DNA of 64,000 bases from Corynebacterium glyciniphilum AJ 3170 (GTDB taxonomy: Bacteria; Actinomycetota; Actinomycetes; Mycobacteriales; Mycobacteriaceae), in NCBI RefSeq assembly GCF_000626675.1, contig NZ_CP006842.1:372001-436000 (forward strand), read 5' to 3'. Position 1 is the first letter of the stretch, and each line of letters opens with the position of its first letter. Positions 1-64,000 of the stretch are shown piece by piece. The position numbers and the translations under genes were made by a program. The notes under the pieces were generated by a model. The model ran no database searches. It was not told the DNA's origin and worked only from the letters and a program-made list of their open reading frames with translations.

Positions 1-1
1 G

Positions 2-253
2 CAGGCCACGGAACAAGGAGAGTTGCAGGCGATCCGGAACCTGCAGCCCACCTACCGGGACAAATTCGGGTGGAACTTCCTGATCCGGGCCGCGGGACGG
101 GACAGCCGTCAGATTCTCGACGCTCTGGTCGAGCGACTCGCCCACGCGCCGGAGGAGGAGTGGCCGGTCGTGGTGGACAACCTGGATGCGATCAATCAGT
201 TGAGATTACGGGGTTTCGTCACCGGCGCTGAGTGTGAGGAGGGGGACGCATGA
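2..253 (+). CDS. uraD: OHCU decarboxylase, C-terminal part (5' end outside window)
   Basis: The frame is open from the window edge to a TGA at 251-253, so only about the last 83 residues are seen. The segment YRDKFGWNFLIRAAGR followed by a helix (ILDALVERL) fits the C-terminal half of 2-oxo-4-hydroxy-4-carboxy-5-ureidoimidazoline decarboxylase, which converts OHCU to S-allantoin in urate breakdown. The stop overlaps the ATG of uraH in an ATGA, so the two are translationally coupled. The family call rests on this motif plus the adjacent uraH; the catalytic His of the family lies in the missing part. Confidence 0.85.
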   Translation, partial: QATEQGELQAIRNLQPTYRDKFGWNFLIRAAGRDSRQILDALVERLAHAPEEEWPVVVDNLDAINQLRLRGFVTGAECEEGDA

Positions 254-579
254 GCCTGTCCACCCACGTCCTGAACACCGCGACAGGACTTCCGGCCGCA
301 GGGCTCATGGTGGAGCTGTACGCCGAGCAAGCCACCCTGGTGGAATCGGGTTCCACTGACACTGACGGCCGTCACCGGTTTGTCGCGGAACTGGAACCCG
401 GGACGTACCGTCTGCGCTTCAACACCGGCGCGTATCTCGCGGACACCGAGACTCCGTCGCTCTACCCCTACGTCGACGTCACCTTCCTCGTCACGGGTGA
501 GCGTGGTGGCACCGACGGGCACCTCCACGTCCCGTTGCTGCTGTCACCGTTCGGCTACTCCACCTACCAGGGAAGTTGA
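250..579 (+). CDS. uraH: 5-hydroxyisourate hydrolase (transthyretin-like)
   Basis: A 109-residue protein of normal family length. It opens with the signature LSTHVLNTATG (His6), has the DGR motif at 39-41 and GHLHVPLLLSPFGYSTY near the end (His91, His93). HIUase hydrolyses 5-hydroxyisourate to OHCU, the step before UraD, in the cytoplasm. The family normally ends in the tetrapeptide YRGS; here residues 106-109 read YQGS, an unusual change at a conserved position. It overlaps uraD by 4 nt, and the purine permease starts 9 nt downstream, so one operon is likely. Confidence 0.93.
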   Translation: MSLSTHVLNTATGLPAAGLMVELYAEQATLVESGSTDTDGRHRFVAELEPGTYRLRFNTGAYLADTETPSLYPYVDVTFLVTGERGGTDGHLHVPLLLSPFGYSTYQGS

Positions 580-588
580 GGTCGCACG

Positions 589-2052
589 ATGGAGACTGCA
601 GAGACTGCACAGAATATCCCCGGCACGATCGGTGCTGTCGCTTCCGACGGGACCCATCCCGTTGATCAGCGTCCGCCGCTGGTAAGGACGTTCATTCTGG
701 GGTTGCAGCATGTGCTGGCGATGTACGCCGGTGCCATCGCCGTCCCTCTCATCGTCGGTGGGGCGCTCATCGCTGCCGGTGAGTTCGATGCTGAGGACAT
801 GCATCACCTCATCGTCGCCGACCTTTTCGTCGCTGGTGTCGCCTCGGTGATCCAGTCCCTCGGCGTCTGGCGTTTTGGTGCACGTCTGCCGTTGATCCAG
901 GGTGTGTCGTTCGTGTCGGTTGCCCCGATGATCGCCATCGGGTCGGAACACGGCATCACGGCGATCTACGGGTCGGTTATCGCCACCGGCGTGGTCATGA
1001 TGCTCGTCGCGCCGTTCTTCGCCAAGGTCGTGAAGTATTTCCCTCCGCTGGTCATCGGCACGATCATCACAGTGGTGGGGCTGTCGCTGCTGTCGGTCGC
1101 CGCGGGGTGGCTCTTCAACCAGAACGGGCCGGTGGAGGAGCAGGGAACGGGCCAGAACTTCCTGCTGGCGCTGGGTACACTCGTCACCGTGATCTGCATC
1201 CACCGTTTCGCTCCGGCGGCGTGGACGTCGATGGCGGTGCTGGGTGGCATCATCGTCGGCACCGTCGCCGGTGTATTCGTGGGTGCGAGTGACTTTTCCG
1301 CCGTGGCGGACGCGGACTGGGTTGGTGTTCCTACGCCATTCCAGTTCGGCACACCCACGTTCGACATCGCCTCGATCCTGACGATGGTGCTGGTCGGTCT
1401 GGTGATCATGACGGAGACCAGCGGAGACATCGTCGCCGTCGGTGACATCACGGGCCGCCGCGCCACCGGACGCACTCTCGCGGACGGTCTGCGCGCCGAC
1501 GGGCTCGCCACCTTCCTCGGTGGCATCTTCAACACCTTCCCCTACTCCGCCTTCGCGCAGAACGTGGGGTTGGTGTCCTTGTCGCGGGTCGCCAGCCGAT
1601 TCGTGGTGACGGCGTCCGGCCTGATCCTTATTGTTCTCGGACTGCTGCCGAAAGTCGGCGAGATGGCCACCGGTATTCCGTCACCCGTGCTCGGCGGGGC
1701 GGGCGTCGCCTTGTTCGGCATGGTCGCAGCAGCGGGCATCAGGACGCTGTCCACCGTCATCTGGACAGAGACCCGTGCACTGATCGTCGGGGTGTCCATC
1801 GCCGTGGCGATGCTGCCCACGGTGTTCGATGGACTGTACGCGAATGTTCCGTCCGGCCTGGAGATGATCCTGGACAGCGGGATCACCGTGGGTGCGGTCA
1901 CCGTGATCCTGCTGAACCTGCTGCTCAACCGGCAGGACGGAGGGCACCTGGCGGAGCCGACCCTGCCGGACAGTGCCGTTGCCGCCAGTGAAGCCCGTGA
2001 AGCCAGTGAAGCCGATGAGACGGGCGTCCCGGATGCCCAGGCGGTCCGATGA
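589..2052 (+). CDS. NCS2-family xanthine/urate permease
   Basis: A 487-residue, very hydrophobic protein with about 14 predicted membrane segments. The opening ILGLQHVLAMYAGAIAVPLI and the internal TETSGDIVAVGDITGR are typical of the nucleobase:cation symporter-2 family (xanthine and urate uptake). The family signature [QEP]-N-x-G-x4-T-[RKG] appears as QNVGLVSLSR, with Ser in place of the usual Thr. It lies between uraH and guaD and overlaps guaD by 4 nt, which points to a purine substrate; xanthine versus urate cannot be decided from sequence. The C-terminal tail is Ala/Glu-rich and probably disordered. Confidence 0.92.
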   Translation: METAETAQNIPGTIGAVASDGTHPVDQRPPLVRTFILGLQHVLAMYAGAIAVPLIVGGALIAAGEFDAEDMHHLIVADLFVAGVASVIQSLGVWRFGARLPLIQGVSFVSVAPMIAIGSEHGITAIYGSVIATGVVMMLVAPFFAKVVKYFPPLVIGTIITVVGLSLLSVAAGWLFNQNGPVEEQGTGQNFLLALGTLVTVICIHRFAPAAWTSMAVLGGIIVGTVAGVFVGASDFSAVADADWVGVPTPFQFGTPTFDIASILTMVLVGLVIMTETSGDIVAVGDITGRRATGRTLADGLRADGLATFLGGIFNTFPYSAFAQNVGLVSLSRVASRFVVTASGLILIVLGLLPKVGEMATGIPSPVLGGAGVALFGMVAAAGIRTLSTVIWTETRALIVGVSIAVAMLPTVFDGLYANVPSGLEMILDSGITVGAVTVILLNLLLNRQDGGHLAEPTLPDSAVAASEAREASEADETGVPDAQAVR

Positions 2053-3338
2053 CAGGCGGCACGCGTATGACCGTCGTCCTCGGACATGTGGTCACCCCGA
2101 CCGCGTCTGACCCCGGCGGTTTCCTCGACATCGCGTCTGGTGCCGTCGCCTATGCTGATGGCACGATCCTGGATGTCGGCGATGCGACGGACATCCTGAC
2201 GCGGTACCGCGGTGCGCTGGTCGAAGACCACGGAGACCGGTTCATCGTGCCAGGTTTCGTTGATGCCCACGTGCACTATCCGCAGATTGGCATGATCGCG
2301 TCGCCGGGGTTGGAACTGCTCGACTGGTTGGAGCGGTTCACTTTCCCCGCTGAGGCACGGTTCGCCGACGACTCCCACGCCGACCGGGTGGCGGACTTCT
2401 TCACCGACCAGCTCGTAGACAACGGGGTGACCACCGCGTGCGTGTACGCCACGGTGCATCCGGGCAGCGCGGACGCGTTATTTCGCCACGCTCGGGCGAA
2501 GAATCTGCGGATCATCACTGGCAAGGTGTGCATGGACCGGGGTGCGCCCGACCACCTGCTCGACACACCGTCCTCCGCGGTGGAAGACAGCGTCGCGCTG
2601 CTGGAGAAATGGCACGGTGTCGGGCGCCTGGAGTACGCGATCACCCCACGCTTCGCGCCGACATCGTCGGACGCCCAGCTCGCCGCCCTCGGTGAACTCG
2701 CCGCGTCCTACCCGGACGTCGTGGTGCAGACGCACCTGTCGGAGAACACCGCGGAGATCGAGCGGGTGCGGATGTTGTTTCCTGGTACACGTGACTACAC
2801 CGATGTCTACGACAGGGCGGGGCTGGTACGCAGGCGGGCGGTCTTCGGCCACGGTGTGCACCTGTCGGAGCGGGAACTCCGACGCCTGGGGCAGGCGGAG
2901 GCGTCCGTGGCACACTGTCCCACCTCGAACTTCTTCCTGGGGTCGGGCATGTTCGGGGTCGCCCGGGCACAGTCGATCGAGGGACTGCGTGTGGGCCTGG
3001 GGTCGGACGTGGGAGCGGGGACGAGCCTCTCGCCGCTGGTTACTCTAGGGGCTGCGTACCAGGCGTCGCGCATGCTCGGCGCGCCGTTGGACGGTGGCCG
3101 ACTGCTGCGCCTGGCGACCTTGGGCGGGGCGGAGGCACTGGGGGTCGACGAATCAGTCGGATCCTTGGAGCACGGGAAGGATGCCGACCTGGTGATCCTC
3201 GACCCGTTCGGACCGCAGAACTCGGCGGTGCTGCGGCACCGGGTGGACGGGGCGGAGACTCTCGAGGAGGTCCTGTTCGCCGTGATGATGCTCGGCGATG
3301 AGCGTGCCGTGGCGCGGACCGTCGTCGCCGGAGTCTGA
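2049..3338 (+). CDS. guaD: Guanine deaminase
   Basis: A 429-residue amidohydrolase that converts guanine to xanthine. Metal ligands are visible in order: PGFVDAHVHYPQ (His74, His76), QTHLSEN (His about 229), FGHGVHLSE (His about 268) and GSDVGAG (Asp about 320). The HYPQ/HFPQ ending of the first motif is typical of guanine deaminase rather than other amidohydrolases. The ATG at 2049 overlaps the permease stop (ATGA); a second in-frame ATG at 2067 is possible. Last gene of the + strand purine operon. Confidence 0.93.
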   Translation: MTGGTRMTVVLGHVVTPTASDPGGFLDIASGAVAYADGTILDVGDATDILTRYRGALVEDHGDRFIVPGFVDAHVHYPQIGMIASPGLELLDWLERFTFPAEARFADDSHADRVADFFTDQLVDNGVTTACVYATVHPGSADALFRHARAKNLRIITGKVCMDRGAPDHLLDTPSSAVEDSVALLEKWHGVGRLEYAITPRFAPTSSDAQLAALGELAASYPDVVVQTHLSENTAEIERVRMLFPGTRDYTDVYDRAGLVRRRAVFGHGVHLSERELRRLGQAEASVAHCPTSNFFLGSGMFGVARAQSIEGLRVGLGSDVGAGTSLSPLVTLGAAYQASRMLGAPLDGGRLLRLATLGGAEALGVDESVGSLEHGKDADLVILDPFGPQNSAVLRHRVDGAETLEEVLFAVMMLGDERAVARTVVAGV

Positions 3339-3449
3339 CGGCACCGGCAGCTAGACGAAACAACATGGTGTTCGTAGGTTCTCCAAAGGACCGCACCGCA
3401 GTCCCGGAGTACGATTCTTTTTCTACGTTGGCCGAGAGGAACAGAGGAC

Positions 3450-5003
3450 ATGGGCAGATCCGGCATATTCAGAACCAAGTCGATTGAGCAGTCGATTGCG
3501 GACACCACGAACCCCGAGCACGCGCTGAAGAAGAACCTCGGTGCCCTCGACCTCGTGGTCTTCGGGGTCGGCGTGTGCATCGGCGCAGGGATCTTCGTGC
3601 TCACGGGGCAGGCCGCGGCCGCACACGCCGGGCCGGCGGTCGCCCTGTCCTTCATCATCGCCGGGATCGGTTGTGGTCTCGCGGCGCTGTGTTACGCAGA
3701 GTTGGGATCCACCGTTCCCGTCGCAGGAAGTGCGTACACGTTCACCTACGCCTCGGTCGGCGAGTTCATCGCGTGGATCATCGGGTGGGACCTGGTTCTT
3801 GAGTTCACATTGGCATCCTCGGCGCTGGCCACGTCGTTCAGTGACTACCTCGGCGTGGTACTCGAGGGCACACCCTTCGAGATCCCCGAGGCCGTGCAGT
3901 CCGCAGAGGACGGGTACATCAACCTGCCCGCCGGTCTGCTGATCCTCGGGCTGACGGTGGTGCTGATCACCGGCATCAAGTTGTCGAGTCGGATCAACCA
4001 GGTCATCACGGGTCTGAAGGTCATCGGCGTACTGCTGGTCATCGTCGTCGGCATGTTCTTCATCAATGCCTCGAACTGGAGTCCGTTTGTTCCGGCGTCC
4101 GAGGGCACCAGCGGTGAGAACCTCGGTGCGATGCACGCCCCGCTGGTGCAGACCATCTTCGGTCTGGAACCCTCCACCTTCGGCTGGGGCGGTGTGGTGG
4201 CTGCGGCCGCCCTGGTGTTCTTCGCGTTCATCGGGTTTGACGTGGTCGCCACCACGGCCGAGGAGACGAAGAATCCGCAACGCGACCTTCCCATCGGCAT
4301 CATCGGCTCGTTGGCGATCGTCACCGTGTTGTATGTGACGGTCTCCCTGGTGATCACCGGGATGCAGTCCTACAAGGACATCGACCCGACGGACGGGGCT
4401 CCCTTGGCGAATGCATTCAAGGCGGTGGATCTGCCGTTCATGGCCGATCTGATCGCTGTCATCGCGTGCGTGGGACTGATCGTCGTGGCGATGGTCATGT
4501 TCCTCGGCCAGACCAGGGTCGCCTTCGCCATGGCGCGTGACGGTCTGCTGCCGGAGTCCTGGGGGCGCACCCACCCGAGGTTCGGCACGCCCTACAAGGT
4601 CACGGCGATGACCGGTGTGGTCATCGCTGTGATCTCTTCTTTCGTGCCACTGTCGACTCTGGCTGAGCTGGTCAACATCGGGACACTGTTCGCCTTCATC
4701 CTGGTCTCGGTAGCGGTGATCGTCCTGCGGCGTACCCGGCCGGACATCCCGCGTGCCTTCAAGGTGCCGTTCGTCCCCGTGGTACCGGTGCTGGCGGCAC
4801 TAGTGTGCCTGTACCTGATGATGAACCTGCCTCTGGACACCTGGATCAGGTTCGTGGTGTGGATGGCGATCGGCGTCGTCGTGTACTTCGCCTATTCGCG
4901 CCACCACAGCCGCCTGGGACGGGGCTACGCCGGGGAGGACAACGTCGCCACCGTGGCGGCACCGGACACTGCGCCGGGTTCGTCGACGACGGGTCCGGCG
5001 TAG
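3450..5003 (+). CDS. APC-family amino acid permease (cationic amino acid transporter-like)
   Basis: A 517-residue membrane protein with about 12 segments. KKNLGALDLVVFGVGVCIGAGIFVLTG at the first segment and FIGFDVVATTAEETKNPQRD in the middle are hallmarks of the YfnA/CAT branch of the APC superfamily, which take up amino acids, often basic ones. AGAGG-like RBS lies about 5 nt before the ATG. It is separated from guaD by 111 nt, so probably its own unit; substrate unknown. Confidence 0.85.
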   Translation: MGRSGIFRTKSIEQSIADTTNPEHALKKNLGALDLVVFGVGVCIGAGIFVLTGQAAAAHAGPAVALSFIIAGIGCGLAALCYAELGSTVPVAGSAYTFTYASVGEFIAWIIGWDLVLEFTLASSALATSFSDYLGVVLEGTPFEIPEAVQSAEDGYINLPAGLLILGLTVVLITGIKLSSRINQVITGLKVIGVLLVIVVGMFFINASNWSPFVPASEGTSGENLGAMHAPLVQTIFGLEPSTFGWGGVVAAAALVFFAFIGFDVVATTAEETKNPQRDLPIGIIGSLAIVTVLYVTVSLVITGMQSYKDIDPTDGAPLANAFKAVDLPFMADLIAVIACVGLIVVAMVMFLGQTRVAFAMARDGLLPESWGRTHPRFGTPYKVTAMTGVVIAVISSFVPLSTLAELVNIGTLFAFILVSVAVIVLRRTRPDIPRAFKVPFVPVVPVLAALVCLYLMMNLPLDTWIRFVVWMAIGVVVYFAYSRHHSRLGRGYAGEDNVATVAAPDTAPGSSTTGPA

Positions 5004-5242
5004 AGCCAGTACCCGGCAACATCGACCTGCTAACTGGCCAGTGCCTTCTCCCGTCGCAGCCAACCACGGACCGGGGTGAGGGGCAGGGGGCTCGTCGGCG
5101 ACCCAGGCTCTTTGCCACGGGATACTCCTGTGTGAAGGCCGACGTTCTCGAGGTGCCGGAGATGTCACCTCGTGGACTGTGTGGCCTAACAGACACCACG
5201 ACGGGGGTGAAGGAAGAATGATCCCGGACGGATAATAGTGTC
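5004..5242. promoter_or_regulatory. Intergenic region with likely leaderless promoter
   Basis: No coding frame with convincing codon use is seen in these 239 bases. A -10-like GGATAATAG at 5228-5236 sits about 7 nt before the ATG at 5243, which suggests that the downstream PNPOx gene is transcribed as a leaderless mRNA. Confidence 0.4.
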
Positions 5243-5683
5243 ATGAGCGAAAATAATGGCGCCGTCCGCCTCACCGACGAAGAAGCCCTTGACCGTCTCT
5301 CAACCACCACCCTCGGCCGCGTGGTCGTCAGCAGAAGTGACGATATGGACCTGTTCCCGTTGAACTACGTGGTCAATGACGGGAAGATCTACTTCCGCAC
5401 CGCCGAGGGGACGAAACTGTTCACCCTCACCCAGGTCAATCCTCGTGTCTTGTTCGAAGCGGACCACGTGGATGTCGATGCGGACGGAGATCCGGTTCAG
5501 GCATGGTCGGTGATTGTGAAAGGCGAGGCCCGTGTGTTGACCAGTGCCGACGACATACACGCCGCCGATGAGCTGCCGCTGAAGCCGTGGCTTCCGACGC
5601 TGAAGTACAACTACGTGGAGATCACACCGTCTGAGATCTCCGGTCGTGACTTCTCCCTCGGGGAGGAACCGGAGCGTTACTGA
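5243..5683 (+). CDS. Pyridoxamine 5'-phosphate oxidase-like (FMN split-barrel) protein
   Basis: A 146-residue protein. The opening with LGRVVVSRSDDMDLFPLNYVV followed by IYFRTAEGTKLFTL is the classic start of the PNPOx-like flavin/F420-binding split barrel, in which the strand ends in a phosphate-binding R-T-x-x-G-x-K. Small single-domain members of this group are mostly of unknown substrate in actinobacteria. It stands alone; the next gene starts 36 nt further on. The start codon sits directly behind a -10 element with no RBS. Confidence 0.85.
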   Translation: MSENNGAVRLTDEEALDRLSTTTLGRVVVSRSDDMDLFPLNYVVNDGKIYFRTAEGTKLFTLTQVNPRVLFEADHVDVDADGDPVQAWSVIVKGEARVLTSADDIHAADELPLKPWLPTLKYNYVEITPSEISGRDFSLGEEPERY

Positions 5684-5718
5684 ACCCCTGTGAGGACGAC
5701 GGGGTAACCTGACTGCAC

Positions 5719-6786
5719 ATGGCAGAACGTGCAGACAGCCGCATCACACCGCTCTTCCGTGCGCAGTACCAGGCGGCCGTGGGTAGTAAGGTGCCCGCGC
5801 CGGTCCGGATCAGTACGGTCGACGGCGAGTTGTGGGTCCGTGCCGTCCCGATGCCGGGTGCGGGTGTGATGAACAGCGTGCTGTCCACGATCCATCTCGG
5901 TGACCAGGGAATCACCGTCGTTGATCCGGGGTGGGCCGGTGGGAAGGCGAAGGATGCAGTGGGCAACGTCCTGCGCCCGTTGGACGCGTTCCTGCGCGAG
6001 CGGGGACGCCGCCTCGAGGAGATCACCGATGTGGTGGTGACCCACGCGCACCCGGACCATATCGGTGCGGCAGCGGAGATGCTGCAGGCTACTGGGGCGC
6101 GTTACCACCTGGGAGCGGTGGAGCAGCGCACCGTGGATGCCGTACGCACGGGACGCTCGCAGGACGACTACGCCGTGGAGCGGCACATGATCGGTGCTCC
6201 GGACGGCGTGCTCGACAAATTCCCTTTCCCGCTCGCGGAGAAAGGGCTGCCGCCGTTTATTCCGCGCCAGCGTCCGGACGCGACGATTGAGGACGGGAAC
6301 CTGTTGCCGGATCACGGGATCACCGGGGAGCTGGGCTGGCGTGCGGTACTGACGCCGGGGCATACCCCGGGTCACCTGTGTTTCGCCGACGACCGGCGGA
6401 AGCTGCTCATCTCGGCGGACCATGTGTTACCGGAGATCTTCCCCGGCATCGGACTGGGGGTGGCGTCCTTGGGCGGCAACCCGGTGAAGGACTACCTGGC
6501 AGCGCTGGACCGGCTGGCGGAGTTCGACGACTACACGGTGATTCCCGGACACGGGTACTGCTTCACCGGATTGGGGGCCCGGCGACAGGAGACCCGCGAC
6601 CATGTCATGGAGCGTGCCGACGAGGTGTCGCAGGTGCTGGACTGGAACCCGGAGATCAGCGTGTGGCGCCTGGCAGGACGTCTCACGTGGAGCGGCGGCT
6701 GGGAGTCATTGGCGAACTCACCGATGGTGTGGTCGGCGATCCGGCAGACGATGATGTACCGCGACCTGGTGCTGGAGGAAGCATGA
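5719..6786 (+). CDS. MBL-fold metallo-hydrolase
   Basis: A 355-residue metallo-beta-lactamase fold protein. The zinc-binding core VVVTHAHPDHIGAA (HxHxDH) is at about residues 111-124, the next ligand at LTPGHTPGH, an Asp in LLISADHVLP, and a final His in VIPGHGY. The C-terminal 70 residues form the helical tail often seen in this subfamily (YflN/LACTB2-like). Substrate unknown. Its stop overlaps the ATG of the next gene (ATGA), so the two are coupled. A -10-like TAACCT about 10 nt before the ATG suggests a leaderless start. Confidence 0.88.
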   Translation: MAERADSRITPLFRAQYQAAVGSKVPAPVRISTVDGELWVRAVPMPGAGVMNSVLSTIHLGDQGITVVDPGWAGGKAKDAVGNVLRPLDAFLRERGRRLEEITDVVVTHAHPDHIGAAAEMLQATGARYHLGAVEQRTVDAVRTGRSQDDYAVERHMIGAPDGVLDKFPFPLAEKGLPPFIPRQRPDATIEDGNLLPDHGITGELGWRAVLTPGHTPGHLCFADDRRKLLISADHVLPEIFPGIGLGVASLGGNPVKDYLAALDRLAEFDDYTVIPGHGYCFTGLGARRQETRDHVMERADEVSQVLDWNPEISVWRLAGRLTWSGGWESLANSPMVWSAIRQTMMYRDLVLEEA

Positions 6787-7433
6787 AGGACGAGATCCTC
6801 GCTGCCGTCGACCGCGAGTACGCCGCAGACCCCCTCAGTGCTGTGACATGGGACGACCCGCATCCGGACCTCGAGGTCCGCGACGAAGAGTACTCGCGGG
6901 TCACGGATCCGGAGCGGTTCCAGATCGTCGGTGCGCGGGTGGACGCATGGGAGCGGGCACTGGTTGGGCTCGGCCTGGCGCATGCGGAGCCGGTGGTCAC
7001 GCCGTCAGGGTGGAACCAGGCGCCGTCACAGGAGGCGGTGATGCTCGTGCCGGCCGCGGAGGGGGCGCGGCCCCTGTTGCTGGCGAAGGGGGCTTTCGAT
7101 GACACCCCCGCGACCGTGCTCATCGCGGGAACCGGGGGAGACGAGCAGGGGAGCGGTTCACGTGAGATCGGCGTCGGGCCGGACTGTGCCTGTGACGCCT
7201 GCGATGGCGGGAGTGACCGTCTTCTCGAGACTGTCGATGAGCTGGTGTGGAGTGTCGTCGGCGGTTTCGTCCGCGTCTGGGGAGACGGATGGTCCGTGGA
7301 GAAGTGGGGGAATCAGGAATCAGGTGATGTACGGATTCCTTATCCGCGAACGGAGATATTCGACATGGCACGCGCCGGGAAGATCACCCGGGAGACCGTC
7401 ATCATTGGGGAGCCCTGGTACACGATGGCGTGA
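6783..7433 (+). CDS. DUF6226-like protein of unknown function
   Basis: A 216-residue soluble protein; the ATG at 6783 overlaps the stop of the MBL gene. It contains VTDPERF near residue 40 and a Cys cluster DCACDACDGGSD near residue 135, followed by DELVWSVVGG. This pattern recalls the actinobacterial DUF6226 family (recognition from memory, moderate certainty). The CxCxxC spacing could bind a metal. No enzymatic motif is recognised. Coupling to the MBL hydrolase suggests a joint role, which remains unknown. Confidence 0.6.
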   Translation: MKDEILAAVDREYAADPLSAVTWDDPHPDLEVRDEEYSRVTDPERFQIVGARVDAWERALVGLGLAHAEPVVTPSGWNQAPSQEAVMLVPAAEGARPLLLAKGAFDDTPATVLIAGTGGDEQGSGSREIGVGPDCACDACDGGSDRLLETVDELVWSVVGGFVRVWGDGWSVEKWGNQESGDVRIPYPRTEIFDMARAGKITRETVIIGEPWYTMA

Positions 7434-7448
7434 CCGCAGAAACTGCGG
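7434..7448. terminator. Bidirectional hairpin between convergent genes
   Basis: A perfect 6-bp stem CCGCAG/CTGCGG with loop AAA fills exactly the 15-nt gap between the stops of the DUF6226-like gene (+) and the glutathione peroxidase gene (-). It lacks a long T-run, so it is a weak intrinsic terminator at best. Confidence 0.5.
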
Positions 7449-7946
7449 CTACAGTGCCTTTTCAACGGCGTCAATGATCTCCGGCGCATCAGGAACGGTG
7501 GCAGGCCGGAAGCGTGCGAGCACATCACCGTCCTTGCTGACGAGGAACTTCTCGAAGTTCCACTCCACGTCCCCGGCTTTGCCATCGGTGTCGGGAGTCT
7601 TGGTGAGTTCGGCGAAGAGCGGGTGGGCGTCCTCGCCGTTGACGTTGAGCTTTTCCGTCAGGGGGAACGTCACGCCGTAGGTGGCGGAGCAGAACTCCGC
7701 GATCTCCTCGGGGCTGCCGGGCTCCTGACCCATGAACTGGTTGCAGGGTGCACCGAGGACTGTCAGGCCCTGGTCGCGGTAGTCTTCGGCGAGCTTCTCG
7801 AGCGCCGTGTATTGCGGTGTGAGTCCGCACTTGGACGCCACATTCACGATCAGCAGGGGGCCGTTGAGGTTCGTGAGGTTGAGTTCGCCGCCGTCCAGGG
7901 CGCGCACGGGGATGGTCTTGATGTTGGTGCTGTCGGTGGAAGTCAT
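7449..7946 (-). CDS. Glutathione peroxidase-family thiol peroxidase
   Basis: A 165-residue protein with the Gpx fold. NVASKCGLTPQY carries the peroxidatic Cys40; LGAPCNQFMGQEPGS holds the second conserved Cys and the catalytic Gln region; VEWNFEKFLV holds the Trp-Asn pair of the catalytic tetrad. Bacterial Cys-type members usually use thioredoxin (or mycothiol-linked systems in actinobacteria) rather than glutathione, and reduce hydroperoxides in the cytoplasm. Single-gene unit on the - strand. Confidence 0.94.
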   Translation of the reverse strand: MTSTDSTNIKTIPVRALDGGELNLTNLNGPLLIVNVASKCGLTPQYTALEKLAEDYRDQGLTVLGAPCNQFMGQEPGSPEEIAEFCSATYGVTFPLTEKLNVNGEDAHPLFAELTKTPDTDGKAGDVEWNFEKFLVSKDGDVLARFRPATVPDAPEIIDAVEKAL

Positions 7947-7985
7947 GTGCGCGATGGTACGCGTCTGTTTGCCGGTGACACTGGC

Positions 7986-8948
7986 TCATGAGCGCTCGTA
8001 GTGGGCGACGACGGCCTTGGCAAGGTCTGCGATCAACGTCCTCGCCTCTGGCGGAGCAATGACATCAATGGAGTCTCCGAATTGCAGCAGTTGGCGGACG
8101 CCACCGATCTGGGCGTAGTCGATTGTCACTCGCACGGTTTCCGCCGTGGTACCGCCGACCACTGCGGACAGGCGTGAGCCCAGAATTCGTTGTGCGAGGT
8201 CCAGGTACCTGCGATCCAGTTCGGCGATGACCGCTACCGATCCTGCGGGTTGTTCGAGCGATGCCGCCAGTACGGCGGAGACCGATTCCAGCGTTTCTCC
8301 CGGACGTAGACGCCGCGGCGCATCCAGGACCGACCATGACGCTAAACGTGCTGTGGCGTACTGGCGTGGTGCACCGTCACGGTCGGCGACGAGGTACCAG
8401 CGTCCTCCCCGCCCAAGCAGACCATAGGGGTCCACGACACGTTCATCTGCCGAGTCTTCCCCGCTGCGACGGTACCGGATGGCCAGTCGTTTGCCTTGAC
8501 GGACATCGTCGGCAAGTGCCGCCACATCGCCATTCGAGGGAGCGACGGAGAACCACGGGCGATTGTCTACGGTGACGATCTGTGACAAGGGCAGAACATC
8601 GGAAAGGTGCCCCGGCCCCGGCGCCGCGAGTTTTCCCAATGCCGTTGTTGCCAGAGCCTCCATACCGAGTTCGGTGGCACGGTCTACATCGAGTCCTGTG
8701 ACGCGCAGCAGATCTTTCTCCCGTGTGGAGAGACCGGAGGCGGTGAACCGTCCGCCGGGAAGCAGGGATACTCCGCCGTACCTTCCGGGTTCGGTCACGA
8801 GGGCAACGCCTGCGTCGGACAGTACGGTGAGGTCACGGTGAACCGTCCGGGGCGATACCCCCAATTTGCTCGCGAGGTCGGGCACCGTCGACCGTCCGCG
8901 TGCTTTGAGGATGCTCAGTAGGTCGAACAGTCGTTGGGGGCGGGACAT
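7986..8948 (-). CDS. WYL-domain (YafY-type) transcriptional regulator
   Basis: A 320-residue regulator. The N-terminal winged HTH (RLFDLLSILKARGRSTVPDL; then GVSPRTVHRDLTVLSDAGV) is of the DeoR/HTH_11 kind, followed by a WYL domain (LAIRYRR...VDPYGLLGRGGRWYLVA) at roughly residues 145-215 and a WCX tail. It faces a VOC-family gene, and the 132-nt gap contains a perfect 23-nt inverted repeat (8987-9009) that is the natural candidate operator for both genes. Confidence 0.92.
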   Translation of the reverse strand: MSRPQRLFDLLSILKARGRSTVPDLASKLGVSPRTVHRDLTVLSDAGVALVTEPGRYGGVSLLPGGRFTASGLSTREKDLLRVTGLDVDRATELGMEALATTALGKLAAPGPGHLSDVLPLSQIVTVDNRPWFSVAPSNGDVAALADDVRQGKRLAIRYRRSGEDSADERVVDPYGLLGRGGRWYLVADRDGAPRQYATARLASWSVLDAPRRLRPGETLESVSAVLAASLEQPAGSVAVIAELDRRYLDLAQRILGSRLSAVVGGTTAETVRVTIDYAQIGGVRQLLQFGDSIDVIAPPEARTLIADLAKAVVAHYERS

Positions 8949-8986
8949 CTCGGTGCCTTTCGTGATTTTTGCGCTACTGAATCGGA

Positions 8987-9009
8987 ACCATGACAGGTTC
9001 TGTCATGGT
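8987..9009. promoter_or_regulatory. Perfect inverted repeat, probable WYL-regulator operator
   Basis: Ten-base arms ACCATGACAG and CTGTCATGGT are separated by GTT. It lies 38 nt upstream of the regulator start and 71 nt upstream of the VOC gene, in the divergent promoter region. Symmetry is seen directly; binding by the neighbouring regulator is inferred. Confidence 0.7.
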
Positions 9010-9080
9010 ATCGCCGCAGACTCGGTATGAGAGGCGGCGGACCACGGCGCCTCACCCATTCCGAGTGAAAGGAGGCCGTC

Positions 9081-9464
9081 ATGGCCACCCCGAATCCCTA
9101 CACCTTCATCATCTACGTCAGTGATGCCCAGGCATCCGCGGCGTTCTATGGAGACCTGCTCGATATCACTCCGGTATTCGAGTCTCCGAGGTTCATCGCC
9201 TTCGAGCTGTCTCCCGGCGTTCAACTGGCGGTGTGGAGCGGGTCCGATGTTTTCGGCGAGACTGTCGCACCGGATACTGCGCTGACCCGTACCAGTGAGT
9301 TGTGCCTGTCACTGGGCAGTGCCGACCAGATCGACGCACGCTTCGCAGACTGGCGGTCACGTGGCGTGCGGATCGTGACGGAACCGTATGACGATGTCTT
9401 CGGGTGGACATTCGTCGCCGCTGACCCAGACGGCAATCTTATTCGTGTTGCCCCGGTGGACTGA
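9081..9464 (+). CDS. VOC-family (glyoxalase/bleomycin-resistance fold) protein
   Basis: A 127-residue protein with one pair of beta-alpha-beta-beta-beta units: FIIYVSDAQASAAFYGDLL at the start and GWTFVAADPDGNLIRVAPV at the end, typical of the PhnB/glyoxalase group. An excellent RBS (AAAGGAGG) precedes the ATG by 7 nt. Divergent from the WYL regulator, which probably controls it. Substrate cannot be told. The stop region overlaps the 3' end of the GtrA gene on the other strand by 26 nt. Confidence 0.88.
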   Translation: MATPNPYTFIIYVSDAQASAAFYGDLLDITPVFESPRFIAFELSPGVQLAVWSGSDVFGETVAPDTALTRTSELCLSLGSADQIDARFADWRSRGVRIVTEPYDDVFGWTFVAADPDGNLIRVAPVD

Positions 9465-9867
9465 TTCGACCGTGGCGGTCACTCAGGAGGCTGGCGGGCC
9501 GGAACACCCAGAAATTCTGCAGCAGGAAGTTCAACGTCGTGGCGACTCCCTGTGAGACGAACCAGGACCAGAAGAGGATGCCGGGCATGGACGGAAAGAC
9601 ATGCCCTATGAGCCAGTCAACGAGAACTGCGGCGGTGAGGCAGACGACATAGGACGCTGCAGCCCGGGCTTTCTCTGCCACGGACCGTTCACCGCTGAAG
9701 GTGAGGTAGCTGTTCAGGTAGTAGGCCACCGTGCTGCCGACGATGTAGCTGCCACCCCGGGCGAAGACTCCGGGCGCTCCGAGGTGCAGAAGTAACGCCT
9801 TGGTTGAGAAATCCACGATGGCGCCGATGACGCCGACCGAGCCGAAGCACAGGACTTTCCGGAACAA
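9439..9867 (-). CDS. GtrA-family membrane protein
   Basis: A 142-residue protein with four predicted membrane helices and the GtrA pattern: FGSVGVIGAIVDFSTKALLL in helix 1, then YYLNSYLTF after helix 2 and TTLNFLLQNFWVF at the end. GtrA proteins are thought to take part in moving lipid-linked sugars across the membrane for cell-surface glycosylation. No glycosyltransferase is next to it. Convergent with, and overlapping, the VOC gene. Confidence 0.9.
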   Translation of the reverse strand: MFRKVLCFGSVGVIGAIVDFSTKALLLHLGAPGVFARGGSYIVGSTVAYYLNSYLTFSGERSVAEKARAAASYVVCLTAAVLVDWLIGHVFPSMPGILFWSWFVSQGVATTLNFLLQNFWVFRPASLLSDRHGRISPPGQHE

Positions 9868-9962
9868 GAGACTCCTCGGTCGGCGTGGTGTTTTCCGGTG
9901 CCACCGGGCGGTGGCGACCTGATCACCTTACCGGGGAGCGTCTTTCGATTCGACCGGACGAT

Positions 9963-10018
9963 CTGAGTCACCGCTCAGAACGATTATGCGGCCGGAATCG
10001 TTCTGAGCGGTGACTCAG
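9963..10018. terminator. Long perfect hairpin at the end of the flavoprotein gene
   Basis: Two 23-nt arms (9963-9985 and 9996-10018) are perfectly complementary around a 10-nt loop. The right arm includes the stop codon of the upstream flavoprotein gene (10015-10017). The arms read CTGAGTCACCGCTCAGAACG onward. Position at the end of a - strand operon fits a factor-independent terminator or mRNA 3' protector; there is no marked T-run, so a protein-binding site or a MITE-like remnant is also possible. Confidence 0.6.
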
Positions 10019-11571
10019 TACCGCGGTGCGACCGGGAACCACGCCTCGCCGTCACGGTGCTGGCCTACGTTGCCGACCTCTTCGTGCTCGAAGGCCTGGA
10101 ACTCGGAGAAGAAGTCCGGCCAGTTCTCGCTGGTGATGTCTGTGGCAATGCGGTTGGCCAGACGTGTCAGCCCGGCGTAGATCCCGGAGAGCTGGTTACC
10201 CGCCACAGCGTGGGAGGCCCGTGCTCCAGTGGACAGGTGAAACAACCGAGGGATGTAGGACGCGGCATCGGACGACGCACCGCCGTCGGTCTCCTTTGCC
10301 TGGAACTGGAAACCGTCGCCCAGGTACGGGCACTGGCCCAACGGGTGGCCGTTGGCGGGGGCGAACCGGTCGGACCACAGGGCGATGTCAGGCAGGAACT
10401 CGCTCAGCTCGGGACGCAGCCCCAGGTTCACTGTGTACCCCGTTGCCGAGATCACGAAGTCGCAGACGTGTTCCTTGCCGTGGTCGTCAGTCACCATGAC
10501 CTCAGCTCCGTCCGCACCGTCCCGTACTTCGGCGGATGCCCACCGTGTGTCCGTCAGCAGCCGGAAGTTGTCGTGGGCGAAAGCGCGCCACACCGATGCC
10601 TGCGTCGGCGGCTGTGGAAGCCCGCCGTTGAACAGGGAGAACTCCCATTTCTGGTCATCGCTGAGATCGAAGAAGTGCTCCTGCATGCCGGGGAACTCCA
10701 TCCAGCGCAGCGAGTTCTGCCGGGGGATGTCCACACGCCGGACGTGCATCTCCACGCTGGTGGCCCCGGCCTCCAGCGCGGCGGAGGCGTTGTCGAAGCC
10801 ACTGGCGCCGCCGCCCAGCACGATCACGCGTTTGCCGCGTAACGCGGCGAAGTCGATAGGGTCCTCAGTGTGCGCCCGGAACTGCTGGGGCAGAGACTCC
10901 ACCAGTGGTGGCAGGAACGTCCCGCCACCACCGACGAGGCCCATGGCGAAGACGATGCGTCGGGCCCGGTACACGACGGCTTCTGTGTCGCCCTTCCCGT
11001 CACGCGCAGCCGCGATGTGGAAGTATCCGTCGTTGTCGGGCCTGGTCACTCCCGTGATACGGGTGTGGAAATCCACATCGGCACCGGTGGTCTCCCGGTA
11101 CCAGGTGAGGTACTCGTTCCAGTCCTCACGGGGCGTCAGGTCGGTGGCGGCCCAGGCCTCGGCACCGTACTTCGCCTCGAACCAGCGCTCAGTGTGCAGT
11201 GACGGAATGTCGAGTTCGATGCCCTTCATGTTCTTCGGGCTGCGCAGCGTGTGCATCCGGGCGTATCGGGTCCAGCAGCCGGCTTCCTGCGGCGGGCCGG
11301 CCTCAAGCACTTTCACTCCGCCGATCCGGTGCCGGGACAGGGCGAACGCTGTCCCGAGCCCTGCCTGGCCGCCGCCGATGACCAGCACGTTGTAGGCGCC
11401 TTCCACGGGGGCCGGCACCCAGTCGTGGTTGTGCCCGATCAGCGCCATGTCGGCTCGGGCCTGTGTAGCCAGCGCTTCGAGGTTCGCCCGGGCCACGTCC
11501 TTCGGCAGAGGCTCTGGTCGGTGGCGACGGGAGTGTTCGGGCAGGGCGGGGCTGGGGATCACACGGGTCAT
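10015..11571 (-). CDS. FAD/NAD(P)-dependent monooxygenase-like flavoprotein
   Basis: A 518-residue two-dinucleotide protein. An FAD-binding GxGxxG (VIGGGQAGLGTAFALS) lies near residue 66 and a second Rossmann motif (VIVLGGGASGFDNASAAL) near 250; ISATGY near 380 is typical of FMO/NMO-type enzymes. It is the last gene of the - strand allantoin cluster (142 nt after allantoicase). Because no classical uricase is visible, it could be the urate-oxidising step, since FAD-dependent urate hydroxylases exist (HpxO and HpyO types); this is inference. Alternatively an N-hydroxylase or ketone monooxygenase unrelated to purines. Confidence 0.7.
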   Translation of the reverse strand: MTRVIPSPALPEHSRRHRPEPLPKDVARANLEALATQARADMALIGHNHDWVPAPVEGAYNVLVIGGGQAGLGTAFALSRHRIGGVKVLEAGPPQEAGCWTRYARMHTLRSPKNMKGIELDIPSLHTERWFEAKYGAEAWAATDLTPREDWNEYLTWYRETTGADVDFHTRITGVTRPDNDGYFHIAAARDGKGDTEAVVYRARRIVFAMGLVGGGGTFLPPLVESLPQQFRAHTEDPIDFAALRGKRVIVLGGGASGFDNASAALEAGATSVEMHVRRVDIPRQNSLRWMEFPGMQEHFFDLSDDQKWEFSLFNGGLPQPPTQASVWRAFAHDNFRLLTDTRWASAEVRDGADGAEVMVTDDHGKEHVCDFVISATGYTVNLGLRPELSEFLPDIALWSDRFAPANGHPLGQCPYLGDGFQFQAKETDGGASSDAASYIPRLFHLSTGARASHAVAGNQLSGIYAGLTRLANRIATDITSENWPDFFSEFQAFEHEEVGNVGQHRDGEAWFPVAPRY

Positions 11572-11713
11572 CGGTCGATCGGCTCCATTCTCGTCGTCGG
11601 CGCCCGGGGTGGGCGGCTGTCAGAAGCGAGAGTCTAGGAACCGCCTGTTTCGACGGAGTTTCGTGCAGATGTTCCCGTGGTTCCGAAGGGGAGCCGGGGG
11701 TAAGAGGACCCTT

Positions 11714-12754
11714 CTACCAGCGGCTTTCGATGTCGAGTTGGCCGTTGTCGGTCAGTTCGCCCCACACGCGCAGCCGGGAGATACCCCCGTCGGGGTAGAC
11801 GTCGGCACGGACGGCGACGATCGGCGTCGGCCCGGTGGTGCCTTCGGCGGTGTCGGACACGGCGAACCGGTGCCGGGTGTCCGGCAGTACCCTCGTCTTG
11901 CCGACGAGCTCGACCTCCTCACCGCCGGCGGTCACGCCGGTCAGCTTCACGTCGCCGGGCGCGTTGAATACGAAGTAGGACGTGTCGAACTCGATCCAAC
12001 GCACGCGTCCCTCTCCGGCGAGCTGGACGGTGACCGAGTCGTTGCCGTCGTCACGACGCCGCGCATTCTCCCAGCCGCCGCCCATGTTGTGTGCGCGTCC
12101 GATGGAGATGATCTGGTTGGGGTGCGAGTAGAACATGTTCGTGCACTCGGTGACCCGGCCACCGTTCTCCACCGCGGCCAGGTCGATGGTGCCGGTGATG
12201 AAACGCGGGTCCGGGGCAGGTTGTCCGTGGACGCGCAGGCGGGAGATGCCGCCGTCGGGGATCATCTCCAGCTTCACGTGCGTCACGCGACGGGCGGCGG
12301 CATCTCCGGCGGGGAAGATCTCGAGGTGGTGCTTGTGGTCGCCCTTGGCGTCCATGGGAGCGACGAGGGTGAACCACCGGTCGTCGGGCAGTGCGGCAAG
12401 TTCCTCACCGGTGAGATACTCGTCGCAGGTCAGTCCGTGCACGGCGATCTGAGGCGGGTAGTTTCCCTTGAACCAGGCGGTGTCGACGACGATGCCCTTG
12501 ATATGTCCCGGGACACCGAGGCGCACGATCGCGGCGTCATTCTCGCCGACCTCGTCGTGACGCCTGCGTCGGGTCTCCCACCCGTCGTAGACCTTGCCCT
12601 TGTTGCCGAACTCGTTCGGGTCGAAGGCGGGCTCATGAGGCATGATGAGGTTCTCGCGCTCGGCGAAGGATTCGTCGGACGCCCACACCACGGAGCCGGC
12701 CAACGCACGGCTGGCGAGGTCGGGGTAGGACAGGAAGTCGTAGTGCTCGGTCAT
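11714..12754 (-). CDS. alc: Allantoicase
   Basis: A 346-residue protein made of two repeated allantoicase (jelly-roll) units. Hallmarks are GKVYDGWETRRRR near residue 50 and GGGWENARRRDDGND near 215, each followed by a VDTAWFKGNYP / FDTSYFVFNAPG strand. The enzyme hydrolyses allantoate to ureidoglycolate and urea. It starts 8 nt after the allantoinase stop, so they are co-transcribed. A longer paralogue is encoded at 32240-33487. Confidence 0.95.
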   Translation of the reverse strand: MTEHYDFLSYPDLASRALAGSVVWASDESFAERENLIMPHEPAFDPNEFGNKGKVYDGWETRRRRHDEVGENDAAIVRLGVPGHIKGIVVDTAWFKGNYPPQIAVHGLTCDEYLTGEELAALPDDRWFTLVAPMDAKGDHKHHLEIFPAGDAAARRVTHVKLEMIPDGGISRLRVHGQPAPDPRFITGTIDLAAVENGGRVTECTNMFYSHPNQIISIGRAHNMGGGWENARRRDDGNDSVTVQLAGEGRVRWIEFDTSYFVFNAPGDVKLTGVTAGGEEVELVGKTRVLPDTRHRFAVSDTAEGTTGPTPIVAVRADVYPDGGISRLRVWGELTDNGQLDIESRW

Positions 12755-12762
12755 GGTGATCC

Positions 12763-14325
12763 TCAGGGTCGAAGGGTGAAAGGGCGGACGTCGGCGGGGA
12801 AGACGGCGTCGTCCTCCAGATCGGCCGCCGGGACGTGCGGGGCGGACGGGCGGATGTAGACGGGCTCGCCGCCGATCCAGGTACGGGTCACCACGCCGGC
12901 CAGGGCGCGCTGGGCGTAGGCGGTGAACTTGTTGCGTTGGTGCAGCTCATCGGGCAGGACGACGAAGGCGTCGTCAGCGCTCACGGTGGCCAGGTCGGCG
13001 CGGCGGCCTTCCTGGATCGCGCCGCGATCTGACAGCCCGGCCCATTCGGCCGGGGCCTGGCACATCCAGCCGATGACATCCGCCAGTGACAGTCCGCGCA
13101 CCCTCGCCTGGGACCACACCACCGGCAGCCCCAACTGGACCGAGCCGATGCCGCCCCACGCCTCGCCGAAGGAACCACCGGATCCGCGCCCGTCGGCGCC
13201 ACCGGCACCGAGGTCGTTACCGGTGGCGGCGAGGGCGGAGAAGGCGGTGAGTTCATTGCGTTCATTGGCGGATGCCTGGGCGTCGGCGACCTCGGCGAAT
13301 TTCTTCAGCTCCGCGGTGCAGGGGGAGTGGTCGGAGACCACCGTGGAGATGATGCCGTCCACGAGCCCCTTCCACAGGCGCTCACGGTTGCCGGCGGTGC
13401 GCACCGGAGGGCAGCACTTGTACTGGGTCGCGCCGTTCTGGATTTCCTCGGAGAACAGCGCGAGGTAGTGCGGGCACGTTTCAGCGGTGATGCGCACGCC
13501 GCGATCCTGGGCCGCGGCGATCTGGTCGATGGAGCCGGAGTCGGAGAGGTGCAGGATGTGCGCCCGGCAGCCGGTGGCCTCGGCAGCCTCGATCACCGTG
13601 GCGATGGCTGTCGCTTCTGCGGAGGAGGGCCGGGACGCCAGGAAACTATCGAAGGTTTCATCGATGCCGCCGGCGGCATCGACCTTCGCTTCACCGGCGG
13701 CGATTTCGTCGGCATCCTCGGCATGGACGATGAGCAGACCGTCGAACTCCGCGATCTCGGTCATCGCCTGACGCAGCTGCCCGGTGGACAGGGGCTGGAA
13801 CTCATCCACCCCGGAATGCAGCAGGAAGCACTTGAAACCGAACACGCCCCGGTCCCACAAGGCCCGCAGGTCACCGGTACCGAGGTTCTCCGGCACGACA
13901 CCACCCCAGAAACCGACGTTGACCTTGGTCTTCGGGGCGGCGACGTCCTGCTTGGCATCCAGCGCATCCACGGTGACGGTGGAGGGGATCGAGTTCAGCG
14001 GCATGTCCAGCAGCGTGGTCACTCCGCCGGCGGCGGCCGCCCGGGTCACCGAGGCGAAGCCCTCCCAGTCGGTGCGCCCGGGCTCGTTGACGTGGACGTG
14101 GGTGTCGACCAGGCCGGGGATGAGCACCTGGTCATCGGGGACGTCCACCACCGTGGCATCGGTGTAGGTGAATTCGTCGGGGAGTTCGGCGTCCTGCTCG
14201 TCGAAGACGGCGGTGATCTGTTCTCCGGCGACGAGGACCGTCGCGGGACCCTGAATCGGGGTGCGGTCGTCCTCAGGCAGGTACACGGCGTGGGCCGCGC
14301 GGTAGATCGTGGTGATGTCTGTCAT
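12763..14325 (-). CDS. allB: Allantoinase
   Basis: A 520-residue cyclic amidohydrolase that opens allantoin to allantoate. Ligands seen: LVDTHVHVNEPGRTDW (HxH), FGFKCFLLHSG (the Lys that becomes carboxylated), IVHAEDADE, HILHLSDSG and VSDHSPC. Family members are usually near 450 residues; the extra length is a Gly/Ala-rich insertion around residues 360-380 (GAGGADGRGSGGSFGEAWGG) and a C-terminal extension. It starts 20 nt after the DUF6986 gene. Confidence 0.95.
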   Translation of the reverse strand: MTDITTIYRAAHAVYLPEDDRTPIQGPATVLVAGEQITAVFDEQDAELPDEFTYTDATVVDVPDDQVLIPGLVDTHVHVNEPGRTDWEGFASVTRAAAAGGVTTLLDMPLNSIPSTVTVDALDAKQDVAAPKTKVNVGFWGGVVPENLGTGDLRALWDRGVFGFKCFLLHSGVDEFQPLSTGQLRQAMTEIAEFDGLLIVHAEDADEIAAGEAKVDAAGGIDETFDSFLASRPSSAEATAIATVIEAAEATGCRAHILHLSDSGSIDQIAAAQDRGVRITAETCPHYLALFSEEIQNGATQYKCCPPVRTAGNRERLWKGLVDGIISTVVSDHSPCTAELKKFAEVADAQASANERNELTAFSALAATGNDLGAGGADGRGSGGSFGEAWGGIGSVQLGLPVVWSQARVRGLSLADVIGWMCQAPAEWAGLSDRGAIQEGRRADLATVSADDAFVVLPDELHQRNKFTAYAQRALAGVVTRTWIGGEPVYIRPSAPHVPAADLEDDAVFPADVRPFTLRP

Positions 14326-14345
14326 GGGTTCACTCCTTAAACTCC

Positions 14346-15671
14346 TTACAGTCGTCCGCTCACCTGGAGACTACGCAACTGGTCGTGGTCTGCTCCCGTG
14401 AGTTCCAGTTCCTGGTCGGTGACGGCACCGCAGGCGTGGGCCCGCAGCAGGTAGCCGGCCATCGCCTTTGCGGTGGCCGGTTCATCCATCCACCGGCTGG
14501 TGTCCCCGGCGATGTAGGCACGCAGCCGTTCGGCACTGAGGCGCCAGTCGGCACGAAAGTACGCGATGGTGGTCAGGTGACGTGTCACCAACTGGTGGGC
14601 GTGCAGGTCCCAGCCTTGCCGGATACCACGGCGCAGGTGGCGTGCCACCAGGTTGTGGTGGATACGCCATCCCTCCAGTATCTCCGTGCGGGTGCCGACG
14701 GGGATGCGGTTGGTGGAGCCGTCCGAGAGTTCCACGCCGACGGCGGTGGTGGCGACCTGCAGCACATCCTTCGCGTGATCGGCGACAGGGTGGTCCATGG
14801 ACTGCTCGGCGGCGTCGACCCCGAGGGAGGCGGAGTAGTCGTAGGTACCGTAGTGCAGCGACAGGACGCGCCCCCGACCGGCGTCAATGAGGCGGGCGGG
14901 TTCACTGGCGCCATCAGCGGCGAGCACGGCCTGCGGGGTCTCGACCTGCACCTCGAAGGGGATCTCGGGCAGGCCGAGCGATGCTTCCATGGCACGCAGG
15001 ACATCGACGAAGACGTCGACCTGGCGGTGGTGCTGCACTTTCGGAAGCGTCAGCCGCAGCGCCCGACGGTCGTGTTCCAGCACCTCGTGCAGGACGTTCC
15101 GCTCCGCCAAACCCGTCAGGACGATGGCGAGGGTGCGCAGTCCACGGTCACGGACGGCCGGGTCAAAGGATTTGAACCGGATTCCGGCGAATGCCGGGGT
15201 GGCGCTGTCCGGTGTGCTCAGCCAGGTGGCCAGGACCTCAGCGGCCTGCTGCGCCATGGCATCCTCGTCGGCGTCGCGGTCGGCCTGCGGAATGTCACGC
15301 TGGGTGAAGCCGTCCTCGAAGTCGATGCGCAGGTCCTCGATCGGCTCGCGCAGCAGTTTCTCCCGGGTGAGTTCACCGACGGTGTCGGCGTGCTCGTCGG
15401 CGACGCCGAGGTCCCGGGCAAGATCGGCGGGGCTACCGTACGAGTCGAGGGCGTCCACGGCGGCGGACGCCCAGCGCCGGGGCAGATCCGCGCCGGGCGC
15501 GTTGTCACCGACAACGAGATGGGCGGGCACGTACACGGTGTGGACGGGCTGGCGCCACGTGACCGGTGTCGCCCAGCGCCCGGCGACCAGCGGGTCGATG
15601 TCCGCCAACTTTGTGTCGGCGAGGGCGGTGATGTCTGTCAGGACGCTGGGGTCGACACTGGGGGCGGGCAA
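14346..15671 (-). CDS. DUF6986 aldolase-like protein of the allantoin cluster
   Basis: A 441-residue protein related to the HpcH/HpaI and citrate-lyase beta TIM barrels; the metal and acid segment RIDFEDGFTQRD near residue 125 and FEVQVETPQAV near 240 match that fold. Actinobacterial members commonly sit beside allantoinase and allantoicase, as here, where it is the first gene of the operon. It may act on glyoxylate or ureidoglycolate released by allantoicase; this is inference and no reaction is established from sequence alone. Confidence 0.75.
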   Translation of the reverse strand: MPAPSVDPSVLTDITALADTKLADIDPLVAGRWATPVTWRQPVHTVYVPAHLVVGDNAPGADLPRRWASAAVDALDSYGSPADLARDLGVADEHADTVGELTREKLLREPIEDLRIDFEDGFTQRDIPQADRDADEDAMAQQAAEVLATWLSTPDSATPAFAGIRFKSFDPAVRDRGLRTLAIVLTGLAERNVLHEVLEHDRRALRLTLPKVQHHRQVDVFVDVLRAMEASLGLPEIPFEVQVETPQAVLAADGASEPARLIDAGRGRVLSLHYGTYDYSASLGVDAAEQSMDHPVADHAKDVLQVATTAVGVELSDGSTNRIPVGTRTEILEGWRIHHNLVARHLRRGIRQGWDLHAHQLVTRHLTTIAYFRADWRLSAERLRAYIAGDTSRWMDEPATAKAMAGYLLRAHACGAVTDQELELTGADHDQLRSLQVSGRL

Positions 15672-15739
15672 GGATGCTCCTCGACTGTACGGGGTGGTTC
15701 CTCCGGATGTTACGTCATCGGGCGTCGAAGGACGGCCAG

Positions 15740-17857
15740 TTACCCCATCTCCTGTCCGCCGATAGACCCGTTGTCATCTTTCCATACGACCACCGTCGAC
15801 GGCCGGGCCAGCGACGTGCCGCCGTCGGGCCAGTGCGACGCGGTGGTTTCCACGGTCGCCTCGTCATCTTCACCGGGGTGCTGGACGTTGACCAACACGC
15901 GGGTGTCGGTCACGACCGGGCCGCATGTTTCGGCCCCGGCGGGAACGGTGAGGAACTGCTTGGTCAGGCCGCGGGTCTCGCCGTCCAGTGAGACGGCGAA
16001 CAACCCGTCGTTGGACTCCAGTGCATTTCCGTCGGTGGAGACCCACAGGTTTCCGTGCGGGTCGAAGGCGAGGTTGTCGGGGCAGGAGATCGGGGACACC
16101 CTGGACTTGTCGAAGCCACCGAAGTACGTTTCGGCGGCTGCTGGATCGCCGCAAACCAGCAGCAGGTTCCAGGTGAAGCTTTCTCCGGTATGGCTGTCCT
16201 CCATCTCCAGGATGTACCCGTTCTTGTTTTCCTTGACCGGGGCGTATTCCATGGCCGGTTCATCATCTTTGCCGGGACGTGCGGCGCCGCGGTACTCGTT
16301 GTTGGTCAATGCGGCGTAGACCCGACCAGTGGCGGGATGCGGTTGGACGTCCTCGGGACGGTCCATTTTCGTCGCTCCTGCTTTGTCGGCCGCCAGGCGG
16401 GTGAAGACCAGAACTTCTTCCCCTGACATTCCATCGACGTGGGAGTCGACGGATCCGTCTGCATGACAGGTCGCTAGTTTCACCCAGTGCCCGGCACCGT
16501 CGAACGCCTCGTCCTCCGGCAGGGTGTTCTCCTTGAAGTCAGGGGAGTTCCCTTCGAATACCGCGACGTAGAGCGTGCCTTCGTCGAGGGCCTTCATGTT
16601 TTCTTGTCGTGCTGTTGTGGCCTGGTGACCCGAGCCGGCAGGCGCGTCGACGAATTTCTTCGAGGACACGAACTTGTAGATGTACTCGAACCGTGAGTCA
16701 TCCCCGGAATAGGACACGATGGTGCGGTCATCGGTGATGTGGACGGCAGCCGCCTCGTGTTTGAACCGTCCCAGCGCGGTGTGTTTGACGGGGGTGGAAT
16801 TCGGGTCCCACGGGTCGACCTCGACGACCCAGTTGAAGCGGTGTGCTTCGTTGGGTTCTTTGGTGATGTCGAAGCGGTCGTCGAACCGCTCCCATTTGCG
16901 GGCCGTCTCGTCGTCTTCCATGCCATAGCGTGCGAAACGTTCTTGTGCTGCCTTGCCGTCCGCTTTCGCACCGCCCGCGAAGTACTGGTCGACGTTCTCC
17001 TCGCCGGACAGAATCGTTCCCCACGGGGTCACGCTTCCGGCGCAGTTGTTGAACGTGCCGCGTACGCGGGTGCCGGTCGGGTCGGTCGAGGTTTTCAACA
17101 GGTCGCGCCCGGACGCTGGTCCGGTAACCAGGAATTCTGTCTCACCGTGGATACGGCGGTTGTATTGTCCGATGACTGGCGCGAGGTGCCCGTCGGAATC
17201 GTTTGCCTCGACCTCTACGATCGACAGCCCGTGATTGGCGATCTCGATGCGGACCTGGTCCTCGGTGGGGTAGTCGGCGTCGTATCCGGGGAACATCTGC
17301 TGCGGGGTGGTGTATTCGTGATTGCTCACTAGCAGGAATCGGTTGTCCTCCCCGGTGATCGGCAACAGTTCGGCGAAGTCACAGTTGTAGCCGAACTGTT
17401 TCTCCGCTGCTGTGGGGGTCTGGTTGTCGACGGTCCAGGGTGCCGCTCCTTCGACGACAGGGTCTCCCCAGCGGATGACCACCTCGCTGCTGTATCCGGT
17501 GGGCACCGTGACAGCGTCCCTGGTGTTGGGTGCGACCATGTTGAACCGCATCCCCACCGGGGTGGAGGTCGTACCAGAGCCCGCTACGGGGGACGATGTC
17601 GATGCTGTCGGTGCCGGGCCCTGTCCGCATGCGGCGAGAAGCCCTCCTCCGCCGAGAACAATGGTCGCGGTACCGGCGCCGCGCAGCAGGGTACGACGGT
17701 CGAACTCTTTACGCACGATATCGCGGAAATACACGTTGTCGGAGGTGTTGGGTACCGGTTTGGAGCAGGCGTCGCCGCACTTGTACACACAGGTGCGGTG
17801 GGATCGGCTGGAGGTGAAATCGAGCCTGGACAGGAGGTTTCGGCCGAGTAGCGCCAT
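15740..17857 (-). CDS. phoX: PhoX-family (DUF839) secreted alkaline phosphatase
   Basis: About 705 residues from the chosen ATG at 17857. The twin-arginine signal DRRTLLRG at 53-60 is followed by a hydrophobic run and a lipobox-like LAAC at 74-77, preceded by the long N-terminal stretch with CVYKCGDACSKPVPNTSDN usual for actinobacterial PhoX. PhoX enzymes release phosphate from organic esters outside the cell with Fe/Ca cofactors. An upstream ATG at 17923 is in frame but the N-terminus it adds is not family-like. Divergent from the MFS gene; no Pho box was recognised. Confidence 0.88.
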   Translation of the reverse strand: MALLGRNLLSRLDFTSSRSHRTCVYKCGDACSKPVPNTSDNVYFRDIVRKEFDRRTLLRGAGTATIVLGGGGLLAACGQGPAPTASTSSPVAGSGTTSTPVGMRFNMVAPNTRDAVTVPTGYSSEVVIRWGDPVVEGAAPWTVDNQTPTAAEKQFGYNCDFAELLPITGEDNRFLLVSNHEYTTPQQMFPGYDADYPTEDQVRIEIANHGLSIVEVEANDSDGHLAPVIGQYNRRIHGETEFLVTGPASGRDLLKTSTDPTGTRVRGTFNNCAGSVTPWGTILSGEENVDQYFAGGAKADGKAAQERFARYGMEDDETARKWERFDDRFDITKEPNEAHRFNWVVEVDPWDPNSTPVKHTALGRFKHEAAAVHITDDRTIVSYSGDDSRFEYIYKFVSSKKFVDAPAGSGHQATTARQENMKALDEGTLYVAVFEGNSPDFKENTLPEDEAFDGAGHWVKLATCHADGSVDSHVDGMSGEEVLVFTRLAADKAGATKMDRPEDVQPHPATGRVYAALTNNEYRGAARPGKDDEPAMEYAPVKENKNGYILEMEDSHTGESFTWNLLLVCGDPAAAETYFGGFDKSRVSPISCPDNLAFDPHGNLWVSTDGNALESNDGLFAVSLDGETRGLTKQFLTVPAGAETCGPVVTDTRVLVNVQHPGEDDEATVETTASHWPDGGTSLARPSTVVVWKDDNGSIGGQEMG

Positions 17858-17987
17858 GGGTCGTCTCTTCTCATGGTGGTCGTCACAGTGCAGTCGGGCG
17901 ACAAACCTAGCCAGTGCAAGCATCGTCGGAATGGCCTGCAGGTGACCGGACGGTGAATTCCGTCACCACCAGTGCCTACGGTGTTGT

Positions 17988-18013
17988 AACTGTAACGGAC
18001 GTTCGGTACAGTT
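17988..18013. promoter_or_regulatory. 26-nt imperfect palindrome, probable TetR operator
   Basis: Outer arms AACTGTA (17988-17994) and TACAGTT (18007-18013) are perfectly complementary and the core ACGGACGTTCGG is partly so. The site lies 82 nt upstream of the GTG of the MFS gene and 130 nt upstream of phoX. TetR repressors encoded after an exporter commonly bind such sites; assignment to the TetR gene at 19594 is inferred. Confidence 0.65.
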
Positions 18014-18095
18014 CCTCAGCGTGCACACCACGTGCGGAATAACCCAGAACATCCGGAAACACCGGAGCGACTGGAACACACAGGAGGTAGCGAAC

Positions 18096-19634
18096 GTGAG
18101 TCACACGACAACGACGGGACGGACGGTCGGACGTCCGTCCGGAGACAGGGGCATCGCTGCCTCTACCACTCCCGCCCAGCGGTGGAGCTTCCTCGGCATC
18201 ATCAGCCTCGGACTGTTCCTCGTCGGCGCCGACAATTCGATCCTCTACACGGCGCTGCCGGTGCTGCGCGATGAACTGCACACCACCGCCCTGCAGGGCC
18301 TGTGGATCATCAACGCCTATCCGCTGGTCCTGGTCGGGTTGCTGCTCGGCACCGGCACCCTCGGGGACAAGATCGGTCATCGGGTCATGTTCCTCACGGG
18401 TGTGAGTGTCTTCGGCATCGGTTCGCTGCTCGCGGCGTTCTCCCCGAACGCGTGGATGCTGATCGCGGCCCGCGCTGTTCTCGGATTCGGCGCGGCCACG
18501 ATGATGCCCGCCACCCTGGCGCTGATCCGGCAGACCTTCACGGATGTCCGTGAGCGCAACACTGCTATCGGTATCTGGGGCTCGATCGCGGTCGTCGGTG
18601 CAGCATCCGGACCGGTGCTCGGCGGCTTCCTGCTGGAGCACTTCCACTGGGGCACGGTATTCCTCATCAACGTGCCGGTCGTGATCGTGATCCTCGTTGC
18701 GACCGCCGTGTACGCCCCCGCGAACCAGGCGGACCCGTCCCGGCACTGGGACGTGTTGTCCTCGGTGTGGGCGATGCTGGCTATGGTCGGTGCGGTGATG
18801 GCGATCAAGGAGATCGCCAATTCCGCCGGCAGTACGAGCCTCGTACTGACCTCTGTCGGCGTGGCTGTGGTTGGTGCCGTGCTGTTCGCGCACCGCCAGG
18901 GACTGCTGCGGCGCCGGGGTATGCCGGCTCTGCTGGAGTTCGGCATCTTCCGGGACCGGATGTTCGCCGGCGGGACGTTGGCGGCGATGTTCGCGATGTT
19001 CGTGCTGGCAGGTGCGGAGTTGATGACCACGCAGCGGTTCCAGACCTCGGGCGGGTTCAGCCCGCTGGAGGCCGGCCTGCTGGTGGCCTCGGCGGCGGTG
19101 CCGGCGATCCCGGCCTCGATCCTCGGTGGGATGAACCTGCACCGTCTCGGCTTCCGCACGTTGATCACCGGTGGTTTCATTATCAGCGGGGCAGGCGTGG
19201 CGACTGTGGTGTGGGCGGTGCCGGACCAGCCGTTGTGGCTGGCGGTCATCGGCCTGGGTCTGGTGGGCGTCGGATCGGGCTGTGTGATGTCTGTGTCGTC
19301 CTCGGCGATCATCGGTTCGGCGCCGGAGAGCAAGGCGGGTATGGCGTCCTCGGTGGAGGCCATCTCCTACGAGTTCGGCACGCTGCTGTCGGTGGCCATC
19401 CTCGGCAGTCTGATGCCGATGTTCTACGCGATGCGTGCTCCGTCCGCGGTCTCCGGAGACGTCGATCACGGGGTGGACCACCCGGTGTTCGGTGCGGCCG
19501 CCGCAGACGCCTACGACACCGGCTACCTGCTGGTGCTGGTGATTGCCGGTATCGTCGCAGTGGTTGCCGCTCTGGTGACGGCCTGGTGCTTCCGTGGAAA
19601 CCCGAAGGAGGCGAAGTACTCTGCGCACGAGTAA
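18096..19634 (+). CDS. MFS multidrug exporter (DHA2, 14-TM, QacA-like)
   Basis: About 512 residues from the GTG at 18096, chosen because AGGAGG lies 8 nt upstream (18082-18087). The first helix GLFLVGADNSILYTALPVL, motif A GTLGDKIGHRVMFLTG and motif C (GSIAVVGAASGPVLGGFLL) define a 14-segment drug:H+ antiporter of the DHA2 group. It overlaps the TetR gene, which suggests a self-regulated resistance unit; the drug is unknown. Confidence 0.92.
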   Translation: MSHTTTTGRTVGRPSGDRGIAASTTPAQRWSFLGIISLGLFLVGADNSILYTALPVLRDELHTTALQGLWIINAYPLVLVGLLLGTGTLGDKIGHRVMFLTGVSVFGIGSLLAAFSPNAWMLIAARAVLGFGAATMMPATLALIRQTFTDVRERNTAIGIWGSIAVVGAASGPVLGGFLLEHFHWGTVFLINVPVVIVILVATAVYAPANQADPSRHWDVLSSVWAMLAMVGAVMAIKEIANSAGSTSLVLTSVGVAVVGAVLFAHRQGLLRRRGMPALLEFGIFRDRMFAGGTLAAMFAMFVLAGAELMTTQRFQTSGGFSPLEAGLLVASAAVPAIPASILGGMNLHRLGFRTLITGGFIISGAGVATVVWAVPDQPLWLAVIGLGLVGVGSGCVMSVSSSAIIGSAPESKAGMASSVEAISYEFGTLLSVAILGSLMPMFYAMRAPSAVSGDVDHGVDHPVFGAAAADAYDTGYLLVLVIAGIVAVVAALVTAWCFRGNPKEAKYSAHE

Positions 19635-20166
19635 GAAGGACGTGATCCTGCGTGCCGCTGTCGGCATCATCGAGTCCGACGGCCTGGATGCGGTGACCTA
19701 TGAGTCGCTCGCGGATGCATCCGGGATGTCGAAGTCGGGGCTGATTTACCACTTCCCGTCGCGCCATGAGCTCATGCTCGGGGTGCACCGCTTCCTTGCG
19801 GGGCAGTGGGAGGAAGATCTTGAATCGGCGGCTGGAGGCCCGGCAGGTGAGGTGACACCGGCCGAGCGGTTGCGTGCGATGGTGCTGTCGTTGAGCCGGT
19901 CGGCGACGCGCGCGGACCTGCTGTTGCAGGTCGACTCTCGGACACACCGGGATTTCGTGGAGGTCTGGCGCGATGTCGATCAGCGGTGGCTGCCGCCGAT
20001 TGACGGTGTCGACGGGGACGGGGAGGACGCCGCCCTGAAGCGTGCGGCGTATCTGGTGCAGATCCTCGCTGACGGTCTGTGGATGCACGACCACGTCCAT
20101 GACCATGCGTTGACCGATGCGCAGCGTAAGGCGTTGACGTCGGCGATCCTTGAACTGATCCCGTAG
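19594..20166 (+). CDS. TetR-family repressor of the MFS exporter
   Basis: The HTH AVTYESLADASGMSKSGLIYHFPSRHELM fits the TetR family, with a variable ligand-binding half. The longest frame begins at GTG 19594, inside the MFS gene and without an RBS. A CTG at 19621 lies 10 nt behind AAGGAG (19605-19610) and would give a product starting (M)RTSKKD, closer to the usual TetR N-terminus, so a CTG start is quite possible. It overlaps the exporter gene and probably acts on the palindrome at 17988-18013. Confidence 0.9.
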   Translation: METRRRRSTLRTSKKDVILRAAVGIIESDGLDAVTYESLADASGMSKSGLIYHFPSRHELMLGVHRFLAGQWEEDLESAAGGPAGEVTPAERLRAMVLSLSRSATRADLLLQVDSRTHRDFVEVWRDVDQRWLPPIDGVDGDGEDAALKRAAYLVQILADGLWMHDHVHDHALTDAQRKALTSAILELIP

Positions 20167-20230
20167 CTGGTCCCGTGGATCCGGCTGCCCGCCGCTCGCC
20201 TCGACCGGGCCGAACGTCCTACAGTGGGCG

Positions 20231-21229
20231 ATGATGGAGCACCTACACGGCCACGACCACGATTCCTGTACCCCTGATCTCGACCGCGACCTGGCGGTGA
20301 CGGGGATCCGGTCCCCGGAGGAGAAGCCGGCACAGGTGATCTCCGACGAGAAGACCTCACCGTCCCGGGTCGTCGAACCGGTCATCGAGGTGACACCGTT
20401 GTCCCTGGAGCCGGAGGTCATCGTCCGCTCCTCCCAGGTTCCCGTGGTTGTGCTCATCGGCTCGGCGGTCGATCCCGGGATGACGGCGTTACGTCGAGAC
20501 CTGAAGAACCGCGCCGCTTCAGCGGCGTTGCGCTGGATTTTCGGTGTGGTGGACGCCGACCGGTTCCCACAGGTCGTCCGTGCTTTCCGCCCGACGACGC
20601 TGCCGTCGGTGACCGTCGTGGCAGGCGGAACCGGTGTCCGTGCCTGGACCCCGGCAGACGGTGCGGAGGTCGATTGTGGGGACTGGGCCGAGCAGGTCGT
20701 CGTGACAGTGTCCGCACGCCTTGAGGGGTTGCCCGAGGATGCGGTCACCGACGGAGCCGACCAGGCGACCGCGGGCACCTCCTTCGCTGCAGATCCGAGA
20801 CTCCAGGAGGCGGCGGAGCTGGTCGGCCACGGGGACGCCGAGGCTGCGCTGGTCCTCTACGACCGTATGCTCGCCGAGTACCCCGATCCGGCCGCAGCAT
20901 CCACCCTGCATCGCGCGCGGGCTGCCGTCGCTGTGCTGGCCCGTACGGGGGACATGGACCGGTCGGCGGTGTTGTCGGCGGTGGCGGACGCCCGTCGGGG
21001 TCCGCGGGGTGATGTCGACACCTTGCTCCGCGCCGCAGACGTCCTGGTCCTCCTCGACAGACCGGCCGAGGCGGTGGAGCTGTTGTCGGGGGCGCTGACG
21101 GACGTGCGCGACGGAGATGGTGAGGGGGACCGGGTCCGTCACCGCCTCCTGGAGTTGCTGTACCTGCTGGAACCTGGTGATCCGGTGGTGACGCTGGCCC
21201 GCCAGCGGATTGCGGCAGCGGTGTTCTGA
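20231..21229 (+). CDS. Thioredoxin-fold/TPR co-chaperone-like protein (YbbN-like)
   Basis: A 332-residue protein. Residues about 60-165 follow the thioredoxin fold (VPVVVLIGS...FGVVDADRFPQVVRAFRPTTLPSVTVVAGG) but the CxxC is missing; the C-terminal half contains TPR helices (LQEAAELVGHGDAEAALVLYDRMLAEYPD). This architecture is that of CnoX/YbbN-type holdases common in actinobacteria. The N-terminus has a short His-rich stretch (HLHGHDHD). A -10-like TACAGT 7 nt before the ATG suggests leaderless transcription. Confidence 0.8.
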   Translation: MMEHLHGHDHDSCTPDLDRDLAVTGIRSPEEKPAQVISDEKTSPSRVVEPVIEVTPLSLEPEVIVRSSQVPVVVLIGSAVDPGMTALRRDLKNRAASAALRWIFGVVDADRFPQVVRAFRPTTLPSVTVVAGGTGVRAWTPADGAEVDCGDWAEQVVVTVSARLEGLPEDAVTDGADQATAGTSFAADPRLQEAAELVGHGDAEAALVLYDRMLAEYPDPAAASTLHRARAAVAVLARTGDMDRSAVLSAVADARRGPRGDVDTLLRAADVLVLLDRPAEAVELLSGALTDVRDGDGEGDRVRHRLLELLYLLEPGDPVVTLARQRIAAAVF

Positions 21230-21252
21230 CTCGGTCCGCGGCAACCGCACGG

Positions 21253-22350
21253 TCACCGGACCAGGCCCAGGGCCTCCGCATCGGTGAGCATGGCGGCCTC
21301 CAGCTTCTGAAGTAGCGCCGGGCCGTCGAGCTTCACTCCGATGAGCACGACCTCGTTGCCTGGTTCCAGACCTGCGGCTTTCCACGAGGCTGCGGGGCGG
21401 ATCGCCAGGTCCGGCCCTGCCTGGTGCCACACCTGCGCGAACTCGAGGCGGTCGGCGAACCAGCAGTAACCTTTCGAACGAACCAGCCCGGTGGTGGAAC
21501 GGAGCGCCTCGAGGAGTCTGCCCCGGTCGAGCGGTCGTTCTCCGCGGAACACCACGGAGCTGATGCCGTACTCCTCGGTCTCCGGGGTGTGGGGGTTTGC
21601 CAGTTCTTCCGCATAGCCCTGGTACGTCCGTGCCGTGGCTTCGTTGTACAGCTGTGCGCCGAGGATCTCAGTGGTCGCACTGCGCCCGTGGACCAGTCCG
21701 TCCACCATGATGTCGATCACCGCCCGCGGATTCATCCGACGTACCAGTGAGATCGTGGCGGAGAGTCGGTCAGCGGAGACCAGGTCAGATTTGGTGATGT
21801 AGATGCGGTCGGCGAATTCGACCTGGTCGACGAGGAGATCGGCGACGGTGCGCTCGTCCTCGGGCGTGGATCCACGGTCGGCGTCCCGGAGGCGGACGCG
21901 TGTGCCGAGGCCGTCGAGGAACTGCACGGCGTCGACGAGGGTGACCATCGTGTCGATCGGCGCGAGATCCGCGAGGCGTGTCCCGTCGTCCCACTGCCAC
22001 TCGAAGGTGGCGGCCACCGGCATTGGTTCTGAGATACCCGTCGATTCGATGAGGATGTGGTCGTAGGCGCCGCGTCGGGCGAGGGTGCCGACGGACTCCA
22101 CGAGGTCGTCGCGTAGCGTGCAGCAGATGCAGCCGTTGGTCAGTTCCACGAAGCGGTCTTCGCCGCGGGTCAGGTGACCTTCACCGGCGATGAGGGCGGC
22201 GTCGATGTTGACCTCGGAGAAGTCGTTGACGATGACCGCGATGCGGCGTCCGTCACGGTTCGCGAGCACGGCGTTGAGCAGTGTTGTCTTGCCGGAGCCG
22301 AGGAATCCGGACAGGACGGTCACGGGGGTGCGACGGTGCGTGGTGGTCAT
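21253..22350 (-). CDS. CobW/COG0523 GTP-binding zinc metallochaperone
   Basis: A 365-residue G3E-family GTPase. Walker A GFLGSGKTT at 15-23, metal-binding NGCICC (Cys74, 76, 77), and the CobW C-terminal domain from about residue 240. Such proteins deliver zinc during zinc limitation (ZagA/ZNG1-type). Its ATG overlaps the aztA stop (ATGA), so it belongs to the zinc-uptake operon and should be controlled by the Fur/Zur-type box at 22990-23010. Confidence 0.93.
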   Translation of the reverse strand: MTTTHRRTPVTVLSGFLGSGKTTLLNAVLANRDGRRIAVIVNDFSEVNIDAALIAGEGHLTRGEDRFVELTNGCICCTLRDDLVESVGTLARRGAYDHILIESTGISEPMPVAATFEWQWDDGTRLADLAPIDTMVTLVDAVQFLDGLGTRVRLRDADRGSTPEDERTVADLLVDQVEFADRIYITKSDLVSADRLSATISLVRRMNPRAVIDIMVDGLVHGRSATTEILGAQLYNEATARTYQGYAEELANPHTPETEEYGISSVVFRGERPLDRGRLLEALRSTTGLVRSKGYCWFADRLEFAQVWHQAGPDLAIRPAASWKAAGLEPGNEVVLIGVKLDGPALLQKLEAAMLTDAEALGLVR

Positions 22351-22982
22351 GCTTCCTTCGCCACCCGTCCGTGGTCAAGGACGATGACCCGGTCCGCACT
22401 GTCCGCCTGGTGGCGGTGGTGCGTGGCGATGACGACTGTGGTGCCGGCCTGGCTCTCCTCGCGGACGGCCTTGTCGATCATGGTGACGGTGGTGGTGTCG
22501 ACTGCGGACAGGGGTTCGTCGAGCAGGAGCAGCGGAGCCTGCTGAGCCAGTCCCTGTGCGATGAAGGTGCGTTGGCGTTGGCCACCGGACAGGTCACTGA
22601 GGGTGCGGTCGGCCAGATCGGTAATTCCCATCCGTCGCATCGACGCGTCGATGATGTCCCTGTCGCGCCGGGTGAGGGGGTGGAGCAGTCCACGGTGGCG
22701 CCATCGTCCCATGGCCACGGTCCGACGGACGGTGACCGGGAACAGCTCGGGTGCGGCGCTGTGCTGGGGGACCAGAGCTGTGTTCTCCGGGATCCCGGCG
22801 GCGACACCCGAGGTGGGGCGCAGTGTGCCGGCGAGGATACCGAGCAGGGTGGATTTTCCGGAACCGTTGCCGCCGACAAGGGCGGTGACGGTCCCTGGTT
22901 CGACAGTGAGAGTGATGTTCCGGAGGGAGGGGACCCGAGCGTAGCGGTGGGAGATGTCAGTGAGGCGGGGCGGTTCACGCAT
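22347..22982 (-). CDS. aztA: Zinc ABC transporter ATPase AztA
   Basis: A 211-residue ABC ATPase: Walker A GGNGSGKST at 37-45, signature LSGGQRQRTFIAQGLA, Walker B LLLLDEPLSAVD and an H-loop ATHHRHQ. Size and partners fit AztA of the manganese/zinc/iron-type (cluster 9) importers. The start lies 7 nt from the operator; AAGGA touches the ATG, too close to act as a normal RBS, so a leaderless start is likely. It is divergent from aztB and overlaps the CobW gene. Confidence 0.9.
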   Translation of the reverse strand: MREPPRLTDISHRYARVPSLRNITLTVEPGTVTALVGGNGSGKSTLLGILAGTLRPTSGVAAGIPENTALVPQHSAAPELFPVTVRRTVAMGRWRHRGLLHPLTRRDRDIIDASMRRMGITDLADRTLSDLSGGQRQRTFIAQGLAQQAPLLLLDEPLSAVDTTTVTMIDKAVREESQAGTTVVIATHHRHQADSADRVIVLDHGRVAKEA

Positions 22983-22989
22983 TCCTTCA

Positions 22990-23010
22990 TGATAATGATA
23001 ATCATTATCA
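22990..23010. promoter_or_regulatory. Fur/Zur-type operator shared by aztA and aztB
   Basis: Positions 22991-23009 read GATAATGATAATCATTATC, identical to the classical 19-bp Fur-box consensus; one more complementary base on each side makes a perfect 21-bp palindrome. It fills nearly all of the 29 nt between the divergent starts of aztA and aztB. In this zinc-gene context the Fur-family protein is most likely Zur (inference). Confidence 0.9.
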
Positions 23011-23011
23011 A

Positions 23012-23863
23012 ATGGAATTCCTTACTGCTCCGTTCGAGGTGTCGTTCGTCTTCCGGGCGCTGTTGGCCGGCGGGTTCGCCGCTGTGCTCTGCGCCTGTAT
23101 CGGCACATGGGTTGTCCTGCGTGGTCTCGCATTCTTCGGGGATGCGATGAGTCACGGCATGTTGCCCGGGGTGGCGGTGGCGGCGCTCGTCGGCGGGAAC
23201 CTCATGCTCGGGGCGGCGGTCAGTGCGCTGGTGATGTCGCTGGGCGTTGTCACCGTCAGTCGCATGTCACGGTTGTCGCAGGACGTGAGCATCGGTCTGC
23301 AATTCATCACGATGCTGTCGCTGGGCGTGGTGATCGTGTCGCATTCGGGATCGTTCGCGGTAGATCTCACGGCCTTTCTTTTCGGCGACGTTCTGGGTGT
23401 CACCGGCGGCGATGTTCTGGTCATCGCCATCGCCGCTGCTGTCGGGGGACTGGCCTGCCTTGTGTTGCACCGACCGTTCACGGCCCTGACGTTCGACGAG
23501 CGTAAGGCGCACACGCTGGGGTTGCGGCCGGGGGTGGCACATGTGGGGATGCTGGTTCTCGTCGCGTTGGCGACGGTGGCGTCATTTCAGGTGGTCGGCA
23601 CGCTCCTGGTCTTCGGTCTGTTGATCGGGCCGCCGGCGACGGCGTTGCTGCTGGTCCGCGGGATTGGGCGGGTCATGGTTGTCGCGGCGGTGATCGGAGT
23701 GGTGCAGGTCTATGTCGGTCTGCTGGTCAGCTGGTATGCGGAGACCGCTGCCGGAGCGACAGTGACACTGCTCGGCGGGGTGAGCTTCCTGGTCGTGTTG
23801 GCGGCAAAGGCAGTTCTGTGTAGAGTCAGCTCCCGTACTGCAAATGATAATCATTATCAGTAG
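23012..23863 (+). CDS. aztB: Zinc ABC transporter permease AztB
   Basis: A 283-residue integral membrane protein with about eight helices, of the ABC-3 family. The start MEFLTAPFEVSFVFRALL, then GTWVVLRGLAFFGDAMSHG, closely follows known AztB proteins and supports the ATG at 23012 although no RBS precedes it; only one base separates the operator from the start. Its last codons contain a second Fur/Zur-type box (23840-23858). Confidence 0.93.
   Translation: MEFLTAPFEVSFVFRALLAGGFAAVLCACIGTWVVLRGLAFFGDAMSHGMLPGVAVAALVGGNLMLGAAVSALVMSLGVVTVSRMSRLSQDVSIGLQFITMLSLGVVIVSHSGSFAVDLTAFLFGDVLGVTGGDVLVIAIAAAVGGLACLVLHRPFTALTFDERKAHTLGLRPGVAHVGMLVLVALATVASFQVVGTLLVFGLLIGPPATALLLVRGIGRVMVVAAVIGVVQVYVGLLVSWYAETAAGATVTLLGGVSFLVVLAAKAVLCRVSSRTANDNHYQ
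23840..23858. promoter_or_regulatory. Second Fur/Zur-type box, inside the end of aztB
   Basis: GCAAATGATAATCATTATC matches 17 of 19 positions of the Fur-box consensus. It overlaps the last codons of aztB and lies 11 nt before the start of the first aztD, so that gene and aztC may have their own zinc-controlled promoter. Confidence 0.75.
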
Positions 23864-23869
23864 AGGAGA

Positions 23870-25168
23870 ATGATGACGCTACAGCGCAGAACACGCGCTC
23901 GACCACCTGTCCCGCTCTCTCGGCTCGCCACCGTCCTTGCCGTCCTTGCCGTTCTCGCCGTCCCAGGCCTGGCCGTGGGATTGGTCGCGTGCGGTGCCCA
24001 GGACTCCGGATCGGAGCCGGTGGTCACCTCTGGTGCGACCGACACGCCACACGGTTATGTCGAGGGCGCCGACGAAGCCACCGAACCGCAGCTGAGGCTG
24101 GCAGCTATCGACGCTGACGACGCAGATTCCGGCGGTCTTACACTGGTCGACCTGCTGACCGGCGACTCGGTGGATGCACCGGCGGAGCCCGAAGGGGATG
24201 AGCCCGACGTGCTCAAGGAGTCTGACGGTCGGTTCCTGTTCACCGCAGACGACGCGGCCGTCACCGTCACCGACACCGGGGTGTGGACCGTGGACCACGG
24301 CGATCACAACCACTACTACCGGTCCGAACCGTCCGAGGTCGGCACGGTGGACGGCGACACCCCGGGCCACGTGGTGTCCAATGCTTCGCAGGTCGCGATG
24401 TTCTTCGACGGCGACGGCGCGGTGAAGGTCTTCCCCCGTCAGGCGCTCGGTGACGGAGAACTGACCGAGGACGTCTCCTTCGACGTCGGCGCCCACCACG
24501 GTGTCGCGGTTCCGTTCGAGGACCACGTCCTGACCACGGTCCCCGGGGACAGCGACGAGGAACTCCCCGGCACGATAGCGCTCTACGATGACGCCGGCGA
24601 GGAGGTCTCGGATGACCTCACCGGCGACACCGCCTGCCCCGAGATCCACGGTGCGGCAGGGCTCCGCGACCATGTGGCTTTCGCCTGTGGGGACGGTGTC
24701 CTGACAGTGGACGACGATCTCACCGCCGCGGTCACGCCGTACCCGCAGGACGCCGACGGGCGTGCGTGGTCCCTGGTGGCGGGTCGGGACCTCGTGGCCG
24801 CACCGTTTGAGGACGGTGGCCTCGGAGTCTTCGACCCGGAGTCTGGCGAGTGGCAGATTGCCGACACCGGTGCCCCTGTGGTTTCAGCCGCGGTTGCACC
24901 GGATGACTCCACCGTCTTCGCCGTCGACGAGGACGGCGTGGGCTATGTCGTCGATGCGGGATCCGGCGAGGTCACCGCACAGCGACAGCTGGTGGATGGC
25001 GGTGGCGACACGGCACCGTCGGTCGTCCTTACCCGGGAACGTGGGTATGTCTCCGACCCGGTGGCCGGGACCGTCGCTGAACTCGATGTGCGTGACAATC
25101 TGCGCGAAGCCCGCAGCATCGATGTCGGCGGACACCCTGCGGCGATCGCCGTGACGGGGGACAAGTGA
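23870..25168 (+). CDS. aztD: AztD-type zinc metallochaperone, paralogue 1 (lipoprotein)
   Basis: A 432-residue exported beta-propeller protein. The signal peptide ends in the lipobox LVAC (about residues 41-44). Features shared with the second copy: VDHGDHNHYY near 145, DTPGHVVS near 165, AHHGVAVP near 207, and two conserved Cys around 245 and 265. AztD proteins hand zinc to the binding protein AztC. This copy lacks the His-rich segment after the lipobox that the other copy has. A GAGGAG RBS (23863-23868) favours the second ATG at 23873. Overlaps aztC by 4 nt. Confidence 0.88.
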   Translation: MMTLQRRTRARPPVPLSRLATVLAVLAVLAVPGLAVGLVACGAQDSGSEPVVTSGATDTPHGYVEGADEATEPQLRLAAIDADDADSGGLTLVDLLTGDSVDAPAEPEGDEPDVLKESDGRFLFTADDAAVTVTDTGVWTVDHGDHNHYYRSEPSEVGTVDGDTPGHVVSNASQVAMFFDGDGAVKVFPRQALGDGELTEDVSFDVGAHHGVAVPFEDHVLTTVPGDSDEELPGTIALYDDAGEEVSDDLTGDTACPEIHGAAGLRDHVAFACGDGVLTVDDDLTAAVTPYPQDADGRAWSLVAGRDLVAAPFEDGGLGVFDPESGEWQIADTGAPVVSAAVAPDDSTVFAVDEDGVGYVVDAGSGEVTAQRQLVDGGGDTAPSVVLTRERGYVSDPVAGTVAELDVRDNLREARSIDVGGHPAAIAVTGDK

Positions 25169-26082
25169 TGAACCGCCTCCGCATCCTCACCGCGACACTC
25201 GTTTCGGGACTACTCGCCTCCGTCCTCGTGGCCTGCGGCAGTGACGGCGAACGACCCAGCATCGTCGTCACCACGAACATCCTCGGCGACGTCGTCTCCC
25301 GGCTCGTCGGGGACTCTGCGGACGTCCAGGTGCTGATGAAACCCAACGCCGACCCGCACTCCTTCGGCATCTCGGCCAGGGAGGCCGGGGACATGCAGCA
25401 GGCTGACCTCATCGTCGCCAACGGTCTGGGACTCGAAGAAGGGCTTGGATCGAACCTCGACAACGCCCGCGAAGAAGGGGGCGACGTCCTCGAGATCGGT
25501 GAAGAGATCGACCCGCTGCCCTACGCCTCAGGCGGGGACGAGGGCGACCTCGACCCGCACTTCTGGACGGATCCCGGCCGCATGGTCACTGCCGCAGGAA
25601 TCATCGCAGACCACCTGGCGGGTGCAGTCGACAGTGACGTCGGCGAAGAGATCCGGTCCTCCGCCGAGACCTACCGCGCGGAGCTGGACAACCTTGATAC
25701 CGAGGTGTCCGAGCTCCTGGGCTCTGTGCCGGAGGACCGCCGGAAACTGGTGACCAACCACCATGTGTTCGGTTATCTCGCCGACCGCTTCGGGTACGAC
25801 GTGATCGGCACGGTCATTCCCGGCGGTACAACTCTGGCAGCTCCCTCGGCGGCAGACCTGCGGGACCTGAGCACGACGATCCGTGACAACCGTGTCCCGG
25901 CGATCTTCGCCGATTCCTCACAGCCCCAACGCCTTGCCGATGTGCTTGCGGATGAGGCCGGAATCACTGTCGATGTCGTCCCCCTGTTCACCGAATCGCT
26001 CACCGAGCCGGACGGTGAGGCAGGCAACTACATCGACATGCAACGTACTAACGCCGAGCGCATCGCTGACGCGCTCGCCTGA
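25165..26082 (+). CDS. aztC: Zinc ABC transporter substrate-binding lipoprotein AztC
   Basis: A 305-residue cluster A-I binding protein with lipobox LVAC near residue 20. Metal ligands expected for the family are visible: NADPHSF, DPHFWTDP, NHHVFGYLADRF and an acidic residue in AIFADSSQ. It lacks the long His-rich loop of ZnuA, as is normal for AztC. Position between two aztD genes, with a 4-nt overlap to the first, shows it is the partner of AztAB. Confidence 0.93.
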   Translation: MMNRLRILTATLVSGLLASVLVACGSDGERPSIVVTTNILGDVVSRLVGDSADVQVLMKPNADPHSFGISAREAGDMQQADLIVANGLGLEEGLGSNLDNAREEGGDVLEIGEEIDPLPYASGGDEGDLDPHFWTDPGRMVTAAGIIADHLAGAVDSDVGEEIRSSAETYRAELDNLDTEVSELLGSVPEDRRKLVTNHHVFGYLADRFGYDVIGTVIPGGTTLAAPSAADLRDLSTTIRDNRVPAIFADSSQPQRLADVLADEAGITVDVVPLFTESLTEPDGEAGNYIDMQRTNAERIADALA

Positions 26083-26123
26083 CACCTGATTTTTCATCTG
26101 ACTCTCGAGAAGGAGAACTGACC

Positions 26124-27446
26124 ATGTCCCCAACGTCCCTGATCCACAATCCACGACGGTTCCGCCGCAGCGCGACCGCTGCGGTGGCGGCGAGCCTCTC
26201 CGCCGTCCTGGCCCTGTCCGCCTGCTCGTCCGACGACAGTGGCAGCAGCGAGAGCTCGTCGGCCGAGGCATCATCGCACGACGGCCACGACCACGGAGAT
26301 GAACCTGGCGCCGAGGCACAGGAGGTTGACGCCGCCGAGCCCCGTATCCTGACCACCTATGACGGCGGCTACCTCACGCTGGACGCCAACACTCTGGAGG
26401 TGATCTCGGACGAGAAGATCGACGGTTTCAACCGGCTGAACCCCCTCGGCGACGGTCGTCACGTCCTGTTGTCCACCGGTGACGGCTTCCAGCTCATCGA
26501 TGCCGGTGTCTGGACTGAGCCGCACGGCGACCACACCCACAGCTACGCCGGTGATCCGGTCCTCACGGACACCGTCTTCGGTACCGACACCCCCGGCCAC
26601 GTCGTCAGTCATGACGGCAACGTCGCCCTGTTCGGCGACGGTGACGGGAAGATCCAGCTGTTCAAGGCAGAGGATTTCCTGGATATCTCCGGTGGCGACG
26701 GCGACGATGTTCCGGAGCCGACCGTGACGGAGACGGACGATCCCCACCACGGTGTCGCCGTCGAGCTGTCAGACGGGACCTTGCTGCACACCGAAGGAAC
26801 GGAAGAGCACCGTGACACCGTTGTCGCCCTCAGCTCCGATGGCGAAGAGATCGCGTCCAGTAACGACTGTGAAGGCGTCCACGGGGAGGCGACGGCCGCA
26901 GGAGAGGCCGTCTCTTTCGGCTGCGAGGACGGCGTCCTGATCTACAAGGATGGCGAGTTCACCAAGATCGATGCCGAGGACAGTTACGGGCGTACCGGTA
27001 ACCAGTCCGGTTCTGATGCGTCTCCCGTTGTACTGGGTGACTACAAGGTGGACGAGGACGCAGAACTGGAGCGACCGACCAGGATCAAGCTGACGAACAC
27101 CGAGGACAACACCGCACAACTCGTCGAGCTGGGGACGTCGTACAGCTTCCGCTCGCTGGCCCGCGGGCCGGAGGGTGAGGCTTTAGTGCTGGGCACGGAC
27201 GGTAAGCTGCACGTCATTGACCCCGAGAGCGGCGAGGTGATCGACTCCTGGGACGTCATCGACGAGTGGGAGGAGCCGGTGGAATGGCAGGAAGCCCGCC
27301 CCACCCTGTTTGTCCAGGGGGACCGGGCCTATGTCTCTGAACCGTCCACCAATGAGCTTCACGTGGTAGACCTGTCCAACGGAGAGATTCTGACCTCCGC
27401 GGAGCTCCCGGAGACCCCGAACGAATTGACCGGCGTGACCGGTTAG
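26124..27446 (+). CDS. aztD: AztD zinc metallochaperone, paralogue 2 (lipoprotein)
   Basis: A 440-residue exported protein with lipobox LSAC (about residue 33) and, after a Ser-rich linker, a His-rich stretch SSHDGHDHGDEPG like the zinc-donating N-terminal segment of characterised AztD. The propeller carries TEPHGDHTHSY, DTPGHVVSHDG and DPHHGVAVE. It starts 41 nt after aztC with RBS GAAGGAGA. It differs from the first copy mainly by this metal-binding arm, so the two probably have different roles. Confidence 0.92.
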   Translation: MSPTSLIHNPRRFRRSATAAVAASLSAVLALSACSSDDSGSSESSSAEASSHDGHDHGDEPGAEAQEVDAAEPRILTTYDGGYLTLDANTLEVISDEKIDGFNRLNPLGDGRHVLLSTGDGFQLIDAGVWTEPHGDHTHSYAGDPVLTDTVFGTDTPGHVVSHDGNVALFGDGDGKIQLFKAEDFLDISGGDGDDVPEPTVTETDDPHHGVAVELSDGTLLHTEGTEEHRDTVVALSSDGEEIASSNDCEGVHGEATAAGEAVSFGCEDGVLIYKDGEFTKIDAEDSYGRTGNQSGSDASPVVLGDYKVDEDAELERPTRIKLTNTEDNTAQLVELGTSYSFRSLARGPEGEALVLGTDGKLHVIDPESGEVIDSWDVIDEWEEPVEWQEARPTLFVQGDRAYVSEPSTNELHVVDLSNGEILTSAELPETPNELTGVTG

Positions 27447-27985
27447 CCCAACAATACGGAACGAAGATCGTCCTGCGGGAGACCGGATCTTCGGGGTCCG
27501 GAATGCGTTGCTTCTTGCCTGTAACCCCCAGCGAATGGATGGGTCATCGCAATATGCAGTGGTCCGGGCTCATTAATCCCAAACAAATCCTGCACAGGCA
27601 ATCCAGCCGTCTGTTGGCGGCCTCGGCCGGGATGTTGGACGAGCCGATATAGCAAGAGGCAAGGACATCGTCGCACTGCCGCCCCACGAGTGGACGAAAC
27701 TGCGCCGACTCCTCCAACCCTTTCGGTGTACCTATGCACGGTGTGTTGACCAGGTTGTTCATTAGCTTCCTGCCCTCATAACTGATTGGGTGCGAGCAGG
27801 TGGAAATGATGTCCTGGTAGAAAATCCAAATTGCTTCCAGCTTGCCTTGACGATCGTCGGTCGCCCGCAGCAACCTCTTAGGCCTTCTTCTGACGATCGG
27901 TCAGGGCTATGTCCTTGTTGGAAGGGTGCAACGGTGCTTGTGCGACGGATCATTCTTTTGGTTGCGTCGGCCAGACGACTCTCAC
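27443..27985 (-). pseudogene. Decayed ISL3-family transposase
   Basis: On the - strand, broken frames add up to the C-terminal half of an ISL3 transposase: LTDRQKKA, then a stop and frameshift, ATDDRQGKLEAIW, FYQDIISTCSHP, GRKLMNNLVNTP, IGTPKGLEE, DVLASCYIGSSNIPAEAANR (the family has GTSNGPTEAINGRL) and a final GGYRQ resembling the usual GGFRP. At least two frameshifts and one internal stop are present, and the N-terminal DNA-binding half and inverted repeats were not found. The remnant marks the left edge of the AT-rich island. Confidence 0.75.
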
Positions 27986-28505
27986 TGCAAACGCTACCGG
28001 ACGCTGGTGAGTTTATCGGCTGCCAATGACACGACATGGAACGGTGCCATCACCTTGGTGACCACCGGAAGAGCATAGCCGAACGCGGTAGCGTAGCGGG
28101 TGAACCGTCCATCGCCTGTACTTCCATGACCTCTACAGGTCGTGCCACGCCGAACTCCGACCACGCTGCAATACTCAGGCCAAACCGCGCAGGACCGGAA
28201 TTACCTTATAACAATTTTATGCGGTCAGAAACGGCGGATGAAGGAGGATTTGCATATATTTATAAACGTTATCTATCTATTGCCATCTTCTCGCTGGTCG
28301 GATAGATCTCACTCTCCTGGGGTGGTGTAGACTCGCGCAGTGTCGAAAGGGGCGCTCCTGTGTCCAGGAGTGCATGCGAACCATTGTCGATACGGTCGTT
28401 CAAACTCATCAGCGATTCTGGAGTGGTCAGGATGTACGGACTATCCGAGCGAAGTGGAGAGCTTCTTGATGTGGTGGAGACTAACGCTATCCAGCGGTTA
28501 CTCAC
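27986..28505. other. Non-coding, relatively AT-rich stretch
   Basis: No gene can be supported. The stretch around 28200-28280 is markedly A/T-rich compared with the rest of the window. A short + frame at 28432-28509 (MYGLSERSGELLDVVETNAI and on) overlaps the start of the next gene by a few bases and could be a gene remnant or a leader; no family is recognised. Confidence 0.4.
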
Positions 28506-29216
28506 ATGATGCGACGTGAGATTAGTCTTACCGACGACGGCGCGTATCTTGTCGGGTTGTTCGCCCTGACCGTCGCTACCGGTGTTGTTGACGCGGTCAG
28601 TTACCTTTCGCTTGACCACGTATTTACCGGAAACATGACCGGGAATGTGTTGTTCGTCGGCTTCGGCATTGCCGACTCGGGGGTGGTACCTCTGCTGAAC
28701 AACGTGATCGCCTTAGCAGGGTTCGTCGTCGGCGCGATGGTGGCAGGTCGCGCCGTGCGTGGACGTCCCCATAAGACCCGTCTTCCGACTGCCCATCTGC
28801 TTCTCCTGGTCTGTACGGCTGTGGGAATCCTCGTGCTCGCCGTCGTGTGGCTATTCAGTGGAGATCCCGTCGGTTTCTGGCTTCTCAGTCTGACGGCGGC
28901 CCTTGCATTGACGATGGGCGTCCAAGCAGTGGCGGCCCGGGGTGCTCAGATTTCTGATGTTACAACCGTGGTAATTACCAGCACGCTGGTGAATTTCGCC
29001 GTAGAAAGCCCTATTTCCGGTGGTAGCGGGGAAAAATGGGTGCGGCGTGCAGGTGCGGTTCTGTCGATGGCGGGCGGAGGAGCGCTTGGTGCTCTCACTT
29101 TAGAGACGTGGTCGCCCGCTGGAGCGCTGTTTATCGGTGGCTGCTGCATGGCAGTTGGTGTCACGGCGCTTGCACTGGCTCGTCGGCGCGAACGCAGTAA
29201 GATTGAGGCGGCATGA
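28506..29216 (+). CDS. YoaK/DUF1275-family membrane protein
   Basis: A 236-residue protein with about six membrane helices. TVATGVVDAVSYLSLDHVFTGNMTGN is the DUF1275 hallmark, and the closing helix is followed by a basic tail. The family is widespread and of unknown function. The start could be either ATG of the ATGATG at 28506; no clear RBS. It belongs to the AT-rich island. Confidence 0.88.
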   Translation: MMRREISLTDDGAYLVGLFALTVATGVVDAVSYLSLDHVFTGNMTGNVLFVGFGIADSGVVPLLNNVIALAGFVVGAMVAGRAVRGRPHKTRLPTAHLLLLVCTAVGILVLAVVWLFSGDPVGFWLLSLTAALALTMGVQAVAARGAQISDVTTVVITSTLVNFAVESPISGGSGEKWVRRAGAVLSMAGGGALGALTLETWSPAGALFIGGCCMAVGVTALALARRRERSKIEAA

Positions 29217-29283
29217 CCGAGCATTAAAGAAGACCGGAAGAGTGGATTTCAGACAATCTAACTAGAGAGTTGAGGATATAGCA

Positions 29284-30138
29284 ATGACGCACAATCGAGT
29301 AGTGGTGGTTACCGGTGCAGCACGCGGGATTGGGCGGGCTGCAGCTGTGGCTTTTGCGAAGGAAGGATATCGGGTGGCCGGTGTCGATATCGCTGCGCGC
29401 GCAAGTAATGCGATGGACTACGCCCCTGCGAGCCAGGACGACCTGGACGAAACTGGACGTCTCGTTGAAGAAGCTGGCGCTGACTGGTTACCTGTTGTGT
29501 TCGACCAGCGGGATAAGGCAGCGGTGGAAGAGGGGTTTTCACAGGTAACCGAACGTTTTGGTGGGGTGGACGTTGTTTTCGCGAATGCTGGCGTCCAGGG
29601 GTTCGCGTCGTTGCTGGAGATGAGCGATGAGCTGTGGAATGACCAGATCGACATAAACCTCACCGGGACAGCCAATGTTGTCCGTGTGGCAGCACCGATC
29701 CTCATTGAACGCGGTGGTGGTCGAATTATTCTCACTTCGTCGACGCAGGGGCAGCACGGCACTCTTGACGGTACTGGATATTCCGCATCCAAATGGGGAT
29801 TAATTGGTCTGATGAAATCGGCCGCGCTGGACCTTGGGCAGTACGGTATTACCGTGAACGCTGTTATCCCTGGGCTCATCAATACTGCTCTCACCCGACA
29901 TGAGGATTGTTACGCCCAGATCATACGGTCCGGCGGTAACGAGCCCAGCGGGAACGTGGAGAAAGACGAAGAAACCGCGGCTGCGGCCCAGCGTAAGAAG
30001 CTGCCACTCGGAGTACCGTGGGTAGAGCCGGAAGATGTTGCTCCACTCGTTGTTTTCCTTGCCTCCGACGAGGCACGCATGGTGAGCGGGACAAGTTTCG
30101 CGGCTACTGGCGGGGACAGCGCCAATATCACTGCCTGA
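29284..30138 (+). CDS. SDR oxidoreductase of the mycofactocin-coupled type
   Basis: A 284-residue short-chain dehydrogenase: cofactor motif VTGAARGIGRA, NAG at FANAGVQG, catalytic Ser in LTSSTQG and YSASK. After the second strand it carries the insertion APASQDDLDETGRLVEEAGA, resembling the insert of mycofactocin-coupled SDRs that keep their nicotinamide bound. A mycofactocin locus is not in the window. It is convergent with the GntR-symporter-allantoicase operon and may act in the same catabolic route (inference). Third codon positions are less GC-rich than in the flanks. Confidence 0.8.
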   Translation: MTHNRVVVVTGAARGIGRAAAVAFAKEGYRVAGVDIAARASNAMDYAPASQDDLDETGRLVEEAGADWLPVVFDQRDKAAVEEGFSQVTERFGGVDVVFANAGVQGFASLLEMSDELWNDQIDINLTGTANVVRVAAPILIERGGGRIILTSSTQGQHGTLDGTGYSASKWGLIGLMKSAALDLGQYGITVNAVIPGLINTALTRHEDCYAQIIRSGGNEPSGNVEKDEETAAAAQRKKLPLGVPWVEPEDVAPLVVFLASDEARMVSGTSFAATGGDSANITA

Positions 30139-30158
30139 GCCTCGGAGCAGAAGCATAG

Positions 30159-30824
30159 TCACTCGTCATGGAGGGCCTCGAGGCGAGCGAGGGCGACACG
30201 GCGGTTGTGCTCAGTGTCCTCTCGCATCACCGCTTCGGCATCAGCGAAACGGTGCTCCGCGATTGCAGTGATGAGTCGCGTGTGTAAGTCGAGTACGAGC
30301 TCAGGCTCGGAACTGACCTGAAACGCCCAGCTTACTCTGCCGATTAGTGGCCCTACTCTATCACCCAGGAAGCGGTTGCCACTTGCCGCGCGGACCATGG
30401 AATGCAGGTTGGAATTGGCTGCGGCAAAGTCACTGAGGTGGCCCGTCGCCAGATGGTGACGTGACCCCTCAAGCTGCCGGCAAAGATCGTTAATCTGGGC
30501 CGGGGGTGCCTTGACGGCAGCAGATCGAGCAGCAAGAGCCTCGAGTTCGACGCGGACATCGAACATCTCGTTGACCTCATCAGCGTCTAATGGGCGCACC
30601 CTGACGCCGCCAGATTTTCCGCTCACCAGGTACCCTTCGGCCTCGAGCAGGCGGAATGCCTCCCGGACCGGCACGCGCGAGACCGTAAGGGTGTCTGCTA
30701 TCTCTCGCTCGAGGATCCGGCTCCCTGGATGAAGGGCCCCGGAGGCTATCTGTGCCCTGATCTCAGCGCGCACCCATCCCCGCAGCGCATCTGCACTGCG
30801 GGGATGGGGTTGGTCTCCGTACAT
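30159..30824 (-). CDS. GntR-family regulator, FadR/FCD subfamily
   Basis: A 221-residue regulator with N-terminal winged HTH (ILEREIADTLTVSRVPVREAFRLLEAEGYL) and a helical FCD ligand domain from about residue 90 (VRVELEALAARSA). FCD regulators sense small organic acids. It lies 15 nt after the symporter gene and is the last gene of the operon with the second allantoicase, so its ligand may be a ureide or a carboxylate product of it (inference). Confidence 0.9.
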   Translation of the reverse strand: MYGDQPHPRSADALRGWVRAEIRAQIASGALHPGSRILEREIADTLTVSRVPVREAFRLLEAEGYLVSGKSGGVRVRPLDADEVNEMFDVRVELEALAARSAAVKAPPAQINDLCRQLEGSRHHLATGHLSDFAAANSNLHSMVRAASGNRFLGDRVGPLIGRVSWAFQVSSEPELVLDLHTRLITAIAEHRFADAEAVMREDTEHNRRVALARLEALHDE

Positions 30825-30839
30825 GGTCTGAAGCCTCGA

Positions 30840-32246
30840 CTATCGTCGTGTCGATATCGGGAACGACTCGTGGCCTTCGTGGGTAGAAGCCGCCGAACCA
30901 ACTGTGGTCTGGTCGTGGCCGTGTCCAGGTGGTGGGGTGCGGTGTGTCTCGTTGGGTAAAGGACTATCCTCTTCGATCTTACCGGTCACTACGTCGCGGA
31001 GCCGGCGACGATCGAGCTCTCCGGTCCAGCGTGCCACGATAAGGGTTGCTACCACATTGCCGATGATGTTTACCGCCGTCCGCCCCTTACCCATGAAACG
31101 GTCCGGTGCGAGGATCAGTGCCGCGGCAGCTACAGGAATTGCCCCGACGGTCCCGATGGTCACGGTCAAGGTGACGAATGCCGAGCCAGCGACACCGGCC
31201 ATCCCGTGGGACGTCAGCATGGCGACACCGACGATCATCACGAGATCGGCAACGGAAAGCTCGGTGCCGGTCGCGTGCGCCAGGAAGACCGCTGAGACGG
31301 AGAGGTAGATTGCGGCACCATCGAGATTGAAGGAGTAGCCGGTCGGAATGACCAGACCGACCACTGATCTGCCTGCACCAGCGTGTTCAAGTTTGCGGAT
31401 CAGCTGGGGCATAACTGCTTCGGACGAGCCTACTAGAGCGCCGGTGACGATCTCGTTCTTCATGTAGCCCATCACCCGGAGCAGTCCCACGCCGGTCGCC
31501 AGCCGAACCACAGCGCCCAGGACGACGAGGAAAGCTGTGAGAGCAAGATAGAAGACTCCAAGGAGTGCACCGAACTGGGAGAGCGCTGACAACCCGTACT
31601 CGCCGATGGTGTAGGCCGTCACCGCGAAGGTGGCCACTGGCGCGAGAACCATGATGCCAGAGACAATGCGGAGGATAATGTCCTGCACCAACGTGATCCC
31701 TTTGATCAGTGGGTCAGCCCTCGGTCCGAACAGGAGCAACGCGATGCCGAAGAGTACCGCAAAGAAGAGCACCTGGAGAATGTCATTCTGGGCGAAAGCC
31801 TCCATCACGCTTTCCGGGACGATCCCGATGAGGAAGTCCGCGACTCCCGTATTCTGGGTGGCTGCTTCGTCGACCTGGGAGGTGTCCAGTGTGGAGGGGT
31901 CAACGCCCATCCCACTTCCCGGTCGCATCCATACCGCAAAAGCGAGCCCCACGCATAGAGCGATGAGGGAGACCGCCTCGAAGTACACCAGCGCCTTGAT
32001 TCCGATCCGGCGGAGGACGGCCAGATCACCCGCGTTCGCAATGCCCGTGACGACCACGCAGAACACTAGGGGGGCGATGATCATTTTCACGAGGTTGACG
32101 AAGACGGTGCCGAGAGGTTCCAGGAGTGTGGCGAAGGGCGGCCACAGCGCTCCCACCAGGATTCCGAGCACGACGCCCGCGAGTGTCCAGAAGATGAGTG
32201 ACCGGTAGAAGGGTTTACGAGTCCGATCTTTCTGTGGAGTCACCAT
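30840..32246 (-). CDS. Dicarboxylate/amino acid:cation symporter (DctA/GltP family)
   Basis: About 468 residues from the ATG at 32246, which overlaps the allantoicase stop by 7 nt. Family hallmarks are GSSEAVMPQLIRKLE (hairpin 1 serine region), VIPTGYSFNLDGAAIY and a C-terminal FMGKGRTAVNIIGN. These proteins take up C4-dicarboxylates or glutamate/aspartate with Na+ or H+. Coupling to an allantoicase suggests allantoate or a related ureido acid as substrate (inference). The C-terminal 60 residues are polar with several His. Confidence 0.88.
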   Translation of the reverse strand: MVTPQKDRTRKPFYRSLIFWTLAGVVLGILVGALWPPFATLLEPLGTVFVNLVKMIIAPLVFCVVVTGIANAGDLAVLRRIGIKALVYFEAVSLIALCVGLAFAVWMRPGSGMGVDPSTLDTSQVDEAATQNTGVADFLIGIVPESVMEAFAQNDILQVLFFAVLFGIALLLFGPRADPLIKGITLVQDIILRIVSGIMVLAPVATFAVTAYTIGEYGLSALSQFGALLGVFYLALTAFLVVLGAVVRLATGVGLLRVMGYMKNEIVTGALVGSSEAVMPQLIRKLEHAGAGRSVVGLVIPTGYSFNLDGAAIYLSVSAVFLAHATGTELSVADLVMIVGVAMLTSHGMAGVAGSAFVTLTVTIGTVGAIPVAAAALILAPDRFMGKGRTAVNIIGNVVATLIVARWTGELDRRRLRDVVTGKIEEDSPLPNETHRTPPPGHGHDQTTVGSAASTHEGHESFPISTRR

Positions 32247-33487
32247 GTCGCGACTCTCTCCCTGAGTTCTTCCTCGACGTTGACCAGCCTGCACAGTGTC
32301 TCGCCGACTGCGGAATCTGAAGCCGCGTCCAACGCCTCTACCAGGGTGCTGATCGAGTGCGCAGAGCCGGCAGCCGAAACGAACAGGGATGGATCCATGG
32401 TCGAACCGATCTGCCTGAGGAGTTCGGTGGCGGTGTCAATGGGCAGCACAGCCAGCCACCGCAGTGCTGTCTCTTCGCGTGCCTGGAGGGTGGGTAGTCC
32501 GATAATCCGGAAACGTGCCAGCCCACCGTCGGGGAAAATATCGAGTTGGACGTGGGTGGCGGTCGTGGACACTTCAGGGATGAAGTAGTGCACCTGATCG
32601 GCCAACAATGACTGTTTGCCGAGCAGCGTCGTCCATCCTGCGTCTTCTCCTGGGTTCTCCTCTGTGCTTGTGCACACCGAGACCTGGAACTGCTGCGGCG
32701 CATTTCCGATGTAGCAGCTGGTGTCGATGACGATCTGCTGGATCCGGGCCTCCGACCCGAGCCGGACGCGCAGCCAGTCATGTCCTGGACCTCTGCGGCG
32801 TCGTGTCTCCCATCCGTCCTTGGTGGTAGACGCCGCACCGCGGCGGATCACGTTGGATGCGGGATTAAAGAAATTGTCGCTTTGGTCCACTACCGTCCCA
32901 CCGTTGTCCAGTGCTGCGACATCGAAAGAATTGGTGTGGTGGCGGCGTGGATCAGGTAGGACCCGTCCGAGTACATGCAACCGGGCGACACCCCCGTCCG
33001 GATGTATCCACAGTCGTACATGGGTAGCGGCGACGGGCGATTCGAGAGAAAACTCGTTTTTAGAGTCGCCCTGGCAGGCGCCGTGGGCGACGGCAGTTGT
33101 CCAACGCTGATTCTGCTCAAGCTCATCGTTGGTGGGGTGGCCTAGGTGATAGATTGTTTCGATGGTGATGGCGGCCGGATAATTACCTCGAAAGAACGCG
33201 GTGTCGACCACAATATGATCAACTAATCCAGGCTCCCCCAGCCGTACGATGACCCAGTCGGACTCGCCGTCTCGTCGGCGGCGTGTTTCCCAACCGTCAT
33301 ACATTCCGCCCCGTTCCCCGGACTCCCCTTTGCGTGATACGGGATCGGTTGAGCGGATGAGACTTTCCTTCGGAACAAAAAATTCATCGGAAGCTGATAG
33401 TACGGATCCGCCGTTTGCGCGCGCCGCCAGGTCAGTCAATGAAGCTGCTGAAGTCACTTTCAGAATGTCCTCTCGTGATGTTGCCAC
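32240..33487 (-). CDS. Second allantoicase with C-terminal OHCU-decarboxylase-like extension
   Basis: A 415-residue protein. Residues about 1-340 contain both allantoicase units with MYDGWETRRRR and TTKDGWETRRRR motifs and VDTAFFRGNYP / IDTSCYIGNAPQ strands. The remaining 75 residues (from RWLAVLPIDTATELLRQIG) are helical and resemble the N-terminal part of OHCU decarboxylases (LPxxEAxELL pattern), but without its catalytic His segment. It heads the operon with the symporter and GntR regulator. Either an allantoicase for another ureide or a two-part enzyme; sequence from a different source than the 12-kb copy, as it lies in the AT-rich island. Confidence 0.82.
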   Translation of the reverse strand: MATSREDILKVTSAASLTDLAARANGGSVLSASDEFFVPKESLIRSTDPVSRKGESGERGGMYDGWETRRRRDGESDWVIVRLGEPGLVDHIVVDTAFFRGNYPAAITIETIYHLGHPTNDELEQNQRWTTAVAHGACQGDSKNEFSLESPVAATHVRLWIHPDGGVARLHVLGRVLPDPRRHHTNSFDVAALDNGGTVVDQSDNFFNPASNVIRRGAASTTKDGWETRRRRGPGHDWLRVRLGSEARIQQIVIDTSCYIGNAPQQFQVSVCTSTEENPGEDAGWTTLLGKQSLLADQVHYFIPEVSTTATHVQLDIFPDGGLARFRIIGLPTLQAREETALRWLAVLPIDTATELLRQIGSTMDPSLFVSAAGSAHSISTLVEALDAASDSAVGETLCRLVNVEEELRERVATW

Positions 33488-33633
33488 CGGCGGTGAAAGC
33501 CGGGATCACCGTCCGCGGATTTCGCCGACGTCCGATCCCTATAGTTGTGGGCATCGAGGAGAAAGGCAATGGATTCGCGGGAATGTATACCGAAGAAACA
33601 AAGGCGAAACACATTTCTCAAAAGTAAAATCTG

Positions 33634-33650
33634 AATGACTTTTTGTCATT
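33634..33650. promoter_or_regulatory. Small inverted repeat upstream of the second allantoicase operon
   Basis: AATGAC and GTCATT flank TTTTT. It lies 147 nt upstream of the allantoicase start and 27 nt after the stop of the upstream gene, so it may be a weak terminator or an operator for the GntR regulator. Confidence 0.3.
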
Positions 33651-33676
33651 TATTCATGGGGCGGTGTGCTGTGCGG

Positions 33677-35272
33677 TCACCGTCGTTGTAGCAGGACCGC
33701 ACGGTCTGGCATGGCGGTGACCGTTCCATCGGGAGCCAGGACAGTTCGCGTGATGGTCCTACCCCGCACCACTGTCCAGTGAGCGGTGTCCAATCCTAAT
33801 GCTGCCAGTTCGGCAGGAGGTACAGTGTCTTGGCTCTGGGAAGTGATGTCTGGGTCAGTGCCGGTGAGGATGTGGGAGAGGATGAAGAAATGCCCACCAG
33901 GTGCTACGAGCCTGCCAGCTGTGGCTAGCAGGTTTTCTCTGCGTCCCTGCGACGGCGCGTGCAGGTAGCTGGCGGTGACGAGGTCGAAGTTCTCCCTGTC
34001 GGCTGACTCGAGTAGGCCGAGGACACCGGTGTCGGTGAAGCGCACGCCGTCCACGCCGGCGGTGGTAGCAGCGTCCCGTGACCGTTGAGCGGCGGTGGCG
34101 GAGACCTCGACGCCGAGAGCGTCCCACCCCTGCTGTGCGAGCCAGATGGCGTCGGCCCCTTCGCCGCTGCCGATGTCGACGGCCCGGCCGCGTGAGCCCC
34201 CGAGTTCCTCGGTGAGGACGCGCACCAGGGACGGGTTCGGGCGTCCCGACCAGCGGGGCGGAGACTGGGCGTAGGTCGTCTCCCAGAACCCGTCGTCGGC
34301 GACGTCGGGCCATGCGTCGTGGGAGGTCGGCATGGTGAGAGCGTGCACCGCGTTGTCGGTGTCCTCGTTGACCAGTGTGGTGTTGAGCATGCCTGCGGTC
34401 ATTGATGCCTGTCCCATGGAGGCCGGAACATTCAGGCGCGGGTCAATGACGTTGCCGGTCGCCCAGACACGCGGATGGCTGGTCTGCCCGAAGGCGTCGA
34501 CTGTCAGGAAGGAGCCGATGCCCGGGACATCGGCGCGGTCGAGATCCAGCGGGGCGAGGAAGGCGTCACGGGGTCGGGCCTGCGGGTGCAGCCCGATCGC
34601 GTCGATCGTGTGGACGGCACCGTCTTCGGTACGTACGCCGGTGAGCGCCCCGTCGGTGGAAACGATCTCGGCCACCGGGGAGGTCACGACGGAGATACCC
34701 CGGGCGTCGAAGCGCTGGCGGGTGGTGTCGTCCAGCTGCGCGGCGACGTCGGTGCCGGTGACGAACACCGTGAGATCGTCGGTCCAGTTCCGGACCAGCT
34801 GCGCGTACTGGAAGAGCATGGGGGACGACGCCAGCACACCGATACGCTGATCGCTGTGCTCCCACCCGTGGCAGTAGGGGCACTGGAACACGGTGTCGCC
34901 CCAGTGCTCCGCGAGCCCCGGGATGTCGGGGAGTACATCGTCGATACCGCTGGCGACGAGGACGGCGCGGGCGTGCTCGACGGTGCCGTCGGCGAGGGTG
35001 ACCTTGAGACCGCGGACGACCTCGGTGACGGACTCGATGCTGCCGGTGGTGACTTTGACGCCGTAACGTTCGAGTTCAGCGCGGCCCTTCTCCAGGAGCT
35101 CCAGAGGGGGAAGACCGTCGTGGCCGAGGACGCCGTGCATGTTCGGGGCGAAACGGTTGCGGGGTGCGGCGGAGTCGATGACGAGGACGTCGCGACGGGA
35201 GCGTCCCAGGAGTTCGGCGGCGCTGAGTCCGGCTGCGCCGCCGCCGATGATGATGATGTCGTGTGCTTTCAT
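33677..35272 (-). CDS. Thioredoxin reductase-like flavoprotein fused to a class I methyltransferase
   Basis: 531 residues from the ATG at 35272 (MKAHDIIIIGGG); longer in-frame starts add non-family residues. Residues 1-300 form a thioredoxin-reductase-like FAD/NAD(P)H unit with GGGAAGLSAAELL at 10-22 and a CPYC redox pair at 131-134. Residues about 315-531 form a SAM methyltransferase with VDIGSGEGADAIWLA (motif I) and ENFDLVTASYLH (motif IV). Such bifunctional proteins occur in actinobacteria; substrates are unknown. Divergent from the AIF-like reductase gene. Confidence 0.88.
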   Translation of the reverse strand: MKAHDIIIIGGGAAGLSAAELLGRSRRDVLVIDSAAPRNRFAPNMHGVLGHDGLPPLELLEKGRAELERYGVKVTTGSIESVTEVVRGLKVTLADGTVEHARAVLVASGIDDVLPDIPGLAEHWGDTVFQCPYCHGWEHSDQRIGVLASSPMLFQYAQLVRNWTDDLTVFVTGTDVAAQLDDTTRQRFDARGISVVTSPVAEIVSTDGALTGVRTEDGAVHTIDAIGLHPQARPRDAFLAPLDLDRADVPGIGSFLTVDAFGQTSHPRVWATGNVIDPRLNVPASMGQASMTAGMLNTTLVNEDTDNAVHALTMPTSHDAWPDVADDGFWETTYAQSPPRWSGRPNPSLVRVLTEELGGSRGRAVDIGSGEGADAIWLAQQGWDALGVEVSATAAQRSRDAATTAGVDGVRFTDTGVLGLLESADRENFDLVTASYLHAPSQGRRENLLATAGRLVAPGGHFFILSHILTGTDPDITSQSQDTVPPAELAALGLDTAHWTVVRGRTITRTVLAPDGTVTAMPDRAVLLQRR

Positions 35273-35390
35273 GCTCCCGATCATGCTGCCCAGTCGGCAC
35301 GACAACAACACGCGTTGCCGGAACAGCACGGCGAGGAATGCTGCCGCGGACCATGGCAAGGGAGCGTCTGCTGCGCGTAGCGTCGATGAC

Positions 35391-36617
35391 ATGACGGAAC
35401 AGAATTTCTACCAGTATCTCATCGTCGGTGGCGGCATGGTTGCCGACAGCGCTGCGCGAGGTATCCGCGAGGTGGATCCTGACGGGACGATCGGCATCGT
35501 GGCCGAGGAGCAGACACCGCCGGTGGCGCGTCCTGCATTGTCCAAGAAGCTCTGGACCGACAGTTCATTCAGCTTCGACGACGTGTGGCTCAACACTGAG
35601 GACGACACCGGCGCGGTCCGGCATGCGGGGGACCGTGCCGTGGCAGTTGACCGGGATGCACGCACGGTGCGTACCCAGAGCGGGATGGTTCTGGGTTACG
35701 ACAGGCTGCTTCTCGCTACGGGCGGAGCACCGGCGACTCTCGGTCTGCCTGAGGATGACCCTCTCATTTTCTTCCGTAGCCTCGACGACTACGAGCGGTT
35801 GCGCAGGTACTCGGGCGACCAGCGTCACGTGGTCGTCGTCGGAGGCAGTTTCATCGGTTCCGAACTGGCGGCTGCGCTGGTAGAGAATGATACTGCCGTG
35901 ACACTCGTGTTCCCTGATGACGTCCTCTTCGGCGGTGTTTTCCCGCCGGACCTCGCCCGGTACTTCCAGTCCCGGTATGAAGACGCCGGTGTGACCGTTA
36001 TGCCGGGAGTCTCGGTGGAATCCGGTGAGGTGCAGGGGAATGGTCATGTCGTCCTCACTCTCTCCGACGGGACGTCCCTTGAATGCGACGCGGTCGCCGT
36101 GGGTGCGGGTGTCTCCCCGAACAACGAGATCGCCAGTGTGGCCGGATTGTCCGTGGACGACGGGGTACTTGTTGACGAGCTGTTGCGCACGAGCGACCCC
36201 CGGATCTTCGCGGCCGGTGACGTGGCGTCCTATCCGGACGCCATCCTGGGTCGTCGGCGTATCGAGCACGTGGACAATGCCACGACGATGGGGCGGCAGG
36301 CCGGTCGCAACCTCGCGGGGGCCGAGGAACCCTACACCCACACGCCCTATTTCTACTCGGTGGCGTTTGGCGACCGGTATGAGGCCGTCGGTACGCTCGA
36401 CGCCTCACTGGAGGTCGTCGAGATGTGGGACGGCGATCGCGGGGTGGTCTACTACGTTGACGGCCGAGATGTTGTCGGAGTGCTGCTCTGGAACATCAAC
36501 GGACGTCGCGACGATGCCCGGGAGGCCATCGACAATGCTGACGGTTCGGACCACGCGGCCCTCCGGTCGCGTATTCCGACCGAGGACGGTGACGCCGAGC
36601 AGGACGACAAGAACTGA
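35391..36617 (+). CDS. AIF/ferredoxin reductase-like FAD-NAD(P)H oxidoreductase
   Basis: 408 residues from ATG 35391 (MTEQNFYQYLIVGGGMVADSA). FAD motif at 11-16, central NAD(P)H motif VVVVGGSFIGSELAAAL near 157, and the ATG-type FAD motif IFAAGDVASYPD near 275; the last 110 residues match the AIF-like C-terminal domain (YFYSVAFGDRYEAVG). Such enzymes reduce a partner ferredoxin/rubredoxin or quinone; none is encoded beside it. An SDR gene follows after 12 nt. Confidence 0.85.
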   Translation: MTEQNFYQYLIVGGGMVADSAARGIREVDPDGTIGIVAEEQTPPVARPALSKKLWTDSSFSFDDVWLNTEDDTGAVRHAGDRAVAVDRDARTVRTQSGMVLGYDRLLLATGGAPATLGLPEDDPLIFFRSLDDYERLRRYSGDQRHVVVVGGSFIGSELAAALVENDTAVTLVFPDDVLFGGVFPPDLARYFQSRYEDAGVTVMPGVSVESGEVQGNGHVVLTLSDGTSLECDAVAVGAGVSPNNEIASVAGLSVDDGVLVDELLRTSDPRIFAAGDVASYPDAILGRRRIEHVDNATTMGRQAGRNLAGAEEPYTHTPYFYSVAFGDRYEAVGTLDASLEVVEMWDGDRGVVYYVDGRDVVGVLLWNINGRRDDAREAIDNADGSDHAALRSRIPTEDGDAEQDDKN

Positions 36618-36629
36618 GGAGCGTAAATC

Positions 36630-37430
36630 ATGGATCTTGAGATGTCCGGACGAACAGCACTGATCACCGGCGGTGACTCCGGTATAGGCTGGCACACGGC
36701 CGCTGCCCTTCTCGCGGAGGGTGCCACCGTGGTGCTTACCGACCGGGATTCGGATGAGCTGCAGGAGGCCGCGTCTGCACTGGAGGCAGACCCCGGGCGA
36801 CTGCACACGTTCGCTGCAGACCTGACCCGGCTCGACGACATCGAGGCACTGCGTCGGCACGTCGCGGAGTCGGCGGGCAAGGTCGACACCGTCGTCCACT
36901 GTGCGGGCGTGACCGGAGCGCAGGGGCTTTTTCATGAGATCGACGACGACGGCTGGGTCTCCACGATTGAAATCGACTTGATGGCGGCCGTGCGGGTCGC
37001 GCGTGCGTTTCTCGACGATCTGCGGGCGAGCGGGCGTGGTCGTCTGGTCTTCCTCTCGTCAGAGGACGCCGTACAACCCTATGACGACGAGCTGCCGTAC
37101 TGCGCTGCAAAGGCCGGTGTGCTCGCCTTCTCGAAGGGGCTCTCACGGACCTATGCCCATGAAGGCCTCCTGGTGAACACGGTGTCGCCCGCCTTCATCC
37201 ACACGCCTATGACGGACGCGATGATGGACAAGCGTGCTGCGCAGCTCGGTGTCGACCGGGACAGGGCCGTCGAGTCATTCCTCGAGGAGAAGCGTCCGTA
37301 CCTCGCTCTCAAGAGGCGGGGGAAGCCTGAGGAGGTCGCTTCGGTTATCGCTTTCCTGTGCTCTGACCGGGCGTCGTTCATCAACGGCGCGAACTACCGG
37401 GTGGACGGCGGATCGGTCGCCACCATCTGA
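36630..37430 (+). CDS. SDR-family NAD(P)-dependent oxidoreductase
   Basis: A 266-residue classical SDR: ALITGGDSGIGWHTAAAL cofactor loop, HCAGVTGAQG in the NAG position, FLSSEDAV with catalytic Ser, and YCAAKAG with Tyr/Lys; the C-terminal FINGANYRVDGG is usual. RBS GAGGAG lies about 8 nt before the ATG. Probably co-transcribed with the AIF-like reductase gene. Substrate not deducible. Confidence 0.9.
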   Translation: MDLEMSGRTALITGGDSGIGWHTAAALLAEGATVVLTDRDSDELQEAASALEADPGRLHTFAADLTRLDDIEALRRHVAESAGKVDTVVHCAGVTGAQGLFHEIDDDGWVSTIEIDLMAAVRVARAFLDDLRASGRGRLVFLSSEDAVQPYDDELPYCAAKAGVLAFSKGLSRTYAHEGLLVNTVSPAFIHTPMTDAMMDKRAAQLGVDRDRAVESFLEEKRPYLALKRRGKPEEVASVIAFLCSDRASFINGANYRVDGGSVATI

Positions 37431-37750
37431 CGCCTGCTGCGTCCCCTTCTCTCCCCTTAATGACAATAGTTTTTCATTGCGTTGATTATTGCGTTGATTG
37501 CTGACGGGCAGGAATCACCGCTCGATAAGGCGGTCCGGAATCTGCTCGAGCAGTTGCTCGGCGGCGCTGCTATTGATATAGGCCCCGGAACGAGGGCGTT
37601 CTGCCTCCGCACTGCGGGCTCGGCGCTAACAAGATCTACGCGGTTGGGCCCTCCCCTGTAATGCACGTCAGAGTACCGGCGGTATGTACCGGGGCTCGCG
37701 GATCTGACGGCCGAAAGCCGCGTCACTTCCGGGTGTGGCCGTCAGGGTGG
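37431..37750. other. Intergenic region between convergent genes, with short tandem repeat
   Basis: No gene is supported over these 320 bases. It contains an exact 12-nt tandem duplication of ATTGCGTTGATT (37476-37499) just after a TGACAATAGTTTTTCA stretch that loosely resembles a Fur-family box. A - strand frame of about 37 codons ending at 37516 (AEQLLEQIPDRLIER) has coding-like composition and may be a gene remnant; no family is recognised. Confidence 0.35.
37476..37499. repeat. Perfect 12-bp tandem repeat
   Basis: ATTGCGTTGATT occurs twice head to tail with no spacer, 46 nt after the SDR stop. Function unknown. Confidence 0.7.
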
Positions 37751-38041
37751 TCAGTGCTCGTCCCAGTGGTCGTCGTGGGCGGCGTGACGGTGGCCGTCAT
37801 GGATGTAGTCGACGTGATCGCCGTGTGGGACGGCGACGTGCCCACAGCCCGGTCCGTGCTGGTGCTCGTGGTCTTCGTGGACGACATGCCCCGTTGGCTC
37901 GCACTCGTCCCAGTGGCCGTCGTGCTCGCGGTGCAGATGGCCCTCGTGGACGTAGTCGACGTGGTCGCCGTGGGGGACGGCGACGTGGCCGCAGTCGGGG
38001 CCGTGCTCGTGGTCGTGGTTCTCATGCGGCTGATGGGGCAT
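37751..38041 (-). CDS. His-rich tandem-repeat protein, probable metal-binding
   Basis: A 96-residue cytoplasmic protein (no signal peptide) consisting of two copies of a 37-residue unit at 11-47 and 60-96, 28 of 37 positions identical. The unit contains HGPxCGHVAVPHGDHVDY and later GHxH and HWDE motifs, with 10 His and one or two Cys each. Related small actinobacterial proteins with HGDHVDY units are usually annotated only as hypothetical or as zinc-transport related. RBS AGGAG lies 7 nt before the ATG. Probable zinc/nickel/copper buffer (inference). Confidence 0.85.
   Translation of the reverse strand: MPHQPHENHDHEHGPDCGHVAVPHGDHVDYVHEGHLHREHDGHWDECEPTGHVVHEDHEHQHGPGCGHVAVPHGDHVDYIHDGHRHAAHDDHWDEH
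37754..38011 (-). repeat. Two 111-bp repeats encoding the 37-residue His-rich unit
   Basis: Copies at 37754-37864 and 37901-38011 are separated by 36 nt. They share long identical runs at DNA level (for example the part encoding CGHVAVPHGDHVDY), which points to a fairly recent internal duplication. Confidence 0.8.
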
Positions 38042-38234
38042 GGTGTTCTCCTGCGAAGTAGCGCTCTTGTACGGGGACTGTCTTTACCTTCTGAACACTA
38101 CGCGTTTTCAGTAAGCTTTCAATAGTGGGGTTTCTGCAGCGTACGGAAGGGAATGACTGTCGTTTTCGGTAGGGTTTGCGTTGCTGGTCATGACAGTGCC
38201 GCCCGCCTAACTGAACCGTGTTTCCGGTAGGAAA

Positions 38235-38254
38235 ATACCCCCGACAGGGGGTGG
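38235..38254. promoter_or_regulatory. CsoR/FrmR-like operator candidate
   Basis: ATACCCCCGACAGGGGGTGG: C-tract and G-tract around a 4-nt spacer with a flanking AT, the layout of operators bound by CsoR-family (DUF156) metal or sulfide sensors. It lies 73 nt upstream of the methyltransferase start. No CsoR gene is in the window; the same symmetry could also be a transcript hairpin. Confidence 0.45.
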
Positions 38255-38284
38255 TTCTCGCTCGTGGAAGATACTCTCGACGGG

Positions 38285-38303
38285 GATAATGAAAATGATT
38301 CCC
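38285..38303. promoter_or_regulatory. Fur/Zur-like box upstream of the methyltransferase
   Basis: GATAATGAAAATGATTCCC matches 15 of 19 positions of the Fur-box consensus and 13 of 15 of the TGAAAATGATTTTCA form seen in actinobacterial Zur sites. It lies 23 nt before the GTG of the methyltransferase. Confidence 0.5.
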
Positions 38304-38326
38304 AATAATGACGACGTGGAGGACAC

Positions 38327-39244
38327 GTGACTGATCACGGCGACACCGGCGAAGGGCCGTATACCGGTAACTATCTTGACTACTTGCTCACTAATCGCAA
38401 TTTCACCGCTCCGGCGGTTGCCGGGGCGGTGTCGGTGCTCACGGCACCCGTCATTGCCCGGTCGGTCTCCACCGGCCAGCCGGTGAGGATCCTTGATGCG
38501 GGCACCGGCGCCGGAGGTGCGTTGCCGGAGCTGTCGTGTCTGGCTGCTGAGGTCCCGGAGGGTGGTACCGTCCTGGCAGTCGACGTCGACGGCTCTGCTG
38601 TGGCGCTGGCACGGCAACAGATTGCGGCTCTGCACGACACGGGTGCATCTGCGGGGGTCCGTGTTGACCTCCGGGTCGCCGATCTGAGGGGCGTCGCGGC
38701 GGAGGCGGCGCTTACCGGTCAGTTCTTTGATCTGATCTGGTCCTCCGACGTTATCTGGCCGGAAGCGTTCGATGACCCGGAGGGCGTCGTCAGTGAGCTG
38801 TCCCGGGCTCTCGCCCCGGGAGGGATACTCGCCCTGTTCACGACGAACTACTACCAGTCCACGTTGTTGCCCGGGCACACGCGCCTTGAACGCCTAATCC
38901 GTACCGCATCGGAGATGACCTGGGGGCTGCCCGACGACGGCCCGTATCAGTACGAGCGGCTCGGCGCATGGATGCGGCAGGCCGGCCTGCATGATGTCAC
39001 ACCGACTTCGTTTCCACTGACCGGTATGGCATCCGAACCGACCGCGCGCGCGTTCCTCGAGCAGATCGTCTGGCCGGAGATGAGGCACGCAGTGTCCGCG
39101 AACGGGCGTGCTGCCGGCATGAGCGACGACGATGTTGTCAGGGCGGAGCATCTGCTCGATCCTGCTGGCCAGGAGTGGATCGGCAATGACCCGGACGCAT
39201 TCGTGCTCCAACCGACGCTTTTGTGGACCGGGCGAGCGGGATGA
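38327..39244 (+). CDS. Class I SAM-dependent methyltransferase
   Basis: A 305-residue protein starting at GTG 38327 behind GTGGAGG. Motif I is ILDAGTGAGGALPEL near residue 53, an acidic residue for SAM at LAVDVDGSAVALA, motif IV FDLIWSSDVIWPEA near 135, followed by LAPGGILALFTT. The upstream region combines a CsoR-like and a Fur/Zur-like site, so metal control is plausible. Acceptor substrate unknown. Confidence 0.88.
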   Translation: MTDHGDTGEGPYTGNYLDYLLTNRNFTAPAVAGAVSVLTAPVIARSVSTGQPVRILDAGTGAGGALPELSCLAAEVPEGGTVLAVDVDGSAVALARQQIAALHDTGASAGVRVDLRVADLRGVAAEAALTGQFFDLIWSSDVIWPEAFDDPEGVVSELSRALAPGGILALFTTNYYQSTLLPGHTRLERLIRTASEMTWGLPDDGPYQYERLGAWMRQAGLHDVTPTSFPLTGMASEPTARAFLEQIVWPEMRHAVSANGRAAGMSDDDVVRAEHLLDPAGQEWIGNDPDAFVLQPTLLWTGRAG

Positions 39245-39734
39245 TCTCCCGGTCCGACAGCACACAGCATCTCACTGCTCTCGCCGCCCCGGAAACTCTC
39301 CCGGGCTGGAGGGCCGTCATCGCGCCCGACGCGGGTGCTGCACGGTGCTTCGGGATTTTCGTGTCGTAGTCGATGACCTGAAGGTCGGCGGGGTGGCTGG
39401 AAGGTTGGTTGGAGTCCGACGGGGCCCGCATCGTCGGCAGGGACGCTTTCGAGGGCATCGTCGGTGCCGGCGGTAACGGTGGTCCCTTCGATGTGGTGTT
39501 GTGCGGCACGTTCAGCAACATCTTCAGTCTTGGCACGGTGTGTGACCAGCCGGGCTGTATCCGCCGTCGTCTGACGTCGGACGGTCAGGTCACGGTGGTG
39601 ACGTGGATGGGGGGCCGAGTACTGGTCCGCCGTCCGGCGGCGGGTTTTGCTGACTGTCGAATTGCGGAGGTCGGAGATCCTGCGGTGGGCGTTGTTCTGG
39701 ATCGACGGTGAGCGGTGCCTCCCCGGTGCACCCC
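39245..39734. pseudogene. Probable decayed methyltransferase gene
   Basis: No intact gene is seen in these 490 bases. A + frame from TTG 39409 to the stop at 39709-39711 has normal G/C-rich third positions and reads PFDVVLCGTFSNIF, then LTSDGQVTVVTW and a final VGVVLDRR, like motifs IV to the end of a class I methyltransferase. It lacks motif I, and the DNA between 39245 and 39400 has stops in this frame. A remnant of a copy next to the intact methyltransferase is the best reading; a short real protein cannot be ruled out. Confidence 0.35.
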
Positions 39735-40760
39735 TCAGCGCGTGTGACTGACGGTGGCCGGCAGCGACCGGCACTGGCGGCGAAGCAGATGAGTCACCGT
39801 GCAGAGGTGGGGGAACTCGACGAGCATACCGACGGCCAGTACTGCTGTGACCTCTGGATGCTCCGGAAGGAATGCTGAGGTCAGCGCGATCATCAGGGGT
39901 GCATTGCGCGCCGAGGTCGTTATCACCAGCAGTGATTTTTCTGGATAGGGCAGTCCGAGAGCACGGGCCGTGCCCTCGCCGAGGAGATACGCTGCCACGA
40001 AAAAGATGAACACCGTGACCAGGATCAATAGCGTGTCGGCAGGGCGGACCAGTAGTGAACTCACGTTTCCTGTGAACAGGCACATGATGATTGCCGCGAG
40101 AGTCACTGGTACCAGGTCGTCGGCGGTGTCTCGTGCCCACCGTGCCATCCGGGAACGCCGGCTCAGCACCTGTAACCCGATTCCAGCGCATGCAGGGATG
40201 AGGACGTAGAACGCCAGGGTGGAGGTCACTTCCGGACTGCCGTAAATGGTGGATGCTCCGGTAGTGCCCACCTCAGTCGCGCCCGTCAGTTCAGGCAGGA
40301 CCCCGAGCCATACGGGGTAGAGGAGGACCTGAGCCGCCATCTGCAGCGGTATCAGCAGGCCGCCGACGGCGGTGTCGCCGTCAGCGGCACGTGTGAAACC
40401 GAGAAACCAGTCGGTGCACGGGAAGAGGCAGTATAGGAATACACCCAACTGGAGGGGTCCTGGTGGCAAGACCAGTGAAGTTACAGCGACTGTTATGACG
40501 GGGATCGCCACGAAGTTCATCAGCAGTGCGGCGAGGACCACTGGCGTGGACCCGGGGTTCTTCAGTGTGGTCAGCGCGGGGGATAGGAGGGGAGGCAGCC
40601 GCAGCGTGAAGAAGATCTGTGTGACAAGAATGACGATGAGTGGGTCGGTGAGTGCGTCAGCCGCTGGTGTGGTCGCGGGTATGACTGCACCCATGAGCGA
40701 CCCCGTTCCGATCGCGCTAAGAAACAGAGCGGTCGGTCGTTCTGTGATTCTGCTCAACAT
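39735..40760 (-). CDS. BASS/ACR3-like transporter (arsenic-resistance protein family)
   Basis: 341 residues from ATG 40760 (MLSRITERPTALFL), with about ten membrane helices. YCLFPCTDWFLGFTRAADGDTAVG contains the conserved Cys of the ACR3 branch of the bile acid:sodium symporter superfamily, and PEKSLLVITTSARNAPLMIAL the crossing region. Members export arsenite or move organic anions. Its ATG overlaps the stop of the preceding flavoprotein gene, so the two form an operon behind a Fur/Zur-type box, which argues for a metal-related role. Confidence 0.78.
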   Translation of the reverse strand: MLSRITERPTALFLSAIGTGSLMGAVIPATTPAADALTDPLIVILVTQIFFTLRLPPLLSPALTTLKNPGSTPVVLAALLMNFVAIPVITVAVTSLVLPPGPLQLGVFLYCLFPCTDWFLGFTRAADGDTAVGGLLIPLQMAAQVLLYPVWLGVLPELTGATEVGTTGASTIYGSPEVTSTLAFYVLIPACAGIGLQVLSRRSRMARWARDTADDLVPVTLAAIIMCLFTGNVSSLLVRPADTLLILVTVFIFFVAAYLLGEGTARALGLPYPEKSLLVITTSARNAPLMIALTSAFLPEHPEVTAVLAVGMLVEFPHLCTVTHLLRRQCRSLPATVSHTR

Positions 40761-41878
40761 GAGCAGGCGGTTCCGCAGCAGGTGAGGTCGTCGAGCAGCA
40801 TCCCTGCGTCCTGCCACAGGTCGAGAGCACGGCTGTCGCACCCCAGTCGTGCGCCGATTGCGCGGGCGACGTGTGCGGACCGTCCGCGGAACTTGTAGAT
40901 GAAGCAGAACTTCAGGTCGTCGTGTCGGACGGCCGGTCCTGAGAGGTACAGTCCGGGTGAGATGGTCGACTGGTCAGTGTCATCCAGTTCGGGCCAGCCT
41001 CCGCCGGTTCGAGTGAACATGTTCTCCACCGGGCCAAGGTTGTCGTCGAAACCTGTCGCTGCGATCGGAGGGGAGTCGGCGCTCAGGCGGACCCCGTCGT
41101 CGGTCGTCACCGTGTACCGTCCTGTCGTGCGATCGTGGACGACTGTGCGGGCATTGGCCGGCACCAGTGTGAGACGTCGGCTGGCGAGGGCATGGCGTAA
41201 TGATCGACGGGTTCGGGCTGAGAGCGAGAAAGACGGATCGGCGGCGTGGTCCTCCCATGGATGATGCCCATCCAGGACGGTGACACCGTTCCCCCTCGCA
41301 ATGTGGTGTTGTGCGATGTCAAGGCCGGACTCATAGCCGCCGAGTACGATCACGTGTCCGTCATGCGGGGCCCAGGCGTCCGGTGTGGATGAGTGGGTGG
41401 TCAGTTCTGCCCCGGGTATGTGAGGGGTTGAGGGGTTGCGGAATTCCCCACTCGCCCAGATGACGGCACGGGTCGGGACGGGACCGCGGGAGGTGGAGGC
41501 CACGTAACCGCCGCCGTCCGGGCTGTCGTACCGGGTGACGGAGTGGACATCGGTGTTCTCCAGGACCGGTAGGGCGAAGTGACGGACGACGCCGCGCAGG
41601 TACGTGGCGTACTCGACGCCGGTCGGGTAATCGGTGCCGAGGCTGTGGGCGGGTGAGGTGGAGGGGTGGATGGCGTTGAGATCGACCCCCGCGAAGCCGT
41701 TGCTGGTAAAAGACGGGGTGAGGAACTTCTGCTGGTCCGGCCAGTCCAGGAAGGTTTGCCCCACGGCGCCGCGGTCGACGATCCCGAAGGTGAGGTTGTC
41801 GATCGTGTCCAGGGCAAGGGCTGCGCCGAGCCCGGCGGGTCCGGCACCGACGATGAGAACGTCCAGAGGGGGTGACAC
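40754..41878 (-). CDS. FAD/NAD(P)-binding oxidoreductase with Cys-rich C-terminal tail
   Basis: A 374-residue flavoprotein starting at GTG 41878 behind AAGGAGG. FAD motif VLIVGAGPAGLGAALAL at 7-23, second Rossmann motif VIVLGGYESGLDIAQHH near 185, IAATGF near 283. It ends in CCGTACSC (367-374), a Cys cluster able to bind a soft metal. It resembles thioredoxin-reductase/ArsO-type flavoproteins. Directly behind a Fur/Zur-type box and coupled to the BASS/ACR3-like gene. Function not established. Confidence 0.75.
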   Translation of the reverse strand: MSPPLDVLIVGAGPAGLGAALALDTIDNLTFGIVDRGAVGQTFLDWPDQQKFLTPSFTSNGFAGVDLNAIHPSTSPAHSLGTDYPTGVEYATYLRGVVRHFALPVLENTDVHSVTRYDSPDGGGYVASTSRGPVPTRAVIWASGEFRNPSTPHIPGAELTTHSSTPDAWAPHDGHVIVLGGYESGLDIAQHHIARGNGVTVLDGHHPWEDHAADPSFSLSARTRRSLRHALASRRLTLVPANARTVVHDRTTGRYTVTTDDGVRLSADSPPIAATGFDDNLGPVENMFTRTGGGWPELDDTDQSTISPGLYLSGPAVRHDDLKFCFIYKFRGRSAHVARAIGARLGCDSRALDLWQDAGMLLDDLTCCGTACSC

Positions 41879-41882
41879 GGCG

Positions 41883-41925
41883 AGCCTCCTTAATGGTAAT
41901 GGTAATCATTATCGTTAAGGAGGCT
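41883..41925. promoter_or_regulatory. Fur/Zur-type box inside an 11-bp inverted repeat
   Basis: GGTAATGGTAATCATTATC (41895-41913) matches 17 of 19 positions of the Fur-box consensus. It is enclosed by perfect arms AGCCTCCTTAA (41883-41893) and TTAAGGAGGCT (41915-41925). The left arm supplies the RBS (AAGGAGG on the - strand) of the flavoprotein gene, so the box overlaps its 5' leader or promoter. Confidence 0.8.
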
Positions 41926-41974
41926 ACACGGTATCGTCGGTCGGTGGTAGACGAGGGGGCATGATCGCGTCACA

Positions 41975-43387
41975 TTATCTACCGGTGCCGTCGTTTATGG
42001 CGAGCCCTGACAGGATGAGCACTGTCGCTCCGCAGGCGGCAATGATCATCCACCCTGCCAGGGAGGTAGCGGAGAGACTGCCAGCAAGGGCGACGCCCAG
42101 CGCGGTGCCCACCTGCCGCGACGTCGAGGTGATTCCACCGGCCACCCCGGCGCGCTCCGGCGGCAGACTGTTGACGGCAGTTGTGGTGACCGGGGCACTC
42201 GACAGCCCCACGCCGGATCCGATGAACAGGTAGGCGGCCAGTAGGAGTGGGACACCCGTCCCCTGTGTTGCCACGGTGAAGATCATGAGCAGGAGCCCGC
42301 CGACTACCAGACATGCTCCGGCGGCCCGGAGGGGGCCACGTGGACCGGAGTCGGCGACGAACCATCCGGACAGCGGCGCGAACACGACGGCCCCACTAGC
42401 CATCGGAAGTGTCGCCGCTCCCGCCGCCACTGGCGACCATCCCAGGGTGTTCTGCAGCAGCAGTGTCGTGGACAGCAACGTCAGGCTGAATCCGGCGAAC
42501 ACCACTGCAGCGGAGACGACGGCAGCGGTGAACGCAGGTATCCGGAACAGTGCGGGGTCGACCAACGGCTCGCTTCGGTGTCTCTCCACGTGGTGGAAGC
42601 CTGCGGTGGCAAGCAGGAAGACGGCGCAGCCGATCAGGATCGGCGCAGACCCCCACCGGGTGCCCGCAGCGCCGGAGCCCTCGATGAGAATCGTGACCGC
42701 AGTGGCCAGAATCAGCACGAGCAGGATCTGACCGGGTACGTCGAGGTGGCGGGGGTGGGCGGACCGTGACTCGGGGACAAGGAGGGAGACGAGCAGGAGT
42801 GCCGTGAGAACCAGAGGGCCGTTGATCCAGAACACTGCACGCCAGTCGAGTGCCGTGACCAGGAGGCCGCCGGTCACCGGTCCGACGGCCATGCTCATAC
42901 CGAACATCGCGCCCCACACGCCGATGGCACGGGCGCGTTCCCGCGGGTCAGGCATGGCGTTCACTACGATCGCCAGGGCGACCGGGGTGAGCATGGAGGC
43001 ACCGGTGCCCTGCACGATCCGCGCGGTGATCAGGAGTTCTGCTGACGGTGCTACCGCACAGGCCAGGGATGCCAGGCCGAAGACGACGAGGCCTGTCCGG
43101 AACACCCGGCGTCGTCCGAAACGGTCGGCCAGGGCGCCGGTGGTGATCAGCAGGCTGGCGAAGGGCACTGTGTAGGCGTCGACCACCCAGGCCATGCGGG
43201 CATCCTCGACACTGAGCCCGACGCTGATATGCGGCAGGGCGACGGTGACGATGGTGGTGTCCAGTCCGACGAGGAACAGGGCCGACGCACAGATCGCGAG
43301 GACGGCCCAGCGCCGCCGCAGAGACAGTGGCTCGTTCTGGTGTTTCACGTGAGGATCGGTCGGTGTATCCACGGCAGGCTCCTTCAT
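41975..43387 (-). CDS. MFS exporter of the DHA2 (EmrB/QacA) group
   Basis: A 470-residue protein with 14 predicted helices: SALFLVGLDTTIVTVALP in helix 1, GALADRFGRRRVFRTG (motif A), GAMFGMSMAVGPVTGGLLV (motif C). Expected function is proton-driven export of a toxic compound. It diverges from an XRE-cupin regulator across 78 nt containing a near-palindrome, the usual layout of a regulated efflux pump. Confidence 0.92.
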   Translation of the reverse strand: MKEPAVDTPTDPHVKHQNEPLSLRRRWAVLAICASALFLVGLDTTIVTVALPHISVGLSVEDARMAWVVDAYTVPFASLLITTGALADRFGRRRVFRTGLVVFGLASLACAVAPSAELLITARIVQGTGASMLTPVALAIVVNAMPDPRERARAIGVWGAMFGMSMAVGPVTGGLLVTALDWRAVFWINGPLVLTALLLVSLLVPESRSAHPRHLDVPGQILLVLILATAVTILIEGSGAAGTRWGSAPILIGCAVFLLATAGFHHVERHRSEPLVDPALFRIPAFTAAVVSAAVVFAGFSLTLLSTTLLLQNTLGWSPVAAGAATLPMASGAVVFAPLSGWFVADSGPRGPLRAAGACLVVGGLLLMIFTVATQGTGVPLLLAAYLFIGSGVGLSSAPVTTTAVNSLPPERAGVAGGITSTSRQVGTALGVALAGSLSATSLAGWMIIAACGATVLILSGLAINDGTGR

Positions 43388-43440
43388 GGTCGCATCTGCC
43401 GTTTATCGTCGGGGTCGGGAACTGCAGACGGGGAGCTTTT

Positions 43441-43455
43441 TTGCGGATTCTGCAA
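43441..43455. promoter_or_regulatory. Near-palindrome between MFS and XRE-cupin genes
   Basis: TTGCGGATTCTGCAA pairs at 6 of 7 positions around its centre. It lies 10 nt upstream of the regulator start and 53 nt upstream of the MFS start. Candidate operator of the XRE-cupin protein. Confidence 0.5.
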
Positions 43456-43465
43456 GAATGAAGCG

Positions 43466-44077
43466 ATGGAAGCACGAAAGGAGAGTGGCGATGACGGCAT
43501 CGCCGAGATTCTTGCCGCTGTCGGCCCTCGTCTACGCAGGATGCGTACGGCCCGCGGCATGACCCTGACCGCGGTTGCCGGGCGGACCGGCCTGTCGGTC
43601 AGCGCCCTGTCCCGCGTGGAAACCGGCAACCGGCAGCCGACCCTGGATATCCTCATCCCGCTGGCGCAGGTTTACCGGGTCACTCTCGACCAGCTTGTCG
43701 CACCTCCGCAGACCGGGGATCCGCGGGTGAACCTGCGGCCACGGTCCCTCGCCGGTGGGGGAACCATCGTCCCGCTGACCGGCTACCCTGGCCGGGTGCA
43801 GGTGTTCAAGCATGTGCTCGGGCCCCGGGCGCCCCGCCTGGTCAGCCACCCGGGGCATGCCTGGCTTCATGTCCTCGCGGGCAGACTGAGGCTCCTCCTG
43901 GACGACGACGAGCACATTTTGGTTCCCGGTGAGACTGCCCAGTTCGATCCCGTTACGCCGCACTGGTTCGGCCCCGCCGACGGCGGAACCGTGGAGATCC
44001 TCCACCTCTTCGGACCGCAGGGGGAACGTCCGGTCGACCGGACTCTGCCGGGATCGGGCCCGTCTCTCGGACCCTGA
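43466..44077 (+). CDS. XRE-family regulator with C-terminal cupin domain
   Basis: 203 residues from ATG 43466. HTH: RLRRMRTARGMTLTAVAGRTGLSVSALSRVETGNRQPTLDIL (about 20-62); small beta-barrel cupin at about 115-190 (HPGHAWLHVLAGRLRLLLDDD...GETAQFDPVTPHWFGP). Proteins of this architecture regulate efflux or catabolic genes in response to a small ligand held in the cupin. No good RBS; an A-rich -10-like AAGAAT just before the ATG suggests a leaderless start. Divergent from the MFS exporter. Confidence 0.9.
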   Translation: MEARKESGDDGIAEILAAVGPRLRRMRTARGMTLTAVAGRTGLSVSALSRVETGNRQPTLDILIPLAQVYRVTLDQLVAPPQTGDPRVNLRPRSLAGGGTIVPLTGYPGRVQVFKHVLGPRAPRLVSHPGHAWLHVLAGRLRLLLDDDEHILVPGETAQFDPVTPHWFGPADGGTVEILHLFGPQGERPVDRTLPGSGPSLGP

Positions 44078-44118
44078 CGACCTGCGGGCAGGGGGGGTCG
44101 AACCCACCTATCCGCACG

Positions 44119-45714
44119 TCAATCTCCGGGATGATGACGGACACGCGGGGACGGCAACTCGATGACGTGGTCCGGACGCCAGATCCCGGGGTTCCGGTGA
44201 GTCACCACGACGAGGGTGCGGGCCAGGGAAGTGATCGCCTCGGCGACACGTTGCTCGGTCTTCTCGTCGAGAGCTGAGGTTGCCTCATCGAGGATCAGTA
44301 CCGGAGCCCGTTTCACCATGGCGCGGGCCAAGGCCACCCGTTGCTGTTCTCCACCGGACAGTGCCGAACCGTGCGGGCCCACCTCCTGACGGATCCCCAG
44401 GGGGTCGCTGGCCAGGAGATCCTCCAGACCGGCGGCGTGCGCAGCATCGACGATGTCGGCCTCAGTGCATCCGGGGCGCCCCAGGCGGATATTGTCCGCC
44501 AGTGAACCGGTGAACACCACCGGTTCCTGGAGCACATAGGCGATCCGGGAAGCGATCTCATCCTCGCCCAGACAGGGGAGCGGGACACCACCGAGAAGGA
44601 CCGTTCCCGTCGCGGGGTCGTCGAAACGCATGAGCAGCCCGAGTAACGTGCTTTTCCCTGCACCGGTGGGGCCGGACACGTGGACGCGGGTGTTCTCCGG
44701 GATTGTCGCCGACATCTGGCCCAGGGCAGGTGGTGCGGACACGCCCACCAGTTCCATGCGGTGACCATCCGGGATGAACGCCGTTCCGTCCGGCGGCGTC
44801 GGAAGTCCAGGGGCCGAGACCACCGCGCGGTAGGCGGAGGTGTTCGCACGAATGTCGCTGACGGCGACACCCGCCAGCGCAAGGTCGTCTAACGGTGCGC
44901 CCGCTCGTACGGCGAGGACAAGAAGAGCGAGCGCGGCGGCTGGGTCATTGAAACCGTTGCTTCCCAGCAGGTAGAACAGGATCCCGGCGAGTGGGGCCAC
45001 GCTCGCCAGGATTGAGACCACTGTGGCGGGCGCGGCGACCCGGTTGGTGTGGGCCATCGCAGCTTCCTGCGAACTCCACACGCGCTCTACGCGGGCCAGT
45101 ACCTGCGAGACGGGCGCCGCGGTCCGAAGCAGTTCACGATGGGTGACGAGTTCAATGGTGGCTTCGGTGACTGCGTGTTCAGACTCCTGCCGCTGCCGGT
45201 CAGCGTCGGCCAGAAGACGCTGCGCCAGGAACTGGGCCCCGAGTGCCGCCGCAAGCAGAACAGCCAGCAGCGCCGCCACGTGTGCTCCGCCTACGAGAGC
45301 GACGGCGATCACCGTCGCCACCGGGACGAGCGGAGCCATGATGAAGGTCTGCAGGTGGTGGGCCGGGATCCCCATCATCATTGGGACGCCACGTCCGGCG
45401 GCGTCGGTGATGAGTGCCCGGTGCGCTGCGGTGAACCAGGACAGTTTCGCCCGCGCCAGCGCCTGGCCGATCTGCGCGTAGAGATCTCCCGCCAGACGTG
45501 CTCCCGTTAGATAGCCCGCACGCGAGACCAGGACCGTGACCAGCAGTGACAGTGTAGCCATGGCGAGAACGGCCCACGGAGGGGCGTCGTGTGCGATGGA
45601 TAGTGCAAGCACCAGGTACACCGCGGCCTCGGCGAGGGCGGCGATCACCCATCCGGTGCCGGTTGCGATGAGTCGACGCCGGGACACGTCAGGAAGGGAA
45701 GCTTCGGTTGTCAT
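44119..45714 (-). CDS. ABC transporter, fused permease-ATPase (TetB-like half)
   Basis: A 531-residue exporter-type half-transporter: six membrane helices in the first 290 residues, then an ATPase with Walker A GPTGAGKSTLLGL, Q-loop YVLQEPVVFTG, signature LSGGEQQRVALARAM and LILDEATSALDE. Length and pairing match corynebacterial TetAB, which give tetracycline and oxacillin resistance, but iron-siderophore importers of the IrtAB kind have the same fold. Its ATG overlaps the stop of its partner gene (ATGA), so they form a heterodimer. Confidence 0.87.
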   Translation of the reverse strand: MTTEASLPDVSRRRLIATGTGWVIAALAEAAVYLVLALSIAHDAPPWAVLAMATLSLLVTVLVSRAGYLTGARLAGDLYAQIGQALARAKLSWFTAAHRALITDAAGRGVPMMMGIPAHHLQTFIMAPLVPVATVIAVALVGGAHVAALLAVLLAAALGAQFLAQRLLADADRQRQESEHAVTEATIELVTHRELLRTAAPVSQVLARVERVWSSQEAAMAHTNRVAAPATVVSILASVAPLAGILFYLLGSNGFNDPAAALALLVLAVRAGAPLDDLALAGVAVSDIRANTSAYRAVVSAPGLPTPPDGTAFIPDGHRMELVGVSAPPALGQMSATIPENTRVHVSGPTGAGKSTLLGLLMRFDDPATGTVLLGGVPLPCLGEDEIASRIAYVLQEPVVFTGSLADNIRLGRPGCTEADIVDAAHAAGLEDLLASDPLGIRQEVGPHGSALSGGEQQRVALARAMVKRAPVLILDEATSALDEKTEQRVAEAITSLARTLVVVTHRNPGIWRPDHVIELPSPRVRHHPGD

Positions 45715-47327
45715 CGTGTGTGCTCTTCCTGTGACTGGGAGAGAGGGTTAAGGGTGACCCGATGATCGGCCCGGCCCGCGAGGGCGGGGTCATGGGTGAC
45801 CACAATGACGGCTTTGCCTGCACCGTGGGCGAGGTCCTCCAGTTCGGACCACACTCTTCTGGCGGTAGCGGCGTCCAGTGCGCTGGTCGGTTCGTCCAAC
45901 AGAATTACCGGAGCGTCGGACAGGAATGCGCGCGCCAGACCTAGTCGTTGTCGTTCGCCACCTGACAGCGTGCCCGCGTCGGCGTCCAGGGGGATGTCGA
46001 GCCGGGCCCGGTTCAGGGCCCGGTTCAGGGCGCGGTCCGGTACCTGATCCGGGGCGGTGAACGAGAGGTTGTCGCGCACCGTGCTCGGGAGGACGTCCGC
46101 TCCCTGAGGGATCAGGAGGGCGGTATGGGGCCGTTCGTGCTCCAACACCTCGTCCACCCGGACTCCGCCGATCTCTAGTGTCCCTCCGTCCGGGTGCTCC
46201 AGCCCGGCGATCATCCGGAGGAGAGTGCTCTTCCCCGCTCCGCTGGGGCCGGTGACCGCGGTGACCGCCCCGGACGGCGCTCGGAAAGTGGTGGGGAAGA
46301 CGACGACCCGGTCCCCGCGGCGTGCGGACACGCGCGCGGCGACAAGATCCGGGCTGCCGTCGTCACTGCGGACGACCTTGGAACCGGAGTCGAGGGTGGG
46401 CTCCGCGAGGAGTTCTCCGATCCGGCCTGCGGCGGTTCGTCCCGCGGTCACGTAGTCGAGGCCATGCCCGAGTCGGAGCGCTGGAGTGACCAGTGCGAGG
46501 CTGAGCAGGAGGACGGCGGCGAGGGTGGAGGTGTCCCAGCCTGCTCCGACGGCGTAGGCGACCGCATAGCTGGCCGGGGCCTGTAACAGGCCGACGGCCA
46601 CCGCGGCCGGGACCGCAGCTCGTCGGACCCACGCTGTCATACTCGTGGCGAACCGCCCTGTCGCTTCAGCGTAGTCGGCACGTGCGCCGTCGACTGCTCC
46701 GTTGCTCCGGAAGACACGGATGCCTCGGGCGTAGTCGTTCACGGCAGTGGTGATGGCGCCCATGATCCGCACACGCTCTGCGCCGTGCGTCGCCGACAGC
46801 CTCGGGATCACTGTCAGGTAGGTGAGCGCGGCGACGACACCCGGAATTAACGCGAAGAGTGCGGCGGGGCCAGCGAGTGCCACCAGGAGCAGAGCCGCGC
46901 ACAAGGGGGTGACCAGGAGTGTCGCCACCTCAGCTGGCGCATGGGCGACCATGTGGTGCAGTGCTGCGACGTCGTCGGAGACGAGCCGTCGAAGCCGGTC
47001 TTCGGGCCAGGTGCTGAGCCGGTCTGCGGGAATCCGCAGTATGTGCCCGGCTATCCGGCGGCGTAGGCGGGCCTCGAACCTGGCTTCGGTGCTGTGCGAC
47101 ACCCAGGTGGACGCGGCCGTAAGGAACGCGGTGCAGCTCCACGCCACGCATGCTCGGATGACCCATGCTGCCGACGGGTCCTCGACGGCCTGCACGATGC
47201 ACCAGATGGCGGCGAGACCCGTGAGGCCGGAGAGTGCTGCGCTGGCGGTGCTCAGTGCCAGGGCGCCGGTCGACGGGGCCAGGACCGGTTGTATGTGCGG
47301 GTCAAGGAGGTGACGGGGACGAATCAT
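45711..47327 (-). CDS. ABC transporter, fused permease-ATPase (TetA-like half)
   Basis: A 538-residue half-transporter: helices in the first 300 residues, then Walker A GPSGAGKSTLLRM, signature LSGGERQRLGLARAFL and VILLDEPTSALD. The NBD lacks a clear aromatic A-loop of the usual kind but keeps the catalytic Glu. The ATG at 47327 lies 6 nt behind TATACT of the palindrome at 47334-47349 and has no RBS, which fits leaderless transcription. First gene of the pair, divergent from a TetR regulator. Confidence 0.87.
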   Translation of the reverse strand: MIRPRHLLDPHIQPVLAPSTGALALSTASAALSGLTGLAAIWCIVQAVEDPSAAWVIRACVAWSCTAFLTAASTWVSHSTEARFEARLRRRIAGHILRIPADRLSTWPEDRLRRLVSDDVAALHHMVAHAPAEVATLLVTPLCAALLLVALAGPAALFALIPGVVAALTYLTVIPRLSATHGAERVRIMGAITTAVNDYARGIRVFRSNGAVDGARADYAEATGRFATSMTAWVRRAAVPAAVAVGLLQAPASYAVAYAVGAGWDTSTLAAVLLLSLALVTPALRLGHGLDYVTAGRTAAGRIGELLAEPTLDSGSKVVRSDDGSPDLVAARVSARRGDRVVVFPTTFRAPSGAVTAVTGPSGAGKSTLLRMIAGLEHPDGGTLEIGGVRVDEVLEHERPHTALLIPQGADVLPSTVRDNLSFTAPDQVPDRALNRALNRARLDIPLDADAGTLSGGERQRLGLARAFLSDAPVILLDEPTSALDAATARRVWSELEDLAHGAGKAVIVVTHDPALAGRADHRVTLNPLSQSQEEHTR

Positions 47328-47333
47328 GGTGCT

Positions 47334-47349
47334 AGTATACGCGTATACT
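47334..47349. promoter_or_regulatory. Perfect 16-bp palindrome holding both divergent -10 elements
   Basis: AGTATACGCGTATACT reads the same on both strands. Each strand ends in TATACT, a good -10 hexamer: one is 6 nt before the start of the ABC gene, the other 5 nt before ATG 47355 on the + strand. A bound TetR protein would block both promoters. Confidence 0.85.
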
Positions 47350-47375
47350 TAGGTATGCCAACCCTGGAGGAGAGA

Positions 47376-47975
47376 ATGAGTAAACTGGATGTAGCGCGGA
47401 TCGTGGACGAGGCGATGCTGATCCTGGACGAAGAAGGGGAGGGTGCCTTGTCCATGCGTGCCCTGGCTGCACGGCTCGGCGTCACCCCGATGGCGTTGTA
47501 CCGCCATTTCACTGACCGGGACGAACTACTGCTCGCCCTTGTCGAGCGTGTCTCGGAGGAGATCAGTTTTCCTGAACCGGCCGAGGGGCCGGTGGACCGC
47601 GCCGTTGATCTCGCTCTGTGTCTGCATGGCGTTCTCGTCCAGTACCCGTGGATGAGCCGACTCATCTCATCTGGCCGCCTCGCCAGCCCTGCAGGACTGC
47701 GTTTCCCGGACGGCCTGATCTCCTGCGGCAGAGATGCCGGGCTCACCGATGACGGGGCGTTCGCCTTCTACCGCACGATGTTCGCGGCGATTCTCGGCCA
47801 GGCGGCCATTACGCATGCACAGGCCACGGCGTCGGACGGATCACTTCCGAACCATGTGGCAGACACGGCTCTCCCCACCGTTGCGGCGCTTGCACCGCGC
47901 TGGTCCGATCTCGACCGGTCGGCGACACCCCGCCGGATCTTCCGCGGTGTCGCCGCACTTCTCCCCGCCTTCTGA
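47376..47975 (+). CDS. TetR-family regulator of the ABC pair
   Basis: 199 residues from ATG 47376, chosen because AGGAG lies just upstream (47368-47372); an in-frame ATG at 47355 could serve as a leaderless start and adds seven residues. HTH LSMRALAARLGVTPMALYRHFTDRDELL and a TetR-type C-terminal domain with FPDGLISCGRDAGLTDDGAFAFY, reminiscent of the tetracycline-repressor branch. Expected to bind the 16-bp palindrome. Confidence 0.9.
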   Translation: MSKLDVARIVDEAMLILDEEGEGALSMRALAARLGVTPMALYRHFTDRDELLLALVERVSEEISFPEPAEGPVDRAVDLALCLHGVLVQYPWMSRLISSGRLASPAGLRFPDGLISCGRDAGLTDDGAFAFYRTMFAAILGQAAITHAQATASDGSLPNHVADTALPTVAALAPRWSDLDRSATPRRIFRGVAALLPAF

Positions 47976-48046
47976 CTCCGCTCTCCGGTCCCGTTCTCCG
48001 AACTCGGCCCCACCCCTGCATCCCACCCACGAGAAAGGCTTTCGCC

Positions 48047-49090
48047 ATGTCATCATGTCTATCCGCCCACGTCCCCGTCCCGCCGTCACGTAGGTTCCGG
48101 AGCAGCTCCCGGACTCTCGGTGGTGTCCTGGTCGCCACGATGCTCCTGGCAGGGTGTACGGGCACCTCCTCGGACGATGCAGGGACGTCCACCGTTGACG
48201 GAGGTGCATTCCCGGTGACACTCGACACCGCCTACGGTGATGTCACCATCCCGGAGAAACCGGACCGTGTGGCAACGCTCGGTTATGCGGATGTTGCGCT
48301 GGCGTCCGCGCTCGGAGCCGATGTCGTGGTCGCCCCCGAATCTTTCAGCGCGACCACGGAAGCTACGCAGGACAGGAACCTGCCCTACATCGAACCGCTT
48401 GGCGACGACACGACCTGGATCAACCCCATGGAGATCAGTGTGGAGGAGGTTGCCGCCGCCGAACCGGATGTCATCCTGGCGACGGCAGCGTTCAGCCTTG
48501 ACGATGATCTCTACAGTCGGCTCAGCGACATCGCACCGGTCGTCACCTACGAGGAGACGCTTTACGGGGAGTCCAACGATGAGTCGGCCCGGCGGGTCGG
48601 CACCGCTCTCGGAGAAGATGACGTCGCGGAAGAACTCATACGCAGGGCCGATGACTCCGTCGCTGACCTTCGACGGCAGTTACCGAGCCTCGATGGAGGA
48701 ACCTTCCTCTACGGTCAGGCCCGCGATGGAGTTGTCGTGATGCTTGTCGACGACGCCAATGTTACTGCCCGGTTCATGCAGGAACTGGGGTTGGTCGCAG
48801 TGCCTGCTGTCGCCGACCTCGACGGTCCGGGGGCAGTGCCGGGATCAGTGGACGTCAGTATCGAACGGGCGTCGATGTTCAATGACGCAGGCGTGCTCTT
48901 CATGACCTTCCAGTCCGAGGTGGCACAGGAGGCTTTTGAGAAGTCTCCGATTGTCGCAGCGCAACCCATCATGTCGACCCGCTATGCTCCGGTCGACCTG
49001 GAGACGGCGACGGCGCTGCAGGATCCGAACGTCGTTGCGGTGCCCTGGCTGCTGAATCAGCTTCGCCCCGGCCTGGAACTCATTCCTTAG
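48047..49090 (+). CDS. Iron-siderophore ABC transporter substrate-binding lipoprotein
   Basis: A 347-residue exported protein with lipobox LLAGC near residue 36. The periplasmic-binding fold of the FepB/FhuD class is seen in VATLGYADVALASALGADVV, then AAAEPDVILA and a long connecting helix (ESARRVGTALG...ELIRRADDSVADLRRQL). No permease or ATPase of that importer type is adjacent. It lies 71 nt behind the TetR gene on the same strand and may work with the ABC pair or with a transporter elsewhere. Confidence 0.88.
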   Translation: MSSCLSAHVPVPPSRRFRSSSRTLGGVLVATMLLAGCTGTSSDDAGTSTVDGGAFPVTLDTAYGDVTIPEKPDRVATLGYADVALASALGADVVVAPESFSATTEATQDRNLPYIEPLGDDTTWINPMEISVEEVAAAEPDVILATAAFSLDDDLYSRLSDIAPVVTYEETLYGESNDESARRVGTALGEDDVAEELIRRADDSVADLRRQLPSLDGGTFLYGQARDGVVVMLVDDANVTARFMQELGLVAVPAVADLDGPGAVPGSVDVSIERASMFNDAGVLFMTFQSEVAQEAFEKSPIVAAQPIMSTRYAPVDLETATALQDPNVVAVPWLLNQLRPGLELIP

Positions 49091-49180
49091 GATCTGATGC
49101 CGCCGCACCGACGATCACCGAGGCACGTGCTGGTGACACGGGAATCCGGAACGTGTCGGGGGCGCTGAAAGCCGGACGGT

Positions 49181-50641
49181 CTACTGTGTCTTCTGTCGCC
49201 ACACCGACGAGGTCGTGACCGCGGCGATGGCCGTGGTCAGGGGTACGGCGGCGACCAATGCCAGGGAACCCGTCGCTGAGCGGAGGATCTCGGTGGCCAT
49301 GATGTCCGAGGTCAGGATGTGTCCGATATCCCGGCCGGACACGCTGAGCAGTACCAGCAGGGGCAGCGCAGCGCCGGCGTAGGACAGCACCAGGGTGTAC
49401 ACGGTGGAGGCCAGGTGGTCGCGGCCGACCCGCATCGCCGTGCCGAACAGGCGCAGGTTCGACGCAGTGGGATCCAGCTGGCGAAGCTCGGCGATGGTCG
49501 AGGCCTGGGCCACCGTCACATCATTGAGCACGCCGAGGGTACCGATGATGAATCCGGCCAGCAGCAGCCCGCTGATCGACAGGCCGGGGAGATACAGCAT
49601 GATCTGCATGTTGTTTTCGTCGGCGAGGCCGCGCAGCTGGTTCGTGTCGATCGCCAGCCACGCCAGCGCGGTGCCCACCAGCATTGCCGCCAAGGTGCCG
49701 CCGAGAGAGGACGCTGTCTTCCAGTTCATGCCGTGGACCAGGAACAGCGCCAGGTACAGCACAGCGGAACATGCCGTGACCGCCAGCAGTACCGGGTCGC
49801 CACCGCGTGCCAGGGCAGGCAGCAGGAACACCGCGAAGATCCCGAGTGTGACCGCGAGCCCGAGGATGGACCGGAATCCGCGCCACGCACCGACCACAAC
49901 GATTGCCGCGAGGGTCAGCAGCAGCCACACCCACACCGGCGTGGTGCGTTCGTAGTCCTGGAAACCGTAGGTACGGCTGCCGTCCTCGGAGGTGCCGGTG
50001 GTCATCAGGATGTCTTGGCCGACGGGGAGCTCGGGCGAGCCGTCGGAGTCTGTCACCGCGAGCAGTGTGCGGCGTCCCTCCTCCGGCCCGGAGGTGATAT
50101 CCACGATGACCTGCGGGCACGACGCGTCTTCACCGCCGGCGGCGCTGGGATGGCCGGTAGGTGGTGAGGTGTCGAAGGAACGCCCGATCGCCGGCGAGTT
50201 GCAGGCCCCGGTGGTCTCCAGGGCGACGGTGCCGGACGACACCTCCTGGGCGAGACCGGAGGTCTGGTGGAAGTTGTCTCCGGTCTCCGGCTCCCCCTGT
50301 GGCCATTGCAGGACAACCGCCGCGGCGGTTGCGATGAATCCGACGACCAGGGCGATGAACAGGATCGACCTCGGCAACGTCCAGGTGATCCGGCGCGGGT
50401 CGAGGTTGCGCGGATGCATGCGTTCCGCCAGCGGCCGGTCGTCGGACGGGCCGTGGCTGTGGGCGTGACTGTGCCCGTGCTGGGCGGCTGCGGCGAGGGG
50501 GTCGGACGGCGCGGGGGCAGGCGCGTCCTTCTTCTGCCGTGCTGGCGCGGGGGCATGGTGGCGTCCCAAAGCAATGCTGCTTTCTCTCGGAGATGGTGCG
50601 GGGTGACGCACCTGAGGATAGCCGGGACGGCCCGTTGACAC
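49181..50641 (-). CDS. YibE/F-family membrane protein
   Basis: A 486-residue protein with a Pro/Ala/His-rich cytoplasmic N-terminus, one helix near residue 95, an extracytoplasmic domain to about 240, then seven or more helices. GFIIGTLGVLNDVTVAQASTIAELRQLD and GRDHLASTVYTLVLSYAGA are the YibE/F signatures. Function unknown. The GTG at 50641 has no RBS; a start further in (such as TTG near codon 24) is possible. Divergent from a TetR gene, with a palindrome between. Confidence 0.88.
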   Translation of the reverse strand: MSTGRPGYPQVRHPAPSPRESSIALGRHHAPAPARQKKDAPAPAPSDPLAAAAQHGHSHAHSHGPSDDRPLAERMHPRNLDPRRITWTLPRSILFIALVVGFIATAAAVVLQWPQGEPETGDNFHQTSGLAQEVSSGTVALETTGACNSPAIGRSFDTSPPTGHPSAAGGEDASCPQVIVDITSGPEEGRRTLLAVTDSDGSPELPVGQDILMTTGTSEDGSRTYGFQDYERTTPVWVWLLLTLAAIVVVGAWRGFRSILGLAVTLGIFAVFLLPALARGGDPVLLAVTACSAVLYLALFLVHGMNWKTASSLGGTLAAMLVGTALAWLAIDTNQLRGLADENNMQIMLYLPGLSISGLLLAGFIIGTLGVLNDVTVAQASTIAELRQLDPTASNLRLFGTAMRVGRDHLASTVYTLVLSYAGAALPLLVLLSVSGRDIGHILTSDIMATEILRSATGSLALVAAVPLTTAIAAVTTSSVWRQKTQ

Positions 50642-50648
50642 GCAGGGC

Positions 50649-50662
50649 TGAACAAGTGTTCA
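50649..50662. promoter_or_regulatory. 14-bp inverted repeat, probable TetR operator
   Basis: TGAACAAGTGTTCA (6-bp arms, spacer AG) lies 9 nt before the TetR start and 7 nt before the YibE/F start, so it could control both directions. Confidence 0.65.
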
Positions 50663-50671
50663 ATATTAAAC

Positions 50672-51256
50672 ATGCGTTCAACCGAGATTCTTGAGGCCGC
50701 AGTCGTCGAATTCGCCGCCCACGGATTCGCCGGCGCCACCGTGCGCGGCATCGCCCGTGCCGCCGGTGTGTCCCCGGGGCTCGTGCTGCACCACTTCGGT
50801 TCCCGCGACGGGTTGCGTGAGGAGTGCGACAACCACGTCTTCGCAGCGATCACCGAGGTGAAGAGGGCCAATGCTGACCGTGGGACCGCGGCACTGCCCA
50901 CCATGCTCGCCGACCCGCGCATGCGCGTGTATGTCGACTACCTCGTGGCCTCGCTCGTCGACCCGTCGGAACACGGTCAACGGTTCTTCGACCACTACGT
51001 GGACACCGTCGAGGAGATCCTTGATGACGGTTTCGCCGGGTACACCTTCCGCAGGATGGGCGGAAAAGCCGGGGAGGCGTCTGAGGACCGACGTGCCAGG
51101 GCGTGTGCTGTCGCACTGCTGGGTCTGGCACCGGCCATGCTGCACCAGCGTGCCGGCACGGTTCTCGGCACAGCGGACATGCCGGAGACCCTGTCACGGC
51201 TCGGGCCGCAACTGTTCGACATCTACCTGCACGGACTCATCGAGGAGAAACCATGA
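50672..51256 (+). CDS. TetR/AcrR regulator of the ABC-2 exporter
   Basis: A 194-residue regulator: [33 protein letters not shown] (about 23-52), then a helical ligand domain. The ATG at 50672 lies 9 nt after the palindrome and has no RBS. Its stop overlaps the ATG of the ABC ATPase gene (ATGA), so regulator and exporter are one operon under autocontrol. Confidence 0.92.
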
Positions 51257-52173
51257 CCAGCTCTGAGCCTGCTGTCGATCTTCGCGGCGTCACCAAGAAG
51301 TTCGGCCATGTCACCGCTCTCGACGGCCTCAGCCTCCAGGTGGGACAAGGGGAAGTCCACGGGTTTCTCGGACCGAACGGAGCGGGGAAGTCCACGGCGA
51401 TCCGCATTCTCCTGGGGATCCTCCGGCACGACGACGGCCGGGCTCGGCTGCTCGGTGGTGACCCCTGGAAGGACGCTGTCAGTCTGCACCGACGTCTGGC
51501 CTATGTTCCGGGTGACGTCGAGTTGTGGCCGAACCTCACCGGAGGCGAGGCGATCGACCTGTTCGCACGGCTGCGGTGCGGTCGCGGTGGCACCGGTGCC
51601 GTCGACACCCGACGACGCGATGAACTCATCGACCGTTTCCAGCTCGATCCCCGGAAGAAAGGGCGCACCTACTCCAAAGGAAACCGGCAGAAGGTCGCCT
51701 TGATCTCCGCCCTGGCATCCGACGTTGACCTGCTGCTGCTCGATGAACCGACCTCCGGCCTGGACCCCCTGATGGAGGCGGAGTTCCAGGAGTGCATCCG
51801 TGAAGCCGTCCGCGATGACGGGCGCACCGTCCTGCTGTCCAGCCACATTCTCGCCCAGGTCGAGGCTCTGGCTGACCGCATCTCGATCATCCGGGAGGGG
51901 CGCGACGTGGAGACCGGGACCCTGGACGATCTCCGGCACCTGCAGCGCACCGCAGTCTCCGTCCGCACCGACCGGCCGCTGGACGGCTTCGCCGACCGCG
52001 ACGGTATCCACGACCTGACCGTCGACGGTGGCGGACACGTGCACTTCGCTGCGGACACATCAGCCCTGCCCGGCATCATGGGTGAGCTTGCCGCACACGG
52101 TATCCGGACGATCACCGCCACGCCGCCGACACTGGAGCAGCTGCTGCTGCGGCATTACGGGGATGCGTCATGA
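51253..52173 (+). CDS. ABC transporter ATPase, multidrug/antibiotic (ABC-2 partner)
   Basis: 306 residues from ATG 51253, behind GAGGAGAAACC. Walker [15 protein letters not shown]-loop VPGDVELWP, signature region [16 protein letters not shown] (degenerate: SKGNRQ instead of LSGGQ), Walker [13 protein letters not shown] and H-loop LLSSHI. The YSKGNRQK form is typical of the DrrA-like branch serving ABC-2 permeases. Overlaps both neighbours by 4 nt. Confidence 0.92.
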
Positions 52174-53795
52174 CGGCGGAACTGACCGGCACCTGGACGC
52201 TGCTGCGGCTCATGCTGCGCCGTGACCGCGTCCGCCTCCCCGGCTGGGTGCTCGGCATGGCGGTGCTCACAGCGTACTTCGCCAACGCCCTGGGGGCGGT
52301 GGCGGACGAGGAATCCCTGGCGGGACTGGCATCCCTGGCCACCACCCCGGTGATGGGCCTGATCGGTGGGCCAGGGTACGGCTTCAACGAGATCACCCTG
52401 CCGCGGCTGTTCGCAGGAATGTACGGCCTTTATCTGATGATCGGCGCGGCACTCATGACAATGACGACCGTGTCCCGCCACACCCGGGTTGAGGAGCAGA
52501 CAGGCCGGGCCGAATTGCTGCGCGCCAACGTGGTCGGACGGCATGCCCAGCTCGTCGCAGCACTGCTCCTGTCCACGCTCATGACCGCCCTGCTGACGGC
52601 GGTCATGTGGGTTGTCGTCCAGTTCTCCGTGATGGACCCGGGGCCGACGTCGGCGAACCTGTTGTTCGTCGCCAGCGTCGGCGCGGTCGGTCTGGTGTTC
52701 ACCGGAATTGCAGCGGTGACTGTACAACTGTCGCCGTTTTCCCGCGTGGGGTCATCGGTGGCCGGTGCCGTGCTTGCGGTCACCTTCGTCATCCGGGGGC
52801 TGGGGGACATGTCCGCGTTGCAACAGGGGCACGACAGTGGGGTTGCCTGGTTGTCCTGGCTCTCCCCGCTGGGATGGTCGCAGCAGACCGCGCCCTACAC
52901 CCTCGACCGGTGGTGGCCGTTGCTGTTCTCGCTCGGCGCCACCGTCGTCCTGACCGGTATCGGCGTGGCATTACAGTCGCGCCGGGACCTGGCCGCGGGA
53001 CTCGTACCGGACCGTCCTGGCCCCGCGGTCGCGGCATCCTGGTTGGGCAGTCCGGTGGCCCTCGCATTCCGGCTTCAGCGGGCGTCGCTGATGGGGTGGT
53101 CCGTTGCGATGCTGGTGGCCGGCGCCATCTTCGGCGCTTTCGCCGGGCCGATGGCAGACGGCGCAGACTCCATGCCACCGGAGATTATGGAGGTGCTCGG
53201 CGGGGAGAGGGGGATCGTCGACGGCTATCTCGGGTTCATGGGCATCTACTTCGCGGTGATGATCGCGGTGTACGCCCTGTTGTCCGTGCAGTCGCTGCGG
53301 AGTCAGGAACAGGGGTTCCATACCGAGACGGTACTGTCCACCGCGGTGTCAAGGAGCTCCTGGCAGTTGTCCTGGACCGGGGTCACAGCAGCCGGCGCGG
53401 TGTGGTTGTCCGCTCTTGCAGGTGTGGGGGAGGGGATCGGTGCCGCCGCGGGCCTCGGTGATGCCGGTCTGGTCGGACGAACCCTGGTGGGGCACGTGGC
53501 GCAGGTGCCGGCGGTGTGGGTCCTGCTCGGCATCGGCGTCCTGCTGTACGGAGCGTTCCCACGGTTCGTGGGGCTGGCGTGGGCGCTCCTGGGGTACTCC
53601 ACGCTGCTCGTGCTCTTCGGAGAGATGATCAAGGTGCCTGAGGGCGTCCTCGACACGTCGGTGTTCCGGCATATCGGACAGTATCCCGCCGAAGCGTTGT
53701 CCTGGGGTGCCGTCGGTGCTCTGGCGGTACTGGCCATGGTGTTCACCGCGTTGGGTGCCTGGGCGTTCCGACATCGTGACCTGGCCACGACCTGA
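52170..53795 (+). CDS. ABC-2 multidrug exporter permease (double-length)
   Basis: A 541-residue membrane protein with about 12 helices in two halves (split near residue 280), the arrangement of the actinobacterial tetronasin-type exporters. [19 protein letters not shown] is the usual start of this group. Works with the preceding ATPase; substrate unknown. Its stop codon lies inside a 10-nt tandem repeat. Confidence 0.88.
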
Positions 53796-53810
53796 CACCA
53801 CCTGACACCA
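53791..53810. repeat. 10-bp tandem duplication at the permease stop
   Basis: CCTGACACCA is repeated exactly twice; the first copy contains the permease stop codon (TGA, 53793-53795). Probably a slippage duplication just ahead of the ABC-F promoter. Confidence 0.6.
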
Positions 53811-53828
53811 CCTGCTACGGTGAACGCC

Positions 53829-53876
53829 ATGACTGACATGGGATTCTCGATCGCCAGGATCTGGGGCCACCGCTGA
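53829..53876 (+). CDS. Leader peptide of the ABC-F gene
   Basis: A 15-codon frame, MTDMGFSIARIWGHR, ends 123 nt before the ABC-F start. TACGGT at 53816-53821 could be a -10 element, which would put the transcript start at or near the ATG (leaderless). An in-frame GTG at 53820 is an alternative. Its last three codons lie in the left arm of a GC-rich hairpin (53867-53885) and its stop codon in the loop, the layout of ribosome-stalling attenuators that control antibiotic-resistance ABC-F genes. Confidence 0.6.
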   Translation: MTDMGFSIARIWGHR

Positions 53877-53885
53877 CGGCGGTGG
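53867..53885 (+). promoter_or_regulatory. Hairpin 1:2 of the candidate ABC-F attenuator
   Basis: CCACCGC (53867-53873) pairs with GCGGTGG (53879-53885), loop TGACG. The alternative pairing GACGGCGG (53875-53882) with CCGCCGTC (53915-53922) uses the same middle strand, so the two folds exclude each other. A ribosome held at the end of the leader ORF would favour the second fold. Confidence 0.6.
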
Positions 53886-53935
53886 GGACTCCTGGCATCT
53901 GACTGACTTCTCTTCCGCCGTCTCCGACGATGATT

Positions 53936-53967
53936 CATCGCCGGGCGATGCATGTTGTGCTGCCCGG
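53936..53967 (+). promoter_or_regulatory. Further competing hairpins ahead of the ABC-F start
   Basis: CATCGC/GCGATG (53936-53941 and 53945-53950) and CCGGGC/GCCCGG (53941-53946 and 53962-53967) overlap and cannot form together. They lie 33-64 nt before the ABC-F start codon. Confidence 0.45.
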
Positions 53968-53999
53968 CTCCGGACCACGACACTGGAGTACAAGGACAC

Positions 54000-55619
54000 A
54001 TGTCCCGTCAGACCAACCCCGAAGAACAACAATCCCACATTCGCGCCGTTGACCTCGGTATAGCTATCGCCGGACGGACGATTCTCACCGGCGTCACCGC
54101 CACTGTCTCACCAGGGAACCGCCTGGTCATCGTTGGCGAGAACGGTGTCGGCAAGACCACCCTGCTGCACACGCTCGCCGGGTTGCGTGAGCCGGACGTG
54201 GGCAGTGTGACCCGCGCCGGCACCGTTACCCTCGTGCGGCAGGCCATGCACGACGACCCCGGCCACACCGTCGGCGACCTGATCGCCGACGCCACCGCCG
54301 AGGCCGACCGCGCTCTCGCCGACCTCGACACTGCCGCCCTCGCCGAGGGCGCCGACGGTGTGGCTGCCGCCGAGCAGGCCTTCACCCGTGCCCTCGACCG
54401 CGCGAACAGTCTCGACGCCTGGGATGCGGCGCGGCGCGTCGACGTCGCCCTGGCCGGACTGGACGCCTGCACCGACCGCAGCCGCGTACTGCACACCCTG
54501 TCCCACGGGCAGCGTTACCGCGTGCGACTGGCCTGCGCCCTCGGCCGCGACGGCAGCCTGCTGCTCGATGAGCCCACCAACCACCTCGATGCCGGTGCGC
54601 TGAGCTTTCTCACCTCCCGTCTGCTGGAACGCCGCGGACCGTTGGTGGTGGTGACCCACGACCGCGCCCTGCTTCGTGACCTCACTGCCGACGGGCAGGG
54701 CACGTTCCTTGATCTCGACCCGACCTCCGACGGCACACCCCGGATGACCACGGGAACCTACGACGAGTGGGTGTCCCGCCGCCGCGCGGACCGGGAACGC
54801 TGGGAGCAGGAGTACACGGCCCAGGTTGCTGAACACGTTCGCCTCGAGGCCTCTGTCGATGAGGCCCGCGGCAGACTGAGCACCGGGTGGCGGCCAGAGA
54901 AGGGCCACAACAAGCACGGTCGTGCCACCCGTGCGGCCGGCACTGTCCAAGCTCTGCACCGCAGACAGGACGCCCTGGCCAGTCATGCCGTCGACGTCCC
55001 CGAACCACCGTTGCGGCTACGTTGGCCGGAGAGCTCTGTCGCTCCAGGTCGAATGCTGTTGACCTGCGAGGACGTGTCCGTGGACGGGCGTTTGGCAGGT
55101 CCGGTGACTTTCGGATTGTCCGGCGGGGACCGGCTCGTCCTCACCGGCCCGAACGGGGCCGGAAAGTCCACCCTCGTCGACGTCCTACGAGAACGGGTGG
55201 AGCCGACGACGGGGCGGTGCCACATCCACGACGGAGCGCGGATCAGCGTCCTGAACCAGCATGAACCGCAGTGGTCGGAGTACGCGGAGCAGCACACTCG
55301 TGCCGCCGAGGTGTACGAGCGCGTCGCAGGGACGGACGGACCGGCACTGTCGACGCTCGGCCTACTTGACCGGACGGCGCGGTCCACTCCGGTTGACCGG
55401 CTGTCGCAGGGACAGCAACGCCGTCTCCATCTCGCGCTCTGCGTGGCGACGCGTCCTCACCTCCTCATTCTCGACGAGCCGACGAACCATCTGTCCGCCA
55501 CGCTGGTTGACGAGATGACGGCGGCGTTGCGGGCGACGGAGGCTGCCGTCGTGGTGGTCACCCATGACCGGCAGATGCTGCGGGACCTCTCTGGGTGGCC
55601 GGTGCTGGCCCTGCGCTGA
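54000..55619 (+). CDS. ABC-F ATPase, probable antibiotic-resistance ribosome protection factor
   Basis: 539 residues from ATG 54000, behind AAGGA. Two ABC domains without membrane parts: Walker A GENGVGKTT and GPNGAGKST, signatures LSHGQRYRVRLA and LSQGQQRRLHLAL, Walker B LLLDEPTNHLD and LILDEPTNHLS, joined by a charged linker (residues about 255-330). ABC-F proteins act on the ribosome; those preceded by a leader ORF are typically resistance factors for macrolides, lincosamides, streptogramins or pleuromutilins. It follows a drug-exporter operon. Drug spectrum cannot be read from sequence. Confidence 0.88.
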   Translation: MSRQTNPEEQQSHIRAVDLGIAIAGRTILTGVTATVSPGNRLVIVGENGVGKTTLLHTLAGLREPDVGSVTRAGTVTLVRQAMHDDPGHTVGDLIADATAEADRALADLDTAALAEGADGVAAAEQAFTRALDRANSLDAWDAARRVDVALAGLDACTDRSRVLHTLSHGQRYRVRLACALGRDGSLLLDEPTNHLDAGALSFLTSRLLERRGPLVVVTHDRALLRDLTADGQGTFLDLDPTSDGTPRMTTGTYDEWVSRRRADRERWEQEYTAQVAEHVRLEASVDEARGRLSTGWRPEKGHNKHGRATRAAGTVQALHRRQDALASHAVDVPEPPLRLRWPESSVAPGRMLLTCEDVSVDGRLAGPVTFGLSGGDRLVLTGPNGAGKSTLVDVLRERVEPTTGRCHIHDGARISVLNQHEPQWSEYAEQHTRAAEVYERVAGTDGPALSTLGLLDRTARSTPVDRLSQGQQRRLHLALCVATRPHLLILDEPTNHLSATLVDEMTAALRATEAAVVVVTHDRQMLRDLSGWPVLALR

Positions 55620-55666
55620 AAACGGTCTGATATGACCCGGGCGAACCGAGACGCTAACCTGGGTCC

Positions 55667-56125
55667 ATGTCCACAATCAGCCATGCTCCGGCAGCCGGGG
55701 TCGAAAGCGCCCGGTCAGCACCGGGGCAGTCGGCAGAGGTTGCTCGGTCGGCGAAGCAGGTATCGCGTGCGGACCGGTTCATGCTCCGGTTGCTCCGTGT
55801 CAAGGAAGTCGACCGGATCGACATGGAGGCGGTGGCCGGCGCACACCGGGCGTTCCGCTGGGCGATCGTGTTCTCCGCCGTGCGGTGCACGATCACCTAC
55901 CTGCTGGTGCCGATCCTGATCCCTGTCGTCAGCGTCGCCGGTATGGTCGCGACTCCGCTGAGTATCACTCTGTGCCTGTTGGCGCTGGTGAACGGGACGG
56001 TGAGCATGCGTCGCTTCTGGCGCACCGACCATCCGGGCAAGTGGATGTACACATGGTTCATGGCGGTCGTGTTCCTGATCCTCATCGGGACCCTCGCCTA
56101 CGAGTTCGTCGGATTGGTGGCGTGA
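55667..56125 (+). CDS. Small membrane protein, unknown function
   Basis: A 152-residue protein with a 65-residue polar N-terminus and three predicted helices (about 65-85, 90-108, 125-148). The segment RVKEVDRIDMEAVAGAHRAFRWAIVFSAVRCTITYLLVP has a conserved look known from actinobacterial proteins of unknown function. The stop overlaps the start of the next small membrane protein (TGATG), so they form a unit. Confidence 0.75.
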   Translation: MSTISHAPAAGVESARSAPGQSAEVARSAKQVSRADRFMLRLLRVKEVDRIDMEAVAGAHRAFRWAIVFSAVRCTITYLLVPILIPVVSVAGMVATPLSITLCLLALVNGTVSMRRFWRTDHPGKWMYTWFMAVVFLILIGTLAYEFVGLVA

Positions 56126-56292
56126 TGAAACCCGAGTCAGAGGCACCTGAGGTCCCGGAGAACATGGGAGCAGCGGAAGAACAGCCTGACCAGCAGGAGA
56201 TCCCTGGTTCGTCCACCGCGGACGTGGTGACGCTGCTGTTCATGGCGGCGATGATCATTGCCACAGTGGGATGCTTCATCTTCCTGATGTGA
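56125..56292 (+). CDS. Small single-span membrane protein
   Basis: A 55-residue protein with an acidic, Pro/Glu-rich N-terminus and one C-terminal helix (VVTLLFMAAMIIATVGCFIFL). Start chosen at ATG 56125, which overlaps the stop of the preceding gene. Likely a partner of that membrane protein; function unknown. Confidence 0.65.
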   Translation: MKPESEAPEVPENMGAAEEQPDQQEIPGSSTADVVTLLFMAAMIIATVGCFIFLM

Positions 56293-56296
56293 GTGC

Positions 56297-56776
56297 TCAG
56301 GGGTTCAACATCTCCCGGCATTCTTCGGTGGTGTAGCCCTCGAGGCATTCTGCCCACTCGCGTTGGCCGTCCACCCACGGGTGGCTCGGCGTCTGTCCCT
56401 GGTTGAGCTGCCAGACATAGTTGTCGCACATGATGGCGGTACCGTCTGCTGCGACTGCTGTGCGCCCGATATCTGCACCGATGCACTGGTCACCGAGCTG
56501 AGGTCCCGTGACCTGGAGTGGCTCAGGCTGGATGGTCTCGGCCTCTGGGTTGACCGGTTCCGGTTCGGGTTGTGGCGCAGGTTCCGGTGCGACCTCGCCC
56601 TGCGTCGGATTCGGCTCGGGGGGATCATCCGGCGTGGTGGTTGTGCTGGACACGCTGGACGCCGTTGTCACGCTCGTGGCGGTTGTGGCAGATGAATCGC
56701 CGTCATCTGAACATCCCGCGAGGACGAAGGAGACGGCCGGGAGACAGACGAGGGCTGTGTATATCCTGTGTCGCAT
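56297..56776 (-). CDS. Secreted lipoprotein with Pro/Glu-rich linker
   Basis: 159 residues from ATG 56776 (MRHRIYTALVCLP). Signal peptide with lipobox LAGC near residue 21, then a Thr/Ser-rich and Pro-Glu-Pro-rich linker of about 60 residues, and a small C-terminal domain with four Cys (GDQCIGADIG, IMCDNYVW, WAECLEGYTTEECREML) that probably form two disulfides. The domain is common in corynebacterial and mycobacterial secreted proteins of unknown function. Confidence 0.75.
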   Translation of the reverse strand: MRHRIYTALVCLPAVSFVLAGCSDDGDSSATTATSVTTASSVSSTTTTPDDPPEPNPTQGEVAPEPAPQPEPEPVNPEAETIQPEPLQVTGPQLGDQCIGADIGRTAVAADGTAIMCDNYVWQLNQGQTPSHPWVDGQREWAECLEGYTTEECREMLNP

Positions 56777-56940
56777 GAAAGAACAGTAGGTCATCCTGTT
56801 TCAGGGGAAAAGTTCCCCGGTGTGCCGCGGCGACAGTCAAGTCCCGGAGAGTGGGTAACAGAATCCGGCTCCTGCCGCCACCGAAAGCCGAAAAGTGTCA
56901 CGCACCGTCAGCCGTGATCCACCTGGTGAGACCACATCCG

Positions 56941-58158
56941 TCACCCCAGCAGGTCCTCGCCCCAGTAGCTGTCCCCGGACGTCCCTGCCGGGACGTGGAA
57001 CACCGCCGAACCGACGTGGGTGATCCACTCGTTCAACCGGTCACCGTCGGCGAGTCGCTTCTGGACCGGGATGAAGGACGTGTCCGGGTCGCGCTGGAAG
57101 CAGGTGAAGATCAGGCCGGTGTCGGAGAGGTCGATCAGCTCGGCGTCCTGCAGGCCGGCCGGTCCGGCGGTGACGGGGAGGTCATAGTTGTAGGCACGCC
57201 GCAGCATGCGTTCAGCGTCGCCGTTGTGCGACGTCGCCAGGGCGACGTGGGAGTGGGCGTCGATGAGGGGGAGTCCGTCGTCGCCGATCTTGTTCACGTC
57301 GACGTCGGTGAACTCGTCGCCCCCACTCAGCGGTGCGCCTTCGACGATGGTGCGTCCCATCGCGACCTCCCGCGTGCCGCGGTCGACGGACTCCCATTCA
57401 GGCATGTCGAAGGCGACGCGTCGCACGATCATGCAGGTCCCGCCGTCGTCGTTCCAGACCTGGGTGTCGAACTCCTTCTCCGAGTGCGGGTTGACGGTGC
57501 CGTCCTTGAAGCCGAAGAGGTTGCGCGGTGTGCCGTTCTGCACGTCGAGGAAACCCGTCTGGCTCCAGGACGGTCGGGCGTAGTCGGCACCGCCGCGGAC
57601 GAGGACGCGCAGGGCGTGGGAGACTGTCGTGCGGTCGTCGCCGCAGATCTGCAGGACGATATCGCGGTCGCCCCAGGAGTCGTCGAGCCGGTCACCGGTG
57701 AAGTGAGGCAGCGGCCTCAGCCAGGCGGGGGCTTTGTCGGCGATCCCGGCGGCGGTGTAGAGCCCCCGGCCGAAACCACACGTCACGGTGAGGTTACCGG
57801 GGTTCGACGCGAGCTCGGGCTCCAGGTCGGCCAGCACGGGCGTGCCGGCGCAGAGGCGTCGGGCGTCCCCGGTCCAGATGCGGAGCAGACGCTGGACGGC
57901 TCTGCGGTCGGCACCGTCGCGCAGTGAGAAGGCGACGGTGGTGTTGTGCGACTGGGGTGGGGTGGCGATGCCGGCCTGGTGGTCACCGTCGAAGGGAACG
58001 GCGGCTGTCTCCCGTTCAGTAGTGGCGGCGTCGTCCTGTCCCTCGGAACAGGATGTGGTGACGGCGGCGGCACCGAGGACACCGAGAGTGCCGAGCCCGC
58101 CGAGGAAACCCCGACGCGTCAGGCCCCGCGACACGGTGTGTGACTCAGTGCCCGGCAT
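56941..58158 (-). CDS. Dyp-type heme peroxidase, Tat-exported
   Basis: 405 residues from ATG 58158, which overlaps the end of the preceding chaperone gene. Twin-arginine signal LTRRGFLGG at about 13-21. The DyP hallmark FGFKDGT (catalytic Asp) and DRGTREVAMGRTIVEGAPL are present, with a heme-ligand His in the C-terminal part (DAHSHVALA). Related to EfeB, which acts with EfeO/EfeU in iron uptake, though those genes are absent here. Co-transcribed with the PCu(A)C gene. Confidence 0.92.
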   Translation of the reverse strand: MPGTESHTVSRGLTRRGFLGGLGTLGVLGAAAVTTSCSEGQDDAATTERETAAVPFDGDHQAGIATPPQSHNTTVAFSLRDGADRRAVQRLLRIWTGDARRLCAGTPVLADLEPELASNPGNLTVTCGFGRGLYTAAGIADKAPAWLRPLPHFTGDRLDDSWGDRDIVLQICGDDRTTVSHALRVLVRGGADYARPSWSQTGFLDVQNGTPRNLFGFKDGTVNPHSEKEFDTQVWNDDGGTCMIVRRVAFDMPEWESVDRGTREVAMGRTIVEGAPLSGGDEFTDVDVNKIGDDGLPLIDAHSHVALATSHNGDAERMLRRAYNYDLPVTAGPAGLQDAELIDLSDTGLIFTCFQRDPDTSFIPVQKRLADGDRLNEWITHVGSAVFHVPAGTSGDSYWGEDLLG

Positions 58159-58717
58159 GCTCGTCGTGCTCACCGTCGGTGTCGTCACCGGTGCCGTAAT
58201 CCTCGTGGGCGGACTGTTGCACACGGACGGGGATGTCGCTGATCTCGTAGGTGGTGCCGTCCTCGGCGGTGAGGGTGAGAGTGAGTGCGTCGCCGGCGGC
58301 GATCTCGTCGTGGTTCTCCATGATCATGATGTGGGTGCCACCCGGTTCCATGGCGACGCTGCCGTTGGCGGGGACGACGAGGCCGTCGTCGGTCTCTTTC
58401 ATGATGCCGTCGACAGTCTCATGGAACTGGTAGACGCCGTCGAGATCACCGGTGACGCGGGTGAGGTGGATGTCCTCGTCGGTGGAGTTGGTCAGCTCGC
58501 CGAAGACCGCGGTCATGGAGGTCTCGGTGTCCTTGGCGCCAACATAACCCTCGGAGAAGGTGATGGCGTCATTGGTCTGGCCGGCCTGCGTGGTGGCGGA
58601 TGCTGCGTCGCTGCTGCCACTGTCGCTATCGCTGTCACTGCCGCAGGCGGTGAGGCCGAGGGCGAGGACGGAGGCGAGGGCGGCGGCGGTGAGGCGGCGC
58701 TTCATGGTGTCGGTCAT
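58145..58717 (-). CDS. PCu(A)C-type copper chaperone lipoprotein
   Basis: A 190-residue exported protein with lipobox LTAC near residue 25 and a Ser/Asp-rich linker. The copper site pattern is visible: FHETVDGIMKET, then MEPGGTHIMIM (His and Met ligands). The C-terminus is His-rich (HEDYG...GEHDEHAGH). PCu(A)C proteins carry copper(I) outside the cell, for example to cytochrome oxidase. Overlaps the DyP gene by 14 nt. Confidence 0.9.
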   Translation of the reverse strand: MTDTMKRRLTAAALASVLALGLTACGSDSDSDSGSSDAASATTQAGQTNDAITFSEGYVGAKDTETSMTAVFGELTNSTDEDIHLTRVTGDLDGVYQFHETVDGIMKETDDGLVVPANGSVAMEPGGTHIMIMENHDEIAAGDALTLTLTAEDGTTYEISDIPVRVQQSAHEDYGTGDDTDGEHDEHAGH

Positions 58718-58759
58718 CGAGCACTCCTGGAGGTCACGAACGAGTCTGAATTACTGGTC

Positions 58760-58775
58760 AACCTACTAGTCGGTT
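58760..58775. promoter_or_regulatory. Near-palindrome upstream of the PCu(A)C gene
   Basis: AACCTACTAGTCGGTT pairs at 7 of 8 positions. It lies 42 nt upstream of the chaperone start, in the divergent promoter region with the PepSY gene. Binding protein unknown; it does not fit the DtxR consensus well. Confidence 0.4.
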
Positions 58776-58899
58776 CTATCGTCAGAAGAGTTCCGGTACG
58801 TCATCGGGATCACGTCCGGGGGTGGAAGGGGGCATATGGCGACACCCCCGCGTGGGGACGGTCAGGAACCCGCCGGGCCTACGATCCGACAACTCCATC

Positions 58900-60387
58900 G
58901 TGACCAGCACCGTGACGACGACAGCGTCCCCAGCGTCCCCGACTCCTCCACGCTCGCCGCGTGCCGATGACCGGCAGCAGAACCGCCTGCTCAAACGGCT
59001 CCATTTTTTCGCGGGGGTGGTGTGCGCGCCCCTGATCCTCATCGCCGCCGTGACCGGCCTGCTTTACGCGTTCGCGCCGACGGTGGAGCAGGTGACGAAC
59101 CACTCGATGCTCACTGCCACGGCCCCCGCTGGCACAGACGGCACAGACAGGCTTCCGGTCAGTGACCTGGTTGCCACTGCCCAGAGCGAGCATCCTGACC
59201 TGACCCTGGCCGGGGTGAGGATCGGCGGCGACGGGGAGACAACCCGTGTGCTGTTCAGCGACCCTGACCTGCCGGAGTCCACCGTGCAGGCGGTGTTCCT
59301 GGACCCGTGGACAGGAGAGGTGAAGGGGGACACCACCCAGTACGGCAGTTCCGGTTCATTGCCGCTGCGACAGTGGATCGCAGAGGGCCACCGCACGGCG
59401 TGGCTCGGTGAGCCGGGGCGGCTGTACTCCGAGACTGCTGCGAGTTGGCTGGGGGTTCTTGCGGTCGGTGGCGTCGTGATGTGGTGGCAGCGGCAGCGGA
59501 AGGGTCAGGCAGGGTCACCAAAGCCCTCGAGGATCAGGTCCATGCTGCGTACCGGAGGCCGTGGCAGGACGCGGACGATGCGCCTGCACGGGGCAACAGG
59601 GACGCTCGTTGTCGCGGGCATGATCTTCCTGACCGTCACCGGACTGACCTGGTCATCGGTGGCCGGCGGCACTATCGGGGACGTGCGTGAGAAGCTGAAC
59701 TGGGGGACGCCGTCGGTGGCAGCTTCACTGCCGGGGGCACAGGAGGTGACTCCGTCCGGTGCTGCCGGTGCGCATGCCGGCCACGCTGGGCACGGCGACC
59801 ATGCGATGCCGGCGGGTGTCCGGGTCAGCGGGCTGAACTCGGGGTCGATCGACCGTGTCGCGACGACGGCGGAAGCGGAACTGCGCACCCCGGTGACGAT
59901 CACACCCCCGACCGTGGAGGGGCAGGCGTGGACGGCGTCGGAGGACCGTGTCGCCTACCGGCTGTCGAATGACGCGGTGGCGATCGACTGGTCCACAGGC
60001 ACGGTCACTGATCGGCTTGACTTCGCGGACTGGCCACTGGCGGCGAAGGCCACGAGTTGGCTTATCCAGCTGCACATGGGCACCCTCTTCGGCCTGCCGA
60101 ACCAGTTGGTGCTCGGCCTGTTGGCGGCGGCGATCATCGCGATGGTCTGCTGGGGGTACATGATGTGGTGGACACGCCGGCCGGCCGGAGGCCTCGCTGG
60201 TCCGCCGCGGAGGGCACCGTGGTCACGGCCGACGGCCGGAACGCTGGTCCTCGTCACAGCGCTGGTCGTCTACGGCATCGTCGCGCCGCTGTTCGGGATC
60301 ACCTGCCTGGCGTTCGTCGTGGGCAGCACGCTCTGGGACGCGGCACGTCGCAGGTTCAGCACTCCACTCAGCACTCCACGACGTTGA
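58900..60387 (+). CDS. PepSY-domain membrane protein
   Basis: 495 residues from GTG 58900, chosen because TACGAT (58880-58885) is a fitting -10 for a leaderless start; the in-frame GTG at 58822 is the alternative. Four helices of the PepSY_TM type: RLHFFAGVVCAPLILIAAVTGLLYAF first, LHGATGTLVVAGMIFLTVTGLTWS and a C-terminal pair, with PepSY domains outside and a His-rich loop (HAGHAGHGDHA). Such proteins occur with metal and redox systems. Divergent from PCu(A)C/DyP; the 3' end overlaps sdaA by 20 nt. Confidence 0.88.
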   Translation: MTSTVTTTASPASPTPPRSPRADDRQQNRLLKRLHFFAGVVCAPLILIAAVTGLLYAFAPTVEQVTNHSMLTATAPAGTDGTDRLPVSDLVATAQSEHPDLTLAGVRIGGDGETTRVLFSDPDLPESTVQAVFLDPWTGEVKGDTTQYGSSGSLPLRQWIAEGHRTAWLGEPGRLYSETAASWLGVLAVGGVVMWWQRQRKGQAGSPKPSRIRSMLRTGGRGRTRTMRLHGATGTLVVAGMIFLTVTGLTWSSVAGGTIGDVREKLNWGTPSVAASLPGAQEVTPSGAAGAHAGHAGHGDHAMPAGVRVSGLNSGSIDRVATTAEAELRTPVTITPPTVEGQAWTASEDRVAYRLSNDAVAIDWSTGTVTDRLDFADWPLAAKATSWLIQLHMGTLFGLPNQLVLGLLAAAIIAMVCWGYMMWWTRRPAGGLAGPPRRAPWSRPTAGTLVLVTALVVYGIVAPLFGITCLAFVVGSTLWDAARRRFSTPLSTPRR

Positions 60388-61729
60388 CGGCGAGGCCGCC
60401 GCGGCTGGTCTCCTTGTACTTGTCGTTCATGTCGGCACCGGTCTCGCGCATCGTCTGAATGACCGCATCGAGCGAGACGACGTGCGAGCCGTCGCCGGCC
60501 AGCGCGAGGCGCGCGGCGGTGACCGCGGTGGACGCGGCGACGGCGTTGCGCTCGATACACGGGATCTGGACCAGGCCCCCGATGGGGTCGCAGGTCAGGC
60601 CGAGGTGATGTTCGACAGCGATCTCGGCGGCATTCTCCACCTGTGCGGCGGTGCCGCCGCGGACCGCGCAGAACCCGGCGGCGGCCATGGCACAGGCCGA
60701 GCCGACCTCCGCCTGGCAACCACCCTCGGCGCCGGAGATGGAGGCGTTGGCCTTGATCAGTGAACCCACCGCGGCGGCGGTGAGCAGGAAGGTCCGCACG
60801 TCGCGGTCGGTGGCGTCGGGAGTCGTCTTCCACCAGTAGTGCAGCACGGCGGGAATGATGCCCGCGGCACCGTTGGTGGGGGCGGTGACGACTCGTCCCC
60901 CACCGGCGTTTTCCTCGTTGACGGCGAGGGCGTAGACGTGCAGCCATTCGTCGATGGCCGACGTGGGGTCGTCCTCCAGGCGTCGGCGCATCGCGGCGGC
61001 GCGGCGTCGGACGTGGAGGCGCCCGGGAAGGACGCCGTCGGCGTGCAGACCGGCGTCGACGCAGGTGCGCATCGCAGCCCAGACGGCGTCAATGCCGGCG
61101 GTAACGTCGTCAGGGGAGCGTCGGGCACATTCGGCGGCCCAGGCGACGTCGGCGACAGTACGTCCGTCGGTACACAGGGCGAGGAGTTCTGCGGCGTTGC
61201 TGAACCCGGGACCGTCCTCGGCGGCAGGAGCAGCGTGCTCACGGTCGTCTCCGACGCGTTCGATGAAGCCGCCGCCGACGGAAAGGTACGTCTCTTCCAG
61301 GAGGGGTGTTCCTCCGCCGTCTCCCCACGCCTGCAGCACCATGGTGTTCGGGTGGCGGAGGTCGCGGGAGGCGGGGTTGAAGACCACGTCGTCGCGGCTG
61401 AAGAGGACAGGGGTTCGACCGTCGAGCTGTAGGTCCGTGGGGGTGTCGGGGTGCTCCGACCATGCGCCACGGACGTCATCGGGGTCGCACGTCTCCGGCT
61501 GGGCGCCGCGGAGCCCGGCGACCACGGCGTCCGGGGTGCCGTGTCCGCGTCCGGTGGCGGACAACGACCCGTAGAGCTGGACGCTGACCCGGGCGACGCC
61601 GGTGAGGTCAGCGGCCCGGCAAGCGAAGTCGGCGCCGGCACGCATCGGCCCGACCGTGTGGGACGAGGACGGCCCGATGCCGATGGAGAACAGGTCGAGC
61701 GCGGAGACGTACACCGTCGTTGACGTCAT
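60368..61729 (-). CDS. sdaA: L-serine dehydratase, iron-sulfur type, single chain
   Basis: A 453-residue enzyme converting L-serine to pyruvate and ammonia. The start [27 protein letters not shown] is the signature of the beta part; the alpha part has [17 protein letters not shown] and [12 protein letters not shown], which supply the Cys ligands of the 4Fe-4S cluster. Length is normal. It starts 2 nt after the amidohydrolase stop, so they share a transcript. Confidence 0.95.
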
Positions 61730-61731
61730 TG

Positions 61732-62949
61732 TCAGGATTCTACCGTGGTGGCCCCGACGGGACGTGCAGCCTGGCGGGCGAGCAGCTCACCGCGGGTCTC
61801 CGGGGTGAGGGCGACGGTGGCTGCGGCGAGGGCGAGACCCTTCGCCGAGACAATGGCGGCGTCGTCTCCGGCCGGCGTAGCTGCCGCTGCCGCGAAACCG
61901 GTGGTGTGCGGCGGGGCATCAGTGCCGAGGAGCGCGATCATCGGGTGGATGGACGGGACGACCTGGGACACATTGCCCATGTCGGTGGAACCGCCGGAGC
62001 TGCCCGGCTGTGCGGTGACGTCGCGACCCAGGTCGGTCAGTGCCGTGTTCCAGGCGTCGGCGAGGGTCGGGTCCTGCACGAGGCTGGCATAGCGGGGCTC
62101 AGTCTCCACGACTGACCAGGAGCAGCCGGAGGCCAGCGCACCGGCCTCGAAGCAGTTCATCACGCGGCGCTTGGCGTCCTCGAGGATGTCCATGTCGAAG
62201 GCGCGGACTTCGGCGTCGATTTCGGTGTGGTCGGGGATGATGTTGGTGACGTCGCCGCCGTCGGTAACGACACCGGCGACACGCACCGAGTTGTCCAGTT
62301 GCTGGCGCAGCAGTCCTATGGATGTCAGGGCGACCGTCGCAGCGTCGAGGGCGTTGACGCCGTTCTGTGGTGCCGCGGCGGCATGGGCCGGAGTGCCGGT
62401 GTAGGTGACCTTGAAGCGGTCGACGGCCTGGCTGGTGAAGTCACCGCACCGGGCGTCGGTGACGCCGGGCCCGCCGTGGACCATGAGGGAGATCGTTGCG
62501 TCCTCCCAGGCTCCTTCCCGCAGCATGAGCACTTTGCCGCCGCCGTGTTCCTCAGCCGGGGTGCCGAGGAGTTTGACGCGGATACCGGCGGCGTCGGCGA
62601 TCTCGGCGAGTCCCAGGGCGGCGCCCAGCCCGGCGGTGGCGATGATGTTGTGTCCGCAGGCGTGGCCGATGCCGGGGAGGGCGTCGTATTCGGCGCAGAC
62701 GGTGACGACGAAGTCTCCGCTGCCGTAGGTGGCTTCGATCGCGGTGTTCAGGCCGTAGACGCCGACGGTGACGTCGAAACCGGCGGCGCGCAGTTCCTCG
62801 GCGACCAGGTTGGCGGAGTCGTGTTCATTGAAGGCGAGTTCGGGGTTGGCGTGGATCGTGTGGCTGATCTCGAGCAGGCGGTCGCGGTGGTTGTCGATAC
62901 GTTCGGTGACGGCGTCGGTCGCGGTGGTGAGGGTGGTGAGATCAGTCAT
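61732..62949 (-). CDS. M20-family amidohydrolase
   Basis: A 405-residue zinc peptidase of the M20D group: AEYDALPGIGHACGHN (metal His/Asp), GTPAEEHGGGKVLM (catalytic Glu pair), MVHGGPG and a final metal-site His in the C-terminal part. The sequence resembles AbgB-like N-acyl amino acid or aminobenzoyl-glutamate hydrolases. Being paired with serine dehydratase suggests use of an N-acyl amino acid as nutrient (inference). Confidence 0.88.
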   Translation of the reverse strand: MTDLTTLTTATDAVTERIDNHRDRLLEISHTIHANPELAFNEHDSANLVAEELRAAGFDVTVGVYGLNTAIEATYGSGDFVVTVCAEYDALPGIGHACGHNIIATAGLGAALGLAEIADAAGIRVKLLGTPAEEHGGGKVLMLREGAWEDATISLMVHGGPGVTDARCGDFTSQAVDRFKVTYTGTPAHAAAAPQNGVNALDAATVALTSIGLLRQQLDNSVRVAGVVTDGGDVTNIIPDHTEIDAEVRAFDMDILEDAKRRVMNCFEAGALASGCSWSVVETEPRYASLVQDPTLADAWNTALTDLGRDVTAQPGSSGGSTDMGNVSQVVPSIHPMIALLGTDAPPHTTGFAAAAATPAGDDAAIVSAKGLALAAATVALTPETRGELLARQAARPVGATTVES

Positions 62950-63077
62950 TCGGGCTCCTTGAAAGTGGGGTAGTGGTCACCGTGGTGGGCGCGCACGTCA
63001 AGCGTAGTGTGAGCATAAGGTAGTGAGGTGCTGGAACCTGACGGCCGTAGGGCAGGAAATCGACGGAAAATGGTCAA

Positions 63078-64000
63078 ATGACGCAGGAAATGACACTGGA
63101 TGCCCTGGATGAACGGCTAGTTCACGCCGTTCAGGTGGCTCCGCGTGCAGCGTGGGCGGCATTGGCGCCCATCGTAGGCGCGGACCCGGTCACCCTCGCC
63201 CGTCGGTGGTCGCATCTCCGTCGGCAGGGCGCGGTCTACGTCACCGGTTACGGGTGGGATCCCGACGCGGTGTTCTCCCTCATCGAAATCGAGTGTCGGC
63301 CAGGACGGACCCTGCAGGTGGCGGAGGCGCTGGTGGAGGAGCGTGGAGCGTTCACGATCGACCTCACCGCCGGTGCCCGTGACATCATGCTCAGTCTGCT
63401 GACTCCGGATACCTCGGCGTTGGCGCACTGGACCCTTGAACACATTCAGGAACTGGACGGGGTGCGTCGTGTGCGGACGCACCTGGTCTCCCAGGTCGTC
63501 GCTGATGCCCGCGAGTGGCGCCTGCGCGCGCTCTCCCGCGATGAGGTGGCGGCGATCACCGGGCGCACCGCGTCTGGCAGCGCCGGTGCGGCAATGCCGC
63601 GACTGACGCCTGACGAAATGGAGAAGGTCCGTGAGGCGCTGGCTGTGGACGGGAGGGCCTCGTCTGCGGAGGTGGCGGATTCGGCAGGGATCACTGCGCG
63701 TAAGGCACGTGAGGTCGTGGCTGTGATGACGGCAACGGACCGCTACAACGTCCGCGTGGACGTTGCACGGTCGCGGACGCCGTGGCCGGTGTCGGTGTGG
63801 TACTTCCTCCAGGTGCCGGCGGACAAGGTGTCGAGGGTCGGGCCGTTGCTCAGCAAGATCGATGAAGCCCGTCTCGTGGTCACGGCGACGGGTGAGTACA
63901 ACGTGATCATGGCGGCGTGGCTCCGCTCACTGTTGGACGTGAACAAGCTCGAAGCGGTTCTTGAGGAGCGTCTACCGGGAGTGCGGATCGTTGACCGGTC
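63078..64000 (+). CDS. Lrp/AsnC-family regulator with tandem units (3' end outside window)
   Basis: The frame is open from ATG 63078 to the window edge (over 307 codons). Residues about 9-55 form an HTH (LDERLVHAVQVAPRAAWAAL...TLARRWSHLRRQGAV), then an AsnC-type sensor domain to about 135, followed by a second HTH (EKVREALAVDGRASSAEVADSAGITARKAREVV) and the start of a second sensor domain. Double Lrp proteins of this kind are common in actinobacteria. An in-frame ATG at 63090 behind AGGAA is an alternative start. Divergent from the amidohydrolase-sdaA operon, its probable target. Confidence 0.85.
   Translation, partial: MTQEMTLDALDERLVHAVQVAPRAAWAALAPIVGADPVTLARRWSHLRRQGAVYVTGYGWDPDAVFSLIEIECRPGRTLQVAEALVEERGAFTIDLTAGARDIMLSLLTPDTSALAHWTLEHIQELDGVRRVRTHLVSQVVADAREWRLRALSRDEVAAITGRTASGSAGAAMPRLTPDEMEKVREALAVDGRASSAEVADSAGITARKAREVVAVMTATDRYNVRVDVARSRTPWPVSVWYFLQVPADKVSRVGPLLSKIDEARLVVTATGEYNVIMAAWLRSLLDVNKLEAVLEERLPGVRIVDR

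Follow-up and report, generated by a model that had tools for sequence, protein, structure and literature searches.

What controls the ABC-F gene that begins at position 54000 of the window (the whole stretch of 64,000 nucleotides of Corynebacterium glyciniphilum AJ 3170 analyzed here), and does the short open reading frame (uORF) in front of it serve as a drug sensor? In our opinion, with a probability of roughly 0.8, the element containing this uORF attenuates translation in the manner of erm(X), sensing a macrolide-like drug and controlling the ABC-F gene; we infer the arrest of the ribosome, the drug, and the induction. A first-pass annotation, made from the sequence alone, had already read the region as a candidate drug-sensing attenuator. 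This reading is now supported by 48 ABC-F loci that share the layout and by pairings that covary; drug induction is predicted.

The leader element of the window

The uORF, the GC-rich hairpin, and the rival pairing of 8 bp proposed in the first-pass annotation were all found at the coordinates claimed, as were two further hairpins before the start codon (Table 1). The first hairpin pairs CCACCGC with GCGGTGG and holds the stop codon of the uORF in its loop, while the rival pairing joins GACGGCGG to CCGCCGTC. The further hairpins are formed by CATCG and CGATG (53936–53950) and by GCCGGGC with GCCCGGC (53940–53968). Several features lie beyond the earlier description: a −10 box, a possible hairpin at the Shine-Dalgarno sequence (SD), further pairing (GCCAGGA with TCCTGGC) that lengthens the first hairpin, and the occurrence of the same element before erm(X)-type and MFS genes.

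Table 1. Features of the ABC-F leader region, in window coordinates
Feature	Position	Strand	Remarks
ABC exporter permease gene	ends 53795		5′ neighbor of the leader stretch 53829–53999
Possible −35 element CTGACA	53792–53797		read by eye
Predicted −10 box TACGGT	53816–53821	+	7 nt 5′ of the uORF start
Leader ORF (uORF), 15 codons, MTDMGFSIARIWGHR-stop	53829–53876	+	predicted arrest motif R10-I11-W12
Strand 1, CCACCGC	53867–53873	+	within the last uORF codons
Strand 2, GACGGCGGTGG	53875–53885	+	partners: strand 1 (via 53879–53885) or strand 3 (via 53875–53882)
Strand 3, CCGCCGTC	53915–53922	+
Strand 4, GCCGGGC	53940–53946	+	partners: strand 3 (weak in the window, −8.1 kcal/mol) or strand 5
Strand 5, GCCCGGC, then TCC	53962–53968	+
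Strand 6, CTGGAG, putative SD	53983–53988	+	GGAG 11 nt before the ABC-F start codon; possible hairpin with CTCCGG 53968–53973
Alternative SD, AAGGA	53992–53996		3 nt before the ABC-F start codon
ABC-F ATPase gene, 539 aa	54000–55619	+	two ABC domains

In folding energy, the leader region stands out only modestly (z = −1.74; 9 of 200 shuffled sequences fold equally well). Because folding energy alone is unconvincing, the element was judged by comparison among relatives, and it is conservation that marks the element as real. Rfam returned a sole match between 50000 and 58000 of the window, to mir-124 and under its gathering score, and no match at the gathering score for six loci.

The placement of a promoter motif is highly regular. 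A TANNNT box ends 7 nt (39 cases) or 6 nt (2 cases) 5′ of the uORF in all 41 leaders of the genus, near-copies included, against a shuffling expectation of 4.9% per region for a box at that place; the 42nd locus of the genus, L034, likewise has the box at 7 nt. The uORF is probably leaderless, with a transcript that in the window would begin at its first base, 53829. The first-pass annotation had named a transcript start downstream of 53876 as evidence against its reading, and the start predicted from sequence lies instead at the uORF. A generic promoter scan of the region in the window called no consensus promoter.

Two leader classes and the ABC-F proteins that follow them

The ABC-F protein matches ABC_tran in two stretches and resembles family models across its whole length (residues about 20–530). 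The nearest models are those of generic ribosome-protection ABC-F proteins and of the TlrC/CarA/OleB/SrmB type; scores stay below the cut-offs of both NF000355 (278 bits, cut-off 380) and NF000171 (275 bits, cut-off 800). A search among phages gave a single ABC-F match, at 42.6%, with no annotation.

The protein was searched in 242 congeneric genomes. The resulting genus set comprises 42 loci at an identity of at least 45%, the window included; one locus at 35% (G096), judged a paralogue, was left out. Upstream regions were read in gene orientation, and those of paralogues at 31–40% were read for the four in the window's own genome only. Within this set, a leader like that of the window (class 1) is found at 24 loci and a second kind at 17 (class 2: MHLYFL-stop in 16, MLLYFL-stop in one), and L034 has VNYLFFVYWG-stop. 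A filter for a short ORF with a TANNNT box 5–8 nt 5′ of it was applied to a wider set of 68 such regions, drawn from 24 family loci, 8 named loci, and 36 further family stretches. The filter matches 64 of these 68 regions, compared with 8.2% of shuffled regions and 14 of 280 tiles of the window. Class 1 accounts for 24 of the 68, of which 22 were recognized by the filter and two, L058 and L087, by inspection, so that the class-1 layout is found at 48 ABC-F loci, half of them outside the genus. In L058 the filter itself picks another small frame.

The leader class follows the protein, as the groups in the tree match the leader classes; the attenuator is thus old within its clade. The tree contains 69 ABC-F proteins and two paralogues, without L020–L022, L024, L049, and L048 (short) and without the 36 family stretches, which lack the whole gene; six of its rows span less than half of the kept columns. 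Class 1 forms one well-supported group of 44 rows together with L083, in whose upstream region no leader was found (support 100/98), and class 2 forms the other, with 23 rows and L034 (90/85).

Comparison of the leaders themselves was based on a sequence-only alignment (A1) of 45 of the 48 class-1 leaders, L021, L022, and L024 being omitted as identical to others. The first-pass annotation had proposed conservation of peptide and stems among orthologues as a check, and both parts bear it out: the peptide motif is kept, and the stems covary (see below). The peptide mostly ends in [K/R]-x-[W/R]-x-x-R-stop, and the spacing between motif and stop codon is constant across the aligned leaders. Codons −6 to −4 spell KPW in 17 leaders, KLR in 8, RIW and RLR in 6 each, RPW in 5, KLW in 2, and PTR in one; codon −4 is Trp in 30 of the 45, and codon −1 is Arg in 44. 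The exceptions are L036, which has no basic residue at −6 and Cys as its final residue, and L087, in which the uORF start is out of frame relative to its siblings. Four close relatives of the window (L009–L012) have a peptide identical to its own or one residue different. At −5, Pro and Leu are both spelled in three ways, as is Arg at −4, and this use of three codons per conserved residue speaks for selection on the peptide. For the 31 leaders whose frame spans 14 codons, pN/pS is 0.59 in the uORF and 0.88 and 0.71 in the two alternative frames, a weak signal in the same sense.

Both +X+ and XPW are erythromycin arrest motifs according to the part of PMC8298421 available to us, and 36 of the 45 leaders carry one of them (KPW, RPW, KLR, or RLR). 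The RIW of the window is neither; for this reason, the drug sensed in the window may differ. In the ErmDL leader, as described in the same partial source (PMC8298421), an Arg-to-Trp change at this place of the motif relieved stalling by telithromycin, while the motif was dispensable for erythromycin.

Rival pairings and predicted exposure of the Shine-Dalgarno sequence

The proposed mechanism is as follows. Transcription would start at or next to the start codon of the uORF. Without drug, the uORF would be completed, so that 1:2 forms and then 3:4; sequence at or after strand 5 would pair with the SD region (5:6), and the ABC-F gene would be poorly translated. With drug, the ribosome would arrest when I11 occupies the P site and W12 the A site. 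The front edge of a ribosome lies about 16 nt 3′ of the first base in the P site. The edge of the arrested ribosome would fall at 53875, the border between strands 1 and 2, with strand 1 covered and strand 2 free; 2:3 and 4:5 could then form, and the SD would be released.

Covariation within alignment A1 (45 leaders) was counted separately for the pairings of the two states. The ON pairings (2:3 and 4:5) are paired in 93.2% of cells, compared with 29–58% in slid controls, and include 7 pairs changed on both sides versus 1.7 in shuffled alignments (reached in 0 of 500). For the OFF pairings (1:2, 3:4, and 5:6), 86.2% of cells are paired and 9 pairs are changed on both sides versus 4.3 (1 of 500), while the count of pair types is not above that of the shuffles (244 of 500). 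In 1:2, the outer three columns are unpaired in 16–20 of the 45 leaders, and some leaders have a bulged base; in 5:6, some leaders, including that of the window, use a register other than the one counted.

Since counting pairs by column breaks down in erm(X) leaders, whose 2:3 lies in another register, a swap test was also used, in which duplex energies of own and exchanged partners are compared. Its set (A2) comprises 51 hand-chosen leaders with near-copies omitted, namely 31 ABC-F leaders, 18 Erm leaders, L136, and L137. The mean of the own partners was reached in none of 2000 permutations for each of 1:2, 2:3, and 4:5, while 3:4 is only marginal (64 of 2000). Own partners beat the row median in 41, 42, 21, and 9 of the 51 leaders for 1:2, 2:3, 3:4, and 4:5, respectively; the low count for 4:5 probably reflects ties among alike strands. 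It should be noted that kinship among the leaders inflates both the covariation and the swap tests. The comparisons argue for mutually exclusive pairings in the leader: 1:2, 2:3, and 4:5 are supported by covariation or by the swap test, while 3:4 is weak.

Freeing strand 2 is predicted to expose the SD in most of the family. In the 45 leaders, mean SD exposure increases from 0.128 with strand 2 hidden to 0.403 with strand 2 free, a contrast that was picked after two other folding comparisons and with a simultaneous narrowing of the SD window. A shift larger than 0.05 is upward in 33 of the 45 leaders and downward in 3; when the spacers are shuffled, exposure averages 0.293 and 0.348, with 39% up and 19% down. 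With 25 coding bases added, exposure increases less, from 0.140 to 0.303 (24 of 45 up, 4 down). As to the two comparisons made earlier, folding with and without a masking ribosome gives a modest rise of SD exposure from 0.23 to 0.34 (36 of 45 leaders, no threshold applied; 31 of 45 for the start codon), and unconstrained folding is mixed, with mean 2:3 changing from 0.48 to 0.76, 3:4 from 0.26 to 0.12, and 5:6 remaining at 0.33 versus 0.34.

Could the same sensor act on transcription instead, its hairpins being an intrinsic or Rho-dependent terminator in the style of MsrD, LmrC, and VmlR? Several characterized ABC-F attenuators do act on transcription, as stated in the accessible portions of PMC12421871, PMC10314930, and PMC8546547, and 4:5 is a strong GC hairpin. 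In the window, however, no site resembling an intrinsic terminator is found between 53600 and 54100, and TTTT occurs in only 5 of the 45 leaders. Moreover, strand 5 continues into CTCC, which is able to pair with the SD, and the release of strand 2 alters SD exposure in most of the family. On balance, we consider action on transcription unlikely and favor translational attenuation.

In these predictions, the leader of the window itself does not follow the family. The first-pass annotation had supposed that a ribosome stalled at the last codons would cover strand 1 and release the switch; this agrees with the SD release predicted for most of the family but not with the prediction for the window's own sequence, where SD exposure does not rise (from 0.22 to 0.17), nor does it clearly rise in the relatives L009, L010, and L012. 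Its true SD may be AAGGA, which lies closer to the start codon; alternatively, other pairings matter or its copy is weaker. A leader decayed in this species, which no longer switches while the copies of its relatives work, would account for this unchanged exposure and for the weak 3:4 of the window. Nevertheless, the window retains intact copies of the uORF, of the −10 box, and of strands 1, 2, 3, and 5, and the peptides of L009–L012 are identical or differ by one residue; because the SD could be GGAG, at 11 nt, or AAGGA, at 3 nt, the prediction may also probe the wrong bases. Decay is quite unlikely in our judgment, and a working translational attenuator remains the preferred reading.

The same module before Erm and MFS genes, and known attenuators

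A covariance model built from ABC-F leaders alone (R1) also finds leaders of other resistance genes. In the genus, it gave 90 matches in 79 of the 242 genomes, 24 of them the class-1 ABC-F leaders already known; in the family, it matched in 42 of 401 genomes and 8 of 31 genera. Inspection of 33 of the other 66 matches in the genus placed 25 directly 5′ of Erm-type methyltransferase genes, 4 before MFS exporters, and one (L136) before an ORF in which just the first codons of the ABC-F gene survive; the remaining 3, with no relevant gene and scores of 27.1–29.6 bits, were taken as false. Seven further family matches were read, six before Erm-type genes (the frame of L158 having only 101 codons) and one before an ABC-F gene. 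Scores of the Erm leaders, such as MLISGTAFLRLRTNR-stop, range from 29.3 to 48.6 bits (E from 8.7e-8 to 0.0016 per genome), the weakest (L154, 29.3 bits) overlapping the range of the false matches. For most Erm genes, the name was given from the first residues; HMMs were applied to seven, all of which exceed the cut-off of a broad Erm model. One MFS exporter is nearest to Lmr(A) and another matches the 2A0121 antiporter model, both below the cut-off; the third matches Pfam MFS_1, and the fourth (L167) runs off its contig.

Plasmids carry the module as well. The erm leader of L141 matches stretches of C. striatum NC_004939 and C. diphtheriae NC_005001 at 99.4% identity; we take these two plasmids to be pTP10 and pNG2. 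At 94.7% identity it also matches pAP2 of T. pyogenes, where the leader MLISGTAFLRLRSNR-stop precedes erm(X) and is annotated as "erythromycin resistance leader peptide." Class-1 leaders precede the ABC-F genes of pLMA7 (KLR; Micrococcus), pRErm46 (KPW; Prescottella equi), and p1-WH99 (KPW), and in the latter two the ABC-F locus is close to erm(46). A BLASTN search of plasmids with the leader of the window gave no match. The Erm and MFS genes share the module with the ABC-F genes through some exchange or through common origin. Its presence before erm(X)-type and MFS genes points to macrolides. It is very improbable that the uORF senses the supply of an amino acid such as tryptophan or arginine, as its frequent Trp and Arg codons might suggest, since orthologues swap Trp for Arg at codon −4, Erm and drug-efflux genes carry the same module, and the terminal Arg codons sit in strand 1, where RNA pairing may explain their conservation.

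The erm(X) leader is the closest known system to leaders of the window's kind. Both have an R-x-R-type motif near the end of the ORF, whose stop codon falls within the first hairpin; in erm(X), strands 4 and 5 (GCCGGGCGG ... GCCCGGCTCC) are near-identical to those of the ABC-F leaders, the SD is in the same place, and a −10 box lies 6–8 nt 5′ of the leader in nearly all of the leaders checked. The two differ in their target, a 23S rRNA methyltransferase gene rather than one for an ABC-F protein, in the motif, which is mostly RLR or RPL in erm(X) and KPW, RIW, or KLR in ABC-F leaders, and, as read from the alignment, in the register of 2:3. Rosato, in 2001, reportedly found erm(X) to be inducible by MLS-B drugs in C. 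jeikeium. Erythromycin-inducible translational attenuation has been suggested for erm(X) (PMC3350403, partial text).

Other known systems share the principle. Leaders of the ErmC and ErmD type also combine an arrest motif in a short ORF with rival stems that release the downstream gene (PMC8298421; for ErmC, PMC10219788; both sources available in part), but the window's family has six strands and a probably leaderless uORF, and the likeness is one of architecture, not of compared sequence. The LmrC, TiaA, and Are5sc leaders of Streptomyces also control actinobacterial ABC-F genes by ribosome-mediated attenuation, with other uORFs, with terminators, and with a response to lincosamides, streptogramin A, or pleuromutilins, as excerpts of PMC8546547 and PMC12421871 describe. 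CplR combines the translational and transcriptional levels (PMC10201436, in the part available).

Ribosome-mediated attenuation of resistance genes is known already, as is the annotated erm(X) leader peptide. New, as far as the literature was searched, is the presence of the same module before ABC-F and MFS genes in several genera; so are the conservation of its leaderless placement, the covarying strand cascade, and the peptides of the Trp type. Among the matches listed in that search, no report of a class-1 leader before ABC-F genes was found, nor anything joining ermX, leader peptide, and Corynebacterium; in both cases, most subscription journals lie outside the coverage.

A broader reading, to which we would give even odds, is that Actinobacteria run much of their inducible macrolide defense on leaderless sensor ORFs. 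A portable chassis of six strands with exchangeable arrest peptides (KPW, RPW, RIW, KLR, RLR, and possibly IAVVE-like) would drive ABC-F, Erm, and MFS genes, peptides of the Trp type would make up an arrest class that has its own range of drugs, and in the sister clade the MHLYFL codons would form an anti-Shine-Dalgarno sequence hidden by the stalled ribosome. The element connects three resistance mechanisms of Actinobacteria, unrelated to one another, with a single regulatory module, plasmid copies included. It predicts which such genes stay silent until the drug is present, and susceptibility tests made without induction may miss them. The set of peptides, with Trp or Arg at one position and Lys or Arg two before it, constitutes a natural series on how macrolides choose the stop site, and the predicted leaderless uORFs would allow a test of drug sensing where no ribosome-binding site lies upstream.

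The sister clade carries the class-2 leader, MHLYFL-stop, and it is this leader, not that of the window, that MsrDL (MYLIFM) resembles. MsrDL also controls a macrolide-resistance ABC-F gene from a leader ORF; it differs from the window's leader in having an intrinsic terminator and in stalling at its stop codon, which it does under erythromycin (PMC10314930, as far as the available text goes). A ribosome stalled on MHLYFL-stop would hide the anti-SD; class 2 is a device separate from class 1. In the 17 class-2 leaders of the genus, the uORF codons pair with the SD region at a mean of −12.3 kcal/mol, compared with −9.8 for exchanged partners (0 of 5000) and −6.5 for a shuffled SD. Class-1 leaders reach −10.2 in the same measure; thus, it is not the level of pairing that is special in class 2, but the co-adaptation.

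Leader classes of related ABC-F clades

Reading of the upstream regions reveals a second class of leader in the sister ABC-F clade, namely a predicted leaderless [M/V]HLYFL-stop uORF, of which HLIFE, HLYFS, and QYLFFL are variants. Computed duplex energies for 17 class-2 leaders of the genus indicate that the Shine-Dalgarno sequence (SD) of the ABC-F gene pairs with codons of the uORF: the duplex of each uORF with its own SD averages -12.3 kcal/mol, versus -9.8 kcal/mol when the partners are swapped (0/5000). The same measure gives -10.2 for class-1 leaders, the kind found in the window.

A third type that is predicted to be leaderless, [M/V][I/T]QAL[L/S/Y/I]F[H/N]-stop, is found ahead of related ABC-F genes within a single genus of the family (g27).

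Unusual class-1 and class-1-like leaders

The ErmA leader peptide has IAVVE as its arrest motif. The leader peptide of an Erm gene, L152, is MCCASIAVVENNRR; it carries this motif on a class-1-like RNA. The uORF of L087, from Brevibacterium aurantiacum ATCC 9175, begins in a different frame from those of the sibling loci L079-L082, although the motif's frame is still opened by an internal ATG; this locus may have lost its sensor naturally. At L136 (G233:C4), a class-1 leader with a strong score of 80.9 bits stands before the first codons of the ABC-F gene, and an unrelated ORF, which has no NCBIfam match, comes next; recombination appears to have taken place behind the leader.

Neighboring genes and other ABC-F genes of the genome

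The genes directly upstream of the attenuator possibly constitute a second drug-export operon. On the Prescottella equi plasmids pRErm46 (L135) and p1-WH99 (L177), erm(46) lies near an ABC-F gene whose class-1 leader is of the KPW type.

Two more ABC-F genes of the window's own genome, L002 and L003, are each preceded by a predicted leaderless mini-uORF, with a -10 box 7 nt ahead of it. The L002 peptide is reminiscent of the CplR and VmlR2 leaders, MR[I/M] and MK[L/Q] (PMC10201436).

Positions and loci of the leaders and neighboring genes
Feature	Position or loci	Strand	Description
TetR regulator, DrrA-like ABC ATPase, ABC-2 permease	window 50672-53795		directly upstream of attenuator
L002 ABC-F locus	C1:189338		mini-uORF MRK-stop
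L003 ABC-F locus	C1:1049110	minus	mini-uORF MGTLIL-stop
Class-2 leaders	L030, L032, L033, L035, L037-L048, L050
Further class-2 leaders	L069-L074, L085, most of L090-L110
Third-type leaders	L111-L116, L118-L121, L123		genus g27
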